This document shows, in pieces, positions 1 to 64,000 of a stretch of DNA of 64,000 nucleotides (positions are counted from its first letter, which is position 1; each line of letters starts with the position of its first letter). The notes under the pieces were generated by a model, which ran no database searches, was not told the origin of the DNA, and saw only the letters and a list, made by a program, of their open reading frames with translations. The DNA comes from Laspinema palackyanum D2a (GTDB taxonomy: Bacteria > Cyanobacteriota > Cyanobacteriia > Cyanobacteriales > Laspinemataceae): assembly GCA_025370845.1 (NCBI GenBank), contig JAMXFF010000001.1:276162-340161 (forward strand), in the 5' to 3' direction. Made by a program: the position numbers and the translations under genes.

Positions 1-5
1 CAGTC

Positions 6-41
6 GTTCTCTTCTGTTCGGTCTCAGCAACAGAAGAGAAC
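6..41. repeat. perfect 13-bp inverted repeat (hairpin)
   Basis: Positions 6-18 (GTTCTCTTCTGTT) are the exact reverse complement of 29-41, with a 10-base loop. It lies just outside the terminator at 53-88. It has no T-run on either side, so it may be the end of a transcription unit to the left of the window or a simple interspersed palindrome. Confidence 0.6.
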
Positions 42-52
42 AACCCCGAAAT

Positions 53-88
53 AAAAAGCGCGATCGCTCCTCAGAGATCGCGCTTTTT
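53..88. terminator. bidirectional Rho-independent terminator after hmpE
   Basis: A 13-bp perfect stem (53-65 against 76-88, AAAAAGCGCGATC and its complement) closes a 10-base loop. The stem begins with five A and ends with five T, so it gives a T-run in both directions. It sits 20 bases past the hmpE stop codon and is the natural end of the hmp operon. Confidence 0.85.
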
Positions 89-107
89 ATTACCCTAGAA
101 ACTCAGG

Positions 108-3100
108 CTAAACCCCCGCCTCCGCTTTCAGCGAGACCAGCTTTTCACCTTTAAGCATTCGTCCGGCAGCTTCCAGTAACGATTCTTCCAAATAGGGCTT
201 CGTGAAATAGCCACTGGCTCCCATTTGAATCGCCATTTGCCGGTGTTTGTCCGCACCGCGAGACGTGAGCATGGCGATCGGCAGGGTGGTGAGTTGCGGA
301 TCCTTCTGCATTCGCGAGAGCAGTTCCAACCCATCCATCCGGGGCATTTCAATATCGCAGAAGACCAAATCGTAGGGAAGACCCGATCGCATTTTTTCCC
401 AAGCTTCTTGACCATCCCGCGCCTGTTCCACCCGGTATCCCGCCTTATTAAAGGTCATGGACAACAGTTCACGCACCGTAATCGAATCATCCACAATCAG
501 CACCGTCGGGTCGATCACCTGTGGCTCGATCTCAAGCGGGGGCTGAATCGTTTTGTCCTTAGGATCCCACACAGTGTTGCGGTCTGGCCGCATACGTCCA
601 GCCGCCAAATCGAGCAATTCTAAAACATCCGCGATCGCCACAATGCGGCCATCCCCCATCACCGTTGCCCCAGCAACGCCCACAGGCTTCGGAACAGGTC
701 CTTCAAGCTGTTTAATCACGATTTCCTGTTCTCCTAACACCTGATCCACCTGAAGTGCCAGGAAGTTATCCGAGGAACGCAGGACCACCACCGAAATAAT
801 ATCCTCTTCCGTATTCCCCACATAGATAGTCCCCCCCCGTGGGATATGACGATTGTAAACCAACAGTTCGCGCAGGTGACGGAACGGCAACATCGTATCC
901 CGCCAGGGAATAAACGTCTGACCATTTTCCTTGGTTTGAATCCGATCGCGGGGGACATCAATCATATCTTCCACCCCATCCATCGGGAACGCAATCCGGG
1001 CGCGATCGCTAATACAGCACAGGGCCTTAGAAATACTCAACGTCAGGGGCAACCGAATCGTAAAGGTCGTCCCCTTACCCATCGTCGAATCAATCGTCAC
1101 CACCCCACGAATGGCGCTCAAGCAGGTCCGAACCACATCCATCCCGACCCCGCGACCGGACAAATCATCGGCTTGATCCTTGGTACTAAATCCGGGCATA
1201 AACAGTAAATCATAGACATCCAAGCGAGTCATGCTATTCGACACTTCCGGCGAAATTAGCCCCCGTTGTAATGCCTTGGCTTTTACCTTTTCCGAATCAA
1301 TCCCCGCGCCATCATCAGAGACCGAAATCACCGTTTGGTTCCCTTGGTGGAAAGCCCGGACCACAATCCGACCCACAGGAGGTTTACCCTTTTTCCGGCG
1401 CTCCTCGGGAGTTTCCACCCCGTGAGCCAGAGCATTGTTGACCAAATGGGTCATGGGATCGGTGAGTTGCTCCAGAATCATCTTATCGATCAGGGTTTCG
1501 CGACCCTCAACCTGAAGCTCGACCTGTTTGCCAAACTTAATCGCATTATCCCGGACCCCACGGGGTAGGCGATCGGCAGTTTGAGCAAAAGGCACCATGC
1601 GCGATCGCGTCAGTCCCTCTTGTAACTGAGTCGTCACCTGGCGCAGTTGCCGGGTCACCTGTTCAGTTTCATCCACCAAAAATTCAATATCCGAAGCCGA
1701 TTCGCGCACCCGAACAATCAATTCCAAAATATCCTGGGACAGACTATGGAACGGCGTGAACCGATCCATTTCCAGGGCGCTCCAATCGGAACCGTTATTA
1801 CCGTGGTCCTTAGGACTATTACTATTCCCCACCATAAAGTGGTAGTTTTGTCGCGAAGCCAGCAGAGAAATCTCCAGGAGCGATCGCTCGTACAAATCCT
1901 GCATCCGCTGCCCGACATCCGTCAGTTGAGAAACCTGATGCAGCAAATTATCCAAAAACTGCCGCATCCGCTCCTGATTCTGCTCGATGCTATTGCGATT
2001 AACAACCAGTTCCCCCACCAGATTACTCAGGTTGTCTAATTGTCGCACCGGGACCCGCATCGTCTGCTCAAAGCTCCCTCGCCTTGGGGCGATTCGGCCC
2101 CCGGTTTGGGGTCCAGTATCAGGTTCTATCAGATCCTTGAGCTTGCTCCAGTCATCGTCTATATCCGGTTCGGGGACCCCTGATGATGCTTTTGCGGAAT
2201 CTGCATTCCCCGGCAATGCAGCCGGAGCCGTGAAAGTGCTGGTTGTTCCAGGCTTGGGGCTACTCACCGGGTTTAACAGGAGTTCTAACTCCTCAAAACT
2301 CGCTTTCAGCGGCCCCATTGCTAACAAGTAGTCTAATTCGGTAAAAATATCTGCCCCCTGGGTCAGTTGGGGTTCCGGAGGCAAATCAAGACGCTCTCGG
2401 ATCGGTTCAGAGATGCGAACGGGCTTGGGTTCAACAGAGAGAGAGGAGATGGACTGAGGCTGACCAAACAACTCGTCAAAGTCTAAATTCGCCTCTGTAG
2501 ACGAAGAAAATCCAGACCCAGGAAGGGTGGCCTTAGAGGGCCCTTGGGGGGGCGGGGCGGTTTGGTTGACATCGAGATTTGGCGATCGCCCCGTCGGTTC
2601 ATCGAACAGGGACTCTAAGTTTTGATAAAAGTCGCTGGTGTCTTCGTTGTCTTCCGAACTCCCCGGATCCAGGTCCCAATTCCAATCCTCACCATCCAGA
2701 TTGCTCTGACTCTCCTCGAAGAGGTTGTTGTCATCCCCTTGGGCCAGTTCATCCCCAAACAGTTCAGAATCTAAAAACGACTCTTCTATGAGGTCAAGAG
2801 CGGCCCTCTGCGGGGACGGTTCATCATCAAACAGCCCATCCAAGGCGTCTAATACATCAGACTGAGGCTCTGAATCGGTGTCCTCAAAGTCCAACCAAAA
2901 CTCGTCGGACTGACCCGAAGTCTGGGCTGGTTTTCCTGGCGTTACCGGCGCTTTCGGGGCTTGAATTGACGGAGCCGGGGCCGTGTCGAGTTCAAATAAA
3001 TCCGTCAAGTCGTCTTCTGTGGCTACAGTTTCTGAGGGGTCCGAGTCGAACCAATCCAATGATTCCTCAGACGCCGTAACCGCTGAGGAGGAATACTCCT

Positions 3101-4844
3101 CCTCAGTTGTCTCTCCAAACAAGTCGTCAAAATCTTCCTCATCAATGGGGATTTCAGTTGCCAGTTCGGGTTCCACCGGGGTTCCCCCAGCTTCCGTACC
3201 ACTTTCAAATCCATTGATTTCCAGCAAATCCCTAAATTCTGAATCGTCAGCTATCTCTAGGGAGAACTCCGCATCCGTTGCCGGTGGAGCGATTTCACTG
3301 ACCCCATCTAGGGGTTCATCATCCCACATTTGCTCCCAATCATCGGGTTCTTTCAGTTCTTCTGTGCCGACTTCCTCAAACAACTCTCCCAAGTCATCTA
3401 GTTTTTGATTGGAGGACTTGATGGGTTCTACTGGGGAGGGACTCCGGGGATTTTCGCTGATGCTGCTATCCTCCATCTCCACAAATCCCTCAAGTCCGAA
3501 CAAATTGCCTAAATCCTCTTCGTCATTATTGTCCGGACTACTCATTTCCGTTCGATTGCCCGACGGATCTTCAAATAATAAATCGTCAAAATCATCGGTA
3601 GCAGAGAGGAGTTCTCCCGGGTCGGGAGGTTGAGTTTCCCAGGTTCCTTCCCCGGTATTCCCTTCTTCTACAACTTCTTCTCCTTCCCAGTGTTCATCAA
3701 AATAGGAACTCTCTCCTTCAAATAAGTCGGCTAGGGTGTTGAGTTCGGCTGCTCCTACTTCCGGGCCACTATTATAAGTGGGTTTGGCAGCCCGTTTATC
3801 TTCACCCCAGGTTGGGTTGTTTTCTGAATCATGATTTTTGTTTCTGGTAGAGTTGCGCCCTTCGGACCGTCGTTGATTGTGATCGGAGTTGGATAAGTTA
3901 TTAGACATAGGATTAAATTTTGAGTCTGTATGAGTAGTTTGCGGTATGATTTTGCTAGGTGATGAAGTCTTGGGTTGTGGGGGTTGAGGCCGTAGCAATC
4001 CTTCGAGTTCTGGACTGACTGTAATAGCGTCTGCATGGCCACCGAGAACCAGTTCTCTAGCCTTTTGGATTTCTTTGATGAGAATAGGGGCAATCACCCG
4101 ATAGCTATTTTCGGGATTAGCGATCGCCGTGGCTGCCTTATCAATTAAATGACACCACAATTTTAAATCGAATTGCTCTCCGGCTCGTATCCATTGGCGG
4201 CAAATTTGTTGCATCCGTTCTTGGCGATCGGGATTTTCCCCCTGCTTCAACAGATGCACCATTTCTTGCAACAGCCGAGACACGTCACTTTTAAAAATGA
4301 GTTGTTTGGCACTGTCTTCTTCTGCGCCTCGGTGCTTCGGCGGAGTCTGGAGGCGGGTGAGTTCGCCCCCCATCTGGATTCTCTTCTGGGTGCGGGTTAC
4401 GAAGGCCGAGGGACTCTCTTGAGCCTGGACCAATTGGGCTAAATGCTGGTGAAGTTGAGCGATCGCCGGTTGGACTTCGGCACAAATCGCAGCTCCTTTG
4501 GCTTCGTCAATCGGACCGGGTACGCGGATTAAGGCCACGGTGTCCTGAAGTCCCCGAAACACTCTCACAAATAGAGACGAAAGCTGGGGATCAACTTCGA
4601 CTTGCACATCCTGAAGCACTTTAAATTCGTCTTCGAGTTTGTGAGCAATCTGTTGAATAGCACCCAGTTCCAGCATTCCTGCCCCCCCTTTAATCGAGTG
4701 GGCCGCCCGAAAGAGTTCAGCGAGTACAGACGAATCTTGTACCGCGATCGACAGATTTTGCAACCCTTGTTCTATTGTATTGAGGTGTTCTGTGGCCTCC
4801 TCAATAAAATAGCCCATTATTCGCTCTCGTTGTTCCGGCTGCAT
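108..4844 (-). CDS. hmpE: CheA-type hybrid histidine kinase of the Hmp/Pil motility system
   Basis: Central kinase of a chemotaxis-like system that controls type IV pili (Hmp in Nostoc, PixL/PilL in Synechocystis). Visible parts in order: Hpt domain (residues 1-120, phospho-acceptor His49 in HSIKGG), a second helical segment near 190-290, a long acidic linker (about 300-900), dimerisation helices (about 920-1085), a CheA ATPase domain (N box HLVNNALAHGVE near 1138, DDGAGID, GRGVGMD near 1231), a CheW-like P5 domain and a C-terminal receiver (about 1448-1571, Asp in CDIEMPRMDG). All catalytic motifs are intact. At 1578 residues it is longer than most PixL/HmpE proteins because of the linker, which carries repeated D/E-L-x-x-L-F motifs. 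ATG start. It is the last gene of the locus, followed by a strong terminator. The symbol rests on domain order and gene order. Confidence 0.9.
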   Translation of the reverse strand: MQPEQRERIMGYFIEEATEHLNTIEQGLQNLSIAVQDSSVLAELFRAAHSIKGGAGMLELGAIQQIAHKLEDEFKVLQDVQVEVDPQLSSLFVRVFRGLQDTVALIRVPGPIDEAKGAAICAEVQPAIAQLHQHLAQLVQAQESPSAFVTRTQKRIQMGGELTRLQTPPKHRGAEEDSAKQLIFKSDVSRLLQEMVHLLKQGENPDRQERMQQICRQWIRAGEQFDLKLWCHLIDKAATAIANPENSYRVIAPILIKEIQKARELVLGGHADAITVSPELEGLLRPQPPQPKTSSPSKIIPQTTHTDSKFNPMSNNLSNSDHNQRRSEGRNSTRNKNHDSENNPTWGEDKRAAKPTYNSGPEVGAAELNTLADLFEGESSYFDEHWEGEEVVEEGNTGEGTWETQPPDPGELLSATDDFDDLLFEDPSGNRTEMSSPDNNDEEDLGNLFGLEGFVEMEDSSISENPRSPSPVEPIKSSNQKLDDLGELFEEVGTEELKEPDDWEQMWDDEPLDGVSEIAPPATDAEFSLEIADDSEFRDLLEINGFESGTEAGGTPVEPELATEIPIDEEDFDDLFGETTEEEYSSSAVTASEESLDWFDSDPSETVATEDDLTDLFELDTAPAPSIQAPKAPVTPGKPAQTSGQSDEFWLDFEDTDSEPQSDVLDALDGLFDDEPSPQRAALDLIEESFLDSELFGDELAQGDDNNLFEESQSNLDGEDWNWDLDPGSSEDNEDTSDFYQNLESLFDEPTGRSPNLDVNQTAPPPQGPSKATLPGSGFSSSTEANLDFDELFGQPQSISSLSVEPKPVRISEPIRERLDLPPEPQLTQGADIFTELDYLLAMGPLKASFEELELLLNPVSSPKPGTTSTFTAPAALPGNADSAKASSGVPEPDIDDDWSKLKDLIEPDTGPQTGGRIAPRRGSFEQTMRVPVRQLDNLSNLVGELVVNRNSIEQNQERMRQFLDNLLHQVSQLTDVGQRMQDLYERSLLEISLLASRQNYHFMVGNSNSPKDHGNNGSDWSALEMDRFTPFHSLSQDILELIVRVRESASDIEFLVDETEQVTRQLRQVTTQLQEGLTRSRMVPFAQTADRLPRGVRDNAIKFGKQVELQVEGRETLIDKMILEQLTDPMTHLVNNALAHGVETPEERRKKGKPPVGRIVVRAFHQGNQTVISVSDDGAGIDSEKVKAKALQRGLISPEVSNSMTRLDVYDLLFMPGFSTKDQADDLSGRGVGMDVVRTCLSAIRGVVTIDSTMGKGTTFTIRLPLTLSISKALCCISDRARIAFPMDGVEDMIDVPRDRIQTKENGQTFIPWRDTMLPFRHLRELLVYNRHIPRGGTIYVGNTEEDIISVVVLRSSDNFLALQVDQVLGEQEIVIKQLEGPVPKPVGVAGATVMGDGRIVAIADVLELLDLAAGRMRPDRNTVWDPKDKTIQPPLEIEPQVIDPTVLIVDDSITVRELLSMTFNKAGYRVEQARDGQEAWEKMRSGLPYDLVFCDIEMPRMDGLELLSRMQKDPQLTTLPIAMLTSRGADKHRQMAIQMGASGYFTKPYLEESLLEAAGRMLKGEKLVSLKAEAGV

Positions 4845-5257
4845 AGCGGGTGTCCCATTCCTATTCCTATTTGTTAAACAAGGGTCTGATCGGCTTATTT
4901 AACGGAGTTTTATCCCTTTGAAGGGTCCGGATATTGCTGATTGGAAGAGCTTCCAACCGGGCGGAGGGGTTGTCATCCGCCGGTGACCATCTCTCTTCTG
5001 GGAGTTAAGGTCCCTGGGAAAGTCCCTGGGAAGGCATCGGTCCTTGATGGGTTTCACGGCTTGTTACCTGGGATCAATGTACCCATTCCTACCGCTTCAC
5101 TGATCAAAAGGCATCGCTGTCGCCCTGAAAGACCTTCAGACCGTTGTCTTTAAACAACTGTAGAGACGCTCTAAAGCATCTCTACAATGAACAACTCAGC
5201 CCCACACCAGGGTAGAGATTTAACCCCTCGCTGGTGCTTACAGGCAGATTGTAGACC
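4845..5257. other. non-coding spacer hmpD-hmpE (413 bp)
   Basis: No credible coding frame. It holds a nearly tandem pair of GTCCCTGGGAA words around 5011-5035 and the palindromic repeat at 5159-5186. The spacing is long for two genes of one operon. Confidence 0.6.
5159..5186. repeat. interspersed palindromic repeat, TGTAGAGACG type
   Basis: TGTAGAGACGCT (5159-5170) and AGCATCTCTACA (5175-5186) form a 12-bp stem with a single mismatch and a 4-base loop. The sequence matches a palindrome family that is widespread between genes in cyanobacterial genomes (from memory). It lies 72 bases downstream of the hmpD stop and could fold in the transcript. Confidence 0.7.
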
Positions 5258-8200
5258 CTAGCGACGCTCTCCGGTTTCCACTCGGAACCGTTCCACCGAG
5301 GTCAACAAGTCTCGCGCCACCCCCACGAGGTTTTGCAGAGAACCGGAGACCCGCTGGGCTTCTTGGGAGGTTTCCTGGGCGGTGAGTTCCACCGCTTGCA
5401 TCACCTGGGCGACCGATCGCGAGGTTTGGGATTGTTCCACAGTATCTGCGGTAATCGATCGCACCAACACATCGATGCGATTGGTCACCTGAATGATATT
5501 TTCCAGGGCCCGCTTGGCTTGTTCGGCGCGCTTCGTCCCCTCAATCACCTGCTGGGTGCCTTCCTCCATTGCCACCATGACCCCGCCGGTCTCGCTCTGA
5601 ATTTGCATCACGATTTGCTCGATTTCTTTGAGCGCTTTAGCCGAGCGATCGGCCAGCTGACGCACTTCATCCGCAACAATCGCAAACCCTCGACCCGCTT
5701 CCCCGGCACGAGCCGCCTCAATACTAGCGTTGAGCGCCAAGAGGTTGGTCCGTCCGGCGATCGTCGCAATCAAGGCCACAATTTTGGAAATTTCTTGAGT
5801 CGATTCCGCTAGTCGCTTGACTTTCCGCGTCGTTTCTGCTACCGTTTCCCGCACCTCCAGAATCCCGGCCACGGTCTGTTCCACCGCCTCTCCACCTTTT
5901 TTAGCCGTTGCCGAGGCAGATTTTGCCACTTCTTCGGCCTCCCGAGCGTTATCAGCCACCCGTTGAATCAAATCCGTCATCACCTGGACCGAATTGAGGG
6001 TAGCCGCCAGTTCTTCCGCTTGTCGCAGAGCATCAGTCGATAAACTACGGGCAAACGATTCGCTATCCGTTGCTCCTTTGGTCACTTGTCGCGCCGCCAG
6101 TTTCACTTGCAGAACGATTTCCCGCAGGTTTTGAATTGTCAGATTAAAGGAGTCAGCAACGGCCCCGAGGACATCAGCGGTCACTTCAGCCTGAACCGTC
6201 AGGTCCCCTCTAGCCGCCCCTTCCACATCATCCAGCAGGCGAATCACTTGTCGTTGTAAGTCTTCCTTGGACTGTTCCTGTTCTTCGGCTTTGCGCTGGG
6301 CTTCCGAGGTGGTGGTGTAGATGATTCGCCCCATTTGGTTGAATTTAGCCGCAATCTGGCCAAATTCGTCTTCGGTATAAACCGTCGCTCGGGCGGACAG
6401 ATTGCCCTGAGACATCGTATCGAATTGCGCTTGTAAATCGTCCAGAGAACGGCGAATCAACTTGGCGCTGGCACTGCCCACCCCAAAACAAGTGAGAATG
6501 CTGGCCCCTCCAGCCGCTAAGGCCATCATCGGGTCCTTCAGTTGTTGGGGCCAATTGCGTTGAGTGGAAAACGTAAAAGAAACCGAAGCTGCGGCGATCG
6601 CTGAGACCCCTCCAGAAATTAATGCAATCCACAGGAATTTTTTCACCAGGGACGCATTTTCCAAAAAGCTCAAAATCCCCGGTTCTGTATTGGCAACCGC
6701 TTCTATAGGAGGATTTTCCGGTTGAGTAAACACCGGAACTTGTTCAGCACTTCCGGCGATCCGAAAAATTTCATCATCCCGAATGATCGACCCATCCGTA
6801 TCTTCGCCAATATCGTAGCTATCGTCGATGTCTCGGAAGGTGGCTTTTCTGCCCATGCTGCCCATTCCGAATCCACCTGTACTCGAACCTGTCGTATCCT
6901 CCGACAGATCGAAATCGGGAATATTATCGGGAATATTGCCGAAATCATCAAAATCATCGAACTCACCCAAAAAGTCAACCCCGTCTTCTTCGATGGGTGA
7001 CGAGGTGGCAAGCCCGTTCTGAAAATCCTCGCCGTTGTCCTCCCCATCAAAGGAATTTCCCCCACTAAAGGCGTCGTCAAAATCCTCTAAATCGTAACTA
7101 TCCACCCGGTTGAATCCATTCAGGGGTTCAGAAACGAAGGTCTTACTATCGTAGTCCTCATCGTCTTCTATTGCCGGTTGCGCCAGTCCTTTGGGCTGAG
7201 AGAACGGCGGCCCCGAGGCTTTGGGAATCGAATTCAACACTTGAGTCTGTTCAAGCTGTTTGCGTCCCATTAACAGGGTTTCCTCCTCCTCAGAAGGGGA
7301 GTTAAAGTCGAAGTCTTCGTCCAGATCATAGGGAATACCTGGATCCCCCGCACCCTTTCCATTCTGATGGTGGGATTCGTCTGGGTCATCCTCGCTGAAA
7401 TCATTCCCTAAATCATCAGCGGCATCGAATAGGTCAAAATCTGGATCGATCGCCGAACCATTGTTGTTGTAATAACTGGTTGCTTCATCCTCTTCTAGGG
7501 GGTCTGAATTGGACTCGAAGTCCATCTCATCTCCCGAAGCAAACGCATCTTCAAACTCCTGAAACGGCGTTGCCAAATCCATCAGGTCCAAATCGTCATG
7601 GCCCCGATCAAAGGGGGAGTGATTAGAGACCCCGATCGCCGTCTCCTCCCCGACTAAATCGGGCATTTCATCCTCTCTCGGCAAAAAGTCGGGTAACTCC
7701 GATGCCAGGGGATCTCTCCATTGGTTGTTTTGAACCTCGGAGAGCATTTCTTCGTCATCAATGGCAAAGGGGTCTTCATCCTCTATCCCCTCATACTCCT
7801 CTTCGCTGGTAAAGGGATTAAGCAGTCCGTCCTCTTCCCTGGCCGAATTCGCGCCTAAATCTCCGGACTCAAACTCCTCAAATTCCATTGATTCGAGTTC
7901 AAGATTGGGGTACACCGGATCCAGTTCCATACTCAAGTCCGATGAATCTGACCCAATCTGGTTGATGGCTAAGGCTTCATTGTAAGCCCGGTCATGCAAA
8001 CCCAGGGCTGAGTCTTCTTCTTCCCAGAATTCTTCTTCATCACTCTGGACTGGGGCTTCGACCTCAAACAAGGCGGTCTCTTGTTCTGATTGAATCTGAT
8101 CAAAATCCGGCTCGAAATCCTCCGTTGCGGATTCAAATTCGTTATCCGCATCATACCCATAATCCGAAGGCTGCATCCCTTCTGTAGCGTACTGATTGGC

Positions 8201-8461
8201 GTATTCCATGCCCTGGGACGCTCCCTCAATGAAAGCCGGGTCATCCGTCAGATTCAGCACCCCTTCATACTGACCGAGTGCCACATCATACATTTGCAAG
8301 CCATAACAATAGATGTGACCAGCTAAGAGTCGAGCACTGGGATCCTCGGGAAAGTTCGCCACTAATTGATTGACGATTCCCGCTGCTTCTTCATAATTTT
8401 TCTCGGTATAGGCCGTTAAAGCTTGTTCGTACTCCTGCTGATAGTCCGGACTTGATACCAT
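5258..8461 (-). CDS. hmpD: methyl-accepting chemotaxis protein with TPR and acidic N-terminus
   Basis: Signal-transducing receptor of the Hmp/Pil system, coupled through CheW (HmpC) to the CheA-type kinase HmpE. Order: TPR-like helices (residues 5-100), an acidic low-complexity region (about 105-600), two close transmembrane helices (about 607-632 and 640-660), HAMP, and a cytoplasmic methyl-accepting domain with the canonical hairpin tip [17 protein letters not shown] (about 900). Only some 10-15 residues lie between the two membrane helices, so there is no periplasmic sensor domain, and the TPR and acidic parts should be cytoplasmic. It is a PilJ/PixJ-class receptor without GAF or phytochrome-type photosensory domains, so a photoreceptor role is not supported. 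The ATG start has a strong GGAGGGGG ribosome-binding site. The symbol rests on gene order. Confidence 0.88.
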
Positions 8462-9254
8462 TTGCCCCCTCCTGGCGGTGCCTACCTGGTGCGCTCTTAC
8501 AATTTTTCTAGTGAAATCTTATCAAGGTTAACTAAAACTCTAGTTAGATCCATTGGATTTCTGGACTGCCTTGATGGGATTCTAGGAGACTGATATTACA
8601 AAAAAAATGGATTTAAAGCTCCGTCCTTATTAAGACGGCTTTTAATAGGTGTGCTATAACTGAGTGTAGTGTATGGACGTAACGATAGCCTTTCCCCGTC
8701 TGATCCAATCGCCCATAACTGCTCAAACCGTTGCTCGGGTTGCCTGGGCTGTACCTCATTTGAACATTGCTAGAGGGAGGTCTTTGTGGCCCCACTTGAG
8801 GGAGCGTGGATCACCCCTCAGTTTAACTCCGGTTTCAACTCCGATTGCCTCACCCAGGGCCTGCCCACGATTCAACGCTTTGGGTTGGAGGTGGACTCCC
8901 GGAGTACAAGAACTCATAAATGTCTCCTCTGTAGTTTTGGACTGGACAGAGATGGGAATGCAGCTATCAAGAGACTCAAGGGAACCGTCCGGACTGTGGG
9001 GCCTACTGGAACGGAGCGGACCGCTCTGAAGGCATTGACCCTCTGTATCCGACGGTGAAATCCCTCAAGGTTAGCGGAGTCACCCAAACCGGAAAACTCA
9101 GCCGTGATGCTGGGAATCACGCGGGGTTCACGGTGCAAAGGGGCTTAACTGTTGGTGGAGTTGACCGACTCGGGTTAAGTTGTAATGAGCTTGAGCTGAG
9201 TTTAACTCGCCTGGGCGGTTGGTCCGGTGCGATACCGGGGGTCGGCGCTATTAT
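8462..9254. other. non-coding spacer hmpC-hmpD (793 bp)
   Basis: No frame on either strand resembles a protein; the open stretches are low-quality and have no ribosome-binding sites. The only structure seen is the hairpin at 8600-8645. This is an unusually long gap inside a chemotaxis-type locus. Confidence 0.6.
8600..8645 (-). terminator. possible terminator or attenuator upstream of hmpD
   Basis: Read on the minus strand, AAAGCCGTC pairs with GACGGAGCTTT (one bulge) around an 8-base loop. Seven bases later comes a run of eight T (complement of 8600-8607). It lies about 140 bases before the hmpD start and could stop or attenuate transcription coming from hmpC. Confidence 0.4.
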
Positions 9255-9803
9255 TTATGCTGCCCATCTTGCCGATCGCACGATCGCCACCTGATCCAGC
9301 AGGCGCAAAATTTTCTCCTCTTCCTCTTTGACGGGTTCTTTAGATGGGATAACCCATTCCCCGCGTAAAAAAGGAGCCATACTGTCGGGAACGTTCGTAG
9401 GTAGACGGACCTGCTCTACATCAAGCCAGTCCATGCCGACAATTTGATCAACCGCTAACCCTAGTATAGTGTCTTGGTCTTCGACTGCGATCACGGGAAT
9501 CTCTGGGCGATCGGTATTTAAGGTTGTAGGTTCGCCGAGAAATTGACCGAGATCCGCGACCCAAATTACCCGCCCTCGAATATTGAGGGTTCCCAACAGT
9601 AAAGATGAGACGTTGGGAATCAGGGTAATGCGATCGGGGGATTGGGAAATCACCTCGCGAATCCCCGTTGCACTTAAGGCAAATTCATTGCCCGAAGGCA
9701 CGAAAAAACGGAGATGTAACTCCCCTTCCGGGCTTTCTAATTCTTGAAATTCCGGTGCTTGTTCTAAGCCAATCCCCGTTAAAAAGTCAGGATTACCCAC
9801 CAT
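9255..9803 (-). CDS. hmpC: CheW-like coupling protein
   Basis: Adaptor that links the receptor HmpD to the kinase HmpE. A single CheW domain spans about residues 30-150, with the typical pattern LRFFVPSGNEFALS, a central IPNVSSLLLGTLNIRGRV segment and VWVADLG-like strands. I chose the ATG at 9803 (182 residues) because it follows GGGGA at good spacing and leaves a 13-base gap to hmpB. A longer frame starting at 9887 would overlap hmpB by 71 bases and add residues unlike any CheW. It is close enough to hmpB to be co-transcribed. Confidence 0.88.
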   Translation of the reverse strand: MVGNPDFLTGIGLEQAPEFQELESPEGELHLRFFVPSGNEFALSATGIREVISQSPDRITLIPNVSSLLLGTLNIRGRVIWVADLGQFLGEPTTLNTDRPEIPVIAVEDQDTILGLAVDQIVGMDWLDVEQVRLPTNVPDSMAPFLRGEWVIPSKEPVKEEEEKILRLLDQVAIVRSARWAA

Positions 9804-9816
9804 GATTGCCAGTCCC

Positions 9817-10182
9817 CTATCTTCTGAGTAGCTGTTTGACCGTTCCAACCAGTTCAGTGGGTTGGAACGGTTTGGCAATGTAAGCATCCGCGCCTTGCTT
9901 CATGCCCCAATACCGATCAAATTCTTCACCTTTTGACGAACACATGACCACTGGAACGTTTTGGGTTTTAGGATCAGCCTTGAGACGACGACAAACTTCG
10001 TAGCCATTCATCCGAGGCATCACAATATCGAGTACCACGAGATCCGGGCAAGTCTCCTGAATGCGTTCCAGGGCTTCTAAGCCATCACTTGCTACGGTAA
10101 CATTCAATCCACTCTCTTTCAGTAGGGTTGAGATCATCTCCCGTTGCGTGACGCTATCTTCTACGACCAGAACTGTACTCAT
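9817..10182 (-). CDS. hmpB: CheY-like response regulator (PilH/PixH type)
   Basis: Stand-alone receiver domain of 121 residues. It has the acidic pair EDS near the N-terminus, phospho-acceptor Asp in VVLDIVMPRMNG, a conserved Ser in MCSSKGEE and the Lys of AKPF near the C-terminus. As part of the Hmp/Pil system it is expected to receive phosphate from HmpE and to tune pilus motor polarity. The ATG is preceded by GAAGGGAAG. It lies directly upstream of hmpC in the same direction. Confidence 0.9.
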   Translation of the reverse strand: MSTVLVVEDSVTQREMISTLLKESGLNVTVASDGLEALERIQETCPDLVVLDIVMPRMNGYEVCRRLKADPKTQNVPVVMCSSKGEEFDRYWGMKQGADAYIAKPFQPTELVGTVKQLLRR

Positions 10183-10887
10183 AACTTCCCTTCGGTGAAA
10201 AGCTCTCTAAATAGATTAACCGGACCGCCCCTATGGCGGCGTGCTTGTCTTAGCCCCACTGCCTCCAGCTTATGCAACCGGAGACATTTGAGGGATGGGT
10301 TTAACAGTGCAAGCGTCTTCAACACAGTGGGTGACAGGTAGTTTTCCTTTGAAAATTTAGAAATAAATCCTATTATATTGGCCCCAAAGCACTCAGGAAA
10401 ATTAAGGCTTTCACCCCCCACCCTCTGGTGCGGTCAATTTGGGTAACCCACTGTTGGGGGGATTCAAAGAGCCGAGGCGCTAACGGTGCGATGATCCCTC
10501 GTTCGCCCATCGGGCAGGGGTTCTGGTCCAACTAACCCAGGGGGACAAACGAGCCGCCTCCGGTTCGGGACCCTTTCTTTGAAAAGAGCGTTCGTTGGCC
10601 TGGTTTGGTGATAATGATAGTTTACCTCTTCACGCTCCCGGATCTAAACTGACTGGGATTCTGGTTTCCAAAAGTTTCTGATTTTCTAGTCCTGGGGTAC
10701 AAGAGGGTTAGATTCCTGGGACAATACCCCAGGTTTTTGGCCCACGTTGAGTGCTCTATGCCCCAGATTTTGTCAAAACACCGGGTTGCGAATCTAGGCG
10801 GTCCCCCCGGACTCAAGTTGATCCTGCTTTGAGGCGCGATCGCCCTGGGTGTGACGGGCCCTTGACGATGCTCATCCCTCGTTGAGA
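10183..10887. other. non-coding spacer hmpA-hmpB (705 bp)
   Basis: No convincing gene, RNA or hairpin terminator seen. Short frames here have no ribosome-binding site and unnatural composition. It may hold a promoter for hmpB-hmpC. Confidence 0.5.
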
Positions 10888-12165
10888 CTAGAGTTCGGCT
10901 TCAATCACCTCAGCTAATACCCGGTCCGGTTCCGGAATATCAGGGTCACCAGGGCCAATATATTTTTCCACAATGGTTAAGAGTTCACTTGAACCGAAGG
11001 GTTTGGTGAGATAGTCTGTGGCTCCGACCATCCTAGCTTTGACGCGATCGATAAAGCCATCTTTGCCCGTGAGCATCACAATGGGGGTCTGGCGAAAGGC
11101 GCTGCTATGACGAAGCATCGCACAGATTTCATACCCATCCAGTTCGGGCATGGTAATATCGCACAGGATTAAGTCAGGTTTGAGGTGGAAGACTAAACTC
11201 AGGGCTTTGAGGGGATTCATCAAGGCGGTTACTTCATACCCATATTGGGCAAGGATTGCTTCCACGGTTTTACCCACGGTGATGTCATCTTCGATACAAA
11301 CCACCCGGGGAATTTTAAATCCCTGATCGACATCGCATTCTTCCAATCCGCTGCCATTCAAGGATGAGGTGGGATAAAAGAGTTGGACCAATCCCAACTG
11401 AACGAAGGGATAGATGGCACGGGCGACGGTTAAGATATCGCGATTCAGATACCGAGACATTTGGCGGAGGTTGGTGGTCCCATCTGCCCAGCGATTGAGG
11501 TTATTAAAGGTATTTTCCGGCAGGGCTTCGCGCATCTGGGCGGCATCGGAGATCACCGGGCATTGATTGGGGGATTGGATATGGGGATGAAACTGTTTCC
11601 ACTCCTGAACCTGCTTGATAATTTTGGTCACGAGGGGCGCAATCTCCAGGGTGGTCAGTTGCGGCGCGAGTGCGGGACCCATTTCAAAAATAAAGGAGCC
11701 TTGGTGAAGGCTAAGTAGATCGAAGAGGGTTTCGCGAACCATGCCCTGAATGATGCTACGTCCTTGCGCTGGGGTGAGGATGTGGTTTTCGAGTAAGGCC
11801 CATAAATAGCCATATTCTAGGGCATTGGTTGCAGAAATGGAGAGGTTGGTGATGCTATCTAAGGCGGATTCTGCGTTATAGCGCCGCAGGAAGTCCCGCA
11901 ATCGGGATAAGCTGCTATCCGTATTGGCGGCATAAATGATTTGTCCATTGGAGAAGAACACAAACCAGGATTGGTCACAGGAGCGCGATCGCTTATCTCG
12001 GTAAGGATAGCGATATACCAAGGAGTCACGCACGTTATCGCGTCCGCCACAGGTATTGCCGGAGTTAATCCCATAAGCTTCTACAAATAGTTCTCCGGTT
12101 CGCTGTCCCAGTTCAATGAGTTGTAGAATGCTCCGAATATCGATTTCATTCAAATTTCCCTGCAT
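10888..12165 (-). CDS. hmpA: PATAN (DUF4388)-receiver response regulator, PatA/PixG/PilG type
   Basis: First gene of the Hmp locus. The N-terminal two thirds (about residues 1-270) match the PATAN/DUF4388 region of PatA-type regulators, beginning with MQGNLNEIDIRSILQLIELG. The C-terminal receiver (about 290-410) has the acidic pair ED, phospho-acceptor Asp in LCDITMPELDG and KPF. Proteins of this class (PatA, PixG, PixE) act as outputs that bind the pilus machinery rather than DNA. The AAGGAG ribosome-binding site is 15 bases from the ATG; a GTG at better spacing is out of frame and soon stops, so the ATG is preferred. Confidence 0.9.
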   Translation of the reverse strand: MQGNLNEIDIRSILQLIELGQRTGELFVEAYGINSGNTCGGRDNVRDSLVYRYPYRDKRSRSCDQSWFVFFSNGQIIYAANTDSSLSRLRDFLRRYNAESALDSITNLSISATNALEYGYLWALLENHILTPAQGRSIIQGMVRETLFDLLSLHQGSFIFEMGPALAPQLTTLEIAPLVTKIIKQVQEWKQFHPHIQSPNQCPVISDAAQMREALPENTFNNLNRWADGTTNLRQMSRYLNRDILTVARAIYPFVQLGLVQLFYPTSSLNGSGLEECDVDQGFKIPRVVCIEDDITVGKTVEAILAQYGYEVTALMNPLKALSLVFHLKPDLILCDITMPELDGYEICAMLRHSSAFRQTPIVMLTGKDGFIDRVKARMVGATDYLTKPFGSSELLTIVEKYIGPGDPDIPEPDRVLAEVIEAEL

Positions 12166-14499
12166 GCCACTAAAATTTTCTCCTTAAAACCGTTTGAACC
12201 CGACCGTGCTGTAAGGCCCGCAGGGGTAGGGAATACACTCCTGTTCACCTGAAAGTATGGGATGCCTGGAATCCCTGTTGACTGAAAGCCTGGAACTTGG
12301 GCTGCGCTATTTCATTGATTCTGAGTTAAGCAGGCCGCTACCATCGCCAGAGCCGCCACAATAAGGGTCTGCTTGGGGAACCCCTGAAATCAGGTGAGAC
12401 TCCTGCGTTAACCCAGAAGGCTATATTGCTGTAGCCCGGTTGAACCCACACTGTTTAGAAGGGTTGAGCGCACTTAACACAGCATCAGTGACAGATAATG
12501 ACAAGCAGATTTCCCTATCATAAGGTAAGCCCAATTGCAAGATATCTAATCCAGGTAGTTGTTTTGCTCCGGTTGTGACACCTTGACAATGCCTTGACCT
12601 GGGATCTTCAAAGAAGATCAGCCTCTATTTGAGGTGCAGGGTAAGAGCAGCCCGATTAGAATTGCCACAGCTATCCTTTTACTTTACCGTCTTATTCCCC
12701 GGTATTGGAACGGTGAACACCGATTGTTATGATGCGCGAATAAGCGGGATGATCTCCCCCCCGGGCCTATTCCCACCCCAGAACTCGTGGGTTGTGACCA
12801 CTCCCGGGGTTGGGGGTTGTGCAACCACTGGCTTGAAACGGTCCTGGGCCTGATACAATAGAACCAAATTTTCTTTCTCTCCCGGTACTTGGGCTGCTGG
12901 GAGATTCCGGGGTCTACCACTCAACCGAGTTTGACCTTATGCGATCGCTTCCCTGATAGGGTATGATACGCCTTTATAGGTTCTGACTCGTCGTTGCCAT
13001 CTGTGTGTTCCAAGTTTTTAGACTTTTTCTGTTGCCCGGGGTGGGTGAAGGGTAAGCCAGAAGGTCCAGTCGGGCTTCTGGGACCACCACTCTCCCAGGC
13101 GCTGTTTGAACCCTAAAAGCGCAGACAACCGCAGATAGATCGGCTACTGACCTCGTTGGGGATCTCCACCGGAGCGATCTACAGTGTTCGTTCTGATTAT
13201 AGGTCAACCTCTCCCCACTTGTTTGGGGCGATCGCCGAGTTTGATTGAGGCGATCGCTGACCTAAGTTCTCCCCAGTCTGGTTTACTGTTAGGGATCGGC
13301 GCACCGATCACCCCTCGGGGATCGCCTGGGTTCGAGTCATCCTAACCCACCCAGATCATTCTAACCATTCACCGGAGGTCAAAAAACTGAGCTGTCCGTC
13401 AAACTCCACTCATCGTTGGGGTTGATCAACAGGTGAGCTTATGCTAACAAATGCTAAGATACGCTACCATTTAAGTAGGCCATAATACGACTGCACTAAA
13501 CGCAGTTAAAGATTGGGGAATCTCCCCCAATAGGCTGCTCAAATGTCAGCAACCCTCCCAATGGGAAGGAACGGGTGATACCCCTACCGGCTACAATGCT
13601 GAAAAAAGTCAATCATCCTGTTACCGGGTAAACACTAAATGAATACCCCCTAGTTCAGATAATCGCCTTGTTCAGCAGTTGCCAGACTCGTCTCTAAATC
13701 AGACATCTAGGTAACCCGGTTTGAAGGAGCATATCCAGGTTTCGGAGAGTTCCAACGGAATTACATCCCCGAAAAAATCCATCCCCTTCTCACCATAACC
13801 CCCGGGGTTTCAGACAGGTTTTGAACCGATGAAGGCCACATCAACCGCACCCAAAATGCCCAAAAGCCCAGAACTTATTCCCTTGAATCCTTTTCCCAAG
13901 ATTCAATTAAGCCGGTCATTGTCTGCTAACTTTGATTGTGTTTTCTACCCCCAAAAAATAAGTGGGTCAGACCCCGGGAATTTAGGCCCAACCGATATCC
14001 CTAATCTGACATTAGTTCAATTATTATTAGTCCAGATATCGGCGGATATAGCCCTAAACCCAATTATTTTAAATGCCCTGTTACAAAGGGTTAAATCATT
14101 CCCCCCTCACATTAAAAAATTTACAGTTAAAACGACTGCTGATATAGCACTAAAGTCGAGCCAAATAGGGTCAAAAAGGAGGCACAGATTTATCAAAATG
14201 AATAGAGCCGTTGAATGGATAAAGTTCCAACCGGATTGGTTCGGAAGTTGGCTCTTAACCCCCCAAAATGTATCCTGATTGTTTAGGACTATTTACCCTA
14301 AACAACAGGTAGTCTAAAAGTAGTTTCCTAACGGTTAATTCTTGCTTTTTTGCAAGAAAGACCCGATTGTTTCTGGAATTGATACGGTGGGTTGAGGCCA
14401 GCCTTCAACTGATTAATCGGTTAACTCAGGTTACCAAAAACGTATCAAAGTATTGGTTTAGATCAGAATTCGGCATAGAAACGGAAGAGGAAGATCGGC
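12166..14499. other. 2.3 kb non-coding gap between divergent hmpA and hmpF
   Basis: This is the longest gene-free stretch in the window. The best open frame (13829-14278, plus strand) has no ribosome-binding site and no recognisable family, and I do not call it. The region must hold the divergent promoters of hmpA and hmpF and a long leader for at least one of them. No tRNA-like or large hairpin structure was found by eye. Confidence 0.5.
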
Positions 14500-16248
14500 G
14501 TGCTTTATCTAGCAGAAGTACAAAAACAGAAAAGTGGCTTTGGCCTGGGTAGCGGTAAAGCGGAACTCAAACTACTCGCCTGTCAGCGAGGTGAACAAAG
14601 TTGGGCAGCAGTACCCGGATCGGAGACGATCCCAGCGGACGATGCCAATAATTTGAATGCGGGGACTCTGGTACTCGTCGATCTGAGTCCTAATAAACAA
14701 ATTAAAGGCAATATTGAAGAGGCAGCGAATCGTCTCGTCAGTATTTTGCAGGGATTCTCCCGAGGCCAAGAAAAAATTAAAACCAAGGAAGAAGAAATTG
14801 AGCAGTGGATGCAGTCGCTGACTTACCAAAGTCAGGAACTCCAACGCCGGGAAATGGAACTTCAAGTTCGAGAAGAAGAAATCGCTCAACTGGAGTCCCA
14901 ACGCGAAGAAATTCAAGGCTCCTCGGAAGAAGCACAACGCATTCGCAATGAACTTCAAGCCAAGCAGCAGGAACTCGATGCGGCCCTGGAAAAACTCCAG
15001 TCTGAAAAACAGAGTATGGAGGCGCAACGGGCTCAATCCCAACAGTCTGTTCAGTTGGACGAGGGACTCGCCACTCACATTCAGGAATTGCTCGATTATT
15101 TGACCCAAACGACCCCGCCGACGGCCTCCCTGGGGGAACAGATTGCCGTTGTCCTAGAACAGATTTCCTCACAGCAGGCGGTTCTGGATGAACATTGGCA
15201 ACGTCTGGAACAACATCGTTCCCAAGCGCAGGTAGAAGAACAAGAAGCGGAGGCTAAACAACAAGAATTAGGGCGTTTGCGTCACGAGTGGGAACAAAAT
15301 CAGCTCGATTTAGCGGAGGCTCACTCTCAGTTGAAACTCCTGGAAAAGACGCTTTCGATTCAGCAAAACCAGGCGAATACTCTGGATGCTCAGGTGCAAA
15401 ACCAAGTGGTTTTAAGGGAACAATTGGTTCAACTTTCGGAGATGTTTGAGCAGGTGGCTGTTGTTCCCAAGGTGGATATAGAAGCCCTGGAACGGATGCC
15501 CCTTGAAGAACTGCAAGGGTTGGCACAAAATCTCCAGCACGATTTGGATAAAATCTTTCAATTTGTGAATAGTCAAGAAGATGAGTTGAAGTCACAGCGA
15601 GAGACGATTCAAGACCTAGAGCGACAGTTGGCGAATGCCAATGACTCCGATCGCTGGAATATTCAGCGCAATCTAACCGATGAGCAGGAAGCGTATCAAA
15701 TGTTAGACCAAACCTTGGTGGGTCAGCGCCGAAACCTCCGGGAACGTCAAGAAACCTTGACTCACCATCAAGCAGTTTTGGCCCGTCGTCAAGGTCATGG
15801 GGATGGGACACCGATTAAACCGGGTCAACCGCTGGATCCGGTGTTGGCACAAATTGACCAACAGAAACAAACTTTGGAGCAGCAACTGGCTCAGATTAAA
15901 CAGGAGATTGAGCAAAGTGGACAGTCTCTGGATGCGGTTCAGGGTCAGGTGAGCGATCGCGCCAATCAAATGGATGGGAAACGGCAGGCGATCGAGCAAT
16001 TGGAGGCACAGTTGGCTCAACTGCGTGGTAGCGCGGCGCAATTGCGGGGTCGAGTCACCAACTATGAGGAAATGTTGCAGCCACTGCAAGATAAGGTGAA
16101 TGAACTCAAGTCTAAGCTGGAAGAAGTCAGGAACTTGTTGACTCAGGTCCAGGAGACGGAGGGTCATCAACAGCAGGCAGTCACCCAGTTGCGGGACCTC
16201 CTCACGGGGTTAATTACTTCCCAGTCGCCTGAGTTGGCAGCATCCTAG
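14500..16248 (+). CDS. hmpF: HmpF-like coiled-coil motility protein
   Basis: A 582-residue cytoplasmic protein. A globular N-terminus (about residues 1-80, MLYLAEVQKQKSGFGLG onward) is followed by almost continuous Glu/Gln-rich heptad coiled coil to residue about 570. In Nostoc punctiforme HmpF is a pole-localised regulator of type IV pili encoded next to the hmp genes, and the N-terminal signature and architecture agree with that. No signal peptide or membrane helix. I chose the GTG at 14500 because GGAAGAGGAAG lies just upstream and the family N-terminus begins here. It is divergent from hmpA and converges on tilS with a 35-base gap. Confidence 0.8.
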   Translation: MLYLAEVQKQKSGFGLGSGKAELKLLACQRGEQSWAAVPGSETIPADDANNLNAGTLVLVDLSPNKQIKGNIEEAANRLVSILQGFSRGQEKIKTKEEEIEQWMQSLTYQSQELQRREMELQVREEEIAQLESQREEIQGSSEEAQRIRNELQAKQQELDAALEKLQSEKQSMEAQRAQSQQSVQLDEGLATHIQELLDYLTQTTPPTASLGEQIAVVLEQISSQQAVLDEHWQRLEQHRSQAQVEEQEAEAKQQELGRLRHEWEQNQLDLAEAHSQLKLLEKTLSIQQNQANTLDAQVQNQVVLREQLVQLSEMFEQVAVVPKVDIEALERMPLEELQGLAQNLQHDLDKIFQFVNSQEDELKSQRETIQDLERQLANANDSDRWNIQRNLTDEQEAYQMLDQTLVGQRRNLRERQETLTHHQAVLARRQGHGDGTPIKPGQPLDPVLAQIDQQKQTLEQQLAQIKQEIEQSGQSLDAVQGQVSDRANQMDGKRQAIEQLEAQLAQLRGSAAQLRGRVTNYEEMLQPLQDKVNELKSKLEEVRNLLTQVQETEGHQQQAVTQLRDLLTGLITSQSPELAAS

Positions 16249-16283
16249 TATCCGCAAGGGAGGGGGTACGCTCAGCAGTCCCT

Positions 16284-17300
16284 TCACCTCCCCTGGGTTG
16301 TCAGGATGATCCAATCTCCCTCTACCCGGGCGATCGCCCCTCCGGGAAAGGGATCGGTTTGAGTTGTGTTCGGGGCCTGAATTAAGGCGGTCATTTTCTC
16401 CACTTGCTCATAATTCGGCGCTTTCGGTAACTGTTGCTGCAACAGTTGCCGCAGGGCACGGCGCTGGAGGGCGAGGGGTGCAGTCCCCAAAATGCGCCGA
16501 TTGATTTTCTGGGTAATTCCGGCCAATTCACCCTTGACAACCGGCTCACTTTGTGATAAAGATTGCTCTAACAATTCCCTAGCTTGGGTTTCTAAATACT
16601 CCACCTCAGCGCGTAAGAGTTCGGCAGTTTGTGCGAGATGTTGCTCTACACCCGGGTTAAACTGTTGAGTGAGGTAAGGGAGCAACTCTTGGCGGATGCG
16701 GTTGCGAGAATAGGTGATATCGAGGTTGGTAACGTCTTCCCAAATGGTAATCTCACGCTGGTGACAAAAAGTGCCGGTTTCTTGGCGGCTAACTTCTAGG
16801 AGGGGACGCACCAGGCGGAGGGTGGGAGTGAGATGCCGGTCCCAGGAAAGGGCTTGTAATCCATCGGCACCGGTGCCCCGCATTAAGTTAAACAGGAGAG
16901 TTTCCGCCCGATCGCTCTGAGTGTGACCCGTGACGAGGGTGGGATAACCTTCGGATTCGGCGATCGCGCTTAAGGCATGATAGCGCCATTCTCGCGCACC
17001 GGCTTCCGTGTGAGGGACTTCGGTGCCAGCAGTTTGGAGGAAAAAGGGTAACTGCCACTGTTTTGTGAGAGTTTCCACATATTTGGCATTGGGAGTGGAA
17101 TCACTACGCCACTGATGATCACAATGGGCGATCGCCAGATGCCAATTCCATTTAGGTTGTAAATCTAACAGCAATTGGGCTAAACAAAGGGAATCTTGTC
17201 CACCGGAAACCGCGATTAAGATGCGATCGGCCGGTGACAATAACCCGCGCTGTCGCAAAGTTTGATGGAGTTTGACATGAAGAGGAGTCCATTGAGTCAT
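16284..17300 (-). CDS. tilS: tRNA(Ile)-lysidine synthetase
   Basis: Modifies C34 of the CAU-anticodon tRNA(Ile) to lysidine using ATP, which makes it read AUA; essential in most bacteria. The N-type ATP-pyrophosphatase P-loop SGGQDS lies at residues 31-36, followed by HCDHQWR and the conserved GHTQSDRAETLL block. A substrate-binding region follows to residue 338. The length is normal for the shorter cyanobacterial form. ATG start. It converges with hmpF and is followed by the M36 protease gene on the same strand 82 bases upstream. Confidence 0.93.
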   Translation of the reverse strand: MTQWTPLHVKLHQTLRQRGLLSPADRILIAVSGGQDSLCLAQLLLDLQPKWNWHLAIAHCDHQWRSDSTPNAKYVETLTKQWQLPFFLQTAGTEVPHTEAGAREWRYHALSAIAESEGYPTLVTGHTQSDRAETLLFNLMRGTGADGLQALSWDRHLTPTLRLVRPLLEVSRQETGTFCHQREITIWEDVTNLDITYSRNRIRQELLPYLTQQFNPGVEQHLAQTAELLRAEVEYLETQARELLEQSLSQSEPVVKGELAGITQKINRRILGTAPLALQRRALRQLLQQQLPKAPNYEQVEKMTALIQAPNTTQTDPFPGGAIARVEGDWIILTTQGR

Positions 17301-17381
17301 CAGGGAATTTAGAGATTAGAGTTTTGGCCTATCCATCCACTTTAAAATCTAAAATCCCCGATGAACACAAATCCTGAGCGC

Positions 17382-20300
17382 TTAGACGAAATTGAAATAA
17401 TTCCCCTGCAAGCTCAGATCCGAGACGCCCTGGACTACCCCAATCAGTTCATCGGTTTCAGTTCCGGGTTTATCCAGATAAATATCCGTCCGAGGCAGAT
17501 TTGACCCTTCATCAACATACGAGAAGAGTAGATAATTCGCTGCCGAACCTTTGAGCTGGATTCGGTCCTGGGCGGCATTAAAATCTGTGAGAATGGCATA
17601 ACCCCCATTGCTATCCCCATCATAGTAAACCCGGGTACTATCTCCGAGGACAAACAAATCAGACCCTTCTCCTCCGGTGAGGAAATCAATTTCCCCTTGT
17701 CCGGGAGTAGCGCTGCGAGTATCTACCCCAACGACGGTATCATCTCCCTTATCTCCATAGAGGAAATCGTTGCCACTGCTGCCAATCAGGATATCATTCC
17801 CTTGACCGCCATGCAGGGTATCCATACCCGCGCCACCATCGAGGGAGTCATCCCCCTGGTTGCCATTGAGGAAATCATTGTCATTGCCACCGAAAATCAA
17901 GTCATTTCCTAAGTCGCCAAATAAGACATCATTGCCTTGATCGCCTAAAATGGCATCGTTCCCTTGGCCTGCGTGGATCCAATCATCACTGGAACCGCCA
18001 TTGAGGAAGTCATTGCCTTGGTTGCCATGAAGGAGATCATTGCCTTCATCACCAGAGAGGTTGTCGTTGCTCTCTCTGCCGTAGAGAAAATCATTGCCTC
18101 CCAAACCGGCGATCGCCTCAGCAGCGTCTGTACCGAAGATCACATCATCCTCATTGGTCCCCGCGATCGGAACCGTTCCAGAATTGGGAGTGGGGGTAGG
18201 AAAGACAATACCAGGAACAACGGTATTGGGACTCTCGCTGCCGGAACTCCCGCTACCAGGGCTATCTGTGCCAGAGTTGTTATTTTCTGAAGGAGAGTCA
18301 GGCAGAGTGGGTGGCGTCAAGGGATTGAGAGGCGCATTGATCGGCGGTGGTACAAACTCTCGATCGTCATTCTCGATCGCATAGGACGTAAAGAGTTCTT
18401 CGCCAAGTTCTGCCCCGCCGGTTGGGCTCGCCAACTGCAAGTCCAAAAATTCATCTTCTTCAAACAGAGTGTCTCCGGCAATGGGAATCTCAACCTTTTT
18501 GATCGCTGTATCCCCATCAGCAAAGGTAATGGTAATCGGGAGATTGTTTGTAAAATCATTACCGGGAACTGCGGTATCGCTTTCCCCTGCCAAGAAATCA
18601 TCGTACAGAACCTGCACCGAGACTTCCCCAGCCGTGCCTCCCGTGCGCTGGACTTCCGCTACGACGCGACTCGTGGTGTTGCTATTGCCTTCAGGATCGC
18701 TAAACACCGTAGAGGTAAATTCCAGAATGCCCGGTGAGCCATCATCGTTGATAATTCCGTAATCCGCATAGAAATTTTCTCCGATGGTTGCCCCACCTGT
18801 GGGATTGTCCAGCAACAGACCGAGAAATTCATCCTCTTCCGAAACCGTATCACCCACAATGGGAATTACTACCTCTTTTTCTGCGGTATCTCCATCTTCA
18901 AAGGTAATGGTAATCGGCAAATTATTGATGAAGTCTTCATTCGGAGTCACGTCACTAAAGTCGCTGTCGAATAAGACATCAACTGTAACGACGCCTTCAC
19001 TGGCTCCCGTGCGCTTGAGTTTAGCAACAACAGTGTCAGTAGAGCCGCCATCACCTTCTTCCCCTTCAGAAAAAATCTCCGTAAATTCTATAACACCTGT
19101 ATTGGCAGTGGGATCTGCATCGTCATTTTCAATGGTGTAATCGGTGTAGAATTTTTCCTCGGAGATAATGGCTCCCCCAGTGGGATTTTTCAATACCAGG
19201 GACACAAAGTCATCCGGCTCAAAATCCGTATCTGCGACAATCGGAATCACCACATCTTTTTGGGTTTCGCCCGGATTAAAGGTGAGGGTAATCGGCAGGG
19301 GATTGGTGAAGTCTTCACCCTCAGTGGCATCAGTGAAGTTGGTGTCAAGTACCACATCCACCGTAGCCGTGCCATCGCTGCCCCCGGTACGCTGGACTTT
19401 AGCCACAACCGTATCCTGGGGATTGCCGCTGTTGCCTTCTACACCGCTGTTGACCACAGAGGCAAATTCAAAGGTGCCGGGTGCAGGAGGGTTATCGTCA
19501 TTGGTAATGGTGTAAGCGGTAGAGGAAAGATTGCCGAGAGTTGCGCCCCCCGTCGGTTCCACCAGTTTTAGAGAGATGAACTCATTACTTTCGGGGATAA
19601 TGTCTCCGACAATGGGAATTTTAACCTCTTTTTCCGTTTCCCCTGAAGCAAAGGTAACGGTAATCGGTAAATTGTTAGTGTAGTCACTGCCGGCAGTGGC
19701 TTCTTGAGCGTCAGAACCACTATAGGTTTGGAGTTGCACTTTGACACTCACCTGTCCCTCAGTGCCATTGGTTCGCTTGATGGTGGCAACTACGGTATCG
19801 ACGGCACTACCGCTGCTTCCTTCTGCACCGCTAGAGTTCGCGGCAGCAAATTCCAGGGTTCCTGCTGCTGGAGAATCATCATTTTCTAGGAACAACGTGG
19901 TGCTCAAGCGACTGCCGAGGTTTGCGCCGATCGCTCGACCTAATTGCAGATTGATAGTTTCGTTGGGCTCAAAGGTGGTATCGCCCAAGATAGGAATGGA
20001 GACTTCTTTCTCTCCCCCTTCGCCATCAGCGAATTCAATCTTAATGGGGAATTGAGTGTTGTTGTAATCTGCCGGACTGCTGCTTCCCCCGGTTGCCGTG
20101 CCTCCTTCTACAACCCCCACGTTCACACTGGCCACACCGCTAGTACCGCCAATGCGTGCCACCTTAATCACAGTGGCATTGTTCACCCCTTCGCTCCCTT
20201 CCACAACCGTGTAGCTGTCTTTGGTGAAAACCAGGGTACCTGTTGAACTGGGGGGGGTTAAGTTGGCGGGCAAATCAACGGCTTCGGTCACTTGGAGACT

Positions 20301-22166
20301 GTTGGCGTTACCGCCATCTTGGGCGCTAGATCCCATGCCGCGTCGGGCAAAGGTTTCCCAAATCAGTTTTTGGTTTGCACCGCCGTAGCGGTTGCGATCG
20401 GCAAGCAGAATGGCATCGCGGGCTTGGAGGAAGGTCGGATTGGCAGGTTGGAGTTTAAGTCCATCCATCACCAACTGAATGGCTTTGTTATTGCCTTCAT
20501 TCCCGGTATAGATGTCGCCGAAGCTGTCGTTTACGCCATCTTGGTTAGGGTCAACGAAGTTCCAATACAAATCGATGAGGGTGGCGGCCCAAACTTCCCC
20601 GATCCGGTGCGGATTTTGCTTTTCTGGATCTGTCGTGAGGTAGTTGTTAATATCCCCATAACTGTGAGTCTCGGGCTGAACATTAAAACCCTGGACAGTT
20701 AGGGAGAAGTTGTAGGGGCGACTGCGAACGCCGTTAGGAGAGAAAGCATAGGATCCGAGCGTATAGGGGATGTTACGGTTATTGGTAGGTTTGCGGGTTA
20801 ATGCAAAGGCAAAGAAGTCACCCCACCCTTCTCCCATGCCCGCAGATTGTAGATGTTCGAGGGCGATGTCATTATTTGGACCTCCGGTGAGTCGATTCGT
20901 GACGCCGTGAGCGTACTCATGTAAAAGAATCTCGCTGTCCAGATCAGTGGAGCGCAACTGACCCCCGGACGGAGGATCGGAAGCATACATCTGCATCCGA
21001 GGGGCGGTTCCATCCGTTGGAGTGGCAAAGTTGGCATTGTTACGAGTGCCTTTGTCAAAGGCATCTAATACTTCGGCGACGACTCCATCGCCCCCTTCCC
21101 CACCTTTGCCATAGTTGTTGAACTGGAAGTTCCCGGCAGCTTCGGTAAAGCCATAGCGATAAAAGATATCGTGGGCAATATTTGTCCAGTAGAAGGTGTT
21201 CGTAATGACGGCATTCAGGTTATCGGCTGAATCCGCTCCTAAACTGGGATTAAAGGGAAAATTAAAGTTGAGAGTTGGCCCTCCATTGGGACTGTAGCCG
21301 GGGCGATCGTCTCCATCTTTGTCTTCATAGGCATAAACGTTGTTGCCTCGGGTGATGGTGTACTCGGCACCCGGTTGTTCATCGGTATCGTGCCAACCAT
21401 AAGGGGAGGCGGCTGGATTCGCCCGATGGGGATTGCTAATGAGCGCGGGTGGAGACTCGATTGGACCGAGATCGGGTAAGCGAACGACGTTGTAATTGGC
21501 ATCGGGGGCGTTGGCATGGGCAGCGTAGCGATGCTCTCGCAGCACTTCCCCGGTTTGGGCGTCGATGTTGATTTCTCCCCAATCGCTGCTGGATTGGGTG
21601 CTATCCAGGGTGACATTCCAGACGAGGCGAATTTCTCCATTGTCCTGGATGTCGTACACCAGTTTGGCGGGGATGTTGCTTTTGGAGATATTTCCCCCGG
21701 CAAAGATGATTTCGTTGGGGGTGCTGTCGCTATCGCTATTTTCGGCGATCGCCAGTTCCCCTTCTAAGACTAAGCCCCACTGCGATGCAGCGGTTTGAAC
21801 GGCTTGTTGGGCATTAACGGTAGGAGTGGCGTTGTTGAGACTCTCTACACCCCGCCCAAATCGGTTGCCGATGCTGAGAATTTGACCGTTTTCTGTAATG
21901 GCAATATTGAGCGTACTATTTTCAACCGCCAGTCCGTTGATTTGCTGTTGCAAATATAGATAAGTTGTCCCGTCTGTCTCATGTTGAGCGGTGACCGTAA
22001 CGTTTTCTACATCTGCTGCACTTAGCCCTAATATCTCATAGTTTTGCCGGATATAGTTGAGGCTAATATCCAGTGGTGGTGCCTCGGAAGGTTCGCTTAA
22101 GTAACCATTAGGATTGAAGATAAATCCGGAATTGTTGGATGGAGACAAATCAAAATCTGAGGACAT
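17382..22166 (-). CDS. M36 (fungalysin-type) metalloprotease with Calx-beta and RTX repeats
   Basis: Very large (1594 residues) predicted exoprotease. N-terminal FTP/PepSY-like propeptide (about residues 25-210); M36 catalytic domain with zinc motif HEYAH (His416, Glu417, His420) and the downstream GEGWGDF segment carrying the third ligand; five Calx-beta repeats (about 642-1272), each ending in an ENDD-like turn; a Ser/Pro/Gly linker; a block of RTX nonapeptide repeats of the GGxGNDxLxG type (about 1339-1490) that should bind Ca2+; and an RTX-type C-terminal tail. There is no Sec signal peptide, which fits type I secretion through a C-terminal RTX signal. No type I exporter genes are nearby. 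The GGTGGG ribosome-binding site precedes the ATG. The adhesion-like repeats suggest retention at the cell surface or sheath. Confidence 0.9.
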   Translation of the reverse strand: MSSDFDLSPSNNSGFIFNPNGYLSEPSEAPPLDISLNYIRQNYEILGLSAADVENVTVTAQHETDGTTYLYLQQQINGLAVENSTLNIAITENGQILSIGNRFGRGVESLNNATPTVNAQQAVQTAASQWGLVLEGELAIAENSDSDSTPNEIIFAGGNISKSNIPAKLVYDIQDNGEIRLVWNVTLDSTQSSSDWGEINIDAQTGEVLREHRYAAHANAPDANYNVVRLPDLGPIESPPALISNPHRANPAASPYGWHDTDEQPGAEYTITRGNNVYAYEDKDGDDRPGYSPNGGPTLNFNFPFNPSLGADSADNLNAVITNTFYWTNIAHDIFYRYGFTEAAGNFQFNNYGKGGEGGDGVVAEVLDAFDKGTRNNANFATPTDGTAPRMQMYASDPPSGGQLRSTDLDSEILLHEYAHGVTNRLTGGPNNDIALEHLQSAGMGEGWGDFFAFALTRKPTNNRNIPYTLGSYAFSPNGVRSRPYNFSLTVQGFNVQPETHSYGDINNYLTTDPEKQNPHRIGEVWAATLIDLYWNFVDPNQDGVNDSFGDIYTGNEGNNKAIQLVMDGLKLQPANPTFLQARDAILLADRNRYGGANQKLIWETFARRGMGSSAQDGGNANSLQVTEAVDLPANLTPPSSTGTLVFTKDSYTVVEGSEGVNNATVIKVARIGGTSGVASVNVGVVEGGTATGGSSSPADYNNTQFPIKIEFADGEGGEKEVSIPILGDTTFEPNETINLQLGRAIGANLGSRLSTTLFLENDDSPAAGTLEFAAANSSGAEGSSGSAVDTVVATIKRTNGTEGQVSVKVQLQTYSGSDAQEATAGSDYTNNLPITVTFASGETEKEVKIPIVGDIIPESNEFISLKLVEPTGGATLGNLSSTAYTITNDDNPPAPGTFEFASVVNSGVEGNSGNPQDTVVAKVQRTGGSDGTATVDVVLDTNFTDATEGEDFTNPLPITLTFNPGETQKDVVIPIVADTDFEPDDFVSLVLKNPTGGAIISEEKFYTDYTIENDDADPTANTGVIEFTEIFSEGEEGDGGSTDTVVAKLKRTGASEGVVTVDVLFDSDFSDVTPNEDFINNLPITITFEDGDTAEKEVVIPIVGDTVSEEDEFLGLLLDNPTGGATIGENFYADYGIINDDGSPGILEFTSTVFSDPEGNSNTTSRVVAEVQRTGGTAGEVSVQVLYDDFLAGESDTAVPGNDFTNNLPITITFADGDTAIKKVEIPIAGDTLFEEDEFLDLQLASPTGGAELGEELFTSYAIENDDREFVPPPINAPLNPLTPPTLPDSPSENNNSGTDSPGSGSSGSESPNTVVPGIVFPTPTPNSGTVPIAGTNEDDVIFGTDAAEAIAGLGGNDFLYGRESNDNLSGDEGNDLLHGNQGNDFLNGGSSDDWIHAGQGNDAILGDQGNDVLFGDLGNDLIFGGNDNDFLNGNQGDDSLDGGAGMDTLHGGQGNDILIGSSGNDFLYGDKGDDTVVGVDTRSATPGQGEIDFLTGGEGSDLFVLGDSTRVYYDGDSNGGYAILTDFNAAQDRIQLKGSAANYLLFSYVDEGSNLPRTDIYLDKPGTETDELIGVVQGVSDLSLQGNYFNFV

Positions 22167-23089
22167 ATTTTCTACCCACCTAATCAGTGATAAGGATTAT
22201 TGAGCCATAGATACATTAGCTGTTCTCCCTATCTTCCTTGGCTCTAGAAGACAGAAGAGAAGAAATCAAGACAATCGGCTCTGAAACCGCGTGGGGCTGT
22301 CCTTAATCCCACTCGGGTTATGAATCGCAAGTTTCGATGGCAGGAGAAAACTCACATTCTCTCATCATCCCGGTGGATGATGAGATGATCTCAACATTTT
22401 TCCGAAAAAATTAGGAGCATCGATTAAGAAGAGATTCGGGGAATGTAGCGCACTACTGCGATCGCTTTCCCTAAAACTCTCTAAAACTATGACTCACAGG
22501 ATCTCATTAAATTGGAACAATTTATTTTGCCCGAGGGGATCGAGCCAGTGCTTCTCACCCTGTTGTGTTGCGAATGCCATGCTCGGCTATCTTGCCCCGG
22601 GGCAATTAGCTAAACATCTTGGTTTTTTTCATGTTCCGTTCCTGTAAATACCATCCTGACTGGGATATATTTTACATTCCGCAGGTTAGATAGGTTCCTA
22701 AAGAATTTAGGCCGTTTGAACCTCTGGAGAAGGCCATACTCTAACCTTTACTAACACTTAGGCTCTATAAAGCCCCCAGTTTTTTCTGAGGCTTTTAAGG
22801 TCATAACGCTTAGGGAGTCAATACTTCAGACTTTAAATGCCCCAAAATATATTGAAAATAGAAATAGATCGGCGGAATCTGAGATATACAATGTTTAATA
22901 CCATGTGTATTCTATCGGTGTCAATGTTTAGAGTGTAAATTTATGTAAAGTCTGTAGAAATTAACAAATCCTTAAATTTTCGTGAACCGGGAACTTATTA
23001 GGATAAAATAATAGGTTAATTTTTCAACTTAGAAAAGCCAGGAATGCTGATGGCGATCACTTGTGGACACAGGGAGGGTAACAACAGGA
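22167..23089. other. gene-free region upstream of the M36 protease
   Basis: About 0.9 kb with no coding frame. It becomes AT-rich from about 22600. It contains the palindrome at 22360-22385 and a smaller one (CCTAAAGAATTTAGG) at 22697-22711. The protease promoter should lie in the part closest to 22166. Confidence 0.5.
22360..22385. promoter_or_regulatory. 11-bp perfect inverted repeat upstream of the M36 protease
   Basis: TCTCATCATCC (22360-22370) and GGATGATGAGA (22375-22385) are exact complements around the loop CGGT. It lies about 190 bases before the protease start. No T-run follows on either strand, so a protein-binding site or an RNA hairpin in the leader is as likely as a terminator. 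The function is inferred from position only. Confidence 0.45.
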
Positions 23090-23137
23090 CAAATACAGAG
23101 GGTGCGTTAGGTTCGGCTAACGCACCCTCTGTATTTG
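23090..23137. repeat. perfect 21-bp hairpin just after the KGK gene
   Basis: Positions 23090-23110 are the exact reverse complement of 23117-23137, with the six-base loop GTTCGG. The core GGTGCGTTAG/CTAACGCACC is a palindrome known from many cyanobacterial intergenic regions (from memory). It starts 9 bases past the KGK stop codon and can serve as transcript end or stabiliser, although no T-run follows. Confidence 0.8.
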
Positions 23138-23145
23138 CCTAACAG

Positions 23146-23436
23146 CTATTCACGCTTAACGGGAAAAGCCTCAGCAATTTGATTCATGGGAGTTGGAGAA
23201 CTTTCCGTATCTTCGGGACAAAATTCAAGACGCAGTTGAACTTTCCCCCGTCGCCAGTATTTGCCCGGACTTAAGACTTCACATTCTAAGCCCTCGGTGA
23301 ATAAACTTTCTTCTTCTAATTTCGTTTGCAGCAAGTCCATGAGTTCACTGACTTTGAATGTGCATTGAAACATTAGATTGCTGCCACTGGTAGACAGGAC
23401 ATCTTCATTTCCGAGCGCCTCAAATTGCTGATCCAT
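23146..23436 (-). CDS. KGK domain-like small protein
   Basis: A 96-residue soluble protein. The central pattern, ending ECEVLSPGKYWRRGKVQLRL followed by an acidic tail, matches the cyanobacterial KGK family (usually W-x-K-G-K-V-x-x), here WRRGKV. The family has no established function. The ATG follows GGAGATAGAA, a good ribosome-binding site. It lies alone between a hairpin and ccsB, about 140 bases downstream of ccsB on the same strand. Confidence 0.75.
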   Translation of the reverse strand: MDQQFEALGNEDVLSTSGSNLMFQCTFKVSELMDLLQTKLEEESLFTEGLECEVLSPGKYWRRGKVQLRLEFCPEDTESSPTPMNQIAEAFPVKRE

Positions 23437-23572
23437 TTCTATCTCCGCGTTCTATTAATTTGACAGTTTCCCGGCTGCGGTTATGGGGTGGATATTCAGT
23501 TTTCGCGTAAAGGGCGATCGCCCTCTGAGAGCGACTCCTGATGGGACCCCATAACCGCTTTGTGCTGACGGT

Positions 23573-24652
23573 TTAGAAAAACCAACCGTAGGAATGCAGC
23601 CCTTTACCCAAAAGATTGACCCCAAGATAACAGATCCAGACTACGACAAACCCAGCGGCTGCCAAAATTGCTGGTTTTCGTCCTTGCCAACCTCGGGTAA
23701 TGCGCGCATGAAGATAGGCAGCAAAGACTAACCAGGTAATTAAAGCCCAGGTTTCTTTCGGGTCCCAACTCCAGTAGGAACCCCAGGCTTCATTTGCCCA
23801 AACTCCACCGGCAATAATGCCGATGGTGAGGAGGGGAAATCCTAATCCGATAATCCGGTAACTGATGTTATCCAGGGTGTCGGCGAGGCTGAGGCGTTGG
23901 GGAGAGAGGGAGGGCTGGAGGGTTGCGGTAGCCGGTTGTGCTGAGGTGTCAACTTGGACGACATCAAGAACCGCAACGTTGCCAGCGAGACCCTTGCCGT
24001 TGTTGTTGCCGGAGAATTCGGTGGCAAATTCCGGGGTGGGGGTTGGTCCTTCGACTGCGGGAACTGGGGTTCCTGCACGTTGGAGGCGGTAGCGATCGCT
24101 GCGATAGGACCCATTCCCAATGGAACTCCCGCGCAGTTCAATATTTTGACCGCGAGTCACGACTAAGAAGGCGATCGCCAGCAGAGAACCCACCATCAGG
24201 GTGGCATAACTGAGCATCATGACGCTGACGTGCATCATTAACCAGTTAGACTTCAACGCCGGGACGAGGGGTGCGGATTGCTGCATTTCCCCGGGTAACG
24301 TGAGGGCGGCAAAGGCGGTAATTGCCATTGCCACTGGGGCAGTGGCAACTCCAACTAACCGACTGCGGCTCATATTTTCCGCAATGAGATGAATCGTGGT
24401 AATTCCCCAGACGAGGAAAAATAGGGATTCATAGAGGTTACTTAAGGGAAAATATCCCGCTTCGATCCATCTGGCACCAAGAAGGGTGGCGATGCAGAGA
24501 TTGGCGATCGCCATGCCACTGGTCCCCAAGGGCCACAAAGCGGGAATTCCCGGAAATGCTGCACCTATCCAATACAACAACATGGTGATGAATAGGACGC
24601 AGAAGGAAGTATTGTCTAGCCAATTCTGAAGGCTACTGAGGTCCACAAGCAT
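23573..24652 (-). CDS. ccsB: cytochrome c biogenesis protein CcsB/CcsA (system II)
   Basis: Integral membrane haem-handling subunit that, with its Ccs1/ResB partner, delivers haem to apocytochromes c in the thylakoid lumen. About eight hydrophobic helices are visible, and the tryptophan-rich WWD-type signature [18 protein letters not shown] lies near residues 289-306. A Pro/Thr/Ala-rich insert (about 190-245) separates helices. I give the ATG at 24652, but a GTG two codons later (24646) is better spaced from GGGAG and would match the usual start of the family. Its partner gene is not in the window. Confidence 0.93.
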
Positions 24653-25294
24653 TCTCCCATCGGTTTAGATTGAGACATTCTAGTTATTTCCATCCTAACC
24701 ATTCTTGTGGCGGCTCAAACCTGTGAATTTGGCACCGGAGTTTTCAGGGGCGATCGCATTGGGGGATTTTTGGGCTGGAAAAAACCCACACCCTGAAGGG
24801 TGGGGCTATACGGACGAAGCCCGCCTGCGCGGGCTCAAGAGAAGCCCGCACCCTGAAGGGCTTACAAGAGTAGTTTTTTTACGTTCAGGGGGATTTGTCT
24901 CAAATTTAACTGCACCTCCGGTCCCCTCCCCTTGGCAAGGGGAGGGTTAGGGTGGGGTCCTCTTGACGCGCTTAAGCGCGTCAAGAGGAATGAGTGGGTG
25001 GAGATTTCACGCGCAAGCGCGATCGCGCTTGCGCGTAGTTGGACCAGCCTCCATACAGGCGCAATCGCTGCTCATAGTGCGTGAAGTGGCGGTAAGCGGA
25101 GCTATCCCGTAGGGAATCGCCACTTCACGGGGACCCCACCCTAACCCTCCCCTTGCCAAGGGGAGGGGACCGGAGGTGCAGTTTAGCGTAAAACACCTAC
25201 TGTTGTAAGACCCTGAAGGGTGGGGCTATACGGACGAAGCCCGCCTGCGCGGGCTAAAAAAGCGAAAACCGACTTTTACCAACCGGATTTGGTA
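24653..25294. other. repeat-filled gap between ccsB and the DUF3352 gene
   Basis: No coding frame. Almost the whole 640 bases is taken up by the nested palindromic element described at 24791-25255. Confidence 0.7.
24791..25255. mobile_element. nested palindromic element, copy 1 (MITE-like)
   Basis: A 45-bp direct repeat (24791-24835 and 25211-25255, identical) flanks a perfect 53-bp inverted repeat (24908-24960 against 25131-25183). Between the arms are three further palindromes: 26 bp perfect at 24961-24986, 28 bp perfect with a HIP1 core at 25009-25036, and a 12-bp stem at 25080-25091/25118-25129. No transposase is encoded. Relatives lie at 43371-43590 and 46741-47076. Non-autonomous mobile element is an inference from repeated, dispersed occurrence. 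Confidence 0.75.
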
Positions 25295-27127
25295 TTACTC
25301 GGGGTTACTAGGGGTCTCCACCTCTGGAGTGGCTGGTGCTACAGGCGCGGGAGAGGGGGTCGTCGGTTGTGCACTGGGAAGGGTGGCACCGGGGAGAGGT
25401 TGGGGGCTACCGGCTTTTTTCATCGCCACAAAGACTTGATAACGACTGGTGCGTTGGTTTTCGATCGCCGCAGTGACTCCGATCGCCCGCATGGCATTAA
25501 TGGCAATTTGTTGTTGGGGAGGCAGTTGCAACCATGCCGGAGTATTGGTATTGAGTGTGCGTTCCATATCCATGAAAAAATGGCCGTTGTTAGGAGTAAG
25601 TTCTAACGGGACCACGCTTTGGAATTGCTGACTCATGGCGAGGGGAGTTTGCGGTTTGGGGATAATCCTCTCAGCAACTGGGGCCAAAACACTGATAAAG
25701 GCTACATTCCCATCTAACCAACCGTGGTTCACGCTTACGGAACCATTTTGTGCCGTCCATTTCACTACAGGCTGTTCGCCAATCTGGACAGGTTCAACTT
25801 TAAAGTTATATTGTTCACTCATCACCTGATCCAGCTTAGCGAGAGTCGCTTCCCCCGCACGGCGATCGCTGGCTTGGACCATTAATACCACCCCGACGGG
25901 AAAAAACGAGGGATTGTTTTCTGGCGGTGGCATCATCGCCAGGGAAAATTCCCCCTGCATCCAGGGGAGTAAGTCTTTTTCTAAATCTAGGGTGGTGGTA
26001 TTTTGGATCGCGGTTTTTAACCAGTCAGGATTAATCGGTGCGAGGGGATTGGTTGCCACTCCTTGGCTATAATCTTGCCAGACGCGCTGTAAATTGCCTC
26101 CCGACATCATCATTAAGGTGTCCGCAGGGAGGCGCGTTGTCATGGTTTTGCCATTATTTTCGACGGCATATTTCCTTTCGCTATCCGGTTTGAGCCATGC
26201 TACGGTATCGAAGGAAATCCCTTCGGGTTGGAGGGTGATACTGGTGGCGAATCCTTGGTTTTGTTGCTGCTGGGCAATTTCTTCAGGCACAGCGCGATCG
26301 GAGTTGAGGGAGGCAACGGCAGCAGCGACGGGGACGTTCACATAAAAACGGCCAAAGGGTCGGGAGGTTTCAATTTTTTGCCATGCAGCGATCGCACCGG
26401 GTGCATCAACGATGGAGGGTTCGCCAAGGAAGGTGTCGATCGCGCGGTTGATGGTTTCGCTATCCTTGGCGATCGCTAAATAGCGCCCATCGATAACGGT
26501 GACTGAAAAGCGATTCTCATCGGACACCCCTTGGGTTTCTTTAATTTCTATATTTTTGTAAGTCCGAGGGACCCATCTGCCGCCTTGTGGAGGTTGGGCG
26601 GATTCTAGTATTTGCTTGGCGCGATTGGGGTTGGCGATCGGTAACACCATCAGCAGAGACTGGCGACCCGAAAATGCTGCGGGTGATGGCACTATTTCGT
26701 TATCTTCCCCAGAGGCATTCACCGGGAAGGGGGGTAAGAACCCCAGGGTAACTTCGGACCCTACCCAAGGTTGAATGTCTTGTTCATACTGGAATCCATT
26801 GGCGGTGAGGTAGCGATCGCGCAACTGCACCAGGTAGTTATTCAGCAACTGTTGGCTTTCCGGGGTGCCAAATTCGCGCATTCTTTGCCACTGTCCCGCA
26901 TCGGTGGTGAGGGAAAGGGTCATCAACGCATCTTCAGGGATCAGTTCGGCACCCACTGGAATCTCAGGTAAAGGCCGTTTTTGGGCGATCGCCCAGAATG
27001 CCGTAATTGCTCCACCGAGTAACAGGACCGCAGCAACAGCGGCGATCCCAATGGAAACTTTTTGTTTCTCCAGTTTGAATTTGGGGGTCTCTTTGGTGTC
27101 TTGGGTCTCAGAGTTAGTCTCAGACAT
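25295..27127 (-). CDS. DUF3352 family membrane-anchored protein
   Basis: A 610-residue protein with a short charged N-terminus, one transmembrane helix (about residues 29-47, IGIAAVAAVLLLGGAITAF) and a large exported domain that matches the cyanobacterial DUF3352 family. The C-terminus is a Pro/Ala/Thr-rich tail. The function of the family is not known. I chose the ATG at 27127 (MSETNSETQ) over an upstream start at 27202, because it places the charged segment directly before the membrane helix as usual for the family. Flanked downstream by the repeat element of 24.8-25.3 kb. Confidence 0.8.
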   Translation of the reverse strand: MSETNSETQDTKETPKFKLEKQKVSIGIAAVAAVLLLGGAITAFWAIAQKRPLPEIPVGAELIPEDALMTLSLTTDAGQWQRMREFGTPESQQLLNNYLVQLRDRYLTANGFQYEQDIQPWVGSEVTLGFLPPFPVNASGEDNEIVPSPAAFSGRQSLLMVLPIANPNRAKQILESAQPPQGGRWVPRTYKNIEIKETQGVSDENRFSVTVIDGRYLAIAKDSETINRAIDTFLGEPSIVDAPGAIAAWQKIETSRPFGRFYVNVPVAAAVASLNSDRAVPEEIAQQQQNQGFATSITLQPEGISFDTVAWLKPDSERKYAVENNGKTMTTRLPADTLMMMSGGNLQRVWQDYSQGVATNPLAPINPDWLKTAIQNTTTLDLEKDLLPWMQGEFSLAMMPPPENNPSFFPVGVVLMVQASDRRAGEATLAKLDQVMSEQYNFKVEPVQIGEQPVVKWTAQNGSVSVNHGWLDGNVAFISVLAPVAERIIPKPQTPLAMSQQFQSVVPLELTPNNGHFFMDMERTLNTNTPAWLQLPPQQQIAINAMRAIGVTAAIENQRTSRYQVFVAMKKAGSPQPLPGATLPSAQPTTPSPAPVAPATPEVETPSNPE

Positions 27128-27570
27128 GATGTTACCGAGCGTCAGGAGTGCAATTGACAATTTAACGTAAACTGTTACTTTCTTTCGGGTATCCTCCCCC
27201 AATTCTCAACAATCAGGGATCCGCCCACAGGCATACCCCCGTTGGTGGGGAGTACCGGAACCAACTGTAGGAAGAATCAAAGGGAGGGAATACCCGGGTT
27301 TTTTGAGTAGCAATTTCAGGGACTATTTTACATCCCTGGGGTGAATCCATAGGACAGGGGTACGGTATTCGATAAAAGGGACAAAAAACTCGGTTTCACC
27401 GCCCACAGAAAGCGGCAAATTGCTACGGATTTTATCAAAAAACTTGGGATTTTTCCCAATGCTGTACTGACCCAGTAGACGGAATTAGAGTGAAAATCAG
27501 TTCCGCTTGGTTTCATCGGATTTAGCCTAAATGGGGTGCTTTTCTGTTGATTCGGGCAGTCCCATTTTTT
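27128..27570. other. gene-free region between the DUF3352 gene and cofH
   Basis: About 440 bases with no protein-like frame and no clear terminator. It should contain the DUF3352 promoter. Confidence 0.4.
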
Positions 27571-28722
27571 TTAAGGGCAAATGGGGGCAGTTATAGGGTG
27601 ATAAAGGGTATTTCTTTGTTGGTACGGGCGGTTAATTGCGGTAATCGCCGATCGCAGGGTTTCCGGTTCCATACAGCTTCCCCCTTTCGCCCCGGCCATT
27701 GTTGTAATATGTTCTTCCATTAGAGTGCCGCCAATATCGTTACATCCCCAGTTGAGGGCTTTGGTTGCTCCCTCTAATCCCAGTTTGACCCAACTGGGTT
27801 GATGATTGGAAATCCAGTTACCGAGGAAGATTCGGGAAACCGCAGTTAGGAGCAAGGTATTGGACAGAATGGGTTGATCTCGACCGACGCGACGGCGCAA
27901 GGGGGCGGGGGCTTGTTCTCCTACAAAGGGGAGTAAAATAAATTCGGTAATTTGGGCGGGATAGTGGCGATCGCAGGCAGTTTGTTGCAGCGATCGCAAT
28001 TTTTCTAAATGGTCGATTTGTTGCTGTGGCGTTTCAATATGTCCGCACAACATCGTGCTCGTTGTAGGTAATCCCAAACGATGGGCTGTACTGACAATTT
28101 CTAGCCAAGTTTCAGTATTAATTTTTTCCGGGCAAATAATATTTCGGATGCGATCGTCCAAGACTTCCGCAGCAGTTCCTGGCATAGAACCCACTCCCGC
28201 CTCCTGCAACGTGGCGATCGTCTCCTCATAGGTTATCTGGTCTTCCCGGGCAATAAACTGGACTTCTTGGGGAGAAAAAGCGTGCAAGTGCAAATCCGGA
28301 AATTCATCTTTAATTGTCCTCACTAACTTCAGATAATAGGGTAAGGATTTTCCATCAATTTTAGCCTCCAAATGCAAACCGCCCTGCATACAAATTTCCG
28401 TTGCTCCCCGTTGTACTGCATCGGTTGTTTTTTCCAGGATTTTTCCCCAATCTAGCCAAAAGGCTCCCTCTTCATCCGCATCCCTGCGAAAGGCACAGAA
28501 ACTACAATGTTGCTCGCAAATGTTGGTAAAGTTAATATTTCGGTTAATCACATAAGTAACCGAATTACCCGATTGTTTTTGCCGGAGTTCATCCGCAACC
28601 TGGGCAATAGTCGTCACCTGTTCCGGGTCAGTTTCTTGGAGTAAAAATTCCCCTTCTTCTGGAGAAATATCGGTTCCCGATAAAGCCCGGGATAGAATAG
28701 CATCAACAGTTTTTAAAGTCAT
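27571..28722 (-). CDS. cofH: FO synthase subunit 2 (7,8-didemethyl-8-hydroxy-5-deazariboflavin)
   Basis: Radical SAM enzyme that joins tyrosine to 5-amino-6-ribitylaminouracil; CofG then completes the deazaflavin FO, the chromophore of cyanobacterial photolyases. The 4Fe-4S motif CEQHCSFC lies near residues 69-76, followed by [12 protein letters not shown], typical of CofH rather than CofG or MqnE. I chose the ATG at 28722 (383 residues); the frame is open to a TTG at 28743, but the family starts at [10 protein letters not shown]. No good ribosome-binding site is visible at either start. cofG is not in the window, as is common for cyanobacteria where the two genes are unlinked. Confidence 0.92.
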
Positions 28723-29394
28723 GGAATTAAGGTGGATTAACAAACATGAATGTTAGAATTTCAGACTGCAAAAATATTGCCTAATTACTTAAAACATAGT
28801 CCCCAAAAGGAGGAGTTGTCCAATTAAATTAATACGGTGCAATACCCGTCACTAGGTGGGGAATTAATTTGCGTTCTAAGTAGAATTGCCCTGTCAAAAT
28901 TTTACCCAAGATTTCCTAAAGTATCGAGCCAGTTTTATCATAGAGCGAACCTTAATCCTTCAGGCAATGGATCCCAGACTGATAATCGGGTAGTGGGAGC
29001 CAGAAAGCTGGCTTTCTCTAAGTCAAATTAATTTAGACTGTCTCTATTCCCAGGACAAAACATTGAGGGTTTGCCTAGATTGACTGCTTTTAGGGCAGTG
29101 GGTTGTGAAAAAATAGTTTTTAACCTTTACTGAAGGGTCGTCCTCGGGAAGAGTAGCCAGACTCCAGTGGAGGGTAAAAATTTGATCCGGGTAAACTGGG
29201 AGGAGAGGTTCCCAAAACATGACATGATGAAATGAGAATAAAATTACCGTTCCTTTCAAAAACCCCAGCAAGGCGTCATAATAGATACTTGCTCCTTGGG
29301 GTTCGATATTCCTGTAATCCAGATTGATTCCACTTGCTCATCGATTTTACCCCGAAGGGAAAATCCAACTATTGAGTTTGATTATTACAGATAA
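28723..29394. other. gene-free divergent promoter region cofH / glycosyltransferase
   Basis: About 670 bases between two divergent genes. Short frames on both strands have no ribosome-binding site or recognisable content. No strong hairpin seen. Confidence 0.45.
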
Positions 29395-30399
29395 ATGGAA
29401 ATTTCACCCGCTTTGCACCCTTCCCGCATCCAACCGGCGCTTTCCCCCCTAGATGTATCCGTCGTTGTCCCGATTCACAACGAGGTGGAGAGTCTGCCGC
29501 ACCTGATCAGTGCGATCGCCCAGGCCCTGAGTGATGCCCAACTTAATTATGAACTGATCTGCGTGGATGATGGCTCCACCGATGGCTCCACCGAAGTGCT
29601 CAAACAAGAAGCGCAAAAGCGAAATGACCTCGTAGCAGTGATTTTGCGCCGCAATTATGGGCAATCGGCGGCAATGGCGGCGGGATTTAAGTCGGCGCGA
29701 TCGCCGATTATCGTCACCTTGGATGGGGATTTGCAAAATGACCCCGCCGATATTCCTGAACTGCTGATGAAGTTAAATGAGGGATATGATCTCGTCAGTG
29801 GTTGGCGTAAAAATCGTCAAGATGCGGCCCTCACTCGCTTGCTTCCTTCTAAAATTGCCAATGCCATGATTGGCAAGGTAACCGGGGTCAAATTGCACGA
29901 TTATGGCTGTTCTTTAAAAGCATACCGCACGGAAATTGTGGCGGATATGAATCTGTACGGTGAATTGCATCGGTTTTTACCCGCCTTGGCATTTATTGAA
30001 GGGGCGAGAATTATCGAAATTCCAGTCCGTCACCATGCGCGGCGCTATGGTAAAAGCAAGTACGGATTAGGCCGAACGATTCGGGTCTTGATGGATTTGT
30101 TGACCGTTTTCTTTATGAAAAAATTTCTCACCCGTCCTATGCACGTTTTTGGTGGGTTTGGGATTATGTCTATGGTCTTGGGTTTTGGATTGGGATTGTA
30201 TTTAACAATTCTCAAACTCGGATTTGGGGCAAGTATTGGCGATCGCCCCTTACTGATTTTGGCCGTGGTCCTGCTTCTGGCGGGGGTACAATTGTTTAGT
30301 TTTGGCCTCTTGGCTGAGTTATTGATGCGAACCTATCATGAATCTCAGCAACGCCCGATTTATCGAATTCGTGAAGTTATCGAACCCGCGCCAAGATAA
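29395..30399 (+). CDS. family 2 membrane glycosyltransferase (DPM1/GtrB type)
   Basis: Predicted to transfer a sugar from a nucleotide donor to a polyprenyl phosphate on the cytoplasmic face of the membrane. The GT-A domain (about residues 19-240) shows VSVVVPIHNE, VDDGSTDGS, RRNYGQSAAM and the DxD-like TLDGDLQNDP; two C-terminal transmembrane helices (about 249-275 and 285-315) are as in GtrB and polyisoprenyl-phosphate glycosyltransferases. The ATG at 29395 has no strong ribosome-binding site. It stands alone, with no flippase or polymer genes nearby, so the sugar and final product cannot be said. Confidence 0.87.
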   Translation: MEISPALHPSRIQPALSPLDVSVVVPIHNEVESLPHLISAIAQALSDAQLNYELICVDDGSTDGSTEVLKQEAQKRNDLVAVILRRNYGQSAAMAAGFKSARSPIIVTLDGDLQNDPADIPELLMKLNEGYDLVSGWRKNRQDAALTRLLPSKIANAMIGKVTGVKLHDYGCSLKAYRTEIVADMNLYGELHRFLPALAFIEGARIIEIPVRHHARRYGKSKYGLGRTIRVLMDLLTVFFMKKFLTRPMHVFGGFGIMSMVLGFGLGLYLTILKLGFGASIGDRPLLILAVVLLLAGVQLFSFGLLAELLMRTYHESQQRPIYRIREVIEPAPR

Positions 30400-30436
30400 A
30401 CAGATTGACCACCAAAGTAAACGCTTACAGGGACAA

Positions 30437-30533
30437 AAAAACCGGGTTTCTGGCCTCATTTTGTGGCCCATTGCTAGAGAGGTGGTGAAGAGACCCGGTT
30501 TCTACATTTGGCCGGGACAAGAAACCGGGTTTC
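30437..30533. repeat. three copies of the AAACCGGGTTTCT palindromic repeat
   Basis: Copies at 30439-30451, 30491-30503 (AGACCCGGTTTCT) and 30521-30533 (GAAACCGGGTTTC) lie in the gap after the glycosyltransferase. The word is a self-complementary repeat common in Oscillatoriales-type genomes (from memory). A related word occurs at about 48903. Confidence 0.65.
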
Positions 30534-30572
30534 GGTCCCGCTACCTTGATGGTTTATCCTTCGTTCTTTCCC

Positions 30573-31181
30573 CTATTCTCGAATCCCATCTTCAGGAATG
30601 CCGACGGCGGAAAGTCCGGCGATCGCCCGTAAGTTTTGGATGCGAATCAGTTCCATAAAATCTAACCCGGGTCTGCCTTCTAGGGTGGCGACGGTTTCGA
30701 TCGCACTCAACAAATGTCTGGCGGCGTCCGGTTCGTTATAGCCTCTTCTCAGGGCAATTTGAATCGCCGATTGATCCGCCTCTATTTCGCGATCGCTGCG
30801 GTGGGTGCTTCGCCAAATTTGCACCCCTGCTAGGGCTGTTAACCCCCCAGCGGTGACAACTCCCACCGCATCTCCTTCCACGAGTTCGACCAGAGTCCCT
30901 AACAATCCAGCAATCACCACCCCTTGATATAAGTCCGGTTTAAACCATTTCACCCCTAATAACCAACTCACGGTTCTCAGGAGTAACAAGTCTCTTTGGG
31001 GTCTGGATAATTTACGCCAGAGGTCAAAGTTAATATAAATAGGTCGTTCCCTCGCCCAAGGCAGGGGAAAGGAACTCTCGATCGCCGTGGATTGTTGGGG
31101 TTTATTGACAATTTTGCACAGCATCCGACCCGATGCAGGCATCAAGTCCAATAAGCGGAAAATTTCGGGTGATGGATCCAT
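30573..31181 (-). CDS. DUF3318 family protein
   Basis: A 202-residue cyanobacterial protein matching DUF3318, with the conserved start MDPSPEIFRLLDLMPASGRM and the block PIYINFDLWRKLSRPQRDLL. Two hydrophobic stretches lie near residues 100-140, so it is probably membrane-associated. The segment after them (HRSDREIEADQSAIQIALRRG) resembles the metal-binding helix of M48-like proteins only loosely, and no HExxH is present. I chose the ATG at 31181; an open extension upstream to 31409 overlaps the divergent zinc-ribbon gene and is not protein-like. Function unknown. Confidence 0.82.
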   Translation of the reverse strand: MDPSPEIFRLLDLMPASGRMLCKIVNKPQQSTAIESSFPLPWARERPIYINFDLWRKLSRPQRDLLLLRTVSWLLGVKWFKPDLYQGVVIAGLLGTLVELVEGDAVGVVTAGGLTALAGVQIWRSTHRSDREIEADQSAIQIALRRGYNEPDAARHLLSAIETVATLEGRPGLDFMELIRIQNLRAIAGLSAVGIPEDGIRE

Positions 31182-31354
31182 GATAGGCAGATTCGGGTTG
31201 AGAGTAGGGATAGTTAGAGTTTGGGGGAACTCGCAAAGAAACGCCCAGAGCGTCCTACAATAGAATACGATAGTGCGATTCGGTTCTCCTTGGGAGTGGG
31301 TGGGGACAAAACCAGCCCTTCGAGGGAATATTAGGGCAGCTATCGGCCATTTTA

Positions 31355-31666
31355 ATGAGTGAAGTTGAAGACATGGAAGCTTTTGAGCCAATTCCACCGG
31401 AATGGACAACGAAGGCAGTTCACGCTCACGAGTTCGACTGCCCTTCCTGCCATGCTACCTCTATGCAGGCGCAGCGGGTTTGGATTAATCGGCGATCGCC
31501 GGTTTATACGGAAAACCACCGTCGCAAGTGGCAGGAGTTTTATGAGTGTGGTAACTGTGGTTGTGTTTGGTGGGCCTGGAGTAGCGATCGCCCCCCTTCG
31601 GAGTTTGCCGATCGCCAGGTCCCGCCCCGAGATGATTTCCCCTCGTCTCTGGATGATTTATTTTAG
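31355..31666 (+). CDS. small zinc-ribbon protein, unknown function
   Basis: A 103-residue protein with two cysteine knuckles, CPSC (Cys29, Cys32) and CGNC (Cys65, Cys68), plus Cys70, which should form a zinc ribbon. Acidic ends and a Trp-rich segment (CVWWAWSS). No family with a known role was recognised. It is divergent from the DUF3318 gene and converges on the GGDEF/EAL gene with a 57-base gap. The upstream ribosome-binding site is weak; a second ATG (31373) is possible. Confidence 0.7.
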   Translation: MSEVEDMEAFEPIPPEWTTKAVHAHEFDCPSCHATSMQAQRVWINRRSPVYTENHRRKWQEFYECGNCGCVWWAWSSDRPPSEFADRQVPPRDDFPSSLDDLF

Positions 31667-31723
31667 CCATTGACAAATGTCATATTTCGTGATAGGAAAA
31701 ATAGGGAAAAATGGGGCAGCGAT

Positions 31724-34700
31724 TTACCACCGAGGGGATTTTTCTAGCAATTTTTGGGCCGCCACCGAGTCCAACCCTCGGGAGAAAAAATACCCCTGTC
31801 CATAATCGCAGTGCAAGGACCAAAGTTGCACTAAATGTTGCTCTTTTTCCACCCCTTCGGCGGTGACGTACATCCCGAGATTATGGGCGAGGGTGGCGAT
31901 CGCCCGGACAATTTCCGAACTTTCATTGTCCCCCTCCATTCCCATCACAAATGATTTATCAATTTTCAAGGTATTAATTGGAAATTGGGCCAGATGAGAC
32001 AGGGAAGAATATCCGGTTCCAAAATCATCAATGCACAAATGAATATTCCGCGCTCTCAATTGTTCCAGTAACTCCGCTGCTGAGGCCGCATTTTCCATTA
32101 ACACACTTTCAGTAATTTCTAACTTCAAGCTACTCGGATCCAGGCGGGTTTCTTCTAAAATGCGATCGATGCGCGCTAATAAATCCGGTTGTCCCAACTG
32201 CTGCCCCGATAAATTAACACTAATACTCAACCGTTCTGGCGTCTTAAATTGCTCATGCCACTGTTGCATTTGCAAGCAAGCTTCCCGCAACACCCATTCC
32301 CCCAAGGGTAAAATCAACCCCGTTTCTTCCGCCACCGAGATAAATTCCCCGGGATACACTAACCCGCGTTCCGGATGTTGCCAGCGCACTAAGGCTTCAA
32401 ATCCTGAGAGTAACCCCGTATCTAATGCCACAATCGGTTGATAATGGAGCAGGAATTCTGACCCTTCTAAGTTCGGCTGACTGGGGAGGTTTTCTTCGGA
32501 ATTTTTGAGAATAGAGCGCCGCAAATCATTTTCTAAGTTTAATTGAGCTACGGCATTTTCTAACATTGTGCTGTCAAAGACTTCACATCGGGCTTTGCCT
32601 CGGGCTTTGGCACGATACATCGCAATATCCGCATCCCGGAGTAAATCTTCGGGACGCTCATATCCCGGTTTGCTGGGGGCGATGCCCATACTCGCCGAGG
32701 TAAAGACTTCATAACCCTTCAGATTAAAGGGAGAAATTAGTGCAGTTTGGATCTTTTCAGCCAAGGTGCTTGCCGCTGTAATATTGGGGATATGTTCGAC
32801 TAAAATGGTAAATTCATCTCCCCCAAATCGAGCTAGAATGTCACCGGAACCCACGCACTTTTGCAGGCGTTTTGCCAAAGCAACGAGCAGGCAATCCCCA
32901 ATAAAATGCCCTAAACTGTCATTGACGACTTTAAATCGGTCTAAATCTAAAAAAATCACCGCAAACTGATAATCGGGTTGAATTTTTGCCCGAGTTAGGG
33001 CAGAAGTGAGGCGATTTAGGAAAAAAGCCCGGTTTGGCAACCCCGTGAGACTATCATGGAGGGCTTCATGACGTAAGGTATCTTGGGCATTCTGGCGATC
33101 GGTGATGTCCATAACGTGAATATGCACAATATTCAGGGAAGGAATCGGATGATACAACCAATAAAATAGTCGATCCTGGACGAAGCGTTCCACCTGCCAA
33201 CCGGATTTTCCTTGCTTGAGGGAGGTGATGACCAGTTCCCGATGATTCCGGGGTAAAAAGCCGGTTGCCAGTCCCAGGCGTAATTCTTCTAATACTCGTT
33301 CTGTAGCCGGATTGACGTAGAGAATTTCTCCTTGAAAATCGCAGGCGAGGACGGGATTGGGATTATATTTGGGAAAGGCAGCGAGGCGGATATTGGCTTC
33401 TTCTGTGGCTTTGCGATCGCTGATGTCGGTTTGAGAACCCGCCATGCGATAAGGATTTCCCTCGCGATCGCGCACTGCGAGACCCCGAGACAGCATCCAG
33501 CGATACTGTTCCTGAACATCTAAAATCCGATGTTCACTTTTGAAGTGAGGGGTAACTCCAGCCAGATGATCGGCGATCGCCTGTTTCAGAGCGTCAATAT
33601 CATCGGGATGAACTCGGCTCAACCACTCTTCTGGATGGTAAACCGAGTTATGCTCAGAAATCTTCTCCCCCTGAGCAATCTGATACCCCAACAGAGATTT
33701 CCAACGGGGGGAAAAATACACCCGGTTGGTGATCAAATTCCAATCCCACAGTCCATCATTCGCCCCTGCTACGGCTAAAGCATACCGTTCTTCACTCTCA
33801 CACAAAGCCCGTTCTCGGTTCTGGCGATCGATCGCCGCCGCTAACACATTGGCGATCGCCTGCAAAAAATGCAAATCCTCTAAATCAAACTGATGGCGTT
33901 CCGTAGTATAAGCCGCCAAAACGCCATAAGGTCCCGTTTGCCCATGTACCAGCACTGTAATCCCACTCACAATACCGCGTTCCAACAAAAAAGGCGAGGG
34001 AGTGAAACGGGTTTCTTCCTGGAAATTTGGGCATAAAATCGGTTGATTCACCAATAAAGTATAACCCTCTTGGGATTCTGTATTGACCTTTAGGGTTACC
34101 GACCCGATCGCATCTTGACAACATCCCCCACCGGCTTTTAATGCAAATTCCTCGCGATCGCTTAACAATTCCCACAAGCAACAACAATCGCTATCGAGGG
34201 TATGCAGAACTTCTTCCGCTGCTTCTTCAATCAGGCTCATCACCTCCATCCCCGCCAACGCCCACTGTCCTAATCCGGCAATCACCGCACTTTCCCGAGC
34301 ATGGGCGGCTAATAGTCGTTCCGTGCGCTTCCGTTCTTGCAGTTCCCGTTCCAAAGATGCCATATTCGCTTGCAGTTGCTGCTCTAATTGATCAGCATGA
34401 ATAAGAATCGGACGAGTGAGGGGGTATAACAACAGGGCGATTACTCCCGTGCCTAAGAGTAATAAGGCCACCGTAACCGCCACTAACCACTGCATCTGCT
34501 GAATACCTGCCTCTACATGAGTGGAGGAAAGTTGTACCAACACCACCCAGTTGCTACTGGGAATCGGAGCAACTGCCACCGCTTCGGAACCGGGAAAACG
34601 GGTGTTCAGGAATCGCACACCCCGTTGGTGAGTCATTTTCTCGTTCTGCAATCCCAAAAGCCGCATATTCGGTCCCAGGGGCATCAAACCGGCTTCATCG

Positions 34701-35398
34701 GTATAAGCGAGGAACGGCAGCAGGCGATCGCTCCGCCCATTATTGATTCGTGCTAAGGCAATTTCTAGGGATTGACCTTTAGGGACAAACTCCTGTAAAA
34801 CGCTTTCGATTTCCGAGACGGTGAATAAGAATAAATCCGTCCCCAGAGGTTCGGAGGATGGCCGGTTAACTCGGGCTACAGTGACCAGCAAATAACACAA
34901 GTTGCCGACTTGCACCGGCTGGAAGGAGAGTTTTTCAGGGGTATCCCCCGCCGATTCCGACTCCAAGGCCCGGGGAATCTCCATCCCTAACTGTACCATC
35001 ACGTCACCCTGGCGATCGCGCCGAGTCATCCCCACTATTTTTGGGGCTTGTTGGAGGACATCCACCAACGGGGGGGAACTCAACTGCAACCCCTGGGTTA
35101 AATCACCCCCAAGGGATTGATTCGATGTTTCAAAGGAGTTGTCCCGGGAAATCTGTTGAGCGATCGCCGTCACCTGCCAAAAATACTGCTCTAGGGCTTG
35201 ACTTTTCGTTTGGGCTGCTAAAAGGACCTGTTGGTGCCGGTCCTGGTTGAGATGATGAGAAAGGAAGCCGATACTGACGAGAGAAATAATTGCACCAATG
35301 GAGAGCATCCCCAATGCCGTATAAACCACCAGCGATCGCCGTAACCGTCCCGATAGGTTGCCATTTGCCACTGTTAATGCCCACCGTTGGAAAAGCAA
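31724..35398 (-). CDS. GAF/PAS/GGDEF/EAL cyclic-di-GMP protein
   Basis: A 1224-residue membrane sensor with both synthesis and breakdown domains. Order: N-terminal helix (about residues 23-48), extracytoplasmic Cache-like domain (about 50-300), second helix (about 303-325), GAF (about 355-515), PAS (about 530-655), a second PAS (about 660-765), GGDEF (about 775-940) with intact FGGDEF, and EAL (about 965-1215) with EALVR and DDFGTGYSS intact. The RxxD inhibitory site before GGDEF is missing (GSGD instead). Both activities are therefore possible; the net direction cannot be read from sequence. The start is a TTG at 35398 with AGAGG 14 bases away; a GTG nine codons in is an alternative. Confidence 0.9.
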   Translation of the reverse strand: MLFQRWALTVANGNLSGRLRRSLVVYTALGMLSIGAIISLVSIGFLSHHLNQDRHQQVLLAAQTKSQALEQYFWQVTAIAQQISRDNSFETSNQSLGGDLTQGLQLSSPPLVDVLQQAPKIVGMTRRDRQGDVMVQLGMEIPRALESESAGDTPEKLSFQPVQVGNLCYLLVTVARVNRPSSEPLGTDLFLFTVSEIESVLQEFVPKGQSLEIALARINNGRSDRLLPFLAYTDEAGLMPLGPNMRLLGLQNEKMTHQRGVRFLNTRFPGSEAVAVAPIPSSNWVVLVQLSSTHVEAGIQQMQWLVAVTVALLLLGTGVIALLLYPLTRPILIHADQLEQQLQANMASLERELQERKRTERLLAAHARESAVIAGLGQWALAGMEVMSLIEEAAEEVLHTLDSDCCCLWELLSDREEFALKAGGGCCQDAIGSVTLKVNTESQEGYTLLVNQPILCPNFQEETRFTPSPFLLERGIVSGITVLVHGQTGPYGVLAAYTTERHQFDLEDLHFLQAIANVLAAAIDRQNRERALCESEERYALAVAGANDGLWDWNLITNRVYFSPRWKSLLGYQIAQGEKISEHNSVYHPEEWLSRVHPDDIDALKQAIADHLAGVTPHFKSEHRILDVQEQYRWMLSRGLAVRDREGNPYRMAGSQTDISDRKATEEANIRLAAFPKYNPNPVLACDFQGEILYVNPATERVLEELRLGLATGFLPRNHRELVITSLKQGKSGWQVERFVQDRLFYWLYHPIPSLNIVHIHVMDITDRQNAQDTLRHEALHDSLTGLPNRAFFLNRLTSALTRAKIQPDYQFAVIFLDLDRFKVVNDSLGHFIGDCLLVALAKRLQKCVGSGDILARFGGDEFTILVEHIPNITAASTLAEKIQTALISPFNLKGYEVFTSASMGIAPSKPGYERPEDLLRDADIAMYRAKARGKARCEVFDSTMLENAVAQLNLENDLRRSILKNSEENLPSQPNLEGSEFLLHYQPIVALDTGLLSGFEALVRWQHPERGLVYPGEFISVAEETGLILPLGEWVLREACLQMQQWHEQFKTPERLSISVNLSGQQLGQPDLLARIDRILEETRLDPSSLKLEITESVLMENAASAAELLEQLRARNIHLCIDDFGTGYSSLSHLAQFPINTLKIDKSFVMGMEGDNESSEIVRAIATLAHNLGMYVTAEGVEKEQHLVQLWSLHCDYGQGYFFSRGLDSVAAQKLLEKSPRW

Positions 35399-36368
35399 GT
35401 GAATCTAAAGCCTCTTTCTCACCATAACCCTATCTATCCCCTTTAGTAAACCATGTTTGCCCGGGTTTGTCTGCATCGTTTGGAATTTTCCAAAACAGCA
35501 TTTAGGATTGTCCGACCCAATGGACGAGAGTCCAGGAGCCCAGAGTCCTCAACTTCTTCAGGGGAAACGGCCAATGGCAGTCTAACCCCTAGCCGCGACA
35601 TAGAAAATCCTCAAAGATTGCGCCGCCAAAAGCAAGTCTACCTTACCGGCTTGTTACCGGGATTAGGAGTAATTATGGCTACCATTTGCCGACTTAATCG
35701 AGGCGATCGGTCTTTTTCCTCATGTTTTGACCCCTGTCTTGCATCCGCCCCGGTTATACCCCATCCAGTTGCTCAAGCCCGTTTACTCTTAGCCTTCACC
35801 GGCAAAGCGTTTTCCCGGTAGCTGAATTTTTTTCTCACTTCGAGTAAAGTCTGACAGAAAATCTCGCCTAAATTTGGGTTCCCCAGAGGGAGTGCGGATT
35901 AAGTACCTAGGGGCGATTTATGAATCTCTGCGCCATCCGTGGGTTCTGACTATTCAAACTCAAATCAAAGTAGTATCATTTGTCGCAACAGATACCCACG
36001 ACTAGCTCTAACCCCCTTGAGCGGTTAGAGGGGGGATTTGAAGGATCCCCTGGAGTTGGCCCCGGTAAATCCGGTAACCCACTTTACTCATCCAGGATCA
36101 AGACACAGAAGGGACTGATAATGCGCTAATTCTATGAACAGTCGAGCCCAATCCTATACGGAATCTAGTTTTCCGGAAATGAACCCGCCCAGGAGAGGCT
36201 TTGTGGGGATAGCCCCATTCTCAAGGGGACCCGGGTTCTTTGTTGAAAAAATTATTAGTCTCGGGGCCACGGTTACCATACAATAAAAGTTATGTCAATA
36301 CCCTAGGGAAGTAAGTCTCCCAGGTCTACACTCTCAAATACCGTTCACAGATAGGGGAAAACTCACCG
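35399..36368. other. gene-free region before hsdM
   Basis: About 970 bases. A plus-strand frame at 35453-35821 (122 codons) has no recognisable domain and no ribosome-binding site, and I do not call it. Around 36009-36040 there is a TAACCCCC/GGGGGG hairpin-like repeat of a kind common in cyanobacteria. It marks the left edge of the accessory segment. Confidence 0.45.
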
Positions 36369-37955
36369 ATGCCAGACTACTATCAACTTGAAAAACGCCT
36401 ATGGGACGCGGCGGATCAATTGCGTGCCAATTCCAAACTCAAACCGTCGGAATATTCCCTGCCGGTACTGGGATTAATTTTCCTGCGCTATGCTGACTAT
36501 AAGTTTACCCAAGCCCTACAGCGCTATCACACAAGCGATCGCCCGGTAGCGGAACGGGAACGGGAACGGGTGTTATCCATTCCCCTCCAGGCACGGTTTG
36601 AGTCTCTGCTGAATCGACCGACAGAAGCCAACCTCGGGGAAGAACTCAATAGTGCGATGCGGGCGATCGAGGCGGAAAACCCCGCATTGAAAAACATCCT
36701 CCCCAAAACTTACCACCGTCTCAGTAACGAAATCCTCCGGCAACTGCTGACAGACTTTCATACCATCGCTTTGGATATCGAAGGCGATGCCTTTGGGCGA
36801 ATTTATGAATACTTCCTCAGCAATTTTGCCATGAGTGAAGGACAAAAAGGGGGTGAATTTTTTACCCCTACCTCTTTAGTCAAACTGATTGTTGAAATTA
36901 TCGAACCCTATCACGGACGAATTTTTGACCCGGCTTGCGGCAGTGGGGGAATGTTTGTTCAAAGTGCCTCCTTCGTAGAAAAACGGCAGAAAAATCCTAG
37001 CACGGACATCGGAATTTATGGACAAGAGAAAATTGCGGATAATGTGCGGCTTTGCTTGATGAATCTGGCCATCCACGGACTCACCGGAGATATTCGCCAA
37101 AGCAATACTTATTATGAAGATATCCATGATTGTGTGGGTAAATTCGATTTTGTCATGGCCAATCCCCCCTTTAATGTAGACAAAGTAGACAAAGAAAAAA
37201 TCAAAAACGACCCCCGATTTCCGTTGGGATTACCTCGGGTTGATAATGCCAACTATTTGTGGATTCAATTATTTTATAGCGCCTTAAATGCCAAGGGGCG
37301 GGCGGGTTTTGTGATGGCAAATTCCGCCAGTGATGCTCGCGGGCTGGAGTTGGAAATCCGCAAAAAACTGATTCACGAAGGGGTTTTAGAGGCGATCGTC
37401 GCTGTGGGTTCTCACTTTTTCTATACTGTCGGCTTACCCTGTACACTCTGGTTCTTCGATCGCGCCAAAGTAAATAACCCCCGCAAAGATAAAGTTCTAT
37501 TTATCGATGCTCGACAATTCTATCAACACGTTTACCGTTCCCACCGCCAATTTAGCGACGAACAAATTCAATTTTTAGGGAATATTGTCCGAATGTATCG
37601 CGGACAATCGGTTGAATCGGTGGCAACTTTACCGGAACATACTCGGTACAATCCTGCGGTCCCTGCTTACGGGACTTTACCCAATTGGGAGGAAACCTTT
37701 CCTAACAATATCTATCGTGATGTTCCCGGTTTATGCCGAATTTCCCTAATTTCAGAAATTGCTGAACAGTCTTATAGCTTGAATCCGGGACGGTATGTGG
37801 GTATCGCCCCCCAACCTGAAGAGGATGTTAATTTTCAGGAGAAATTACAAGAACTCCATGACGAATTCGAGATGCTCACCGTCGAGGCGAGAGAACTAGA
37901 AGGGCGAATTTCTAAAACGATTGATCGCTTTTTAAAGGTGAAGGGAAATGAATGA
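36369..37955 (+). CDS. hsdM: type I restriction-modification DNA methyltransferase subunit
   Basis: Adenine-N6 methyltransferase subunit of a type I system. N-terminal HsdM helical domain (about residues 5-130), the SAM-binding motif DPACGSGG (starting at residue 187) and the catalytic NPPF (Asn265) are all intact; a C-terminal helical tail (about 490-528) would contact HsdS. At 528 residues it is full length. The ATG follows AGGGGAAAA. hsdS follows 99 bases downstream. No hsdR is found on either side in the window. Confidence 0.93.
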
Positions 37956-38054
37956 AGGATTAAACCACTTTAGGACTTCCTCATTCCTCCCCTTTTTCCA
38001 GGATGGGGGACTGCTTACTTCTAAAGTCTGGTACTATACTGGCCAGTTAAAACC

Positions 38055-39320
38055 GTGACACAAGGAAACAATTGGACGCAAAAACAGATTGGGGAAGTTT
38101 GCCTGATTGGAGATGGCACCCATGCCAAGATTAAAAGGCAAAATGAGGGTATTCTGTATTTAACCGCCAAAAATATTAAACCGGGCCAGTTAAAACTTTC
38201 CAAGGTTGACCGGATATCCGAAACAGATTTTGACCGCTATTTTTGTAAAAATACCCAATCCATTCGCAAGCCCGAAGCCGGGGATATCTTATTTGGGATC
38301 ATTGGGAGCATTGGAGAACCCTATTTAGTTAAACCCGATGACTTATTTGGGATTTCTAGTAGTCTAGCTATTTTAAGACCGAATCTTAGCCTTCTCTGGC
38401 CTCCTTATCTTTATTACTGGGTAAAAGGTCCGATTTTTCAAAATGCGTTAGAGGCCAGAAAGGCGGGGGTTGTTCAATGTTATATCAGTTTAAATACCCT
38501 AAAAAGAATGCCGATCGCCTATCCAGATTTGGGTAGACAACAAAAAATAGCCGCCATTCTGAAGGATTATGATGACTTGATTTCTAACAACCAACGGCGG
38601 ATTAAGATACTCGAACAAATGGCGCAAAGTATCTATCAGGAGTGGTTTACGAAATGGCGAATTCCTCATGTAGAATGGCGGGAGGCAACGCCGGAAGAAC
38701 AACAAGTGACCGGCCAGGAATTGTTTCCGGTGGGATGGGCGATCGCACCGATTGGGGAGGCGATCGAAACCCTTAGCGGCGATACCCCCGCAAAGAAAAA
38801 ACCCGAATACTGGGCCAATGGAACATTAGTCTGGTACAGAACCACGGATTTAACCACGGCGGGAACCATGTTTATTTCCGGTTCTACTCACAAAATTACC
38901 GAGGTGGGGCAACAGGGCAGTAAAATCCGCACATTCCCCCCGTATTCGGTGATGATGACATCTCGGGCCACCATTGGGGTTGTCGCAATTAATACCACCA
39001 CGGCTTGTACCAACCAAGGATTCATTACTTGTATCCCCAATGAGCGGTTATCGGCTTACTATTTATATTTTTGGATTAAGGAAAACCGCGATCGCATCTT
39101 TAACCTGGCATCAGGATTAATGTACCGCGAAATCAATCTCGGCTGGTTTCGACAATTACCGATCGCCATTCCCGACGCCGCTACCCACCATCAGTTTATC
39201 GAAACCCTGGACCCCCTCTGTGAACAAATCCAAACCTTACAAGCCAAAACAACTAACCTCAAGTTAACTCGGGAGTTACTCTTGAGTAAATTACTCTCCG
39301 GCGAAATTGATGTTGAGTAG
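38055..39320 (+). CDS. hsdS: type I restriction-modification specificity subunit
   Basis: Determines the bipartite DNA target of the HsdM complex. Two target-recognition domains (about residues 5-140 and 215-370) are each followed by a conserved helical spacer: IAAILKDYDDLISNNQRRIK near 172-191 and a second near 370-415 ending in LLSKLLSGEIDVE. The length of 421 is normal, so the subunit is complete. The start is a GTG at 38055 with no visible ribosome-binding site; the frame is open upstream only to 38025 and offers no ATG. No hsdR follows; the next gene is an unrelated histidine kinase on the opposite strand. Confidence 0.92.
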   Translation: MTQGNNWTQKQIGEVCLIGDGTHAKIKRQNEGILYLTAKNIKPGQLKLSKVDRISETDFDRYFCKNTQSIRKPEAGDILFGIIGSIGEPYLVKPDDLFGISSSLAILRPNLSLLWPPYLYYWVKGPIFQNALEARKAGVVQCYISLNTLKRMPIAYPDLGRQQKIAAILKDYDDLISNNQRRIKILEQMAQSIYQEWFTKWRIPHVEWREATPEEQQVTGQELFPVGWAIAPIGEAIETLSGDTPAKKKPEYWANGTLVWYRTTDLTTAGTMFISGSTHKITEVGQQGSKIRTFPPYSVMMTSRATIGVVAINTTTACTNQGFITCIPNERLSAYYLYFWIKENRDRIFNLASGLMYREINLGWFRQLPIAIPDAATHHQFIETLDPLCEQIQTLQAKTTNLKLTRELLLSKLLSGEIDVE

Positions 39321-39471
39321 ACAACAGGTCAAGGGAGACCCTGGGTTTTCAGGGTGAACCAGAATCTGAGTAAACTCCGGGAAAATTCAAGAGGTTCCGG
39401 GAGCAATTTAGAGCCGAAAAGAAGGACAACCTCTATTTTTTTTGAATAGATATTTTCCTTCTTTTCTTTCC

Positions 39472-39582
39472 TATAGCAATCCTAACTGATTTGTACCTCA
39501 CCCGATGTCCCCTCTCCCGTTCTGGGCCGCCAACGAGAAAGGGGCCGCCGACGTCTTCCACAACTGATTTAGGACTGCTATA
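39472..39582. mobile_element. 111-bp MITE-like element with TATAGCA ends
   Basis: The left end TATAGCAATCCTAA and the right end, whose complement reads TATAGCAGTCCTAA, form imperfect terminal inverted repeats that continue for about 23 bases (TGATTTGT against ATCAGTTGT). It has no coding capacity. The TA ends suggest mobilisation by an IS630/Tc1-type transposase, which is an inference. It sits just after hsdS, in the place where hsdR might be expected. Confidence 0.65.
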
Positions 39583-39681
39583 TCCATAAATTAGCCTATT
39601 TTATAGGCTTTGCAAAACTATTCATCCCCCAAAATCCTCCTTCATCTTAGGGAATATTTACAATAAATTATTAACTTTATT

Positions 39682-40878
39682 TTATGGCTGATCAGACTTA
39701 ATTTCCCGGGGGAAAATAATGATAAATTCCGACCCTTCACCGAGTTGAGAAATAACTTGAATTTCTCCTTGGAGAAGTTCAACAATCTGGGAGACAATAG
39801 TCAATCCTAAGCCGGTACTGCCCTCAGATTGTTGAGAAACCCGGTGGGCCACGCGGGAAAAGGGCTGAAAAATTCGCTCTATATTTTCTGGAGCAATTCC
39901 GATTCCAGTATCCCTAATACCCAGCAACCATTTGTCATCAGGAAGGCTTTCACAGATAATCGTAATCGAACCCGTTTCAGTGTAGCGGACTGCATTACTC
40001 AGCAGATTGATTAAAATCTGCTGGAAGCGAGACAGATCGGTAATCACCTGCTCAGGAGCGAGATCGTTGCTCATGATAATTGATAATTCTTTAGCTTCAG
40101 CCAGGGGTTCAATGGTTTCTAGGGTAGCCGCAATTACAGAATTGAGGTCGATTTTCATCAATTTTAATGGAGTCTTTCCCGCATCAACCTGAGATATTTC
40201 TAGGGAATTATTAACCAGTTGTAGCAATTGTCGCGAAGCGCGCAGGACTCGCTCAATTCTCTCAATCGTGATGGAATCTTCTTCGTTTCTCGATTGCTGC
40301 TGACGCAGGATCATTTGGGAATAAGCCATGATTGAATTTAAAGGGGTTTTGAGTTCATGGGCCAGTTGCGAAAAACTGTCTTGGCTCAGACTCAGCAACC
40401 GGGTTAATTCTTCATTATTATTGGTAATTTGCTGCTGAAGATTTTCTAGCTTTCGGGTCCGCTCTTCTACAAATTGATGAAAGCAATAAGCACTGGCTTG
40501 GTCTATGACCGCATCGATAATCCGAAAGGCTCGATAAGACTCAATCTGGGGTAATTCCAGCAGGTCATCTTTTAAAATAGAAAAAACTACCTGGCGCAGA
40601 AGTCGATATTCCCGCGCAATTTCGGCAGCATCATAGCCATGCTCAAACCGATTGATTCCATGTTCTAAACTAGCTTGGGCCACTATTTCAAAATCATCTT
40701 CCTCGGATTCATTTAAAGCCGTTGTCATCGCTTCCAAAACTTCCGGGATTAAATTGGTCAGAGCGGGTTCAGACAAGTTTTTGGAATTTTCAATTTTAGT
40801 ATCTAAACGGACTTTGATTTTCCAGTGTTTAAGGATTTCGTCTATTTTACTGGCAAAAGATTGGCTGATCGTTTCCAT
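39682..40878 (-). CDS. soluble sensor histidine kinase with RsbRD-like N-terminus
   Basis: A 398-residue cytoplasmic kinase. The helical N-terminus (about residues 1-140) resembles the RsbRD N-terminal domain of RsbR-type stress sensors and contains no haem or PAS site that I can see. A short coiled coil leads to a HisKA domain with phospho-acceptor His174 in AHELKTPL, then a HATPase domain with N box NLLSNAVRY, DTGIGIAPEN and GSTGLGLTI. All kinase motifs are intact. There is no receiver and no response-regulator gene next to it, so its partner is unknown. ATG start without a clear ribosome-binding site. Confidence 0.87.
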   Translation of the reverse strand: METISQSFASKIDEILKHWKIKVRLDTKIENSKNLSEPALTNLIPEVLEAMTTALNESEEDDFEIVAQASLEHGINRFEHGYDAAEIAREYRLLRQVVFSILKDDLLELPQIESYRAFRIIDAVIDQASAYCFHQFVEERTRKLENLQQQITNNNEELTRLLSLSQDSFSQLAHELKTPLNSIMAYSQMILRQQQSRNEEDSITIERIERVLRASRQLLQLVNNSLEISQVDAGKTPLKLMKIDLNSVIAATLETIEPLAEAKELSIIMSNDLAPEQVITDLSRFQQILINLLSNAVRYTETGSITIICESLPDDKWLLGIRDTGIGIAPENIERIFQPFSRVAHRVSQQSEGSTGLGLTIVSQIVELLQGEIQVISQLGEGSEFIIIFPREIKSDQP

Positions 40879-41662
40879 AAAAGCTTAGTTAATGGGTATC
40901 ATCATAGAGAGGGCAGTTTAGGGATGATAAACGGGAGGATTGGAGTCAGAATAGTTGAGGTAAGCCAGAAAAGTTGAGCAAGGGGGTTGGGGGGGGCGAT
41001 CGCCAGGATGGCGATTGCTGGAATAATCATTGTACTTTTTAGCGTGTTATTGAAGCGCCATAGACCGAATATCGCTGATTATTTTACAGGATATTGACCA
41101 CTATGGCATAGTTTTCAGCCCGATCGCGCCAAACGGCTTCCCTAGTAGGGTGGCTCAACCGGCAACTCAAGCCCCACCCCTGAAAAATCGGCAGTCTAGG
41201 AATCAGTCTCAAAGTCCTCATGATCAATATCCCGGAATCATCAACCGCTACTGAGGGTCCTAACCACTCCCCGGACACCAGGCATCACCCCAGGGTTTGT
41301 CAAAATTGCTCCCGTTGCATTTTGAAGGAATAAACCCCTCCCTCTTACCCCACCATTCACCGGAGTTTGAGGGGGATGGACTTGAGCAAACCGTCAGATT
41401 TTAGTAAATTTTCTGGTTCACCCGTAGATGAGTTATTCCCCCCTATGCCAGGTAAGTTACTTACTCTTTTTAAAAAGGTTTGACTGAACTATCTGCTAGA
41501 AATAATCCCTTAATTTGATTGACTCTAAACCCAATAAAAGGCCGATTCCACCGGGATTTGAGCCAGAGAATTTTGAGGCGATCGCGTTCTTTTTATCATC
41601 CTTTCAGTTTATCCAAAAATCTGCTAAACTAGACCTAAACAACCATGAACGGGGAGACCAAT
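40879..41662. other. gene-free region between histidine kinase and Uma2 gene
   Basis: About 780 bases with no protein-like frame. A G-rich tract (40981-40996) and scattered HIP1-like words are the only features seen. Confidence 0.4.
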
Positions 41663-42367
41663 ATGGTACAGAGTCAAATCTCGGAGATTCCTATCTTTCC
41701 CCCAGGCGATTTATGGAGTGAGGAGCCGCCAGTGGAAAGTTATCGACACCTGAAACAATTGCTGCTGCTGCTGGCTTGTTTAGAGCGGTTTTGGAAAAAT
41801 CGTCAGGATTTTTTTGTAGCGGCAAACATGAGCGTCTATTACAGTACCCGCCAGCGCAAATCGGAAGAGATGCGCGGACCGGATTTTTTCGTGGTTTTGA
41901 ATACGGAACGCCGAGAGCGAAAAAGTTGGGTGATTTGGGAAGAAGAAGGAAAATATCCGAACTTTATTATCGAGGTCCTCTCTGATAGCACAGCCAACAC
42001 GGATCGGGGCTTAAAAAAACAGCTTTACCAAGATGTTTGGCGCACTCCCGATTATTTTTGGTTTGACCCCTATAGTTTAGAGTTCCAGGGATTTCACCTG
42101 ATGAATGGGGAATATCAAGCTATTCAACCCAATGACCAAGGATGGCTTTGGAGCGAGCAATTGCAGCTTTATTTAGGTATTGTAGAGGAGAAACTGCGGT
42201 TTTTTACCTCGGAAGGGGAACTGGTTCTGACGCCAGAGGAAGAAGCGGATACCGAACGGGCTCGTGCTCAGGAGGCGATCGCCCAAGTTGATGCGGAACG
42301 TCAGCGTAGCGCTCTCTTGCGCCAAAAGCTGCAAGAACTGGGCATCAATCCCGATGAAATTGCTTAA
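41663..42367 (+). CDS. Uma2-family (DUF820) putative PD-(D/E)XK endonuclease
   Basis: A 234-residue member of a family that is highly multiplied in filamentous cyanobacteria; its biological role is not established. The nuclease-like core reads GPDFFVVLN, then FIIEVLSDSTANTDRG with the Glu of the motif, followed by KQLYQ and YFWFDP. The C-terminus is a Glu/Arg/Ala-rich coiled coil typical of the family. I chose the ATG at 41663 because GGGGAG precedes it at ideal distance; an ATG six codons earlier (41645) has none. Confidence 0.87.
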   Translation: MVQSQISEIPIFPPGDLWSEEPPVESYRHLKQLLLLLACLERFWKNRQDFFVAANMSVYYSTRQRKSEEMRGPDFFVVLNTERRERKSWVIWEEEGKYPNFIIEVLSDSTANTDRGLKKQLYQDVWRTPDYFWFDPYSLEFQGFHLMNGEYQAIQPNDQGWLWSEQLQLYLGIVEEKLRFFTSEGELVLTPEEEADTERARAQEAIAQVDAERQRSALLRQKLQELGINPDEIA

Positions 42368-42689
42368 TATTTGTCTAGGTTAAAGGTTCCGAAATTCTCT
42401 GTATTTCGTAATCTTTAACCCACTTTAATCAGCTACTATGAATTGTTGATTCTGATAAAAAATTATAAATTAATAATTATTCTAATAAAACAATGGAAAC
42501 TAATCAATATAATTTTTTAGCTTTCTCCCAATTATTAAAATATTTTTGAATTAAAACTTACGCATTGGGGGAAATTTTCTTCTAAAATGTAGAGGCGATT
42601 CGCGAATTGCCTCTCGGTTTTAAAACGGTTACTCTTAAAAGTTATGTAATTCATGAATCGGTAACGGTGTCTCTGTTTTAACAAGTAAA
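42368..42689. other. AT-rich intergenic region
   Basis: About 320 bases, strongly AT-rich between 42440 and 42560, with no frame. It probably holds the promoter of the DUF218 gene. Confidence 0.45.
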
Positions 42690-43367
42690 ATGGAATCTGT
42701 AAAGGTGATTATGGATTTTATGAACTGGCCTGTTTTCCTGTTAGTTTTGGGAATGACGACCATCGTCATTCCCTTGGGATTGAATGTCTACGTTTATGCC
42801 GTGACTTATGCCGATCGCTATCGAGAAATAGAACAAGTTCCTCCGCAACCGATCGCCATTGTTTTTGGGGCGGGAGTTTGGGATGATGGGAGTCCCACCC
42901 CGATGTTAGCCGATCGCGTTCAAGCGGCGATCGACTTGTATAAACTGGGTCGCGTTCACAAAATTTTGATGACGGGAGACAACTTCCGTCCTGATTATAA
43001 TGAAGTTCAAGCGATGTCATCTTATGCAGAACAACAGGGAGTTCCCCTCAGCGATATTCTCCTCGATCGCGCCGGATTGAGCACCTATGATAGTTGTTAC
43101 CGGGCTCAATCCCTCTTTGGCATTCACCAGGCTGTTTTAATTACCCAACGTTATCATCTCCCTCGCGCCGTTTACACGGGTCGCAAAATGGGAATTCAGG
43201 CCGTCGGTTTGGGAACCCCTGATTGGGGAATTTTCCGCAACGATTCCATGACTTACTATACCTTCCGGGAATTTATAGCCGTCATTAAAGCATTATGGCA
43301 GGTCCAGGTTACTCGACCTCAACCCACCGTGATCGGTCCTTTTGATGGAGGGAAATCACAGGAATAA
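42690..43367 (+). CDS. DUF218 (SanA/YdcF-like) membrane protein
   Basis: A 225-residue protein with one N-terminal transmembrane helix (about residues 13-38) and a DUF218 domain (about 50-200) showing IAIVFGAGVWDDG, the MLADRV segment, MTGDN and ITQRYHLPRA. SanA-type proteins are linked to envelope permeability, but the biochemical activity is unknown. The ATG at 42690 has no ribosome-binding site; one at 42711 follows AAAGGTGA and is at least as likely. Confidence 0.85.
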   Translation: MESVKVIMDFMNWPVFLLVLGMTTIVIPLGLNVYVYAVTYADRYREIEQVPPQPIAIVFGAGVWDDGSPTPMLADRVQAAIDLYKLGRVHKILMTGDNFRPDYNEVQAMSSYAEQQGVPLSDILLDRAGLSTYDSCYRAQSLFGIHQAVLITQRYHLPRAVYTGRKMGIQAVGLGTPDWGIFRNDSMTYYTFREFIAVIKALWQVQVTRPQPTVIGPFDGGKSQE

Positions 43368-43370
43368 TAC

Positions 43371-43590
43371 TAAATCCGGGTATGAAAAGTCATTTTTATA
43401 CGAAATCCGGTTATCAAAAGTCGTGTTAAGTTCCTGGGCGGTCCCCTCCCCTTTGGAAGGGGAGGGTTAGGGTGGGGTCCCCTCCGTGGCGCTCCTTTTA
43501 ACAGATCTATAACTACCGGATTCCGTATTATAGAGTAGCCCGCGCTTCTCGGGCTACGTCCATATAGCCCCACCCTTTAGGGTGCGGGTT
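43371..43590. mobile_element. palindromic repeat element, copy 2 (partial)
   Basis: Positions 43439-43480 match the left 53-bp arm of the element at 24908-24960. Positions 43536-43581 match the 45-bp flanking direct repeat in inverted orientation. The second arm and the central palindromes are missing. Around 43371-43422 are two direct copies of AAATCCGG-T-AAAAGTC words, and 43516-43531 is an inverted relative. It follows the DUF218 gene. Confidence 0.65.
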
Positions 43591-43596
43591 TTAACC

Positions 43597-43634
43597 AAAA
43601 AAAACGCGATTAACCTATTGCGTTAATCGCGTCT
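43597..43634 (-). terminator. Rho-independent terminator
   Basis: On the minus strand ACGCGATTAA and TTAATCGCGT form a perfect 10-bp stem with a 9-base loop, followed by eight T (complement of 43597-43604). It lies about 115 bases after the stop of the small gene at 43751-43936 and supports transcription of that gene. Confidence 0.8.
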
Positions 43635-43750
43635 TTACCCAATTTAATTTCTGGATGAATTAAGTCTTTTAATAATACCAAACTGGAATTCCGAGGTCTC
43701 TTAAATACTCCAGCATCGACACCCTGAATTTTTCTGGAGTAAATAAAAAA

Positions 43751-43936
43751 TTACGGATTTTTCTCATCCAGTAGCCCTACCTGAGACCACAGCAGATTGA
43801 CCATCAGCGCTTTAGCAATGGCATTCAATTCTTCCCCTGATTCGGACTCATCTCGATCTAAGTTTGATTCTGGATCCCTGGGGGAGGAGGATTCATCGTT
43901 GGGGTTGTCAACTTTGGGTAAATCTTCTGGGTTCAT
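43751..43936 (-). CDS. small acidic hypothetical protein (61 aa)
   Basis: An acidic, Ser/Asp/Glu-rich N-terminal half is followed by a hydrophobic-amphipathic helix (ELNAIAKALMVNLLWSQVGL) and a charged end. I chose the ATG at 43936 (MNPEDLPK) with AAAGG upstream. No family recognised. The strong terminator downstream on the same strand is the main support that it is transcribed. Confidence 0.45.
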   Translation of the reverse strand: MNPEDLPKVDNPNDESSSPRDPESNLDRDESESGEELNAIAKALMVNLLWSQVGLLDEKNP

Positions 43937-44137
43937 GCTGCCTTTACCTGAGAGGAACAAGTGGGATATCTATTCTTACTATAAATCCATTTGTTTATCT
44001 TCTGTCAACTCCCGGGAAAATCGGCTCTCTCCTGGCCGAAAACGACGCTAAATCGTTAATTGGGTCTAAATTCACAGAACAGAGGTCAGCGGGTCCTTGA
44101 TGTTCGCCTCCTTCCCTGTTTGAGAGCGGCTTAGGCG

Positions 44138-46573
44138 TCACTCATTTTGTTCACTTTGTTCAAGTTGGTCATTCAGTCCAAGTTCTTGGAGGGCTACTTT
44201 TGTCTCATCCTGCTTTTGCTCAGAAACTTCCCCCTCGATCGCCACTTCTATTTTTACCGTAAGTTTAACCGCTTTGTCACTGGCAAATTTACTCAGAACT
44301 CGGGTATAGAAATTCATCCATTTTTGAGGAGCAATTTCACCCGTCCACTTCAACCCTTGGGGTTGAGGGGGGATTTCTATTTCATCAGCGACTTGATAGG
44401 ACATCACCTTCTCTTTCGCACTCACCGTCGGAGACACTTTGACCGAAAATTCCCCGATCGCCTGGATTGTTCCTACGGTTGCCGTCACCGTGAAGTTCCC
44501 CTCATCTCCCCCTGCGGTGAGAACCCCATCCGGTGCGATCGCCCCCCCTGTCGCCGTCCACTGGATGTCATCGATCGCAATGTCTTGGTTATACTGATCC
44601 CGTCCCCGGACTGTAAACGTTTGCTTCTTACCCGCTTCCAGTTGCACTCGGGGAGGTGAAATGACCAATGTGTTCAATTTCGGGGGGTCTGTAATCCGTT
44701 GCAGGTAGGCTTCCGCCTCTTCTGCTTTCAGGATAAACATATCTTCAGAAATCTCAACTTGACTGGCAGCTAAATCCGTTTTGAACTCAAACGGTTGATA
44801 ATGATCCCCCGAAGTTTTGCCCAGATAAGCCAGATTACCGTCTTTTACCCCCCGGGCGATCGCCTCCTTAACCGCATCTGCCTTCAGCAATCGGGGGAAG
44901 AGGGGAGAAGCAAAAAACGCATCTCGAACCGATTGGGTACTCCACTCCAAGAAGGCACCGGACCAATTACGCACCAGGAATCGCGAACTCACCGTCTCTG
45001 AAACCTCCCCATCCAGGCGCAAACGGTTGAGAATCAACTCCACCGGAGATTGGGCGGCACTCGAAGTCACCAAGCCCAAATTCACCACCCGCACCCTATT
45101 ATCTTTACCCAACAGGGCCAGATATTTATACGCGCGCCATACGGATTCCCCCAAATCGCGCTGGGCTTTTTTGAGGTTTTCCGAGAGGTGCTTTTTCTGC
45201 GCGTCGTCTAACTCCTGTTCCTGATCCCGGATATCTTCCCAAGCTAACACCTTGCGGGCTTCCTCTCTCAACTGGACCTCCGAGTCGGCGATCGCAAATA
45301 GTAACGCACTCTTGAAGGTCCTCGATGAAGCGCCGGATTCTCGAATCATCCCCTCGATTAACGTGAGGGTATTTTCCTCAGAATACGGGTGTCCCGGTGC
45401 CATCACCGCTAAAGTTAGCACCGCTTGGTTGGGGATATGGTTCGGTTGTTCGGGAAAATGAATCACCTGAATCCCTTGGCTGGGGGTAAACACGGTCTGA
45501 ATTTCCTGGTGCACTCGCTCATCAATGCGGCTGCCCTGGACATTCGCCCGACGGTCTGCTAAAATTTTGTTGAGGTTAGGATACAACGTGAACCGATATT
45601 TCGTTTGGGCAACGGTCAGGTAATAGCACTCGCTGCTTAACGATTCCAAAACCGTTTCTATATTACCGATATCCACATTGGGTTCTCCCACAGCCAGTCG
45701 AATTTCTGGAACGGTTGCCTCGGTGCGAGTACAGCCGCCATTGGACTCGAAAAAAATCGCCGTGGTGACCTTGCGATGCAGCCGATATTTTTTAATCTCT
45801 TCACTGGCTTCTGCATCCAGACGCATAGCATGGGCGTCTTTTTTGCCGCAAATATCCGTTGTCACCGCCCCTTCTAGGCGATTTTCCCCCAGTTGCTCAA
45901 ATACCGCTGGGCGAAATAAGGGATTGTCCAGGGGTGCAGTTCCCAAGCCAATCAGGGCGTCCCGATGGTTGCCTTGATACCCTTCCTGATAGGCGATCGA
46001 TACCCACAAGGCTAATAGGCGTAATACGCCCCGGGTGCGCTGAAATCGCGGTAAAGCCTGCCATTTGCGCTCGAATACCGAGAGGAGGGCGGGATGGAAG
46101 GGATAAGTGGCTTTAAAGGCTTCCCGAGCACTATCAATGGGAAACCAACTGGGTAACTGCTGGCGGTATTCTGCCACCCAATCGGCGTAATGATTGCAGG
46201 TTGTATCGGCATCTTTGGGTAACATGATTTTACCGTCAGGGGTGACAGCGTTGGTCGTCCATTCAAATAAGCGGCGACGGATAATTTCTGATGTCTCGGA
46301 TTCCGCCGACATATGGGCCAATCCCCAGCGCAATGCTTCCACCCCGAGGCGAAATTTCAGCGGGTCCCCATCAAAAGGTTCCTGATCCAGACTCACATTG
46401 AGTTCAGCTAATTGTTCCAGGGTGAGGATCGGTTCATAAACTTGATGAGTCTGGAGCCCTTTCCCGATGAGTTTAAGGGAATTTCCCAAGGGGACGGTGA
46501 CAATCACCTGCACGGGTTCAGGAAACAGAGAACCTGTGACAATTGCATTAGGCTTAAGCTGTTGGGGTTGCAT
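44138..46573 (-). CDS. chimeric remnant: helicase N-terminus fused to DUF499 C-terminal part
   Basis: An intact 811-codon frame with two unrelated halves. Residues 1-86 (from LKPNAIVTGSLFPEPV to PFDGDPLKFRLGVEALR) match the N-terminal domain of the SNF2-type helicase found in DUF1156/DUF499 anti-phage islands. From residue about 88 (SAESETSEIIRRRLFEW) it matches the C-terminal two thirds of DUF499 ATPases, including PSWFPIDSAREAF and a terminal Ig-like (Big_2) domain (about 660-735). The Walker-type ATPase part of DUF499, the rest of the helicase and the DUF1156 methyltransferase usually between them are absent. The junction is near 46313. This is most simply one large in-frame deletion. Function is unlikely to be that of either parent. 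The matches are from memory of the families. Confidence 0.7.
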   Translation of the reverse strand: MQPQQLKPNAIVTGSLFPEPVQVIVTVPLGNSLKLIGKGLQTHQVYEPILTLEQLAELNVSLDQEPFDGDPLKFRLGVEALRWGLAHMSAESETSEIIRRRLFEWTTNAVTPDGKIMLPKDADTTCNHYADWVAEYRQQLPSWFPIDSAREAFKATYPFHPALLSVFERKWQALPRFQRTRGVLRLLALWVSIAYQEGYQGNHRDALIGLGTAPLDNPLFRPAVFEQLGENRLEGAVTTDICGKKDAHAMRLDAEASEEIKKYRLHRKVTTAIFFESNGGCTRTEATVPEIRLAVGEPNVDIGNIETVLESLSSECYYLTVAQTKYRFTLYPNLNKILADRRANVQGSRIDERVHQEIQTVFTPSQGIQVIHFPEQPNHIPNQAVLTLAVMAPGHPYSEENTLTLIEGMIRESGASSRTFKSALLFAIADSEVQLREEARKVLAWEDIRDQEQELDDAQKKHLSENLKKAQRDLGESVWRAYKYLALLGKDNRVRVVNLGLVTSSAAQSPVELILNRLRLDGEVSETVSSRFLVRNWSGAFLEWSTQSVRDAFFASPLFPRLLKADAVKEAIARGVKDGNLAYLGKTSGDHYQPFEFKTDLAASQVEISEDMFILKAEEAEAYLQRITDPPKLNTLVISPPRVQLEAGKKQTFTVRGRDQYNQDIAIDDIQWTATGGAIAPDGVLTAGGDEGNFTVTATVGTIQAIGEFSVKVSPTVSAKEKVMSYQVADEIEIPPQPQGLKWTGEIAPQKWMNFYTRVLSKFASDKAVKLTVKIEVAIEGEVSEQKQDETKVALQELGLNDQLEQSEQNE

Positions 46574-46740
46574 TACTCTATTTCCCTAAGTCTTGGGCTG
46601 GACATATTGGGCGATCGGTTGCATCCCCCAGGGCCGATCAAGCATGGCGTAGCTGTGAGCATGGATTTGACCCACTTAACCTCACTCAATTATACCATAG
46701 CTGATGGCTGACCAGAATAGGTTTTTGATATTCGTGGTGA

Positions 46741-47076
46741 TTTGCCTCACATTTAACGGCACCTCCCTCCGGTCCCCTCCCCTGATTCTTGGGGAGGGTT
46801 AGGGTGGGGTCCACGCGCAATGCGCGTCACTCTTTCCAGCTTAAGCGCCTGTATGGAAGCGGGTCCAACCTCTTTCTTCGTGAGGTGGCGATCGCTCGTC
46901 AAGAGGACTCTCCACCCACTCATTCCTCTTGGGGAGCGATCGCATCGCCCCTCAAGAGGACCCCACCCTAACCCTCCCCTTGCCAAGGGGAGGGGACCAT
47001 CAGGTGCCGTTAAATAGGAAGGCAAATCTTCCCTGAACGTAAAAAAAACTACTCTTGTAAGCCCTTAAAAGGGGGA
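46741..47076. mobile_element. palindromic repeat element, copy 3
   Basis: Arms at 46741-46812 and 46958-47026 are imperfect inverted repeats of the same type as in copy 1. The core between them is inverted relative to copy 1: words such as CTCCACCCACTCATTCCTCT appear here on the plus strand and in copy 1 on the minus. The right flank (47031-47066) is the reverse complement of the left flank of copy 1 (24859-24893). No coding capacity. Confidence 0.7.
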
Positions 47077-47169
47077 AACCAGAGGAATAAATGTTGAATT
47101 CCTGGGGGGCTTTTTAGAATTTTGCCAGCAGTGTAATATAGACCTGTCTTCTGAGTCCGATATGAAAAT

Positions 47170-47213
47170 TATCCCCGGGAGATGGCGATCGCGATCGCCA
47201 TCTCCCGGGGATA
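47170..47213. repeat. 44-bp perfect palindrome with HIP1 centre
   Basis: The 22 bases 47170-47191 are the exact complement of 47192-47213. The centre is two overlapping HIP1 sites (GCGATCGCGATCGC). It begins 41 bases past the stop of the gene at 47254-47721 and is followed on that strand by ATTTTC, so it may serve as a terminator in RNA. Confidence 0.8.
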
Positions 47214-47253
47214 GACAAGACTCGGGCAAATTTAGCGGAAATATTACCCACCC

Positions 47254-47721
47254 TTATCTAAACAGAGTTAATTCCACCTGCCAGTTTTTCTGCTCAAACT
47301 GCTTGTGAGAATAGGAAAATTCTTCCCCACCTTCTAGCTTAATAATATAGTCATGAAGTTCGGGGATATTTTCTACAACCAGGGGAAATTTACAGGTCAT
47401 TTTAGAAAACCCAGCTTGTAAAGGTTGCGGCGTTCCCTCCCCTAAAGTCCCCGTGGCGATCGGCTGGCGATCGCTATTTTGAAGCAGAACTTCCGTCCCA
47501 GGATGGAGATATCTTTCTTGACTCTGAATACAAGGGTTTCCAGGTTCCGTAAACAGTATTTCTACATAACCCGTTAATTTCCCAGGTTGGGACTGGATTG
47601 AGTCTCCTGGGTTCATCACATTTTTGGGACCCGGTGTAGAAAGAGGTATGAACCCAACTAAAAGTCCCCCTACCGCAAAAACTCCCACCGTTCGTAAAAT
47701 AGACAAGTTAACCGTTTTCAT
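47254..47721 (-). CDS. exported hypothetical protein (155 aa)
   Basis: N-terminal signal-anchor or signal peptide (about residues 8-28, LRTVGVFAVGGLLVGFIPLS), then a soluble domain of about 110 residues with two cysteines (PCIQ and TCKF) that could pair outside the membrane. A stretch reading GTEVLLQNSDRQPIATGTLG looks like a beta-sandwich segment, but no family was recognised. ATG start without a clear ribosome-binding site. Confidence 0.6.
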   Translation of the reverse strand: MKTVNLSILRTVGVFAVGGLLVGFIPLSTPGPKNVMNPGDSIQSQPGKLTGYVEILFTEPGNPCIQSQERYLHPGTEVLLQNSDRQPIATGTLGEGTPQPLQAGFSKMTCKFPLVVENIPELHDYIIKLEGGEEFSYSHKQFEQKNWQVELTLFR

Positions 47722-48521
47722 AAAGTTGGCGTTGATAGCTTTTTGTTTTGGTGTTAATAAACCGATCCCTTTTTGGGGAATTTTTTCCTAAATCTACTCC
47801 AGCCTCTGAAGGCATTACAGAGCTGTGGGCTTGGTCATCAATTCACTCAGCCCTCTATTTTTCATCTTCCGGGATTGCCGTATTTTTTTCATCTTTCTCA
47901 GGGGGGATTTTATAAAAAAAAGCGGCCATTTCTTGAGAGTCTAGCGGCTCTAAATCCTTCGCAACTTAAAGAGACCTCTGGAATAAATCTTTTAACCCCC
48001 TCTTCTGAAGGGGGGTTAGGGGGAGCAAATCTTACTTTGTAAGAGGTCTAGTGGTTATAAATGTTTGGCTTTTAAAATTAGCAACAATATTTTTTCATAA
48101 ATACCCTAAGCTAAACGCCATTGATTGAGATTAAATTCAGGTTAAATTAACCTAAAATTTTATCCTAAAAATAGTTTTTTTTTGGGTATAGAGATTCGGT
48201 TTTTAGCGGGTTTTTTCGATTTAGACGAACTCCGGGAGTTAGTCTAGGGCAAAAAAGCCGACATCAAAGCGATCGTGATCGCTACTCACCCGTGATAGGG
48301 ATTATTCATTCCGGTGATAGGAGTCCGTTCCATTTTCAAAAAAACTGAAGAAGATCTAAAGAGTAGAACCTCAAGTCCGAATCCGACCGACCCCTTGGGA
48401 AACCTAAACCCCTTGCGGAGCAGTCAATAGATTGAGAGCCATCCGGGTTGGCCCGATAAGAGGCTGTAATGTCCATGCAAGTGCTGACTTAGCACCCGCT
48501 CGTAACAACAGAGGAAACCAG
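47722..48521. other. 800-bp leader and intergenic region before the Mo-nitrogenase C-domain gene
   Basis: No protein-like frame. It contains the inverted repeat at 47972-48049, direct copies of GGTGATAGG near 48290-48320 and a small GTGCT/AGCAC hairpin (48481-48495) about 27 bases before the next start codon. The last could be part of an mRNA leader; no known riboswitch class was recognised. Confidence 0.45.
47972..48049. repeat. nested inverted repeat, AGACCTCT ends
   Basis: AGACCTCT (47972-47979) and AGAGGTCT (48042-48049) are outer ends; TAACCCCC (47993-48000) and GGGGGTTA (48011-48018) form an inner hairpin. The inner pair belongs to a TAACCCCCC/GGGGGGTTA repeat type common in cyanobacteria (from memory). 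Non-coding. Confidence 0.6.
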
Positions 48522-48899
48522 ATGAATGTATTAGATTATACCATACAGCATCTAATTCGCATGACTTGGATAGAGCTTTCTGAAAAAGCGACCCCACAAA
48601 GCGATCGCTCTAAGGTTCAAAATCGTTCACACCGGCAATTTTTCCAGCCATTAGGTCCACTCAAGCAGTGGCTCGATCGCCTAGAAATTCGCGATCGCAA
48701 AATGGCACATAACTTGTGTAAACTCATTCCCTCTCAATGTCCCTTTGAACGGGATATCAAAATCTGTGGTCGCGTCTTATTTCACATTCCGCCCTTATGT
48801 AAACTCAACCCATTTTATGAGCAGTTTGTAGGGCTACGCTTCCGCGCATTATGTTATTTAGCCGATGAATGTGGTGAGGACGTCACCGTTTACTGTTAA
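48522..48899 (+). CDS. Mo-dependent nitrogenase C-terminal domain protein
   Basis: A 125-residue stand-alone member of the family named for a C-terminal domain of molybdenum nitrogenase entries. The hallmark block is complete: IRDRKMAHNLCKLIPSQCPF, then HIPPLCKLNP and LADECGEDVT, with six cysteines in the last 60 residues. These proteins occur widely in cyanobacteria, also in strains without nitrogenase, and have no proven role. I chose the ATG at 48522, preceded by GAGGAAA; the longer frame from 48432 adds unconserved residues. It converges on the transglutaminase gene. Confidence 0.85.
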   Translation: MNVLDYTIQHLIRMTWIELSEKATPQSDRSKVQNRSHRQFFQPLGPLKQWLDRLEIRDRKMAHNLCKLIPSQCPFERDIKICGRVLFHIPPLCKLNPFYEQFVGLRFRALCYLADECGEDVTVYC

Positions 48900-48944
48900 A
48901 CAAAACCCGGTTTTTCGCCCTCACTCTTATCGACCCAACCCGAC

Positions 48945-51233
48945 CTACTTTCGGCGGAGTTGCGATCGCTTTTTCAATCCTTTTAACCGTTCCTGCAAAA
49001 CAGCAAGATTCGGTTCACTGCCCCCATACCGCCAACTCACATAAGCGTGAGAAATCTCCTCGACTGCGGATGAGTCAGTCTCGGGTTGATGTTGGTGCAA
49101 CGCTCGCGCATACTCGAACGGGGTTTGTGCCGGATGTTTGCGATATCCTTGGCGTCCTAACGTATCCAGCATTTGCTGATACAGTCGTTCCACTGGGGGC
49201 ATTTTTGCCAAGAACCGACGATAGCGCCACTGTCGGAAACCGTCCCAAGCTAACCACACTAGAAATGCCAAACCCGTCAGTAAGATGGAACCGGCCAAGA
49301 GTCCCACCCAGCCTCGGCTAAATAGCCGCAATAGCCAGACAATACTCCCCACCAGCCAACCGCCGAGGATAGAAAATACCGCTTGCAGAAATCCCGTCAC
49401 CGGAGAAGGCAGCCACCCTGCAACCCATCGCCACAACATCCGCAACACGCTAAAGGGCTGATATTCTTGAATGGATGGGGGAATGATTTCATGACCGGGA
49501 ATCGGGTCAAAGGCAAACCAACCATATTCGGGAAAATACACCTCGGTCATGGCATAGGCGTCGGTATTACGAACCACATAAAGTCCCGTAAAGGGATTAA
49601 ACTCCCCCGGTGCAAACCCCACAACTAACCGGGAAGGAATCCCAATAGAACGCAACATCACGGTATAGACGGTGGAGAAGTGGTCCGGATAGCCCCCCTT
49701 TTGCTGGAACAGAAAGGTCTCAACTAAATCATCCTCGGGTCCTAAAAAAGGCAGACCAAAGGGGTCGTTGGGAATGCTGTAGTTTTGTTTGAGATATTGA
49801 GCCAGGTAGAGGGCTTGTTCATAAGGGGAGGTTAAGGGATTGGGTGCGCCTGCTAAAATATCTTCCGTCTGTTGGCGCACGCGATCGCTGATTTCGGGAG
49901 GGACTTGCAGGTAATAATTGCGAATCGCCTTAGAATAGGTTGTGGGGGCTTGAGAAAGGGCGGCGCGATCGCGATAGGGGACTTCTGAAACCACCGTGTA
50001 AGTTAGTCCTTCCACCAAACCCAAGGGCGATCGCAGACTGCCTTCGGTATCAAAGGTCACCTGTTCAGTGGGAAAATAAAGAGATTCCGGCTCATACAAG
50101 GCCGGAATAATATTCGGTAAATCTGAAACTGCCGTATAGCTTTGAACGATTTCCTGAGTTCTCCCCAGTCGGGTCCGGTCGATGGGAACATTAAATTGAT
50201 AAGACCAAGTGGGACGGCGCAGAGTGGTCGCCTCTTCATTGCGACCGATTTCCCAACCTTGGCCGGTATAGCGGTCAAACGCCAGGACGCGCCAAAATCC
50301 TTCAGCTTGCGATCGCACCCGCATCACGACTTTGGGTGTCATTTCGCCCCGGAGATTTTGGTTCATCCGGTTATTGAACCCATAATAAAAGGTATCGTCA
50401 ATCTCTCCGGGTCCCTCACTGCCATCCCCCCCGGTGCCATCTCCTTCGCCGTTGTCATAGCCCGGATTGACAATTTGACGGCCATCTAAATCTCCGGGAA
50501 TTTCAATGGGAGAACTCACGGGAAAGGTCTGTAATTGATAGCCAGGAAAGCGCGGCATGACTGCAAAAATCACCAGTCCGATCGCCAGAACCAGACTAAA
50601 CAGGAAACTGTAAAAACCTAGTTGAGAATAGTTGATTTTCTTTTTTTTCCGGTGTCCGGTGGGACGTTTCTCCGGTTTCAGTCCCAAGCGCGATCGATAG
50701 TCGAAGACCAACGTCGGCAAGGCGATCGCCAAAAAGATTAATAATAACGGGGCAAAAGCTAAGGTTTGGCTGACGGTTCCCGCTACCCCCAACAGGATCA
50801 ATCCGATTACCATCGAATAGCCCAAATCTGAGCGCCGGGGGAGGTCAAAACTATGGAGAACCTGAACTTGAATCAGCAGTTCAGCCAGAACCACTCGGGT
50901 ATCATTGAGCGCCTCAATTAAGCGCCCAAAAAACGCACCGAGGGCGACGAGCATCCCAATCGCCAGCAAAAATTTAACGGCAATATTGCGATCGCGGCGG
51001 CGATACCAACTCCATGTGGCTCCCAGAATGCTCAAGGGGACTGCCCAAAGGCTCATCGTCGTCCCTGCCGCCACATCCGTTGCGATAATCCCGACGATGA
51101 CAAGGGCCTGCACCAGCACCCGCAGTATCGCCGAGTCCTCCGGAGTCGGAGGTTTGCTCGCCTCGATTTGCTGTCGGATCCTCCGCCAGATGGGAATAAG
51201 GGACAGATGCCGGATCCCTGACGAGTTAAACAT
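48945..51233 (-). CDS. transglutaminase-fold membrane protein (DUF3488/DUF4129), catalytic residues replaced
   Basis: A 762-residue TgpA-like protein: several N-terminal membrane helices (about residues 30-230), an extracytoplasmic transglutaminase-like domain (about 450-580), one more membrane helix (about 610-660) and a C-terminal DUF4129 region. In active members the core reads GGYC-x-x-F and DAHAW; here it is GGYPDHF (Pro516) and DAYAM (Tyr560), while the Asp of FDPIPG remains. A cysteine-protease or transglutaminase reaction is therefore not expected. It may be structural or a binding protein of the envelope. ATG start. Confidence 0.85.
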   Translation of the reverse strand: MFNSSGIRHLSLIPIWRRIRQQIEASKPPTPEDSAILRVLVQALVIVGIIATDVAAGTTMSLWAVPLSILGATWSWYRRRDRNIAVKFLLAIGMLVALGAFFGRLIEALNDTRVVLAELLIQVQVLHSFDLPRRSDLGYSMVIGLILLGVAGTVSQTLAFAPLLLIFLAIALPTLVFDYRSRLGLKPEKRPTGHRKKKKINYSQLGFYSFLFSLVLAIGLVIFAVMPRFPGYQLQTFPVSSPIEIPGDLDGRQIVNPGYDNGEGDGTGGDGSEGPGEIDDTFYYGFNNRMNQNLRGEMTPKVVMRVRSQAEGFWRVLAFDRYTGQGWEIGRNEEATTLRRPTWSYQFNVPIDRTRLGRTQEIVQSYTAVSDLPNIIPALYEPESLYFPTEQVTFDTEGSLRSPLGLVEGLTYTVVSEVPYRDRAALSQAPTTYSKAIRNYYLQVPPEISDRVRQQTEDILAGAPNPLTSPYEQALYLAQYLKQNYSIPNDPFGLPFLGPEDDLVETFLFQQKGGYPDHFSTVYTVMLRSIGIPSRLVVGFAPGEFNPFTGLYVVRNTDAYAMTEVYFPEYGWFAFDPIPGHEIIPPSIQEYQPFSVLRMLWRWVAGWLPSPVTGFLQAVFSILGGWLVGSIVWLLRLFSRGWVGLLAGSILLTGLAFLVWLAWDGFRQWRYRRFLAKMPPVERLYQQMLDTLGRQGYRKHPAQTPFEYARALHQHQPETDSSAVEEISHAYVSWRYGGSEPNLAVLQERLKGLKKRSQLRRK

Positions 51234-51322
51234 AGTGATGAAGGGTAAAAGAACAAAAGAGTGTCTTTCTTCCTTCCTAATTTACTCTATAGAGCGAATG
51301 AATGCGGACGTTGCCGGTTCTA

Positions 51323-52468
51323 CTAGGAGAGACGGACAACAAAGGTCAGGGCGTTATGGTATTCGTTATGGAAGCGGACTTCTAATACATAGGAGCAGTC
51401 TGGTTGTGGCTCAAACAGTTCAACGTGCAAACATCCGGCATTGGGACGAGAGGTGGTAGACTGAGCCTCACCGCCGCGCAGTTGCAAGGTCCCACCAGAG
51501 GGGAGTTCACCTCGGACTCGCAGACAGCCTAGAGATTGAGTTGGTTTAGAGGGGTCGTGATTCGGTTTCCCGACCGATTCCACCCGAATGCTCAACATTC
51601 CGGCACTGGTGAGCCATTGCCGTTCCACTGGCCCTCCCGAGGCACTGACACTTAAGGTCAGGGTCCCCATAATTTCTCGGGCCGCCAGTAAGCAAAGCAC
51701 CATTTGCTGATCCGCACTGGCCCCTTCGTAGGTGCGGGGAAAATCAATGGTTCCACTTGCCAGGGGATTAATCGCCTCTGCACTCGACCCCCGGGTGGGA
51801 GACATCGCCAGGGCCCATCCGGCTAACTGGTGGAGTTGAGGACGGCGATCGGGAAATAATCCTTCTACAGCACGGACTAATTTAGCGCCATCTTGCAAAG
51901 AAGATTGGATCAAAACCCGGCATTCTTCTACAAGTTGGGTGAGTACAGTCGCCGGGAGAGTAACGGGCAAACTCAACAAGGGCAACTGGGTCAACCAATC
52001 GAAAGCAGGAACTTTTTTCTCTTCCGGAAAATCTAAATAGTCAGGTTCATAATCCAACAGCTCATTTTCCCAGGGAAAGAGGGGGGGATGATGTTGAATT
52101 TCAGTTTCCAGTCGGCGTTTCACAAGTGTGTAAAAACGGTCTTGCACGGCAGGTATCTCTCCTGGTTTAAGTGGTCGCTCTCCGTTGAGACTCACTCCCT
52201 CGTCCAGTTCGGTAAACCCTGCTTCCGATTCACCCTCGATTGAGGGCGATCGCTCGATTGATTCAAATGATTCAGAATCGAGGGGGTCTAAGTTATTCTG
52301 AGCTAAAGGGTTGTCTAAGTCTGCTTCCGGAGGTGTTTCCGGACTGGTTAGCTTTTCCATTTGCGGCATCGAGTCTGGCTGAGAGAGTTGGAACAGCCAC
52401 CCGAGAATTCGCTCTTGAATAGCCTCTGAGTTGGCAAGGTTGTTAAAAACTTGCTCGTCCCTATCCAT
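51323..52468 (-). CDS. patU: PatU-like protein
   Basis: A 381-residue soluble protein with an acidic disordered N-terminus (about 1-110) and a folded C-terminal part containing FPWENELLDY, LLSLPVTLPATVLTQLVEEC and SLQDGAKLVRAVEGLFPDR, then a beta-rich end. I assign PatU from this pattern and from its place 11 bases downstream of hetZ. In Anabaena PCC 7120 PatU is split into patU5 and patU3 and affects heterocyst spacing with HetZ; here it is a single gene, as in other filamentous strains. The ATG follows GGGGGGTAAGAC, a strong ribosome-binding site. Co-transcription with hetZ is very likely. Confidence 0.75.
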   Translation of the reverse strand: MDRDEQVFNNLANSEAIQERILGWLFQLSQPDSMPQMEKLTSPETPPEADLDNPLAQNNLDPLDSESFESIERSPSIEGESEAGFTELDEGVSLNGERPLKPGEIPAVQDRFYTLVKRRLETEIQHHPPLFPWENELLDYEPDYLDFPEEKKVPAFDWLTQLPLLSLPVTLPATVLTQLVEECRVLIQSSLQDGAKLVRAVEGLFPDRRPQLHQLAGWALAMSPTRGSSAEAINPLASGTIDFPRTYEGASADQQMVLCLLAAREIMGTLTLSVSASGGPVERQWLTSAGMLSIRVESVGKPNHDPSKPTQSLGCLRVRGELPSGGTLQLRGGEAQSTTSRPNAGCLHVELFEPQPDCSYVLEVRFHNEYHNALTFVVRLS

Positions 52469-52479
52469 GTCTTACCCCC

Positions 52480-53649
52480 CTATTCATCTGTAGATGCATT
52501 ATTTCCGGAATCGCGCTCGTTGCGAAGATGCCATGCGGCTTCTAATAGTCTAAACCACCGTTTCTGCACTTGGTTAACCGTACATTCTAAGAGTTTGGCA
52601 ATGTCTGAATCCTTCGCGCCTTGTTGCTTTAATCGGAGTAATTTCCGTTGGGGATCTTCTAGGCTGTCTTGAAATTGTTGCCAGCGTTCCGGGGTTAACC
52701 CTAAGTTTCGCTCTAAATCGGCTTCTAACCATTCATGGACCAGTTCCCAGCGGTGAGAGAGGGCAAATCGGATCAAATGATATTTAAAGCGCTGCTGTAA
52801 GTAATCCCGCTGCCTGGGAGTTACGCCTAAAATTTCTTCGATTTCATTGGTGGGCAAATCTTGCAATCGCAAAATAAAATAGTCTGCACAGTCGTTTTGT
52901 CCTCTCTCTTGCAGGTACGCCAGCACTTCTTTGATGACCGTTTCGCGTAAGGAATCATCACCCGGTTCTAGGTCCCGATCGACCATCGCATTCCGCACTT
53001 GCTGCACCGAGGAGTCATTCCAGGTTTGGTCTGAGTCTAGGGAGGACCCTTCGGCAGCCTGTTCCATATCCACGGTTGTTTCTGGCGGTTGCTGTTGGGA
53101 AAAGGTTTGTGCTCGCAAAATCAGCAGTTGTTGCGATCGCCCCCCCGAAAGCGGAATCCGCCGTTTCGCATACCGTTCGGTGAATGCCATATATTCCGAC
53201 AGTTCTAACAAGGTGGTGGGGGAAAAGGTCCCCTCCAGTTGCGCTTCTCGTCGAAACGCATTTAAGGATTCCACATAAAATCCTTGCAGAAAATCTTCAA
53301 TCAAGTTCAACCGAGCTTGATAACTTGACTGGATTTGAGGCGGCGTGATGTAGCGATAAACCATCGCACTGAGGGTACTGTGTAGTTCCACTCTCCCCCC
53401 ACGCGCCCCAAAATTATAATAAAAGAGACATTGCTGTAAGCGATGTCGAGATAAAGTAACTCTCCATTTTTCTTCTTCTCCTGATGCTTTAATTCTTTGA
53501 CTTTCTTGGCAAATCCGGTTAACTTCTGCCGCAATGCGATCGGCGACTTCCCGGCATTTTTGGTCAGAAGAACGGGTATTTTGCTGGAGTTCTGTAAATA
53601 GAAGTTGAAAAATATCTTCTTCCACGCTCCCCTCGATTTTTCCCATCAT
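52480..53649 (-). CDS. hetZ: HetZ-like regulator
   Basis: A 389-residue protein that I recognise as the HetZ family: FQLLFTELQQNTR near the start, RVELHSTLSAMVYRYI, FLQGFYVESLNAFRREAQLE, LILRAQTFSQQQPPETTVD and the C-terminal RQRDYLQQRFKYHLIRFALS block. A sigma-factor-like helix-turn-helix lies near the C-terminus (DSDIAKLLECTVNQVQKRW). In Anabaena HetZ is a DNA-binding protein needed early in heterocyst formation; homologues are kept in filamentous strains without heterocysts, where the role is not settled. ATG at 53649; a TTG at 53670 would add seven residues. Divergent from the gene at 53741. Confidence 0.82.
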   Translation of the reverse strand: MMGKIEGSVEEDIFQLLFTELQQNTRSSDQKCREVADRIAAEVNRICQESQRIKASGEEEKWRVTLSRHRLQQCLFYYNFGARGGRVELHSTLSAMVYRYITPPQIQSSYQARLNLIEDFLQGFYVESLNAFRREAQLEGTFSPTTLLELSEYMAFTERYAKRRIPLSGGRSQQLLILRAQTFSQQQPPETTVDMEQAAEGSSLDSDQTWNDSSVQQVRNAMVDRDLEPGDDSLRETVIKEVLAYLQERGQNDCADYFILRLQDLPTNEIEEILGVTPRQRDYLQQRFKYHLIRFALSHRWELVHEWLEADLERNLGLTPERWQQFQDSLEDPQRKLLRLKQQGAKDSDIAKLLECTVNQVQKRWFRLLEAAWHLRNERDSGNNASTDE

Positions 53650-53740
53650 GGTGGTTTTGGTAAGTATCAACCCCCTAGTCCAGCTAGGGATGACTACAGC
53701 TAAACTTAAATGGATGATAGAAAGCTCGACCTATTTAACA

Positions 53741-54235
53741 ATGAATTTAGATCGACAAGTTCAGCTTCTGATTGACAATGCACCCCAAGATGGTCAAACT
53801 CCTGGTATCGTGGCTGCGATCGCGCCAGCGTTGAAGCAACTGGCTTTGCAATTGCGCCATTCCCAGTATTATATCCTGCAAACTCTCAACCAACGGTGGA
53901 TGGTGACGGCGTTACGCAATCGCGCTCAACCGGATCTTGAGAAACAGGTAATTTATGCTTTTCCTTCAGTTAAAGACGCCAGCAATGGTGCTTATGCTCC
54001 CAAAGATTCACAAGCAGTCGCTGTGCCGGTCCCGGTCATTCATATTTTATTTCAAATGGTGGCAATTGATACCCTCGATAGTGTGGTTTTTTTTGAAAAA
54101 TCAGGAGATGTTTCCGCCGGGACGGAGGTCCGTCGTCAGGACCTTCAAACCCTGATTCAAGCCCAGTTACAACAACATTTGCAACAAAAGCCCCACCCGC
54201 TGAAATCTCGCCCGGTCCCCCCGGATATTGCCTAA
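53741..54235 (+). CDS. conserved cyanobacterial hypothetical protein
   Basis: A 164-residue protein without signal peptide or membrane helix, beginning MNLDRQVQLLIDNAPQDGQ. It has a helical first half rich in Gln/Leu, then a beta segment (AVAVPVPVIHILFQMVAIDT) and a charged helical tail. No named domain recognised. I chose the ATG at 53741; upstream in-frame codons overlap hetZ and look non-coding. It shares a 91-base divergent promoter region with hetZ. Confidence 0.7.
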   Translation: MNLDRQVQLLIDNAPQDGQTPGIVAAIAPALKQLALQLRHSQYYILQTLNQRWMVTALRNRAQPDLEKQVIYAFPSVKDASNGAYAPKDSQAVAVPVPVIHILFQMVAIDTLDSVVFFEKSGDVSAGTEVRRQDLQTLIQAQLQQHLQQKPHPLKSRPVPPDIA

Positions 54236-54588
54236 GTCCGATCCGGGGGGGGAGTCCCGCTTTGGTCAGGTTAGCCCTTTTGGCGGTCAAGTGCTTAGGC
54301 CCTTGACCCTTACTGGCAAACTCCCTCCTTGATTGGTCATGGGTTTCGGTGCCACTGCCGTAGCAGAGGTCCCGAAATGGCGGAGGGAAATTTAGGAACT
54401 TGATGAGCAACTTGAATGGCGATCGCAATTTCCAGAACAAGGGTTAAGCGCGATCGCATTCGCAGAAGACTAGAGCCATCGACGGCGATCGCCTCGGAAC
54501 CCTCAAAACCCTTAACGAACCGTTTAGGGTTCATCTTCGGTGCGATTTCGCTACATAAGGATCCAGCCGACCCGCTAAACGCTCATTG
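54236..54588. other. intergenic region between hypothetical gene and sds
   Basis: About 350 bases between convergent genes, with HIP1 words but no clear terminator hairpin and no frame of note. Confidence 0.4.
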
Positions 54589-55560
54589 CTAATACAAGCG
54601 ACTCAGGACATAATCCGCCAAATTTACCAAGGCTTGATGACATTCGCCCGGGGGCAGCCCCTCTAAGTGCTTGACCGCATCCTGAGCATGAAAAGCGGCC
54701 AATTCCCTGGCGCGCGGGATGCCATTGGAGTCTTTAATCAAGGCGATCGCTTCGGCTAAATCCTCCTCTTCGGCAAACTCCCGCTCTATTAAAACCTCTA
54801 AATAGGGTTTCTCTTCCAACGCATATAATGTCGGTGCCGTCAGATTGCCGCTGCTGAGGTCCGAACCCGCATTTTTTCCTAAAACATCTGTTGAACCCGT
54901 GAAGTCTAAGATATCATCCACAATTTGAAACGCTAGACCAATCTGGCGTCCATATTGATAGAAGTTTTCGGCCAATTCGGCATCTACCTCACTTAATATA
55001 CCCGCCGCTTTAGAACTGTTGGCAATTAAGGAGGCGGTTTTATAGTAGCTTTTTTCTAGGTAAGCTTCAATTCCTAAACTGCTGTCAAATCGATTCAGCC
55101 CTTGCTGAATCTCTCCCTCGGCTAGATTCATAATCACTTCCGAGAGCAATTTGACCACTTCTAAGTTATCTAAATTGGCTAAATACCAGCTCGATTGAGC
55201 AAACAGGAAATCCCCAGCTAACACCGCAACACGATTGCCAAATCGACTATGAACCGTCGGCACTCCTCGGCGGAGTTCCGATTCGTCCACGACATCATCG
55301 TGGACTAAGCTGGCAGTGTGGATCATTTCCGTGATTTCAGCTAATCGTCGATGACGAGGGGTGATCTCTCCATCGGGTGACAAGGCCCGCGAGAGCAACA
55401 GCACGATTGCTGGCCTCATCCGTTTTCCCTTGGCCCCAAAAAGGTACTCCGCCGCAGCGAACAAAATGGGGTGACGGGCACCAACTAGCTGTTTCAGGTT
55501 CTCGGTTAACAACCGCAGGTCTGCTTCAACCGGGGAAAATAGGGAGGTGGTTGAGGTCAT
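54589..55560 (-). CDS. sds: solanesyl diphosphate synthase (long-chain polyprenyl synthase)
   Basis: Condenses isopentenyl diphosphate units onto an allylic primer to make the C45 side chain of plastoquinone. The first aspartate-rich motif lies in VHDDVVDE (near residue 92), followed by LRRGVPTVH, and the second is in QIVDDILDFTG (near 218). The 323 residues match the cyanobacterial Sds length. Small residues before the first motif agree with a long product, but exact chain length is inferred. ATG start. It is downstream of murI on the same strand, with a 1.3 kb gap. Confidence 0.9.
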   Translation of the reverse strand: MTSTTSLFSPVEADLRLLTENLKQLVGARHPILFAAAEYLFGAKGKRMRPAIVLLLSRALSPDGEITPRHRRLAEITEMIHTASLVHDDVVDESELRRGVPTVHSRFGNRVAVLAGDFLFAQSSWYLANLDNLEVVKLLSEVIMNLAEGEIQQGLNRFDSSLGIEAYLEKSYYKTASLIANSSKAAGILSEVDAELAENFYQYGRQIGLAFQIVDDILDFTGSTDVLGKNAGSDLSSGNLTAPTLYALEEKPYLEVLIEREFAEEEDLAEAIALIKDSNGIPRARELAAFHAQDAVKHLEGLPPGECHQALVNLADYVLSRLY

Positions 55561-56424
55561 GGATAGGCCGACTCAGACGTAAAGTTACGAAATTTTACAT
55601 ATATTCTAAGCGAAGCCTCTCCCGATCCGACACTTTTCTTGTAAAAATATCCTGAAAAGCTCATCGGACCGAGATCTTGGCTTCTTTTTAAAGAATTGTT
55701 AAATAAAGTTCAGGAAACCCTGGAAAACTTGACCCGCTTGTGTTAGGGTAGAAAGTAAGAATTTAAAGATTCACTCCGTAGGCGTAGCGACGCTACCCAG
55801 TTTGGTTTGCCTCCTTGGAACCGTCAAGTCATAGATTGTTAGCTAGGTGACTGATTTTAAGAATCAGAACTTCTCCTAGGTGACTTGGGGCTTGGGATAT
55901 GGATTGGGTAAATGGATGAGAAAAAAACCCAGAGTGGGTTACGTTCAGTAAACCCCAGGCGGGTGGCTTTCAGTCTGGATTTTCTTTGATGCTCGCTTCT
56001 TGTGTTTCGTTCACTCCCGAGCAGATTGTTGCTTTGGGAAAGCAAGGAGTAGCCAGAACCCCGAAAAACCTAGAGTGGGTTTTTCTCGGTCACCACAAGA
56101 CTGATGGGATGGGGTTTGGCATTCACCACTCCCATTCACACTGTTTCGTTGGCTCGGGATTCCAGGAATCCTTAGAAAACCCAGAACGATAGAGATCTTT
56201 TGGAAGGGATGTATTTCCAGCTTTGAAGGTTACAGCAGTAACTGGAGGAGTGCGGGAAATGCTCTATAAGTCCTCAAGATTAGAAAAGGGTTTTCGCCGA
56301 GCGACTATATGGGTCTGACCAGGCCCGTGCCAGTATTTTGAAGCCAATTCTGCTTGAAAGTGCTGACAGAATTCATATAACTATTTTCGTTGACGACTCC
56401 CACGCTTTCATTTCTGGCCGTACT
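55561..56424. other. gene-free region upstream of sds
   Basis: No convincing gene. A short AACCCA/TGGGTT hairpin (55926-55940) is followed on the minus strand by seven T and could be a weak terminator; copies of the words AGAGTGGGTT and ACCCCGA/AAACCTA recur at 56070-56083. The sds promoter should lie next to 55560. Confidence 0.4.
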
Positions 56425-56544
56425 ATGACTTACACTGATATGCCTTTGATTATTCCGGTTCTGGCAACAGGTTATTTGTTAACCATTTATTTGCTCTTGA
56501 GTTTGGCAGGGCGACACGCGAAAGGGTCAAGTTCAAGACCCTGA
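56425..56544 (+). CDS. possible small membrane protein (39 aa)
   Basis: Starts MTYTDMPLIIPVLATGY and consists of one transmembrane helix (residues about 6-28) and a positively charged tail (GRHAKGSSSRP). No ribosome-binding site is obvious. Support comes from the clean hydrophobic helix and the strong terminator 50 bases downstream on the same strand (56594-56628), which shows that something on this strand is transcribed. It does not match the photosystem, cytochrome b6f or NDH small subunits I can recall. Confidence 0.4.
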   Translation: MTYTDMPLIIPVLATGYLLTIYLLLSLAGRHAKGSSSRP

Positions 56545-56593
56545 AGCAGTGTTCCTGCGGGATTCAGATGCAGGAGAACTATTTCGGTAGCAG

Positions 56594-56628
56594 AGCGATC
56601 GCCCCTTCGTTTGAGGGCGATCGCTTTT
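56594..56628 (+). terminator. Rho-independent terminator with HIP1 stem
   Basis: AGCGATCGCCC (56594-56604) and GGGCGATCGCT (56615-56625) form a perfect 11-bp stem with a 10-base loop, followed by TTTT. It ends a plus-strand transcript that would include the small frame at 56425-56544. Confidence 0.75.
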
Positions 56629-56827
56629 GACTCCAGTGATTCGCCACAAATTCCCTCGCCCCCGTTAAAATAACCGGACCTCGGGCGATCGCCTCACCGA
56701 GAGGTCGTTACACACCAGAACCTAGAAGCCAGAACACCAAAATTTATCAACCAAGGCGACCCCAACCCAATCTCCATCGGGCAACAGGTCGCCTTGATGC
56801 TCAGCGCAATTTGCAACAGCCTATTGC

Positions 56828-57796
56828 TCAAGGTTCGACCGGCAAAGGCTGACCTTCTAAAACAGGTAAACACACCTTGGACACCACAGGAGTACATCCG
56901 AGTAAGTGCACCGCCCGTTGAGCAAACTCTTGAGCACAACCACTCACCGTAAATCGAGTCGGGAGTGCCGGACGAGTCTCTCGCAACCCTAACATCTCCA
57001 ACTCCCGGGCCGCCGCTGCCACCACATGAACAGCCGGATCCACCAACTGGACCGAACTCGGCAAAATACTCTTGAAAACAGGAGCTAAAAGAGGATAGTG
57101 AGTACAGCCATAAACCAACGTATCGATTTGCTGCTCTTGTAGAGGGGCCAAATATTCCCGGGCCACCTCCATCGTGTAAGGGTCATTAATCAAGTTGCCT
57201 TCAATTAAAGGGACGAACTCTGGACAACCCACTTGCCAAACCCGCGACTCTGGATTCATTTCTTGAATCGCACGGCGATAGGCATTACTGGCCGCCGTTG
57301 CCGGGGTCGCAATCACCCCAATGCGGCGACCTTGACTAACCGCTGCCCGAGCCCCCGGTAAAATGACGCCCAACATCGGCACTGGAAACTCCGCTTGCAC
57401 CATTTCCAGAGCGAGAGCGGAACTGGTATTGCAGGCCATAATGACCATTTTGACATTTTCCGTCATCATCCAGTGGAGGATCTCGCGCACAAATTGGACA
57501 ATTTCGGCTTGAGAGCGAGTGCCATAAGGAAGACGAGCGGTATCCCCAAAATAAAGAATGGATTCCTGGGGAAGTTGGCGGTAGAGTTCTCGCAAGACAG
57601 TCAGGCCCCCCAGACCACTGTCAAAAACCCCTATTCTCGGTCGTTGGCTGTTGCCATCAGATCCAGGGGTATAGGGTGGGGAACCCGCAATGGAACTGGA
57701 TAGATAGTCAGAGCCAGTATTGCGGACAAACCCATCGCTTTGTCCTGGACAATCGTCATGCAAGGGACGCAGGTCAGACTCAAAAAAGTTAGACAC
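56828..57796 (-). CDS. murI: glutamate racemase
   Basis: Makes D-glutamate for peptidoglycan. The N-terminal signature IGVFDSGLGGLTVLREL starts near residue 56; the two catalytic cysteines lie in MACNTSSA and VYGCTHYPLL. The frame gives 322 residues, with about 54 non-homologous residues before the signature. The only available start is a GTG at 57796, so the N-terminal extension is either real or an internal non-standard start is used. It is 96 bases downstream of amiC on the same strand, consistent with an operon for cell-wall metabolism. Confidence 0.92.
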   Translation of the reverse strand: MSNFFESDLRPLHDDCPGQSDGFVRNTGSDYLSSSIAGSPPYTPGSDGNSQRPRIGVFDSGLGGLTVLRELYRQLPQESILYFGDTARLPYGTRSQAEIVQFVREILHWMMTENVKMVIMACNTSSALALEMVQAEFPVPMLGVILPGARAAVSQGRRIGVIATPATAASNAYRRAIQEMNPESRVWQVGCPEFVPLIEGNLINDPYTMEVAREYLAPLQEQQIDTLVYGCTHYPLLAPVFKSILPSSVQLVDPAVHVVAAAARELEMLGLRETRPALPTRFTVSGCAQEFAQRAVHLLGCTPVVSKVCLPVLEGQPLPVEP

Positions 57797-57892
57797 GGGT
57801 GGTTGATTTGCTTCAAGTGTATGGGTTAGAAATCAGCAGTCAGGAGCCAAAATTCGGGAATCTTTCAGAAAGATTTCCCATTTTGAGGCGGA

Positions 57893-59680
57893 CTAGGGAT
57901 TTTGCAGGTATTGTAGAATACCCTGGACGATCGCCTGAGCTAATTGAGTCCGGTAAGCGGCATTGGCCAGCCGAGGGGCATCTTCTGCACCGGTGACAAA
58001 CCCGACTTCCAGTAAAACCGCAGGCATGGAGGTATGGCGCAAGACATAGAATCGCGATTGCCGCACCCGGCGATCGCGCGCGCCAGTCCCTTGCAACAGG
58101 CTATTATGAATCGTTTGAGCTAGACGCTGACCACTGGAATAATAATAAGTCTCGATGCCATTCACATCCGGGCGACTCATATCAATCGCATTGGCGTGAA
58201 TGCTAACAAAAATATCTGCATTGACCCGGTTGGCCAGTTGAACCCGAGGCGCTAAATCAATTTCCCGGTCATCCTGACGAGTCATCACAACTTGGACGCC
58301 ATTTTGTTCTAAAAGTCTTGCCACCTGGTTGGAAATGTCCATGACGATTTCCTTTTCTTGGATTCCCCCAATGCCAACAGCACCGGGGTCCCCGCCGCCA
58401 TGTCCTGCATCGATGACGACAACTCGTCTGCCATCTCGCGATCGCATTGGCGAGGGGGCGGGATAACTCATCGGTGCTGGGGCGGTGGGAATCGAGGTGC
58501 TGGAGTTCGGGCCCGCTGCCAGGTTACCCGAGCGTTGTAGGGTAAGCGAGAGCAATTGTGGACTGGGTTGGGTCAGGGGTCCAATCCTTACCCCGGCTGC
58601 GGGTTGGACCAGAATTGCCACGGTTTGGGGGTCTTCTTGCTGCAACTTCACCCATAAAAAAGCACCGCGATTCGTAGACTGAGGAGCTTGGACCCCATTG
58701 CCTAACTGGGCTGAGGGAATGACGATGCGATAGGCCCCTGAAGCCCGGTCCCATTCGCTGGTGTAGGTGAACGGTTGATTGGATTTGATTAAAATTTGGG
58801 ACCCATCTTGTTGTAGTTCGATGCCTTCAATGGTGACTTGGCGATCGCTACTGGGAGTCTGGGCCATTGCCACAGACCCAGACCCGACCCGGGAACCTTG
58901 AGGACCGGGCAGAACCACCACCCCACCCAAGCTGCTCGGAGTGACCTGCCAATTGGAGTTAGTATCCGATAAGACGAAGGTGACGCGCACTCCGGGAGTT
59001 GACCCGTCCAGGGGTCGGACACTCATGCGAGCAACCCCGTGGCGATCAAGCATTTGGTCTCGGGACCCCATGTTGGGGGAGATGGTGGCCCCGGGGATAT
59101 CTACATATAAGGAGCGATCGCTATTCCGCTCCATTTTGACTTGCGGCTGTCCCCCTCGGGTCCGGATAAAAAATCCATCCGGCGTCACCTGAACATTTTC
59201 GATTTGAACTCCGCTACCCGATTGAGCCGGTGGTGCCGCCGCCGCCGGTGCAGTCGATGCCGCCCCAACCCGTTGAGGTGTGGGTAAGTCCACGGTCCAT
59301 TCCGTGGGAGTGATTCCCCGGAATTGCACCTGTTGCGGATCTAGGGTATAACCCGGGCTTAATTCAATGACTAATCGGGTGATGTTTGCCTCAAATTGTC
59401 CCACCCGAATGGACTGAAATCCTGGACTGCCAAGGGGCTGAGTGACCGTGGAGCGATCGAGGGTAGTCCCGGGCAAATCAATCACCAAGCGTGTGGGATT
59501 GGCGATTAATTGCGCTGTGGGTTGAACCCCCCCGGCAGTGGTAAAATGCAGTCGGTTTTGAGCTGTATCAAAACGCCAATATTCCAGTCTAGCCGCTTGC
59601 GCGGGAGCGGATAATAGTAACACGGCAGTTGCCGTTGGGAGTAGCCAAGAAAATATTTGCGGTTTCACCCAATTTCTCAT
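57893..59680 (-). CDS. amiC: N-acetylmuramoyl-L-alanine amidase with AMIN domains
   Basis: Exported zinc amidase that cleaves septal peptidoglycan; in filamentous cyanobacteria AmiC drills the nanopore array for cell-cell communication. A signal peptide (residues 1 to about 29, ending AQA) is followed by three AMIN-like beta domains (about 30-130, 155-265 and 275-375), a short linker and an Amidase_3 domain (about 415-590) with DAGHGGGDPG, the metal Glu in QEKE, SIHANA and the catalytic Glu in LLEVGF. I chose the ATG at 59680 because it starts directly at the signal peptide; upstream residues to 59758 are not protein-like. murI follows. Confidence 0.92.
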   Translation of the reverse strand: MRNWVKPQIFSWLLPTATAVLLLSAPAQAARLEYWRFDTAQNRLHFTTAGGVQPTAQLIANPTRLVIDLPGTTLDRSTVTQPLGSPGFQSIRVGQFEANITRLVIELSPGYTLDPQQVQFRGITPTEWTVDLPTPQRVGAASTAPAAAAPPAQSGSGVQIENVQVTPDGFFIRTRGGQPQVKMERNSDRSLYVDIPGATISPNMGSRDQMLDRHGVARMSVRPLDGSTPGVRVTFVLSDTNSNWQVTPSSLGGVVVLPGPQGSRVGSGSVAMAQTPSSDRQVTIEGIELQQDGSQILIKSNQPFTYTSEWDRASGAYRIVIPSAQLGNGVQAPQSTNRGAFLWVKLQQEDPQTVAILVQPAAGVRIGPLTQPSPQLLSLTLQRSGNLAAGPNSSTSIPTAPAPMSYPAPSPMRSRDGRRVVVIDAGHGGGDPGAVGIGGIQEKEIVMDISNQVARLLEQNGVQVVMTRQDDREIDLAPRVQLANRVNADIFVSIHANAIDMSRPDVNGIETYYYSSGQRLAQTIHNSLLQGTGARDRRVRQSRFYVLRHTSMPAVLLEVGFVTGAEDAPRLANAAYRTQLAQAIVQGILQYLQNP

Positions 59681-60723
59681 AATGTTGTGTTGCAGATAGT
59701 ACAGCCATAGCGGTTCACAGGGGCTTGGATGGCCCAGTCGCCATCGGCACCCTCCCAAGGGTTATAAGCCTTAGTTTATTAACATAATCTTAAGACTGGC
59801 TTGAACCATATCATGTTCTCATTGTCCAAGGTTGAAGTTTTGTCCCCATCAAGCGTAACCTACCCTTTTCTCTGATTTTTTTAAAAGACTCGCTGAAGGA
59901 CCCGTGCAGGCTCAACCGGGGCAATTGTTGAGGGAGGCTACACCCCCATATTTTTCTTCCTGAGTCAACCCGAGTGGGACAGGGCTAGAATCTCAACTAC
60001 ATCTCCTGAGTCAGTTATTATATCTAGCTGAGCGGGAGATGCAAACCATTCTCATGGGTTTTAAGAATTCCTCCTGCGAAGTAGGTCTGGATTGATTGAA
60101 GGGGTTAACTCATGGCACTTTTGGAACGCCTCCACCAAAAAGTTCAAGGGTCAAGGACTTTTAGTCGGTCACGCTTTGCACCCTGACCCGTTTTGGAACC
60201 CCTCAGAAATAGCCCACTTTTTGAGGGGGGATGTCCTACTGGGAATTGAACACCCATTCGCGATCGCGCCCTTCCCAGGTTTCCAACATTTTTCAGGGAA
60301 CTAACCTACTTCTCCGGATGCACCATTGCCTGAGTGCAAATTGCGTTCCTCCCTCGGAGCTACTCCGATAGGGACCCAGAGCGAAGATATCCCGAAAACT
60401 CGCCACTTTTGCTTAAAATAGTGATAGCAGTTCTTTGATGAATTCATTCTATTTTTTTCAAGTGTGGGAATGCTGTGGCTTTAGCTAAACGAATAGTTGA
60501 GAAGTTTAGCGGTTCAAAATAAGATCTCAGGTTTTAATTTCCCCTGTTCCATCTTTTAGATGCCCTAACCCTCGATTAGGTTCACAAAGGGGAACGTTTG
60601 CGAATGATGCAAGAGGTCTATACCCATAAAAGCAATGTTTTGGGTCTCGATCCGCTCGGGGATCTCAACTTCAGCCAAACCCCGTTTGTCTGTGCCGTTT
60701 TTAGGGTGCTGTAAAACTAATTC
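59681..60723. other. gene-free region between amiC and the next gene
   Basis: About 1.0 kb. A plus-strand frame at 60092-60304 has a TTG start, no ribosome-binding site and no sure homology, and is not called. No terminator or RNA gene recognised. Confidence 0.4.
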
Positions 60724-61110
60724 ATGCATTTCTCTTGCTCTTTTCAACCTTGCCAGATTGTCTGTCTTGAACATCACCAAACGTGCCTCTATGCAGAAGT
60801 GATTCAAATTTTGGCAACTCGTTCGATGTTATGGTTGCGACCCCTGATGTTGGCCGTGGGTCCCGTCCTGACCCGTCCACCCTTTCCGGATGAATGCCGG
60901 GAACTGTATGATCTACGCCAAGGAGCGGATTTGGTTTGGCCTCAAAGTTTATTCCGCTTGGCTTTAGATACGGAAGTGATTCCCTTATTGATGGAACTCC
61001 ACAGTTTTCCTCCTCCAGAACCCGGGTTTTCGCCGATCGCCCACGATCGCCTCCGAGCATTTGTTCAACAAGTTTGGCAAGCTCACCCTGAAGCATTTGA
61101 GGGGTGTTAG
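60724..61110 (+). CDS. conserved cyanobacterial hypothetical protein
   Basis: A 128-residue soluble protein with the pattern CQIVCLEHHQTCLYAEVIQI, RSMLWLRPLMLAVG and LRQGADLVWPQSLFR, which I recall as a recurring cyanobacterial family of unknown function. Rich in aromatic and Leu residues, no membrane helix. ATG at 60724 without a clear ribosome-binding site. It converges on dapL with a 29-base gap. Confidence 0.65.
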   Translation: MHFSCSFQPCQIVCLEHHQTCLYAEVIQILATRSMLWLRPLMLAVGPVLTRPPFPDECRELYDLRQGADLVWPQSLFRLALDTEVIPLLMELHSFPPPEPGFSPIAHDRLRAFVQQVWQAHPEAFEGC

Positions 61111-61139
61111 CAGTCGCCTCCCACTCCTCAAACCCTTGC

Positions 61140-62312
61140 TTATTGATACCGAATTCCCGCATCTTTCATGCGGTGAATTCCCTCTATTATTCTCTCTTCC
61201 GTTAGAGTTAAAGCTATTCTAAAAAACCCTTCCCCTGCCGCGCCATATCCGTTCCCGGGTGGGACAATAATTCCACACTTTTCTAATAGCAAGGTGACAA
61301 ACTCTGCCGAAGAATAGCCCGGGGGAACCGGAGTCCAGACATATAAAGTGGCTTTCGGGGGTGAAATCGGCCAGCCCAGAGATTGTAACCCTTGGATTAA
61401 GATATCTCGGCGATTTTGATATACAGAAATCACCGATTGTAGTTCTTCTTCTGTGGTGGAAAATCCGGCAATTGCTGCTCGTTGAATCGCCTTGAACACT
61501 CCCGAATCTACATTAGATTTCACCTGCCGTAATCCTTGAATTCCTTTGGCATTCCCCACAGCAAAGCCGATGCGCCATCCGGTCATGTTATAGGCTTTCG
61601 ATAAACTGTGAAATTCTAAGGTGACATCTTTGGCACCGGGGACTTCTAAGACGCTGGGGGGTTTATAGCCGTCGTAGGCCATTTCTGCATAAGCATGATC
61701 GTGACATAACAAGATGTCATGTTTGCGACAAAATGCGACTAATTTTTCAAAAAATTCTAACGAGGCGATCGCACCCGTGGGATTGCTGGGATAATTAATC
61801 CACAACAATTTGGTCTGCCGCGCCACCGCTTCGGGAATTGCCTCTAAATCCGGTAAAAATTCTCGTTCTGGTGTTAGCGGCATGGGATAGGGTTCGCCAC
61901 CGGCAAACAGAGTTGAGGAACGATAAACCGGATAACCGGGATCTGGAATTAAGGTATAGTCTCCCGGTTCGACAAAGGCTAAAAAGGTATTATGAATCGC
62001 TTCTTTTGAGCCAATTGAAGAGACAATTTCTAGGTCTGGGTCTAATCCTTTCACCCCAAACCGTTTCTCCATCCACTGTACCGCTGCTTCCCGGAACTCC
62101 TGGGTTCCCTGATAGGGGGGATAGTTATGGGTTTCTGGATCCTCGATCGCCTCATGCATAGCCTGAAGAATATGTGCAGGAGTCGGTTTGTCCGGATCGC
62201 CGACTCCCATATTAATGATGTCAATCCCTTTGGCGATGAGTTCGTTGCGCTTGCGGTCAATCTCCGCAAATAGATAGGGAGGAATTTTCTCTAAACGTTT
62301 GGCAAACTGCAT
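61140..62312 (-). CDS. dapL: LL-diaminopimelate aminotransferase
   Basis: PLP enzyme that makes LL-diaminopimelate directly from tetrahydrodipicolinate in lysine and peptidoglycan synthesis. Fold type I aminotransferase signatures: INMGVGDPDKPTP, YPPYQGTQEFREA, the NYPSNPTGA motif and the PLP lysine in SLSKAYNMTGWR near residue 235. The 390 residues and the start MQFAKRLEKIPPYLFAEID fit the DapL group; a general class I aspartate aminotransferase cannot be fully excluded. ATG start, no strong ribosome-binding site. Confidence 0.83.
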   Translation of the reverse strand: MQFAKRLEKIPPYLFAEIDRKRNELIAKGIDIINMGVGDPDKPTPAHILQAMHEAIEDPETHNYPPYQGTQEFREAAVQWMEKRFGVKGLDPDLEIVSSIGSKEAIHNTFLAFVEPGDYTLIPDPGYPVYRSSTLFAGGEPYPMPLTPEREFLPDLEAIPEAVARQTKLLWINYPSNPTGAIASLEFFEKLVAFCRKHDILLCHDHAYAEMAYDGYKPPSVLEVPGAKDVTLEFHSLSKAYNMTGWRIGFAVGNAKGIQGLRQVKSNVDSGVFKAIQRAAIAGFSTTEEELQSVISVYQNRRDILIQGLQSLGWPISPPKATLYVWTPVPPGYSSAEFVTLLLEKCGIIVPPGNGYGAAGEGFFRIALTLTEERIIEGIHRMKDAGIRYQ

Positions 62313-62539
62313 GACGACGTGACAACCCGATCCAGGTCAGCATAAAACAACCTGAAGACAGTTTACCGCACTTTTTGATTCCCTCAAGTTTCTTTTTCAC
62401 CGGGGGAAACCAGTCCCGTCAGACTGGGACCTGAGCAGTCGGTTGGCGGGTCCAATGCACCCTGATTCAGGGGTTGCAACCGATTGATGGCTGTTTTTGA
62501 GTTAGGGGTTGGAGTTTGGCGGCGATCGCGTTGGATGTT

Positions 62540-62761
62540 TTAGCGACTTGCCACTAATTGAATCCGACCTGCATCCATTTCCGCCATTAATAATTCCAGG
62601 GCTTCATAATCTACATCATCAATATAACCAAGGCGGCTTAACTCAGAGTTGATACCATTTTCGATATCTGGAGTTAACTGCTTGATATAGAGCGCTTTCT
62701 CTACCAGTTGACGAATCACTGCGGTACCTCGCATGGGGTCGATCGGGAGAACTCGATACAT
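62540..62761 (-). CDS. small conserved cyanobacterial protein (73 aa)
   Basis: A 73-residue soluble helical protein (MYRVLPIDPMRGTAVIRQLV onward) with an acidic C-terminal half (DDVDYEALELLMAEMDAGRI). I recall similar short proteins in filamentous cyanobacteria, but no function. It lies upstream of dapL on the same strand with a 227-base gap. Confidence 0.65.
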   Translation of the reverse strand: MYRVLPIDPMRGTAVIRQLVEKALYIKQLTPDIENGINSELSRLGYIDDVDYEALELLMAEMDAGRIQLVASR

Positions 62762-63084
62762 CTGTCATTGTCCGCTTAATCTTGACCGGATCGAGTGATA
62801 AGATGCGGCCTTTGTTAGTGATTTCGATCGCATTAAAAGTGGACAGTCTATGATATCCATATCCAGCATCCAATTTTCCGGGACTCGTGGAAATTACTGA
62901 GGCAATTGAGTATAATTTAATACATTTTAGAGATTCTTAATGAAAACTTTATAAAACCTGGATTAAATAAAAAGATTCAACGAAACCACTCCCCTTCTAT
63001 AGGAGATTTTCCAGAACCTAGACTACAGTATAAAAACAAGATGTTAAATTTACTAAAAAATAGGCTTAAGTCGAGGTTAAACAA
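62762..63084. other. divergent promoter region, AT-rich
   Basis: About 320 bases, AT-rich from 62900, between divergent genes. No hairpin or frame of note; it probably holds both promoters. Confidence 0.45.
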
Positions 63085-63420
63085 ATGCTTACTAATGTTG
63101 CCAGTCCCGAAATTAGCTTGGTTCGGTTACAGGGTGAATTCAATGCCTCTAATGCGGCTGCACTTCAAACTCAACTGACCAGCGTCGTCCAATCCTCGAT
63201 CCCTTCTACGGTTCTGGTTGATATGGAAAATGTGAATTTTCTGGATAGTGCGGGTCTGATGGCGTTAGTTTCAGCGATGAGTCTGGCTCACCGGCTCAAC
63301 CGCCGCTTTAGTTTATGTGGTGTCTCTCCCTCGATTCGGATTATTTTTGAAATTACTCAACTTGATCGGGTATTTGAGCTATTTGAAACTCGGGCGGAAT
63401 TTGAAGCCGTTCTGAATTAG
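63085..63420 (+). CDS. STAS-domain anti-sigma factor antagonist-like protein
   Basis: A 111-residue single STAS domain. The phosphorylation loop DSAGL contains Ser55, as in SpoIIAA and RsbV, so partner switching with a serine kinase or phosphatase (PP2C) is plausible. No kinase or phosphatase gene is nearby; the RsbRD-type kinase at 39.7 kb is a histidine kinase and its link to this protein is speculative. GAGG eight bases before the ATG supports the start, and a terminator follows. Confidence 0.9.
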   Translation: MLTNVASPEISLVRLQGEFNASNAAALQTQLTSVVQSSIPSTVLVDMENVNFLDSAGLMALVSAMSLAHRLNRRFSLCGVSPSIRIIFEITQLDRVFELFETRAEFEAVLN

Positions 63421-63498
63421 AACCATTTCTGAACTGTTAAACGTATATTTAGCTTTGATTCGATTAACTAAAGGATGTCTAAAAGGGCTATTTCAATA

Positions 63499-63545
63499 GG
63501 GGCAAATTCCCGGAAGGTATGAGAACCTGGGGGTTTGCCCCTTTT
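63499..63545 (+). terminator. Rho-independent terminator after the STAS gene
   Basis: GGGGCAAA (63499-63506) pairs with TTTGCCCC (63534-63541), extended by CCC/GGG inside, and is followed by TTTT. It lies about 80 bases past the stop codon. Confidence 0.75.
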
Positions 63546-63566
63546 GCATGGGGAGGTAAGATTTAT

Positions 63567-63643
63567 TTGTCGTTTGTCGTTTGGATTGTTGAATACTTAC
63601 CAAGGACCAATAACCAAGGACCAAGGACCAATAACCAAGGACC
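63567..63643. repeat. short tandem repeats
   Basis: TTTGTCG is repeated at 63567-63583. From 63600 the 14-mer CCAAGGACCAATAA occurs twice with a 21-base period (63600 and 63621) and a third partial copy ends at 63643. Such short tandem repeats are typical of filamentous cyanobacteria and often vary in copy number. Confidence 0.75.
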
Positions 63644-63764
63644 CCCTTCATCCTTCCCGACAACCGTATAAAATAAAGAGGCTCGAATGGCGCATCCGTA
63701 TGGACTGGATGTGACTGGGCCCTGATGAAGGGCATCGAGAACCCTTAGAAAGTAGAGAGTTGCC

Positions 63765-64000
63765 GTGTCAGTTGCAGTAGAGAAACTCCTCACCCCAGAC
63801 ATATTACAACCCGCTCGTTATCTGGGTAATGAGTTGGGGGCGGTGCATAAACCTTGGGAAAGTGCCGCTGTGCGTTGGGTGCTCACCTATCCAGAAGTTT
63901 ATGAGGTAGGAGCCTCCAATTTAGGGCATCTAATTCTATACAACATTTTGAATGCCCAACCGCGACAGCTTTGCGATCGCTCCTATTTACCGGGTGCGGA
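63765..64000 (+). CDS. B12-binding radical SAM protein, TIGR03960 type (5' part only)
   Basis: The first 78 codons run off the end of the window. The N-terminus VSVAVEKLLTPDILQPARYL and the block ESAAVRWVLTYPEVYEVGAS with LGHLILYNILN match the start of the large TIGR03960 radical SAM family (B12-binding and radical SAM domains), whose exact reaction is not established. The start is taken as the GTG at 63765 with AGAGAG upstream. The radical SAM cysteines would lie beyond the window. Confidence 0.8.
   Translation, partial: MSVAVEKLLTPDILQPARYLGNELGAVHKPWESAAVRWVLTYPEVYEVGASNLGHLILYNILNAQPRQLCDRSYLPGA

Follow-up and report, generated by a model that had tools for sequence, protein, structure and literature searches.

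The Hma system (HmaA, HmaB and HmaC in PADLOC; accessible part of PMC8565338) and the Type-1 DUF499-centred BREX-related (BR) systems are the closest described counterparts of the locus analysed here. In the accessible part of PMC12839542, Type-1 BR systems comprise a Tudor-bearing SNF2 helicase, a DUF1156 methylase and a DUF499 ATPase, the parent families of our gene; one N-terminal Tudor domain is assigned to these helicases there, and the name Tudor used below is that of the literature. For BrxC of BREX, DNA binding is ATP-dependent (accessible part of PMC13326643). Judged by sequence, both parts of the gene in our window descend from the Hma system, one from HmaA and the other from HmaC. 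Compared with Hma, the locus lacks HmaB, the helicase motor and the ATPase core, and two ends of the system form one gene; unlike BrxC, its product has no ATP-binding core. No helicase-DUF499 chimera like this gene was found in the accessible part of PMC12839542, and no earlier report of one was found in the open-licence PMC literature.

The window is a 64,000-nucleotide stretch of contig C44 in the Laspinema palackyanum D2a genome (G000; 7.4 Mb, 116 contigs, 99.99% complete). The ORF at 44138-46573 on the minus strand has 811 codons and is open throughout, with no stop. Comparison with intact relatives (the Hma island of genome G045 and the HmaC of G006, a member of the same genus) confirmed that it consists of two proteins joined in frame between residues 87 and 88:

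46313..46573, minus strand: chimera residues 1-87, the N-terminal domain of an HmaA SNF2 helicase, start codon included, 63% identical to G045 HmaA
44138..46312, minus strand: chimera residues 88-811, HmaC (DUF499 AAA+ ATPase) from its residue 278 to the natural stop, without the nucleotide-binding core
46312..46313, no strand assigned: proposed deletion junction CAT/ATG, codons 87/88, placed by comparing the DNA with the G045 helicase and with the HmaC genes of G006 and G045

The first-pass annotation had read residues 1-86 as the start of an SNF2 helicase and residues 88-811 as the C-terminal part of a DUF499 ATPase, and both assignments held. Residues 1-87 align with residues 1-87 of the intact G045 HmaA (63% identity, E 2e-28); no PADLOC model matched them alone at 0.001. 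Helicase residue 88, the first beyond the break, is E in 26 of 26 aligned homologues. Residues 88-186 match Pfam DUF499 (1.7e-5), residues 90-635 match PADLOC HmaC at profile positions 279-825 of 941 (about 1.1e-53 to 1.4e-53), and residues 88-811 are 97% identical to the intact HmaC of G006 from HmaC residue 278 onwards. The nearest named records for this half come from Microcoleus and Oscillatoria.

At 46312/46313 no bases are shared between the likely parents (the G045 helicase and the G006 or G045 HmaC), from which the parent in the chimera's own lineage may differ. Comparing the 227 bp upstream of the start codon, and an open stretch of 25 residues within them, with the fetched loci revealed no lost gene: the matches were the window's own copies, short repeat-like stretches and chance-level peptides (best other E 0.05), and a lost upstream gene is therefore not claimed. 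A promoter and terminator scan was uninformative, since its counts equalled the shuffled expectation (3 vs 2.7 and 5 vs 4.7).

Each half was searched separately by tblastn, and 108 loci were fetched via the chimera, mostly through HmaC. Apart from L001, 39 of 107 loci contained the N half; in each of them it shared a strand with the C half and lay upstream of it, at a distance of about 1.1 to 10 kb. The 68 loci without an N half are no evidence of loss, as many are short contigs or end near the match, and some contain nothing but distant DUF499 proteins or Ig-like repeats. Partial N-half matches covered residues 1-55 only in L036 and residues 65-87 only in L042. The halves were joined at 87/88 in none of the 107 other loci, and in close homologues the C half starts at residue 88; L103 has both halves in one frame with a different junction. 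The separate searches, which the first-pass annotation had proposed, thus place a break at 87/88 between different parent genes.

The result that would have spoken against such a break is one protein family running on across the junction. When the entire chimera was used as the query, some loci gave HmaC alignments (to the intact protein) that overran into residues 1-87; seven of these loci were checked. Long overruns, reaching residues 2-6, had 24-29% identity (L035 19/80, L042 23/78, L050 25/86 and L074 25/85 identical residues). A separate helicase start was present in L035 (49%), L074 (56%) and L042 (83% over 23 residues, at a contig edge); L050 had none, its available DNA beginning inside the helicase. 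The N half alone matched two intact HmaC proteins no better than E 0.33. Given this and the weak identity of the overruns, a single family across the junction was not seen.

A search of 386 genomes across the phylum gave a match of any kind at 1e-8 in 44, and the junction was continuous in G000 only. In nine of the ten other genomes with HmaC of at least 60% identity, the N half lay in a frame of its own of 1,143-1,180 codons; in G037 and G224 the halves were on different contigs, so that gene order is not visible there.

The first-pass annotation had also expected the order helicase, DUF1156 methyltransferase, DUF499 and had suggested looking for an intact island in related genomes. Such islands, belonging to the same clade, were found in relatives, reading HmaA, HmaB and HmaC, with a small ORF before HmaC in some. 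In G045 (L110) a 1,142-aa helicase (HmaA, 5e-192) is followed by a 1,013-aa DUF1156 methylase (HmaB, 3e-118), a 195-aa ORF and a 998-aa HmaC (9e-120). The single in-frame deletion of several kilobases, proposed from inside the helicase to inside the DUF499 gene, is borne out by this arrangement: removal of 7,638 bp from the G045 copy (L110 6024-13661, by arithmetic) yields the frame of the chimera. Among 44 ORFs that start like the helicase, 37 extend to the helicase end, one of them a duplicate, as L035 and L112 seem to be the same plasmid (both 41,976 bases). The others comprise one cut by the locus edge (L137), one split into three consecutive frames (L044) and five that end early; with the latter, HmaB is absent in L079 and L103, and only a C-terminal part of it occurs in L036, L055 and L085. 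These loci were retrieved through the chimera, mostly by HmaC, which biases the sample against islands that have lost HmaC.

Two of the early-ending helicases are fused to other sequence. In L103 (L103:8337-11792, Planctomycetia MAG JACQFH010000293.1) a 1,151-aa frame joins the helicase up to about residue 234 to HmaC from about residue 65. Like the chimera it is an in-frame fusion of a helicase start and HmaC; unlike the chimera it keeps the HmaC Walker motifs, including GGGKTH. No methylase was found on the 12.4-kb L103 contig. In L079 (L079:7865-9172, a Myxococcota MAG) the helicase up to about residue 236 precedes a weak GmrSD_C match (9e-4, below the Pfam cut-off), and a full-length HmaC follows the fused ORF. 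Both helicases break just after the DEAH motif (DEAHKM, then AA or SA); these are MAG junctions read from the assembly alone. An excess of in-frame joins among early-broken helicases was considered and dropped, the frame being kept in two of five (L079, L103) and, by frame coordinates, not in the other three (L036, L055, L085).

Within the genus, two further features of the window define the site of the chimera:

44001..47145, no strand assigned: the stretch missing from the empty site, comprising the chimera, about 135 bp downstream and upstream DNA with repeats
46708..47070, no strand assigned: cluster of repeats on the upstream side of the chimera; many further copies exist in the genus

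The site is empty in G002, G003, G004, G005 and G007, where 10-30 bp separate the left flank (to 44000) from the right flank (from 47146). G001 has no island either; about 140 bp lie between its matched flanks, each of which is matched only in part. At the same site G006 carries a full HmaC of 1,002 aa behind a DDE transposase-domain ORF, with neither helicase nor methylase. G000 has a helicase start without an HmaC start and G006 the reverse; therefore neither arrangement derives from the other, and we infer that their common ancestor had at least both ends of the island, most simply the whole of it. A full island at this site was found in no genome examined. In the genus DNA search, query positions of about 129-491 recurred often, and the whole query had 183 matches in its own genome. 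The missing middle (the remainder of hmaA, the whole of hmaB and some 275 codons at the start of hmaC) has nothing above 39% identity elsewhere in the G000 assembly. HmaB has no match at the site, and its matches in this genome, on contig C35, are 34% identical.

The lost part of HmaC holds G90-K93, H95, D206 and E207, which are invariant in 25 HmaC sequences; we take G90-K93 with H95 to be the Walker A motif and D206 and E207 to be Walker B. Residues 1-87 are what is left of a helicase of about 1,142. As far as the encoded sequences indicate, a helicase with a complete motor, a DUF1156 methylase and the DUF499 Walker A/B motifs are absent from the locus.

The MAFFT alignment of the chimera set the N-half rows on wrong columns, and hence the parents were folded instead. 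In the HmaC model (mean pLDDT 77.5, pTM 0.43) the five strands of the predicted AAA+ core span residues 81 to 278, and the chimera begins at 278. The middle three strands lie in blocks with pLDDT 80-90, the first (81-87) has 47 and the last (274-278) 60, and residues 279-306 are mostly below 50; owing to this poor prediction, the domain border on the HmaC side is soft. The loss of the nucleotide-binding residues does not depend on where the model sets that border. Among solved structures the intact HmaC model matched BrxC best (9zll, E 2.3e-7); at 0.19, the TM-score on the query was low. The model of the G045 helicase start (mean 70.5; blocks of 84-89 for residues 11-60, below 50 for 64-75 and 91-117) has five predicted strands between residues 10 and 62, and Pfam helicase matches start at residues 101-121 of HmaA. 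Its best solved match was RapA, and RapA without its N-terminus was nearly as good (E 2.4e-17 against 2.9e-14), so the structure search does not identify the HmaA N-terminal domain.

We infer that the chimera product cannot act as Hma: having no helicase motor, methylase or ATP-binding core, it would not scan, modify or restrict DNA in the presumed Hma way. By analogy with BrxC, whose DNA binding is ATP-dependent, a protein without that core should not load on DNA.

The HmaC part differs from its G006 counterpart by 78.5 synonymous and 24.5 nonsynonymous changes (dN/dS 0.085) and by one codon in length, and it has no stop, frameshift or disabling change. When the changes were polarised with four outgroups, 27 synonymous and 10 nonsynonymous fell on the G000 branch and 21 and 7 on the G006 branch, and 38 were unplaced. 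The dN/dS is as low as that of three flanking genes (0.094-0.199). The dS of the HmaC part is 0.174 against 0.079, 0.093 and 0.118 in the flanking genes (about 1.5 to 2.2 times); given this excess, its history may differ from theirs. A neutral share of the G000 branch of at least 15% was rejected at the 5% level by a binomial bound, which moves in 5% steps and rests on a small count, a fixed background dN/dS and placed changes only. In the chimera, a stop would result from about 4.4% of single substitutions, and the 37 placed changes would bring only about 1.6 stops without constraint, so the open frame alone is weak evidence. The first-pass annotation had taken it to mean either a very recent event or selection for a new product. 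The first half of that alternative gains a limit, unconstrained time being roughly at most 15% of the branch since G006; a choice between the two does not follow, since a young deletion and a kept product both fit the rates.

We consider it highly likely that this gene is what a deletion left of an Hma (Type-1 BREX-related) defence island: a scar, most probably a recent one, and not a new machine. An island of HmaA, HmaB and HmaC would have stood at this site in the common ancestor with G006, and comparison with intact copies shows that in the window's lineage a single deletion of about 7.5 kb ran from just after hmaA codon 87 to hmaC codon 278 and joined the ends in frame. Going by the models, the product would be the helicase's small N-terminal domain followed by all of HmaC after the AAA+ core. 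On this reading the frame would have survived because little time has passed since the deletion, before which purifying selection acted on HmaC, as the rates allow; the chimera should decay. This account is backed by the break at 87/88 in separate searches, by the intact order and full-length genes in relatives, by the continuity in G000 alone of 386 genomes and by the absence of the missing middle from the assembly above 39% identity. Also in its favour are the five empty sites, the solo HmaC behind a DDE transposase in G006, the putative Walker A/B residues in the lost part and the branch changes (27 synonymous and 10 nonsynonymous, against 21 and 7 for G006). It sits less easily with the lack of visible decay, a dN/dS of 0.085 as low as in the flanks being also expected of a kept product; with the dS of the HmaC part, which exceeds that of the flanking genes; and with the want of any genome carrying the full island here. 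Both breakpoints, moreover, lie near predicted domain borders, which chance would rarely give. That coincidence, together with a frame intact and constrained on its own branch and an apparently intact HEPN-DUF499, DUF1156 and helicase island in the same genome, speaks for a selected new protein in which a Tudor-like, possibly mark-reading N-terminal domain replaced the AAA+ core of HmaC. It would perhaps serve as an ATP-independent DNA- or partner-binding factor, or as a dominant-negative partner or regulator of the second DUF499 island. We think this improbable: the rates can be explained without it, as the deletion could be younger than most of the branch; BrxC, a studied relative, binds DNA ATP-dependently (accessible part of PMC13326643), which by analogy argues against an ATP-independent role; the paralogous DUF499 protein is only about 30% identical; and the junction recurs in no second genome of the 386. 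The young scar is preferred because no new function is needed.

That the junction is an assembly artefact joining two places seems very unlikely. The assembly is a draft in 116 contigs, but it holds no close match to the rest of hmaA, to any of hmaB or to the first 275 or so codons of hmaC; the contig is syntenic on either side of the gene, and the reading frame is unbroken. Scarcely credible is a natural fused architecture of the family, for which L103 offers one other HmaA-HmaC fused ORF among the fetched loci. In L103 the join lies elsewhere (near residue 234 of the helicase and residue 65 of HmaC) and the AAA+ core is retained, which makes it a separate event; with the window's own loci left out, it is the sole ORF of 10,458 to match both proteins, and no other of the 386 genomes is continuous here.

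Defence islands are already known to come and go; here a single genus shows the site empty, occupied by an alternative remnant, and with the two ends of one island joined. The gene also calls for caution in annotation, as it scores well as HmaC yet lacks the ATPase core and the partners. A functional chimera would mean that an anti-phage system had given rise to a new domain architecture in a single, dated step, and if the chimera were a selected protein, L103 would show that HmaA-HmaC fusions arise and persist more than once.

Small Hma relics occur in five other places, four with HmaC fragments (about 31-99 residues) and the fifth with a helicase fragment of 29 residues (L156, G000:C19; L157, G003:C90; L158, G006:C2; L160, G026:C3; L159, G004:C1). 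It seems that these lineages have seen Hma islands decay more than once. By eye, the relic in the chimera's own genome (L156) adjoins an hsdS-like gene. The window itself carries, at 36369-39320 on the plus strand, paired genes for a type I methylase (HsdM) and a specificity protein (Methylase_S); reading the ORF lists of window 1-54000 by eye brought up no hsdR-like gene. The same genome holds a second, apparently intact island (L161, G000:C35:100000-119900) that encodes a pair of DUF1156 proteins, a helicase of 1,503 aa carrying DUF559 and NOV_C domains, and a HEPN-DUF499 protein; they are about 30-39% identical to Hma proteins.

Of the 66 loci with an HmaB end and an HmaC start, 25 have a conserved ORF of about 190 aa between the two (L110:6869-7456). 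It was unmatched in Pfam, PADLOC, NCBIfam, PHROGs and PDB sequences at the cut-offs used. Its residues E73, D78, E97, E99 and K113 are invariant in 15 aligned sequences, a set reminiscent of a PD-(D/E)XK-like pattern; the ORF may encode an undescribed component that a subset of Hma systems has. The sole match in a viral collection, L108 (IMGVR_UViG_3300017646_000100), has full-length matches to HmaA, HmaB and HmaC in the usual order on a 29.5-kb contig.
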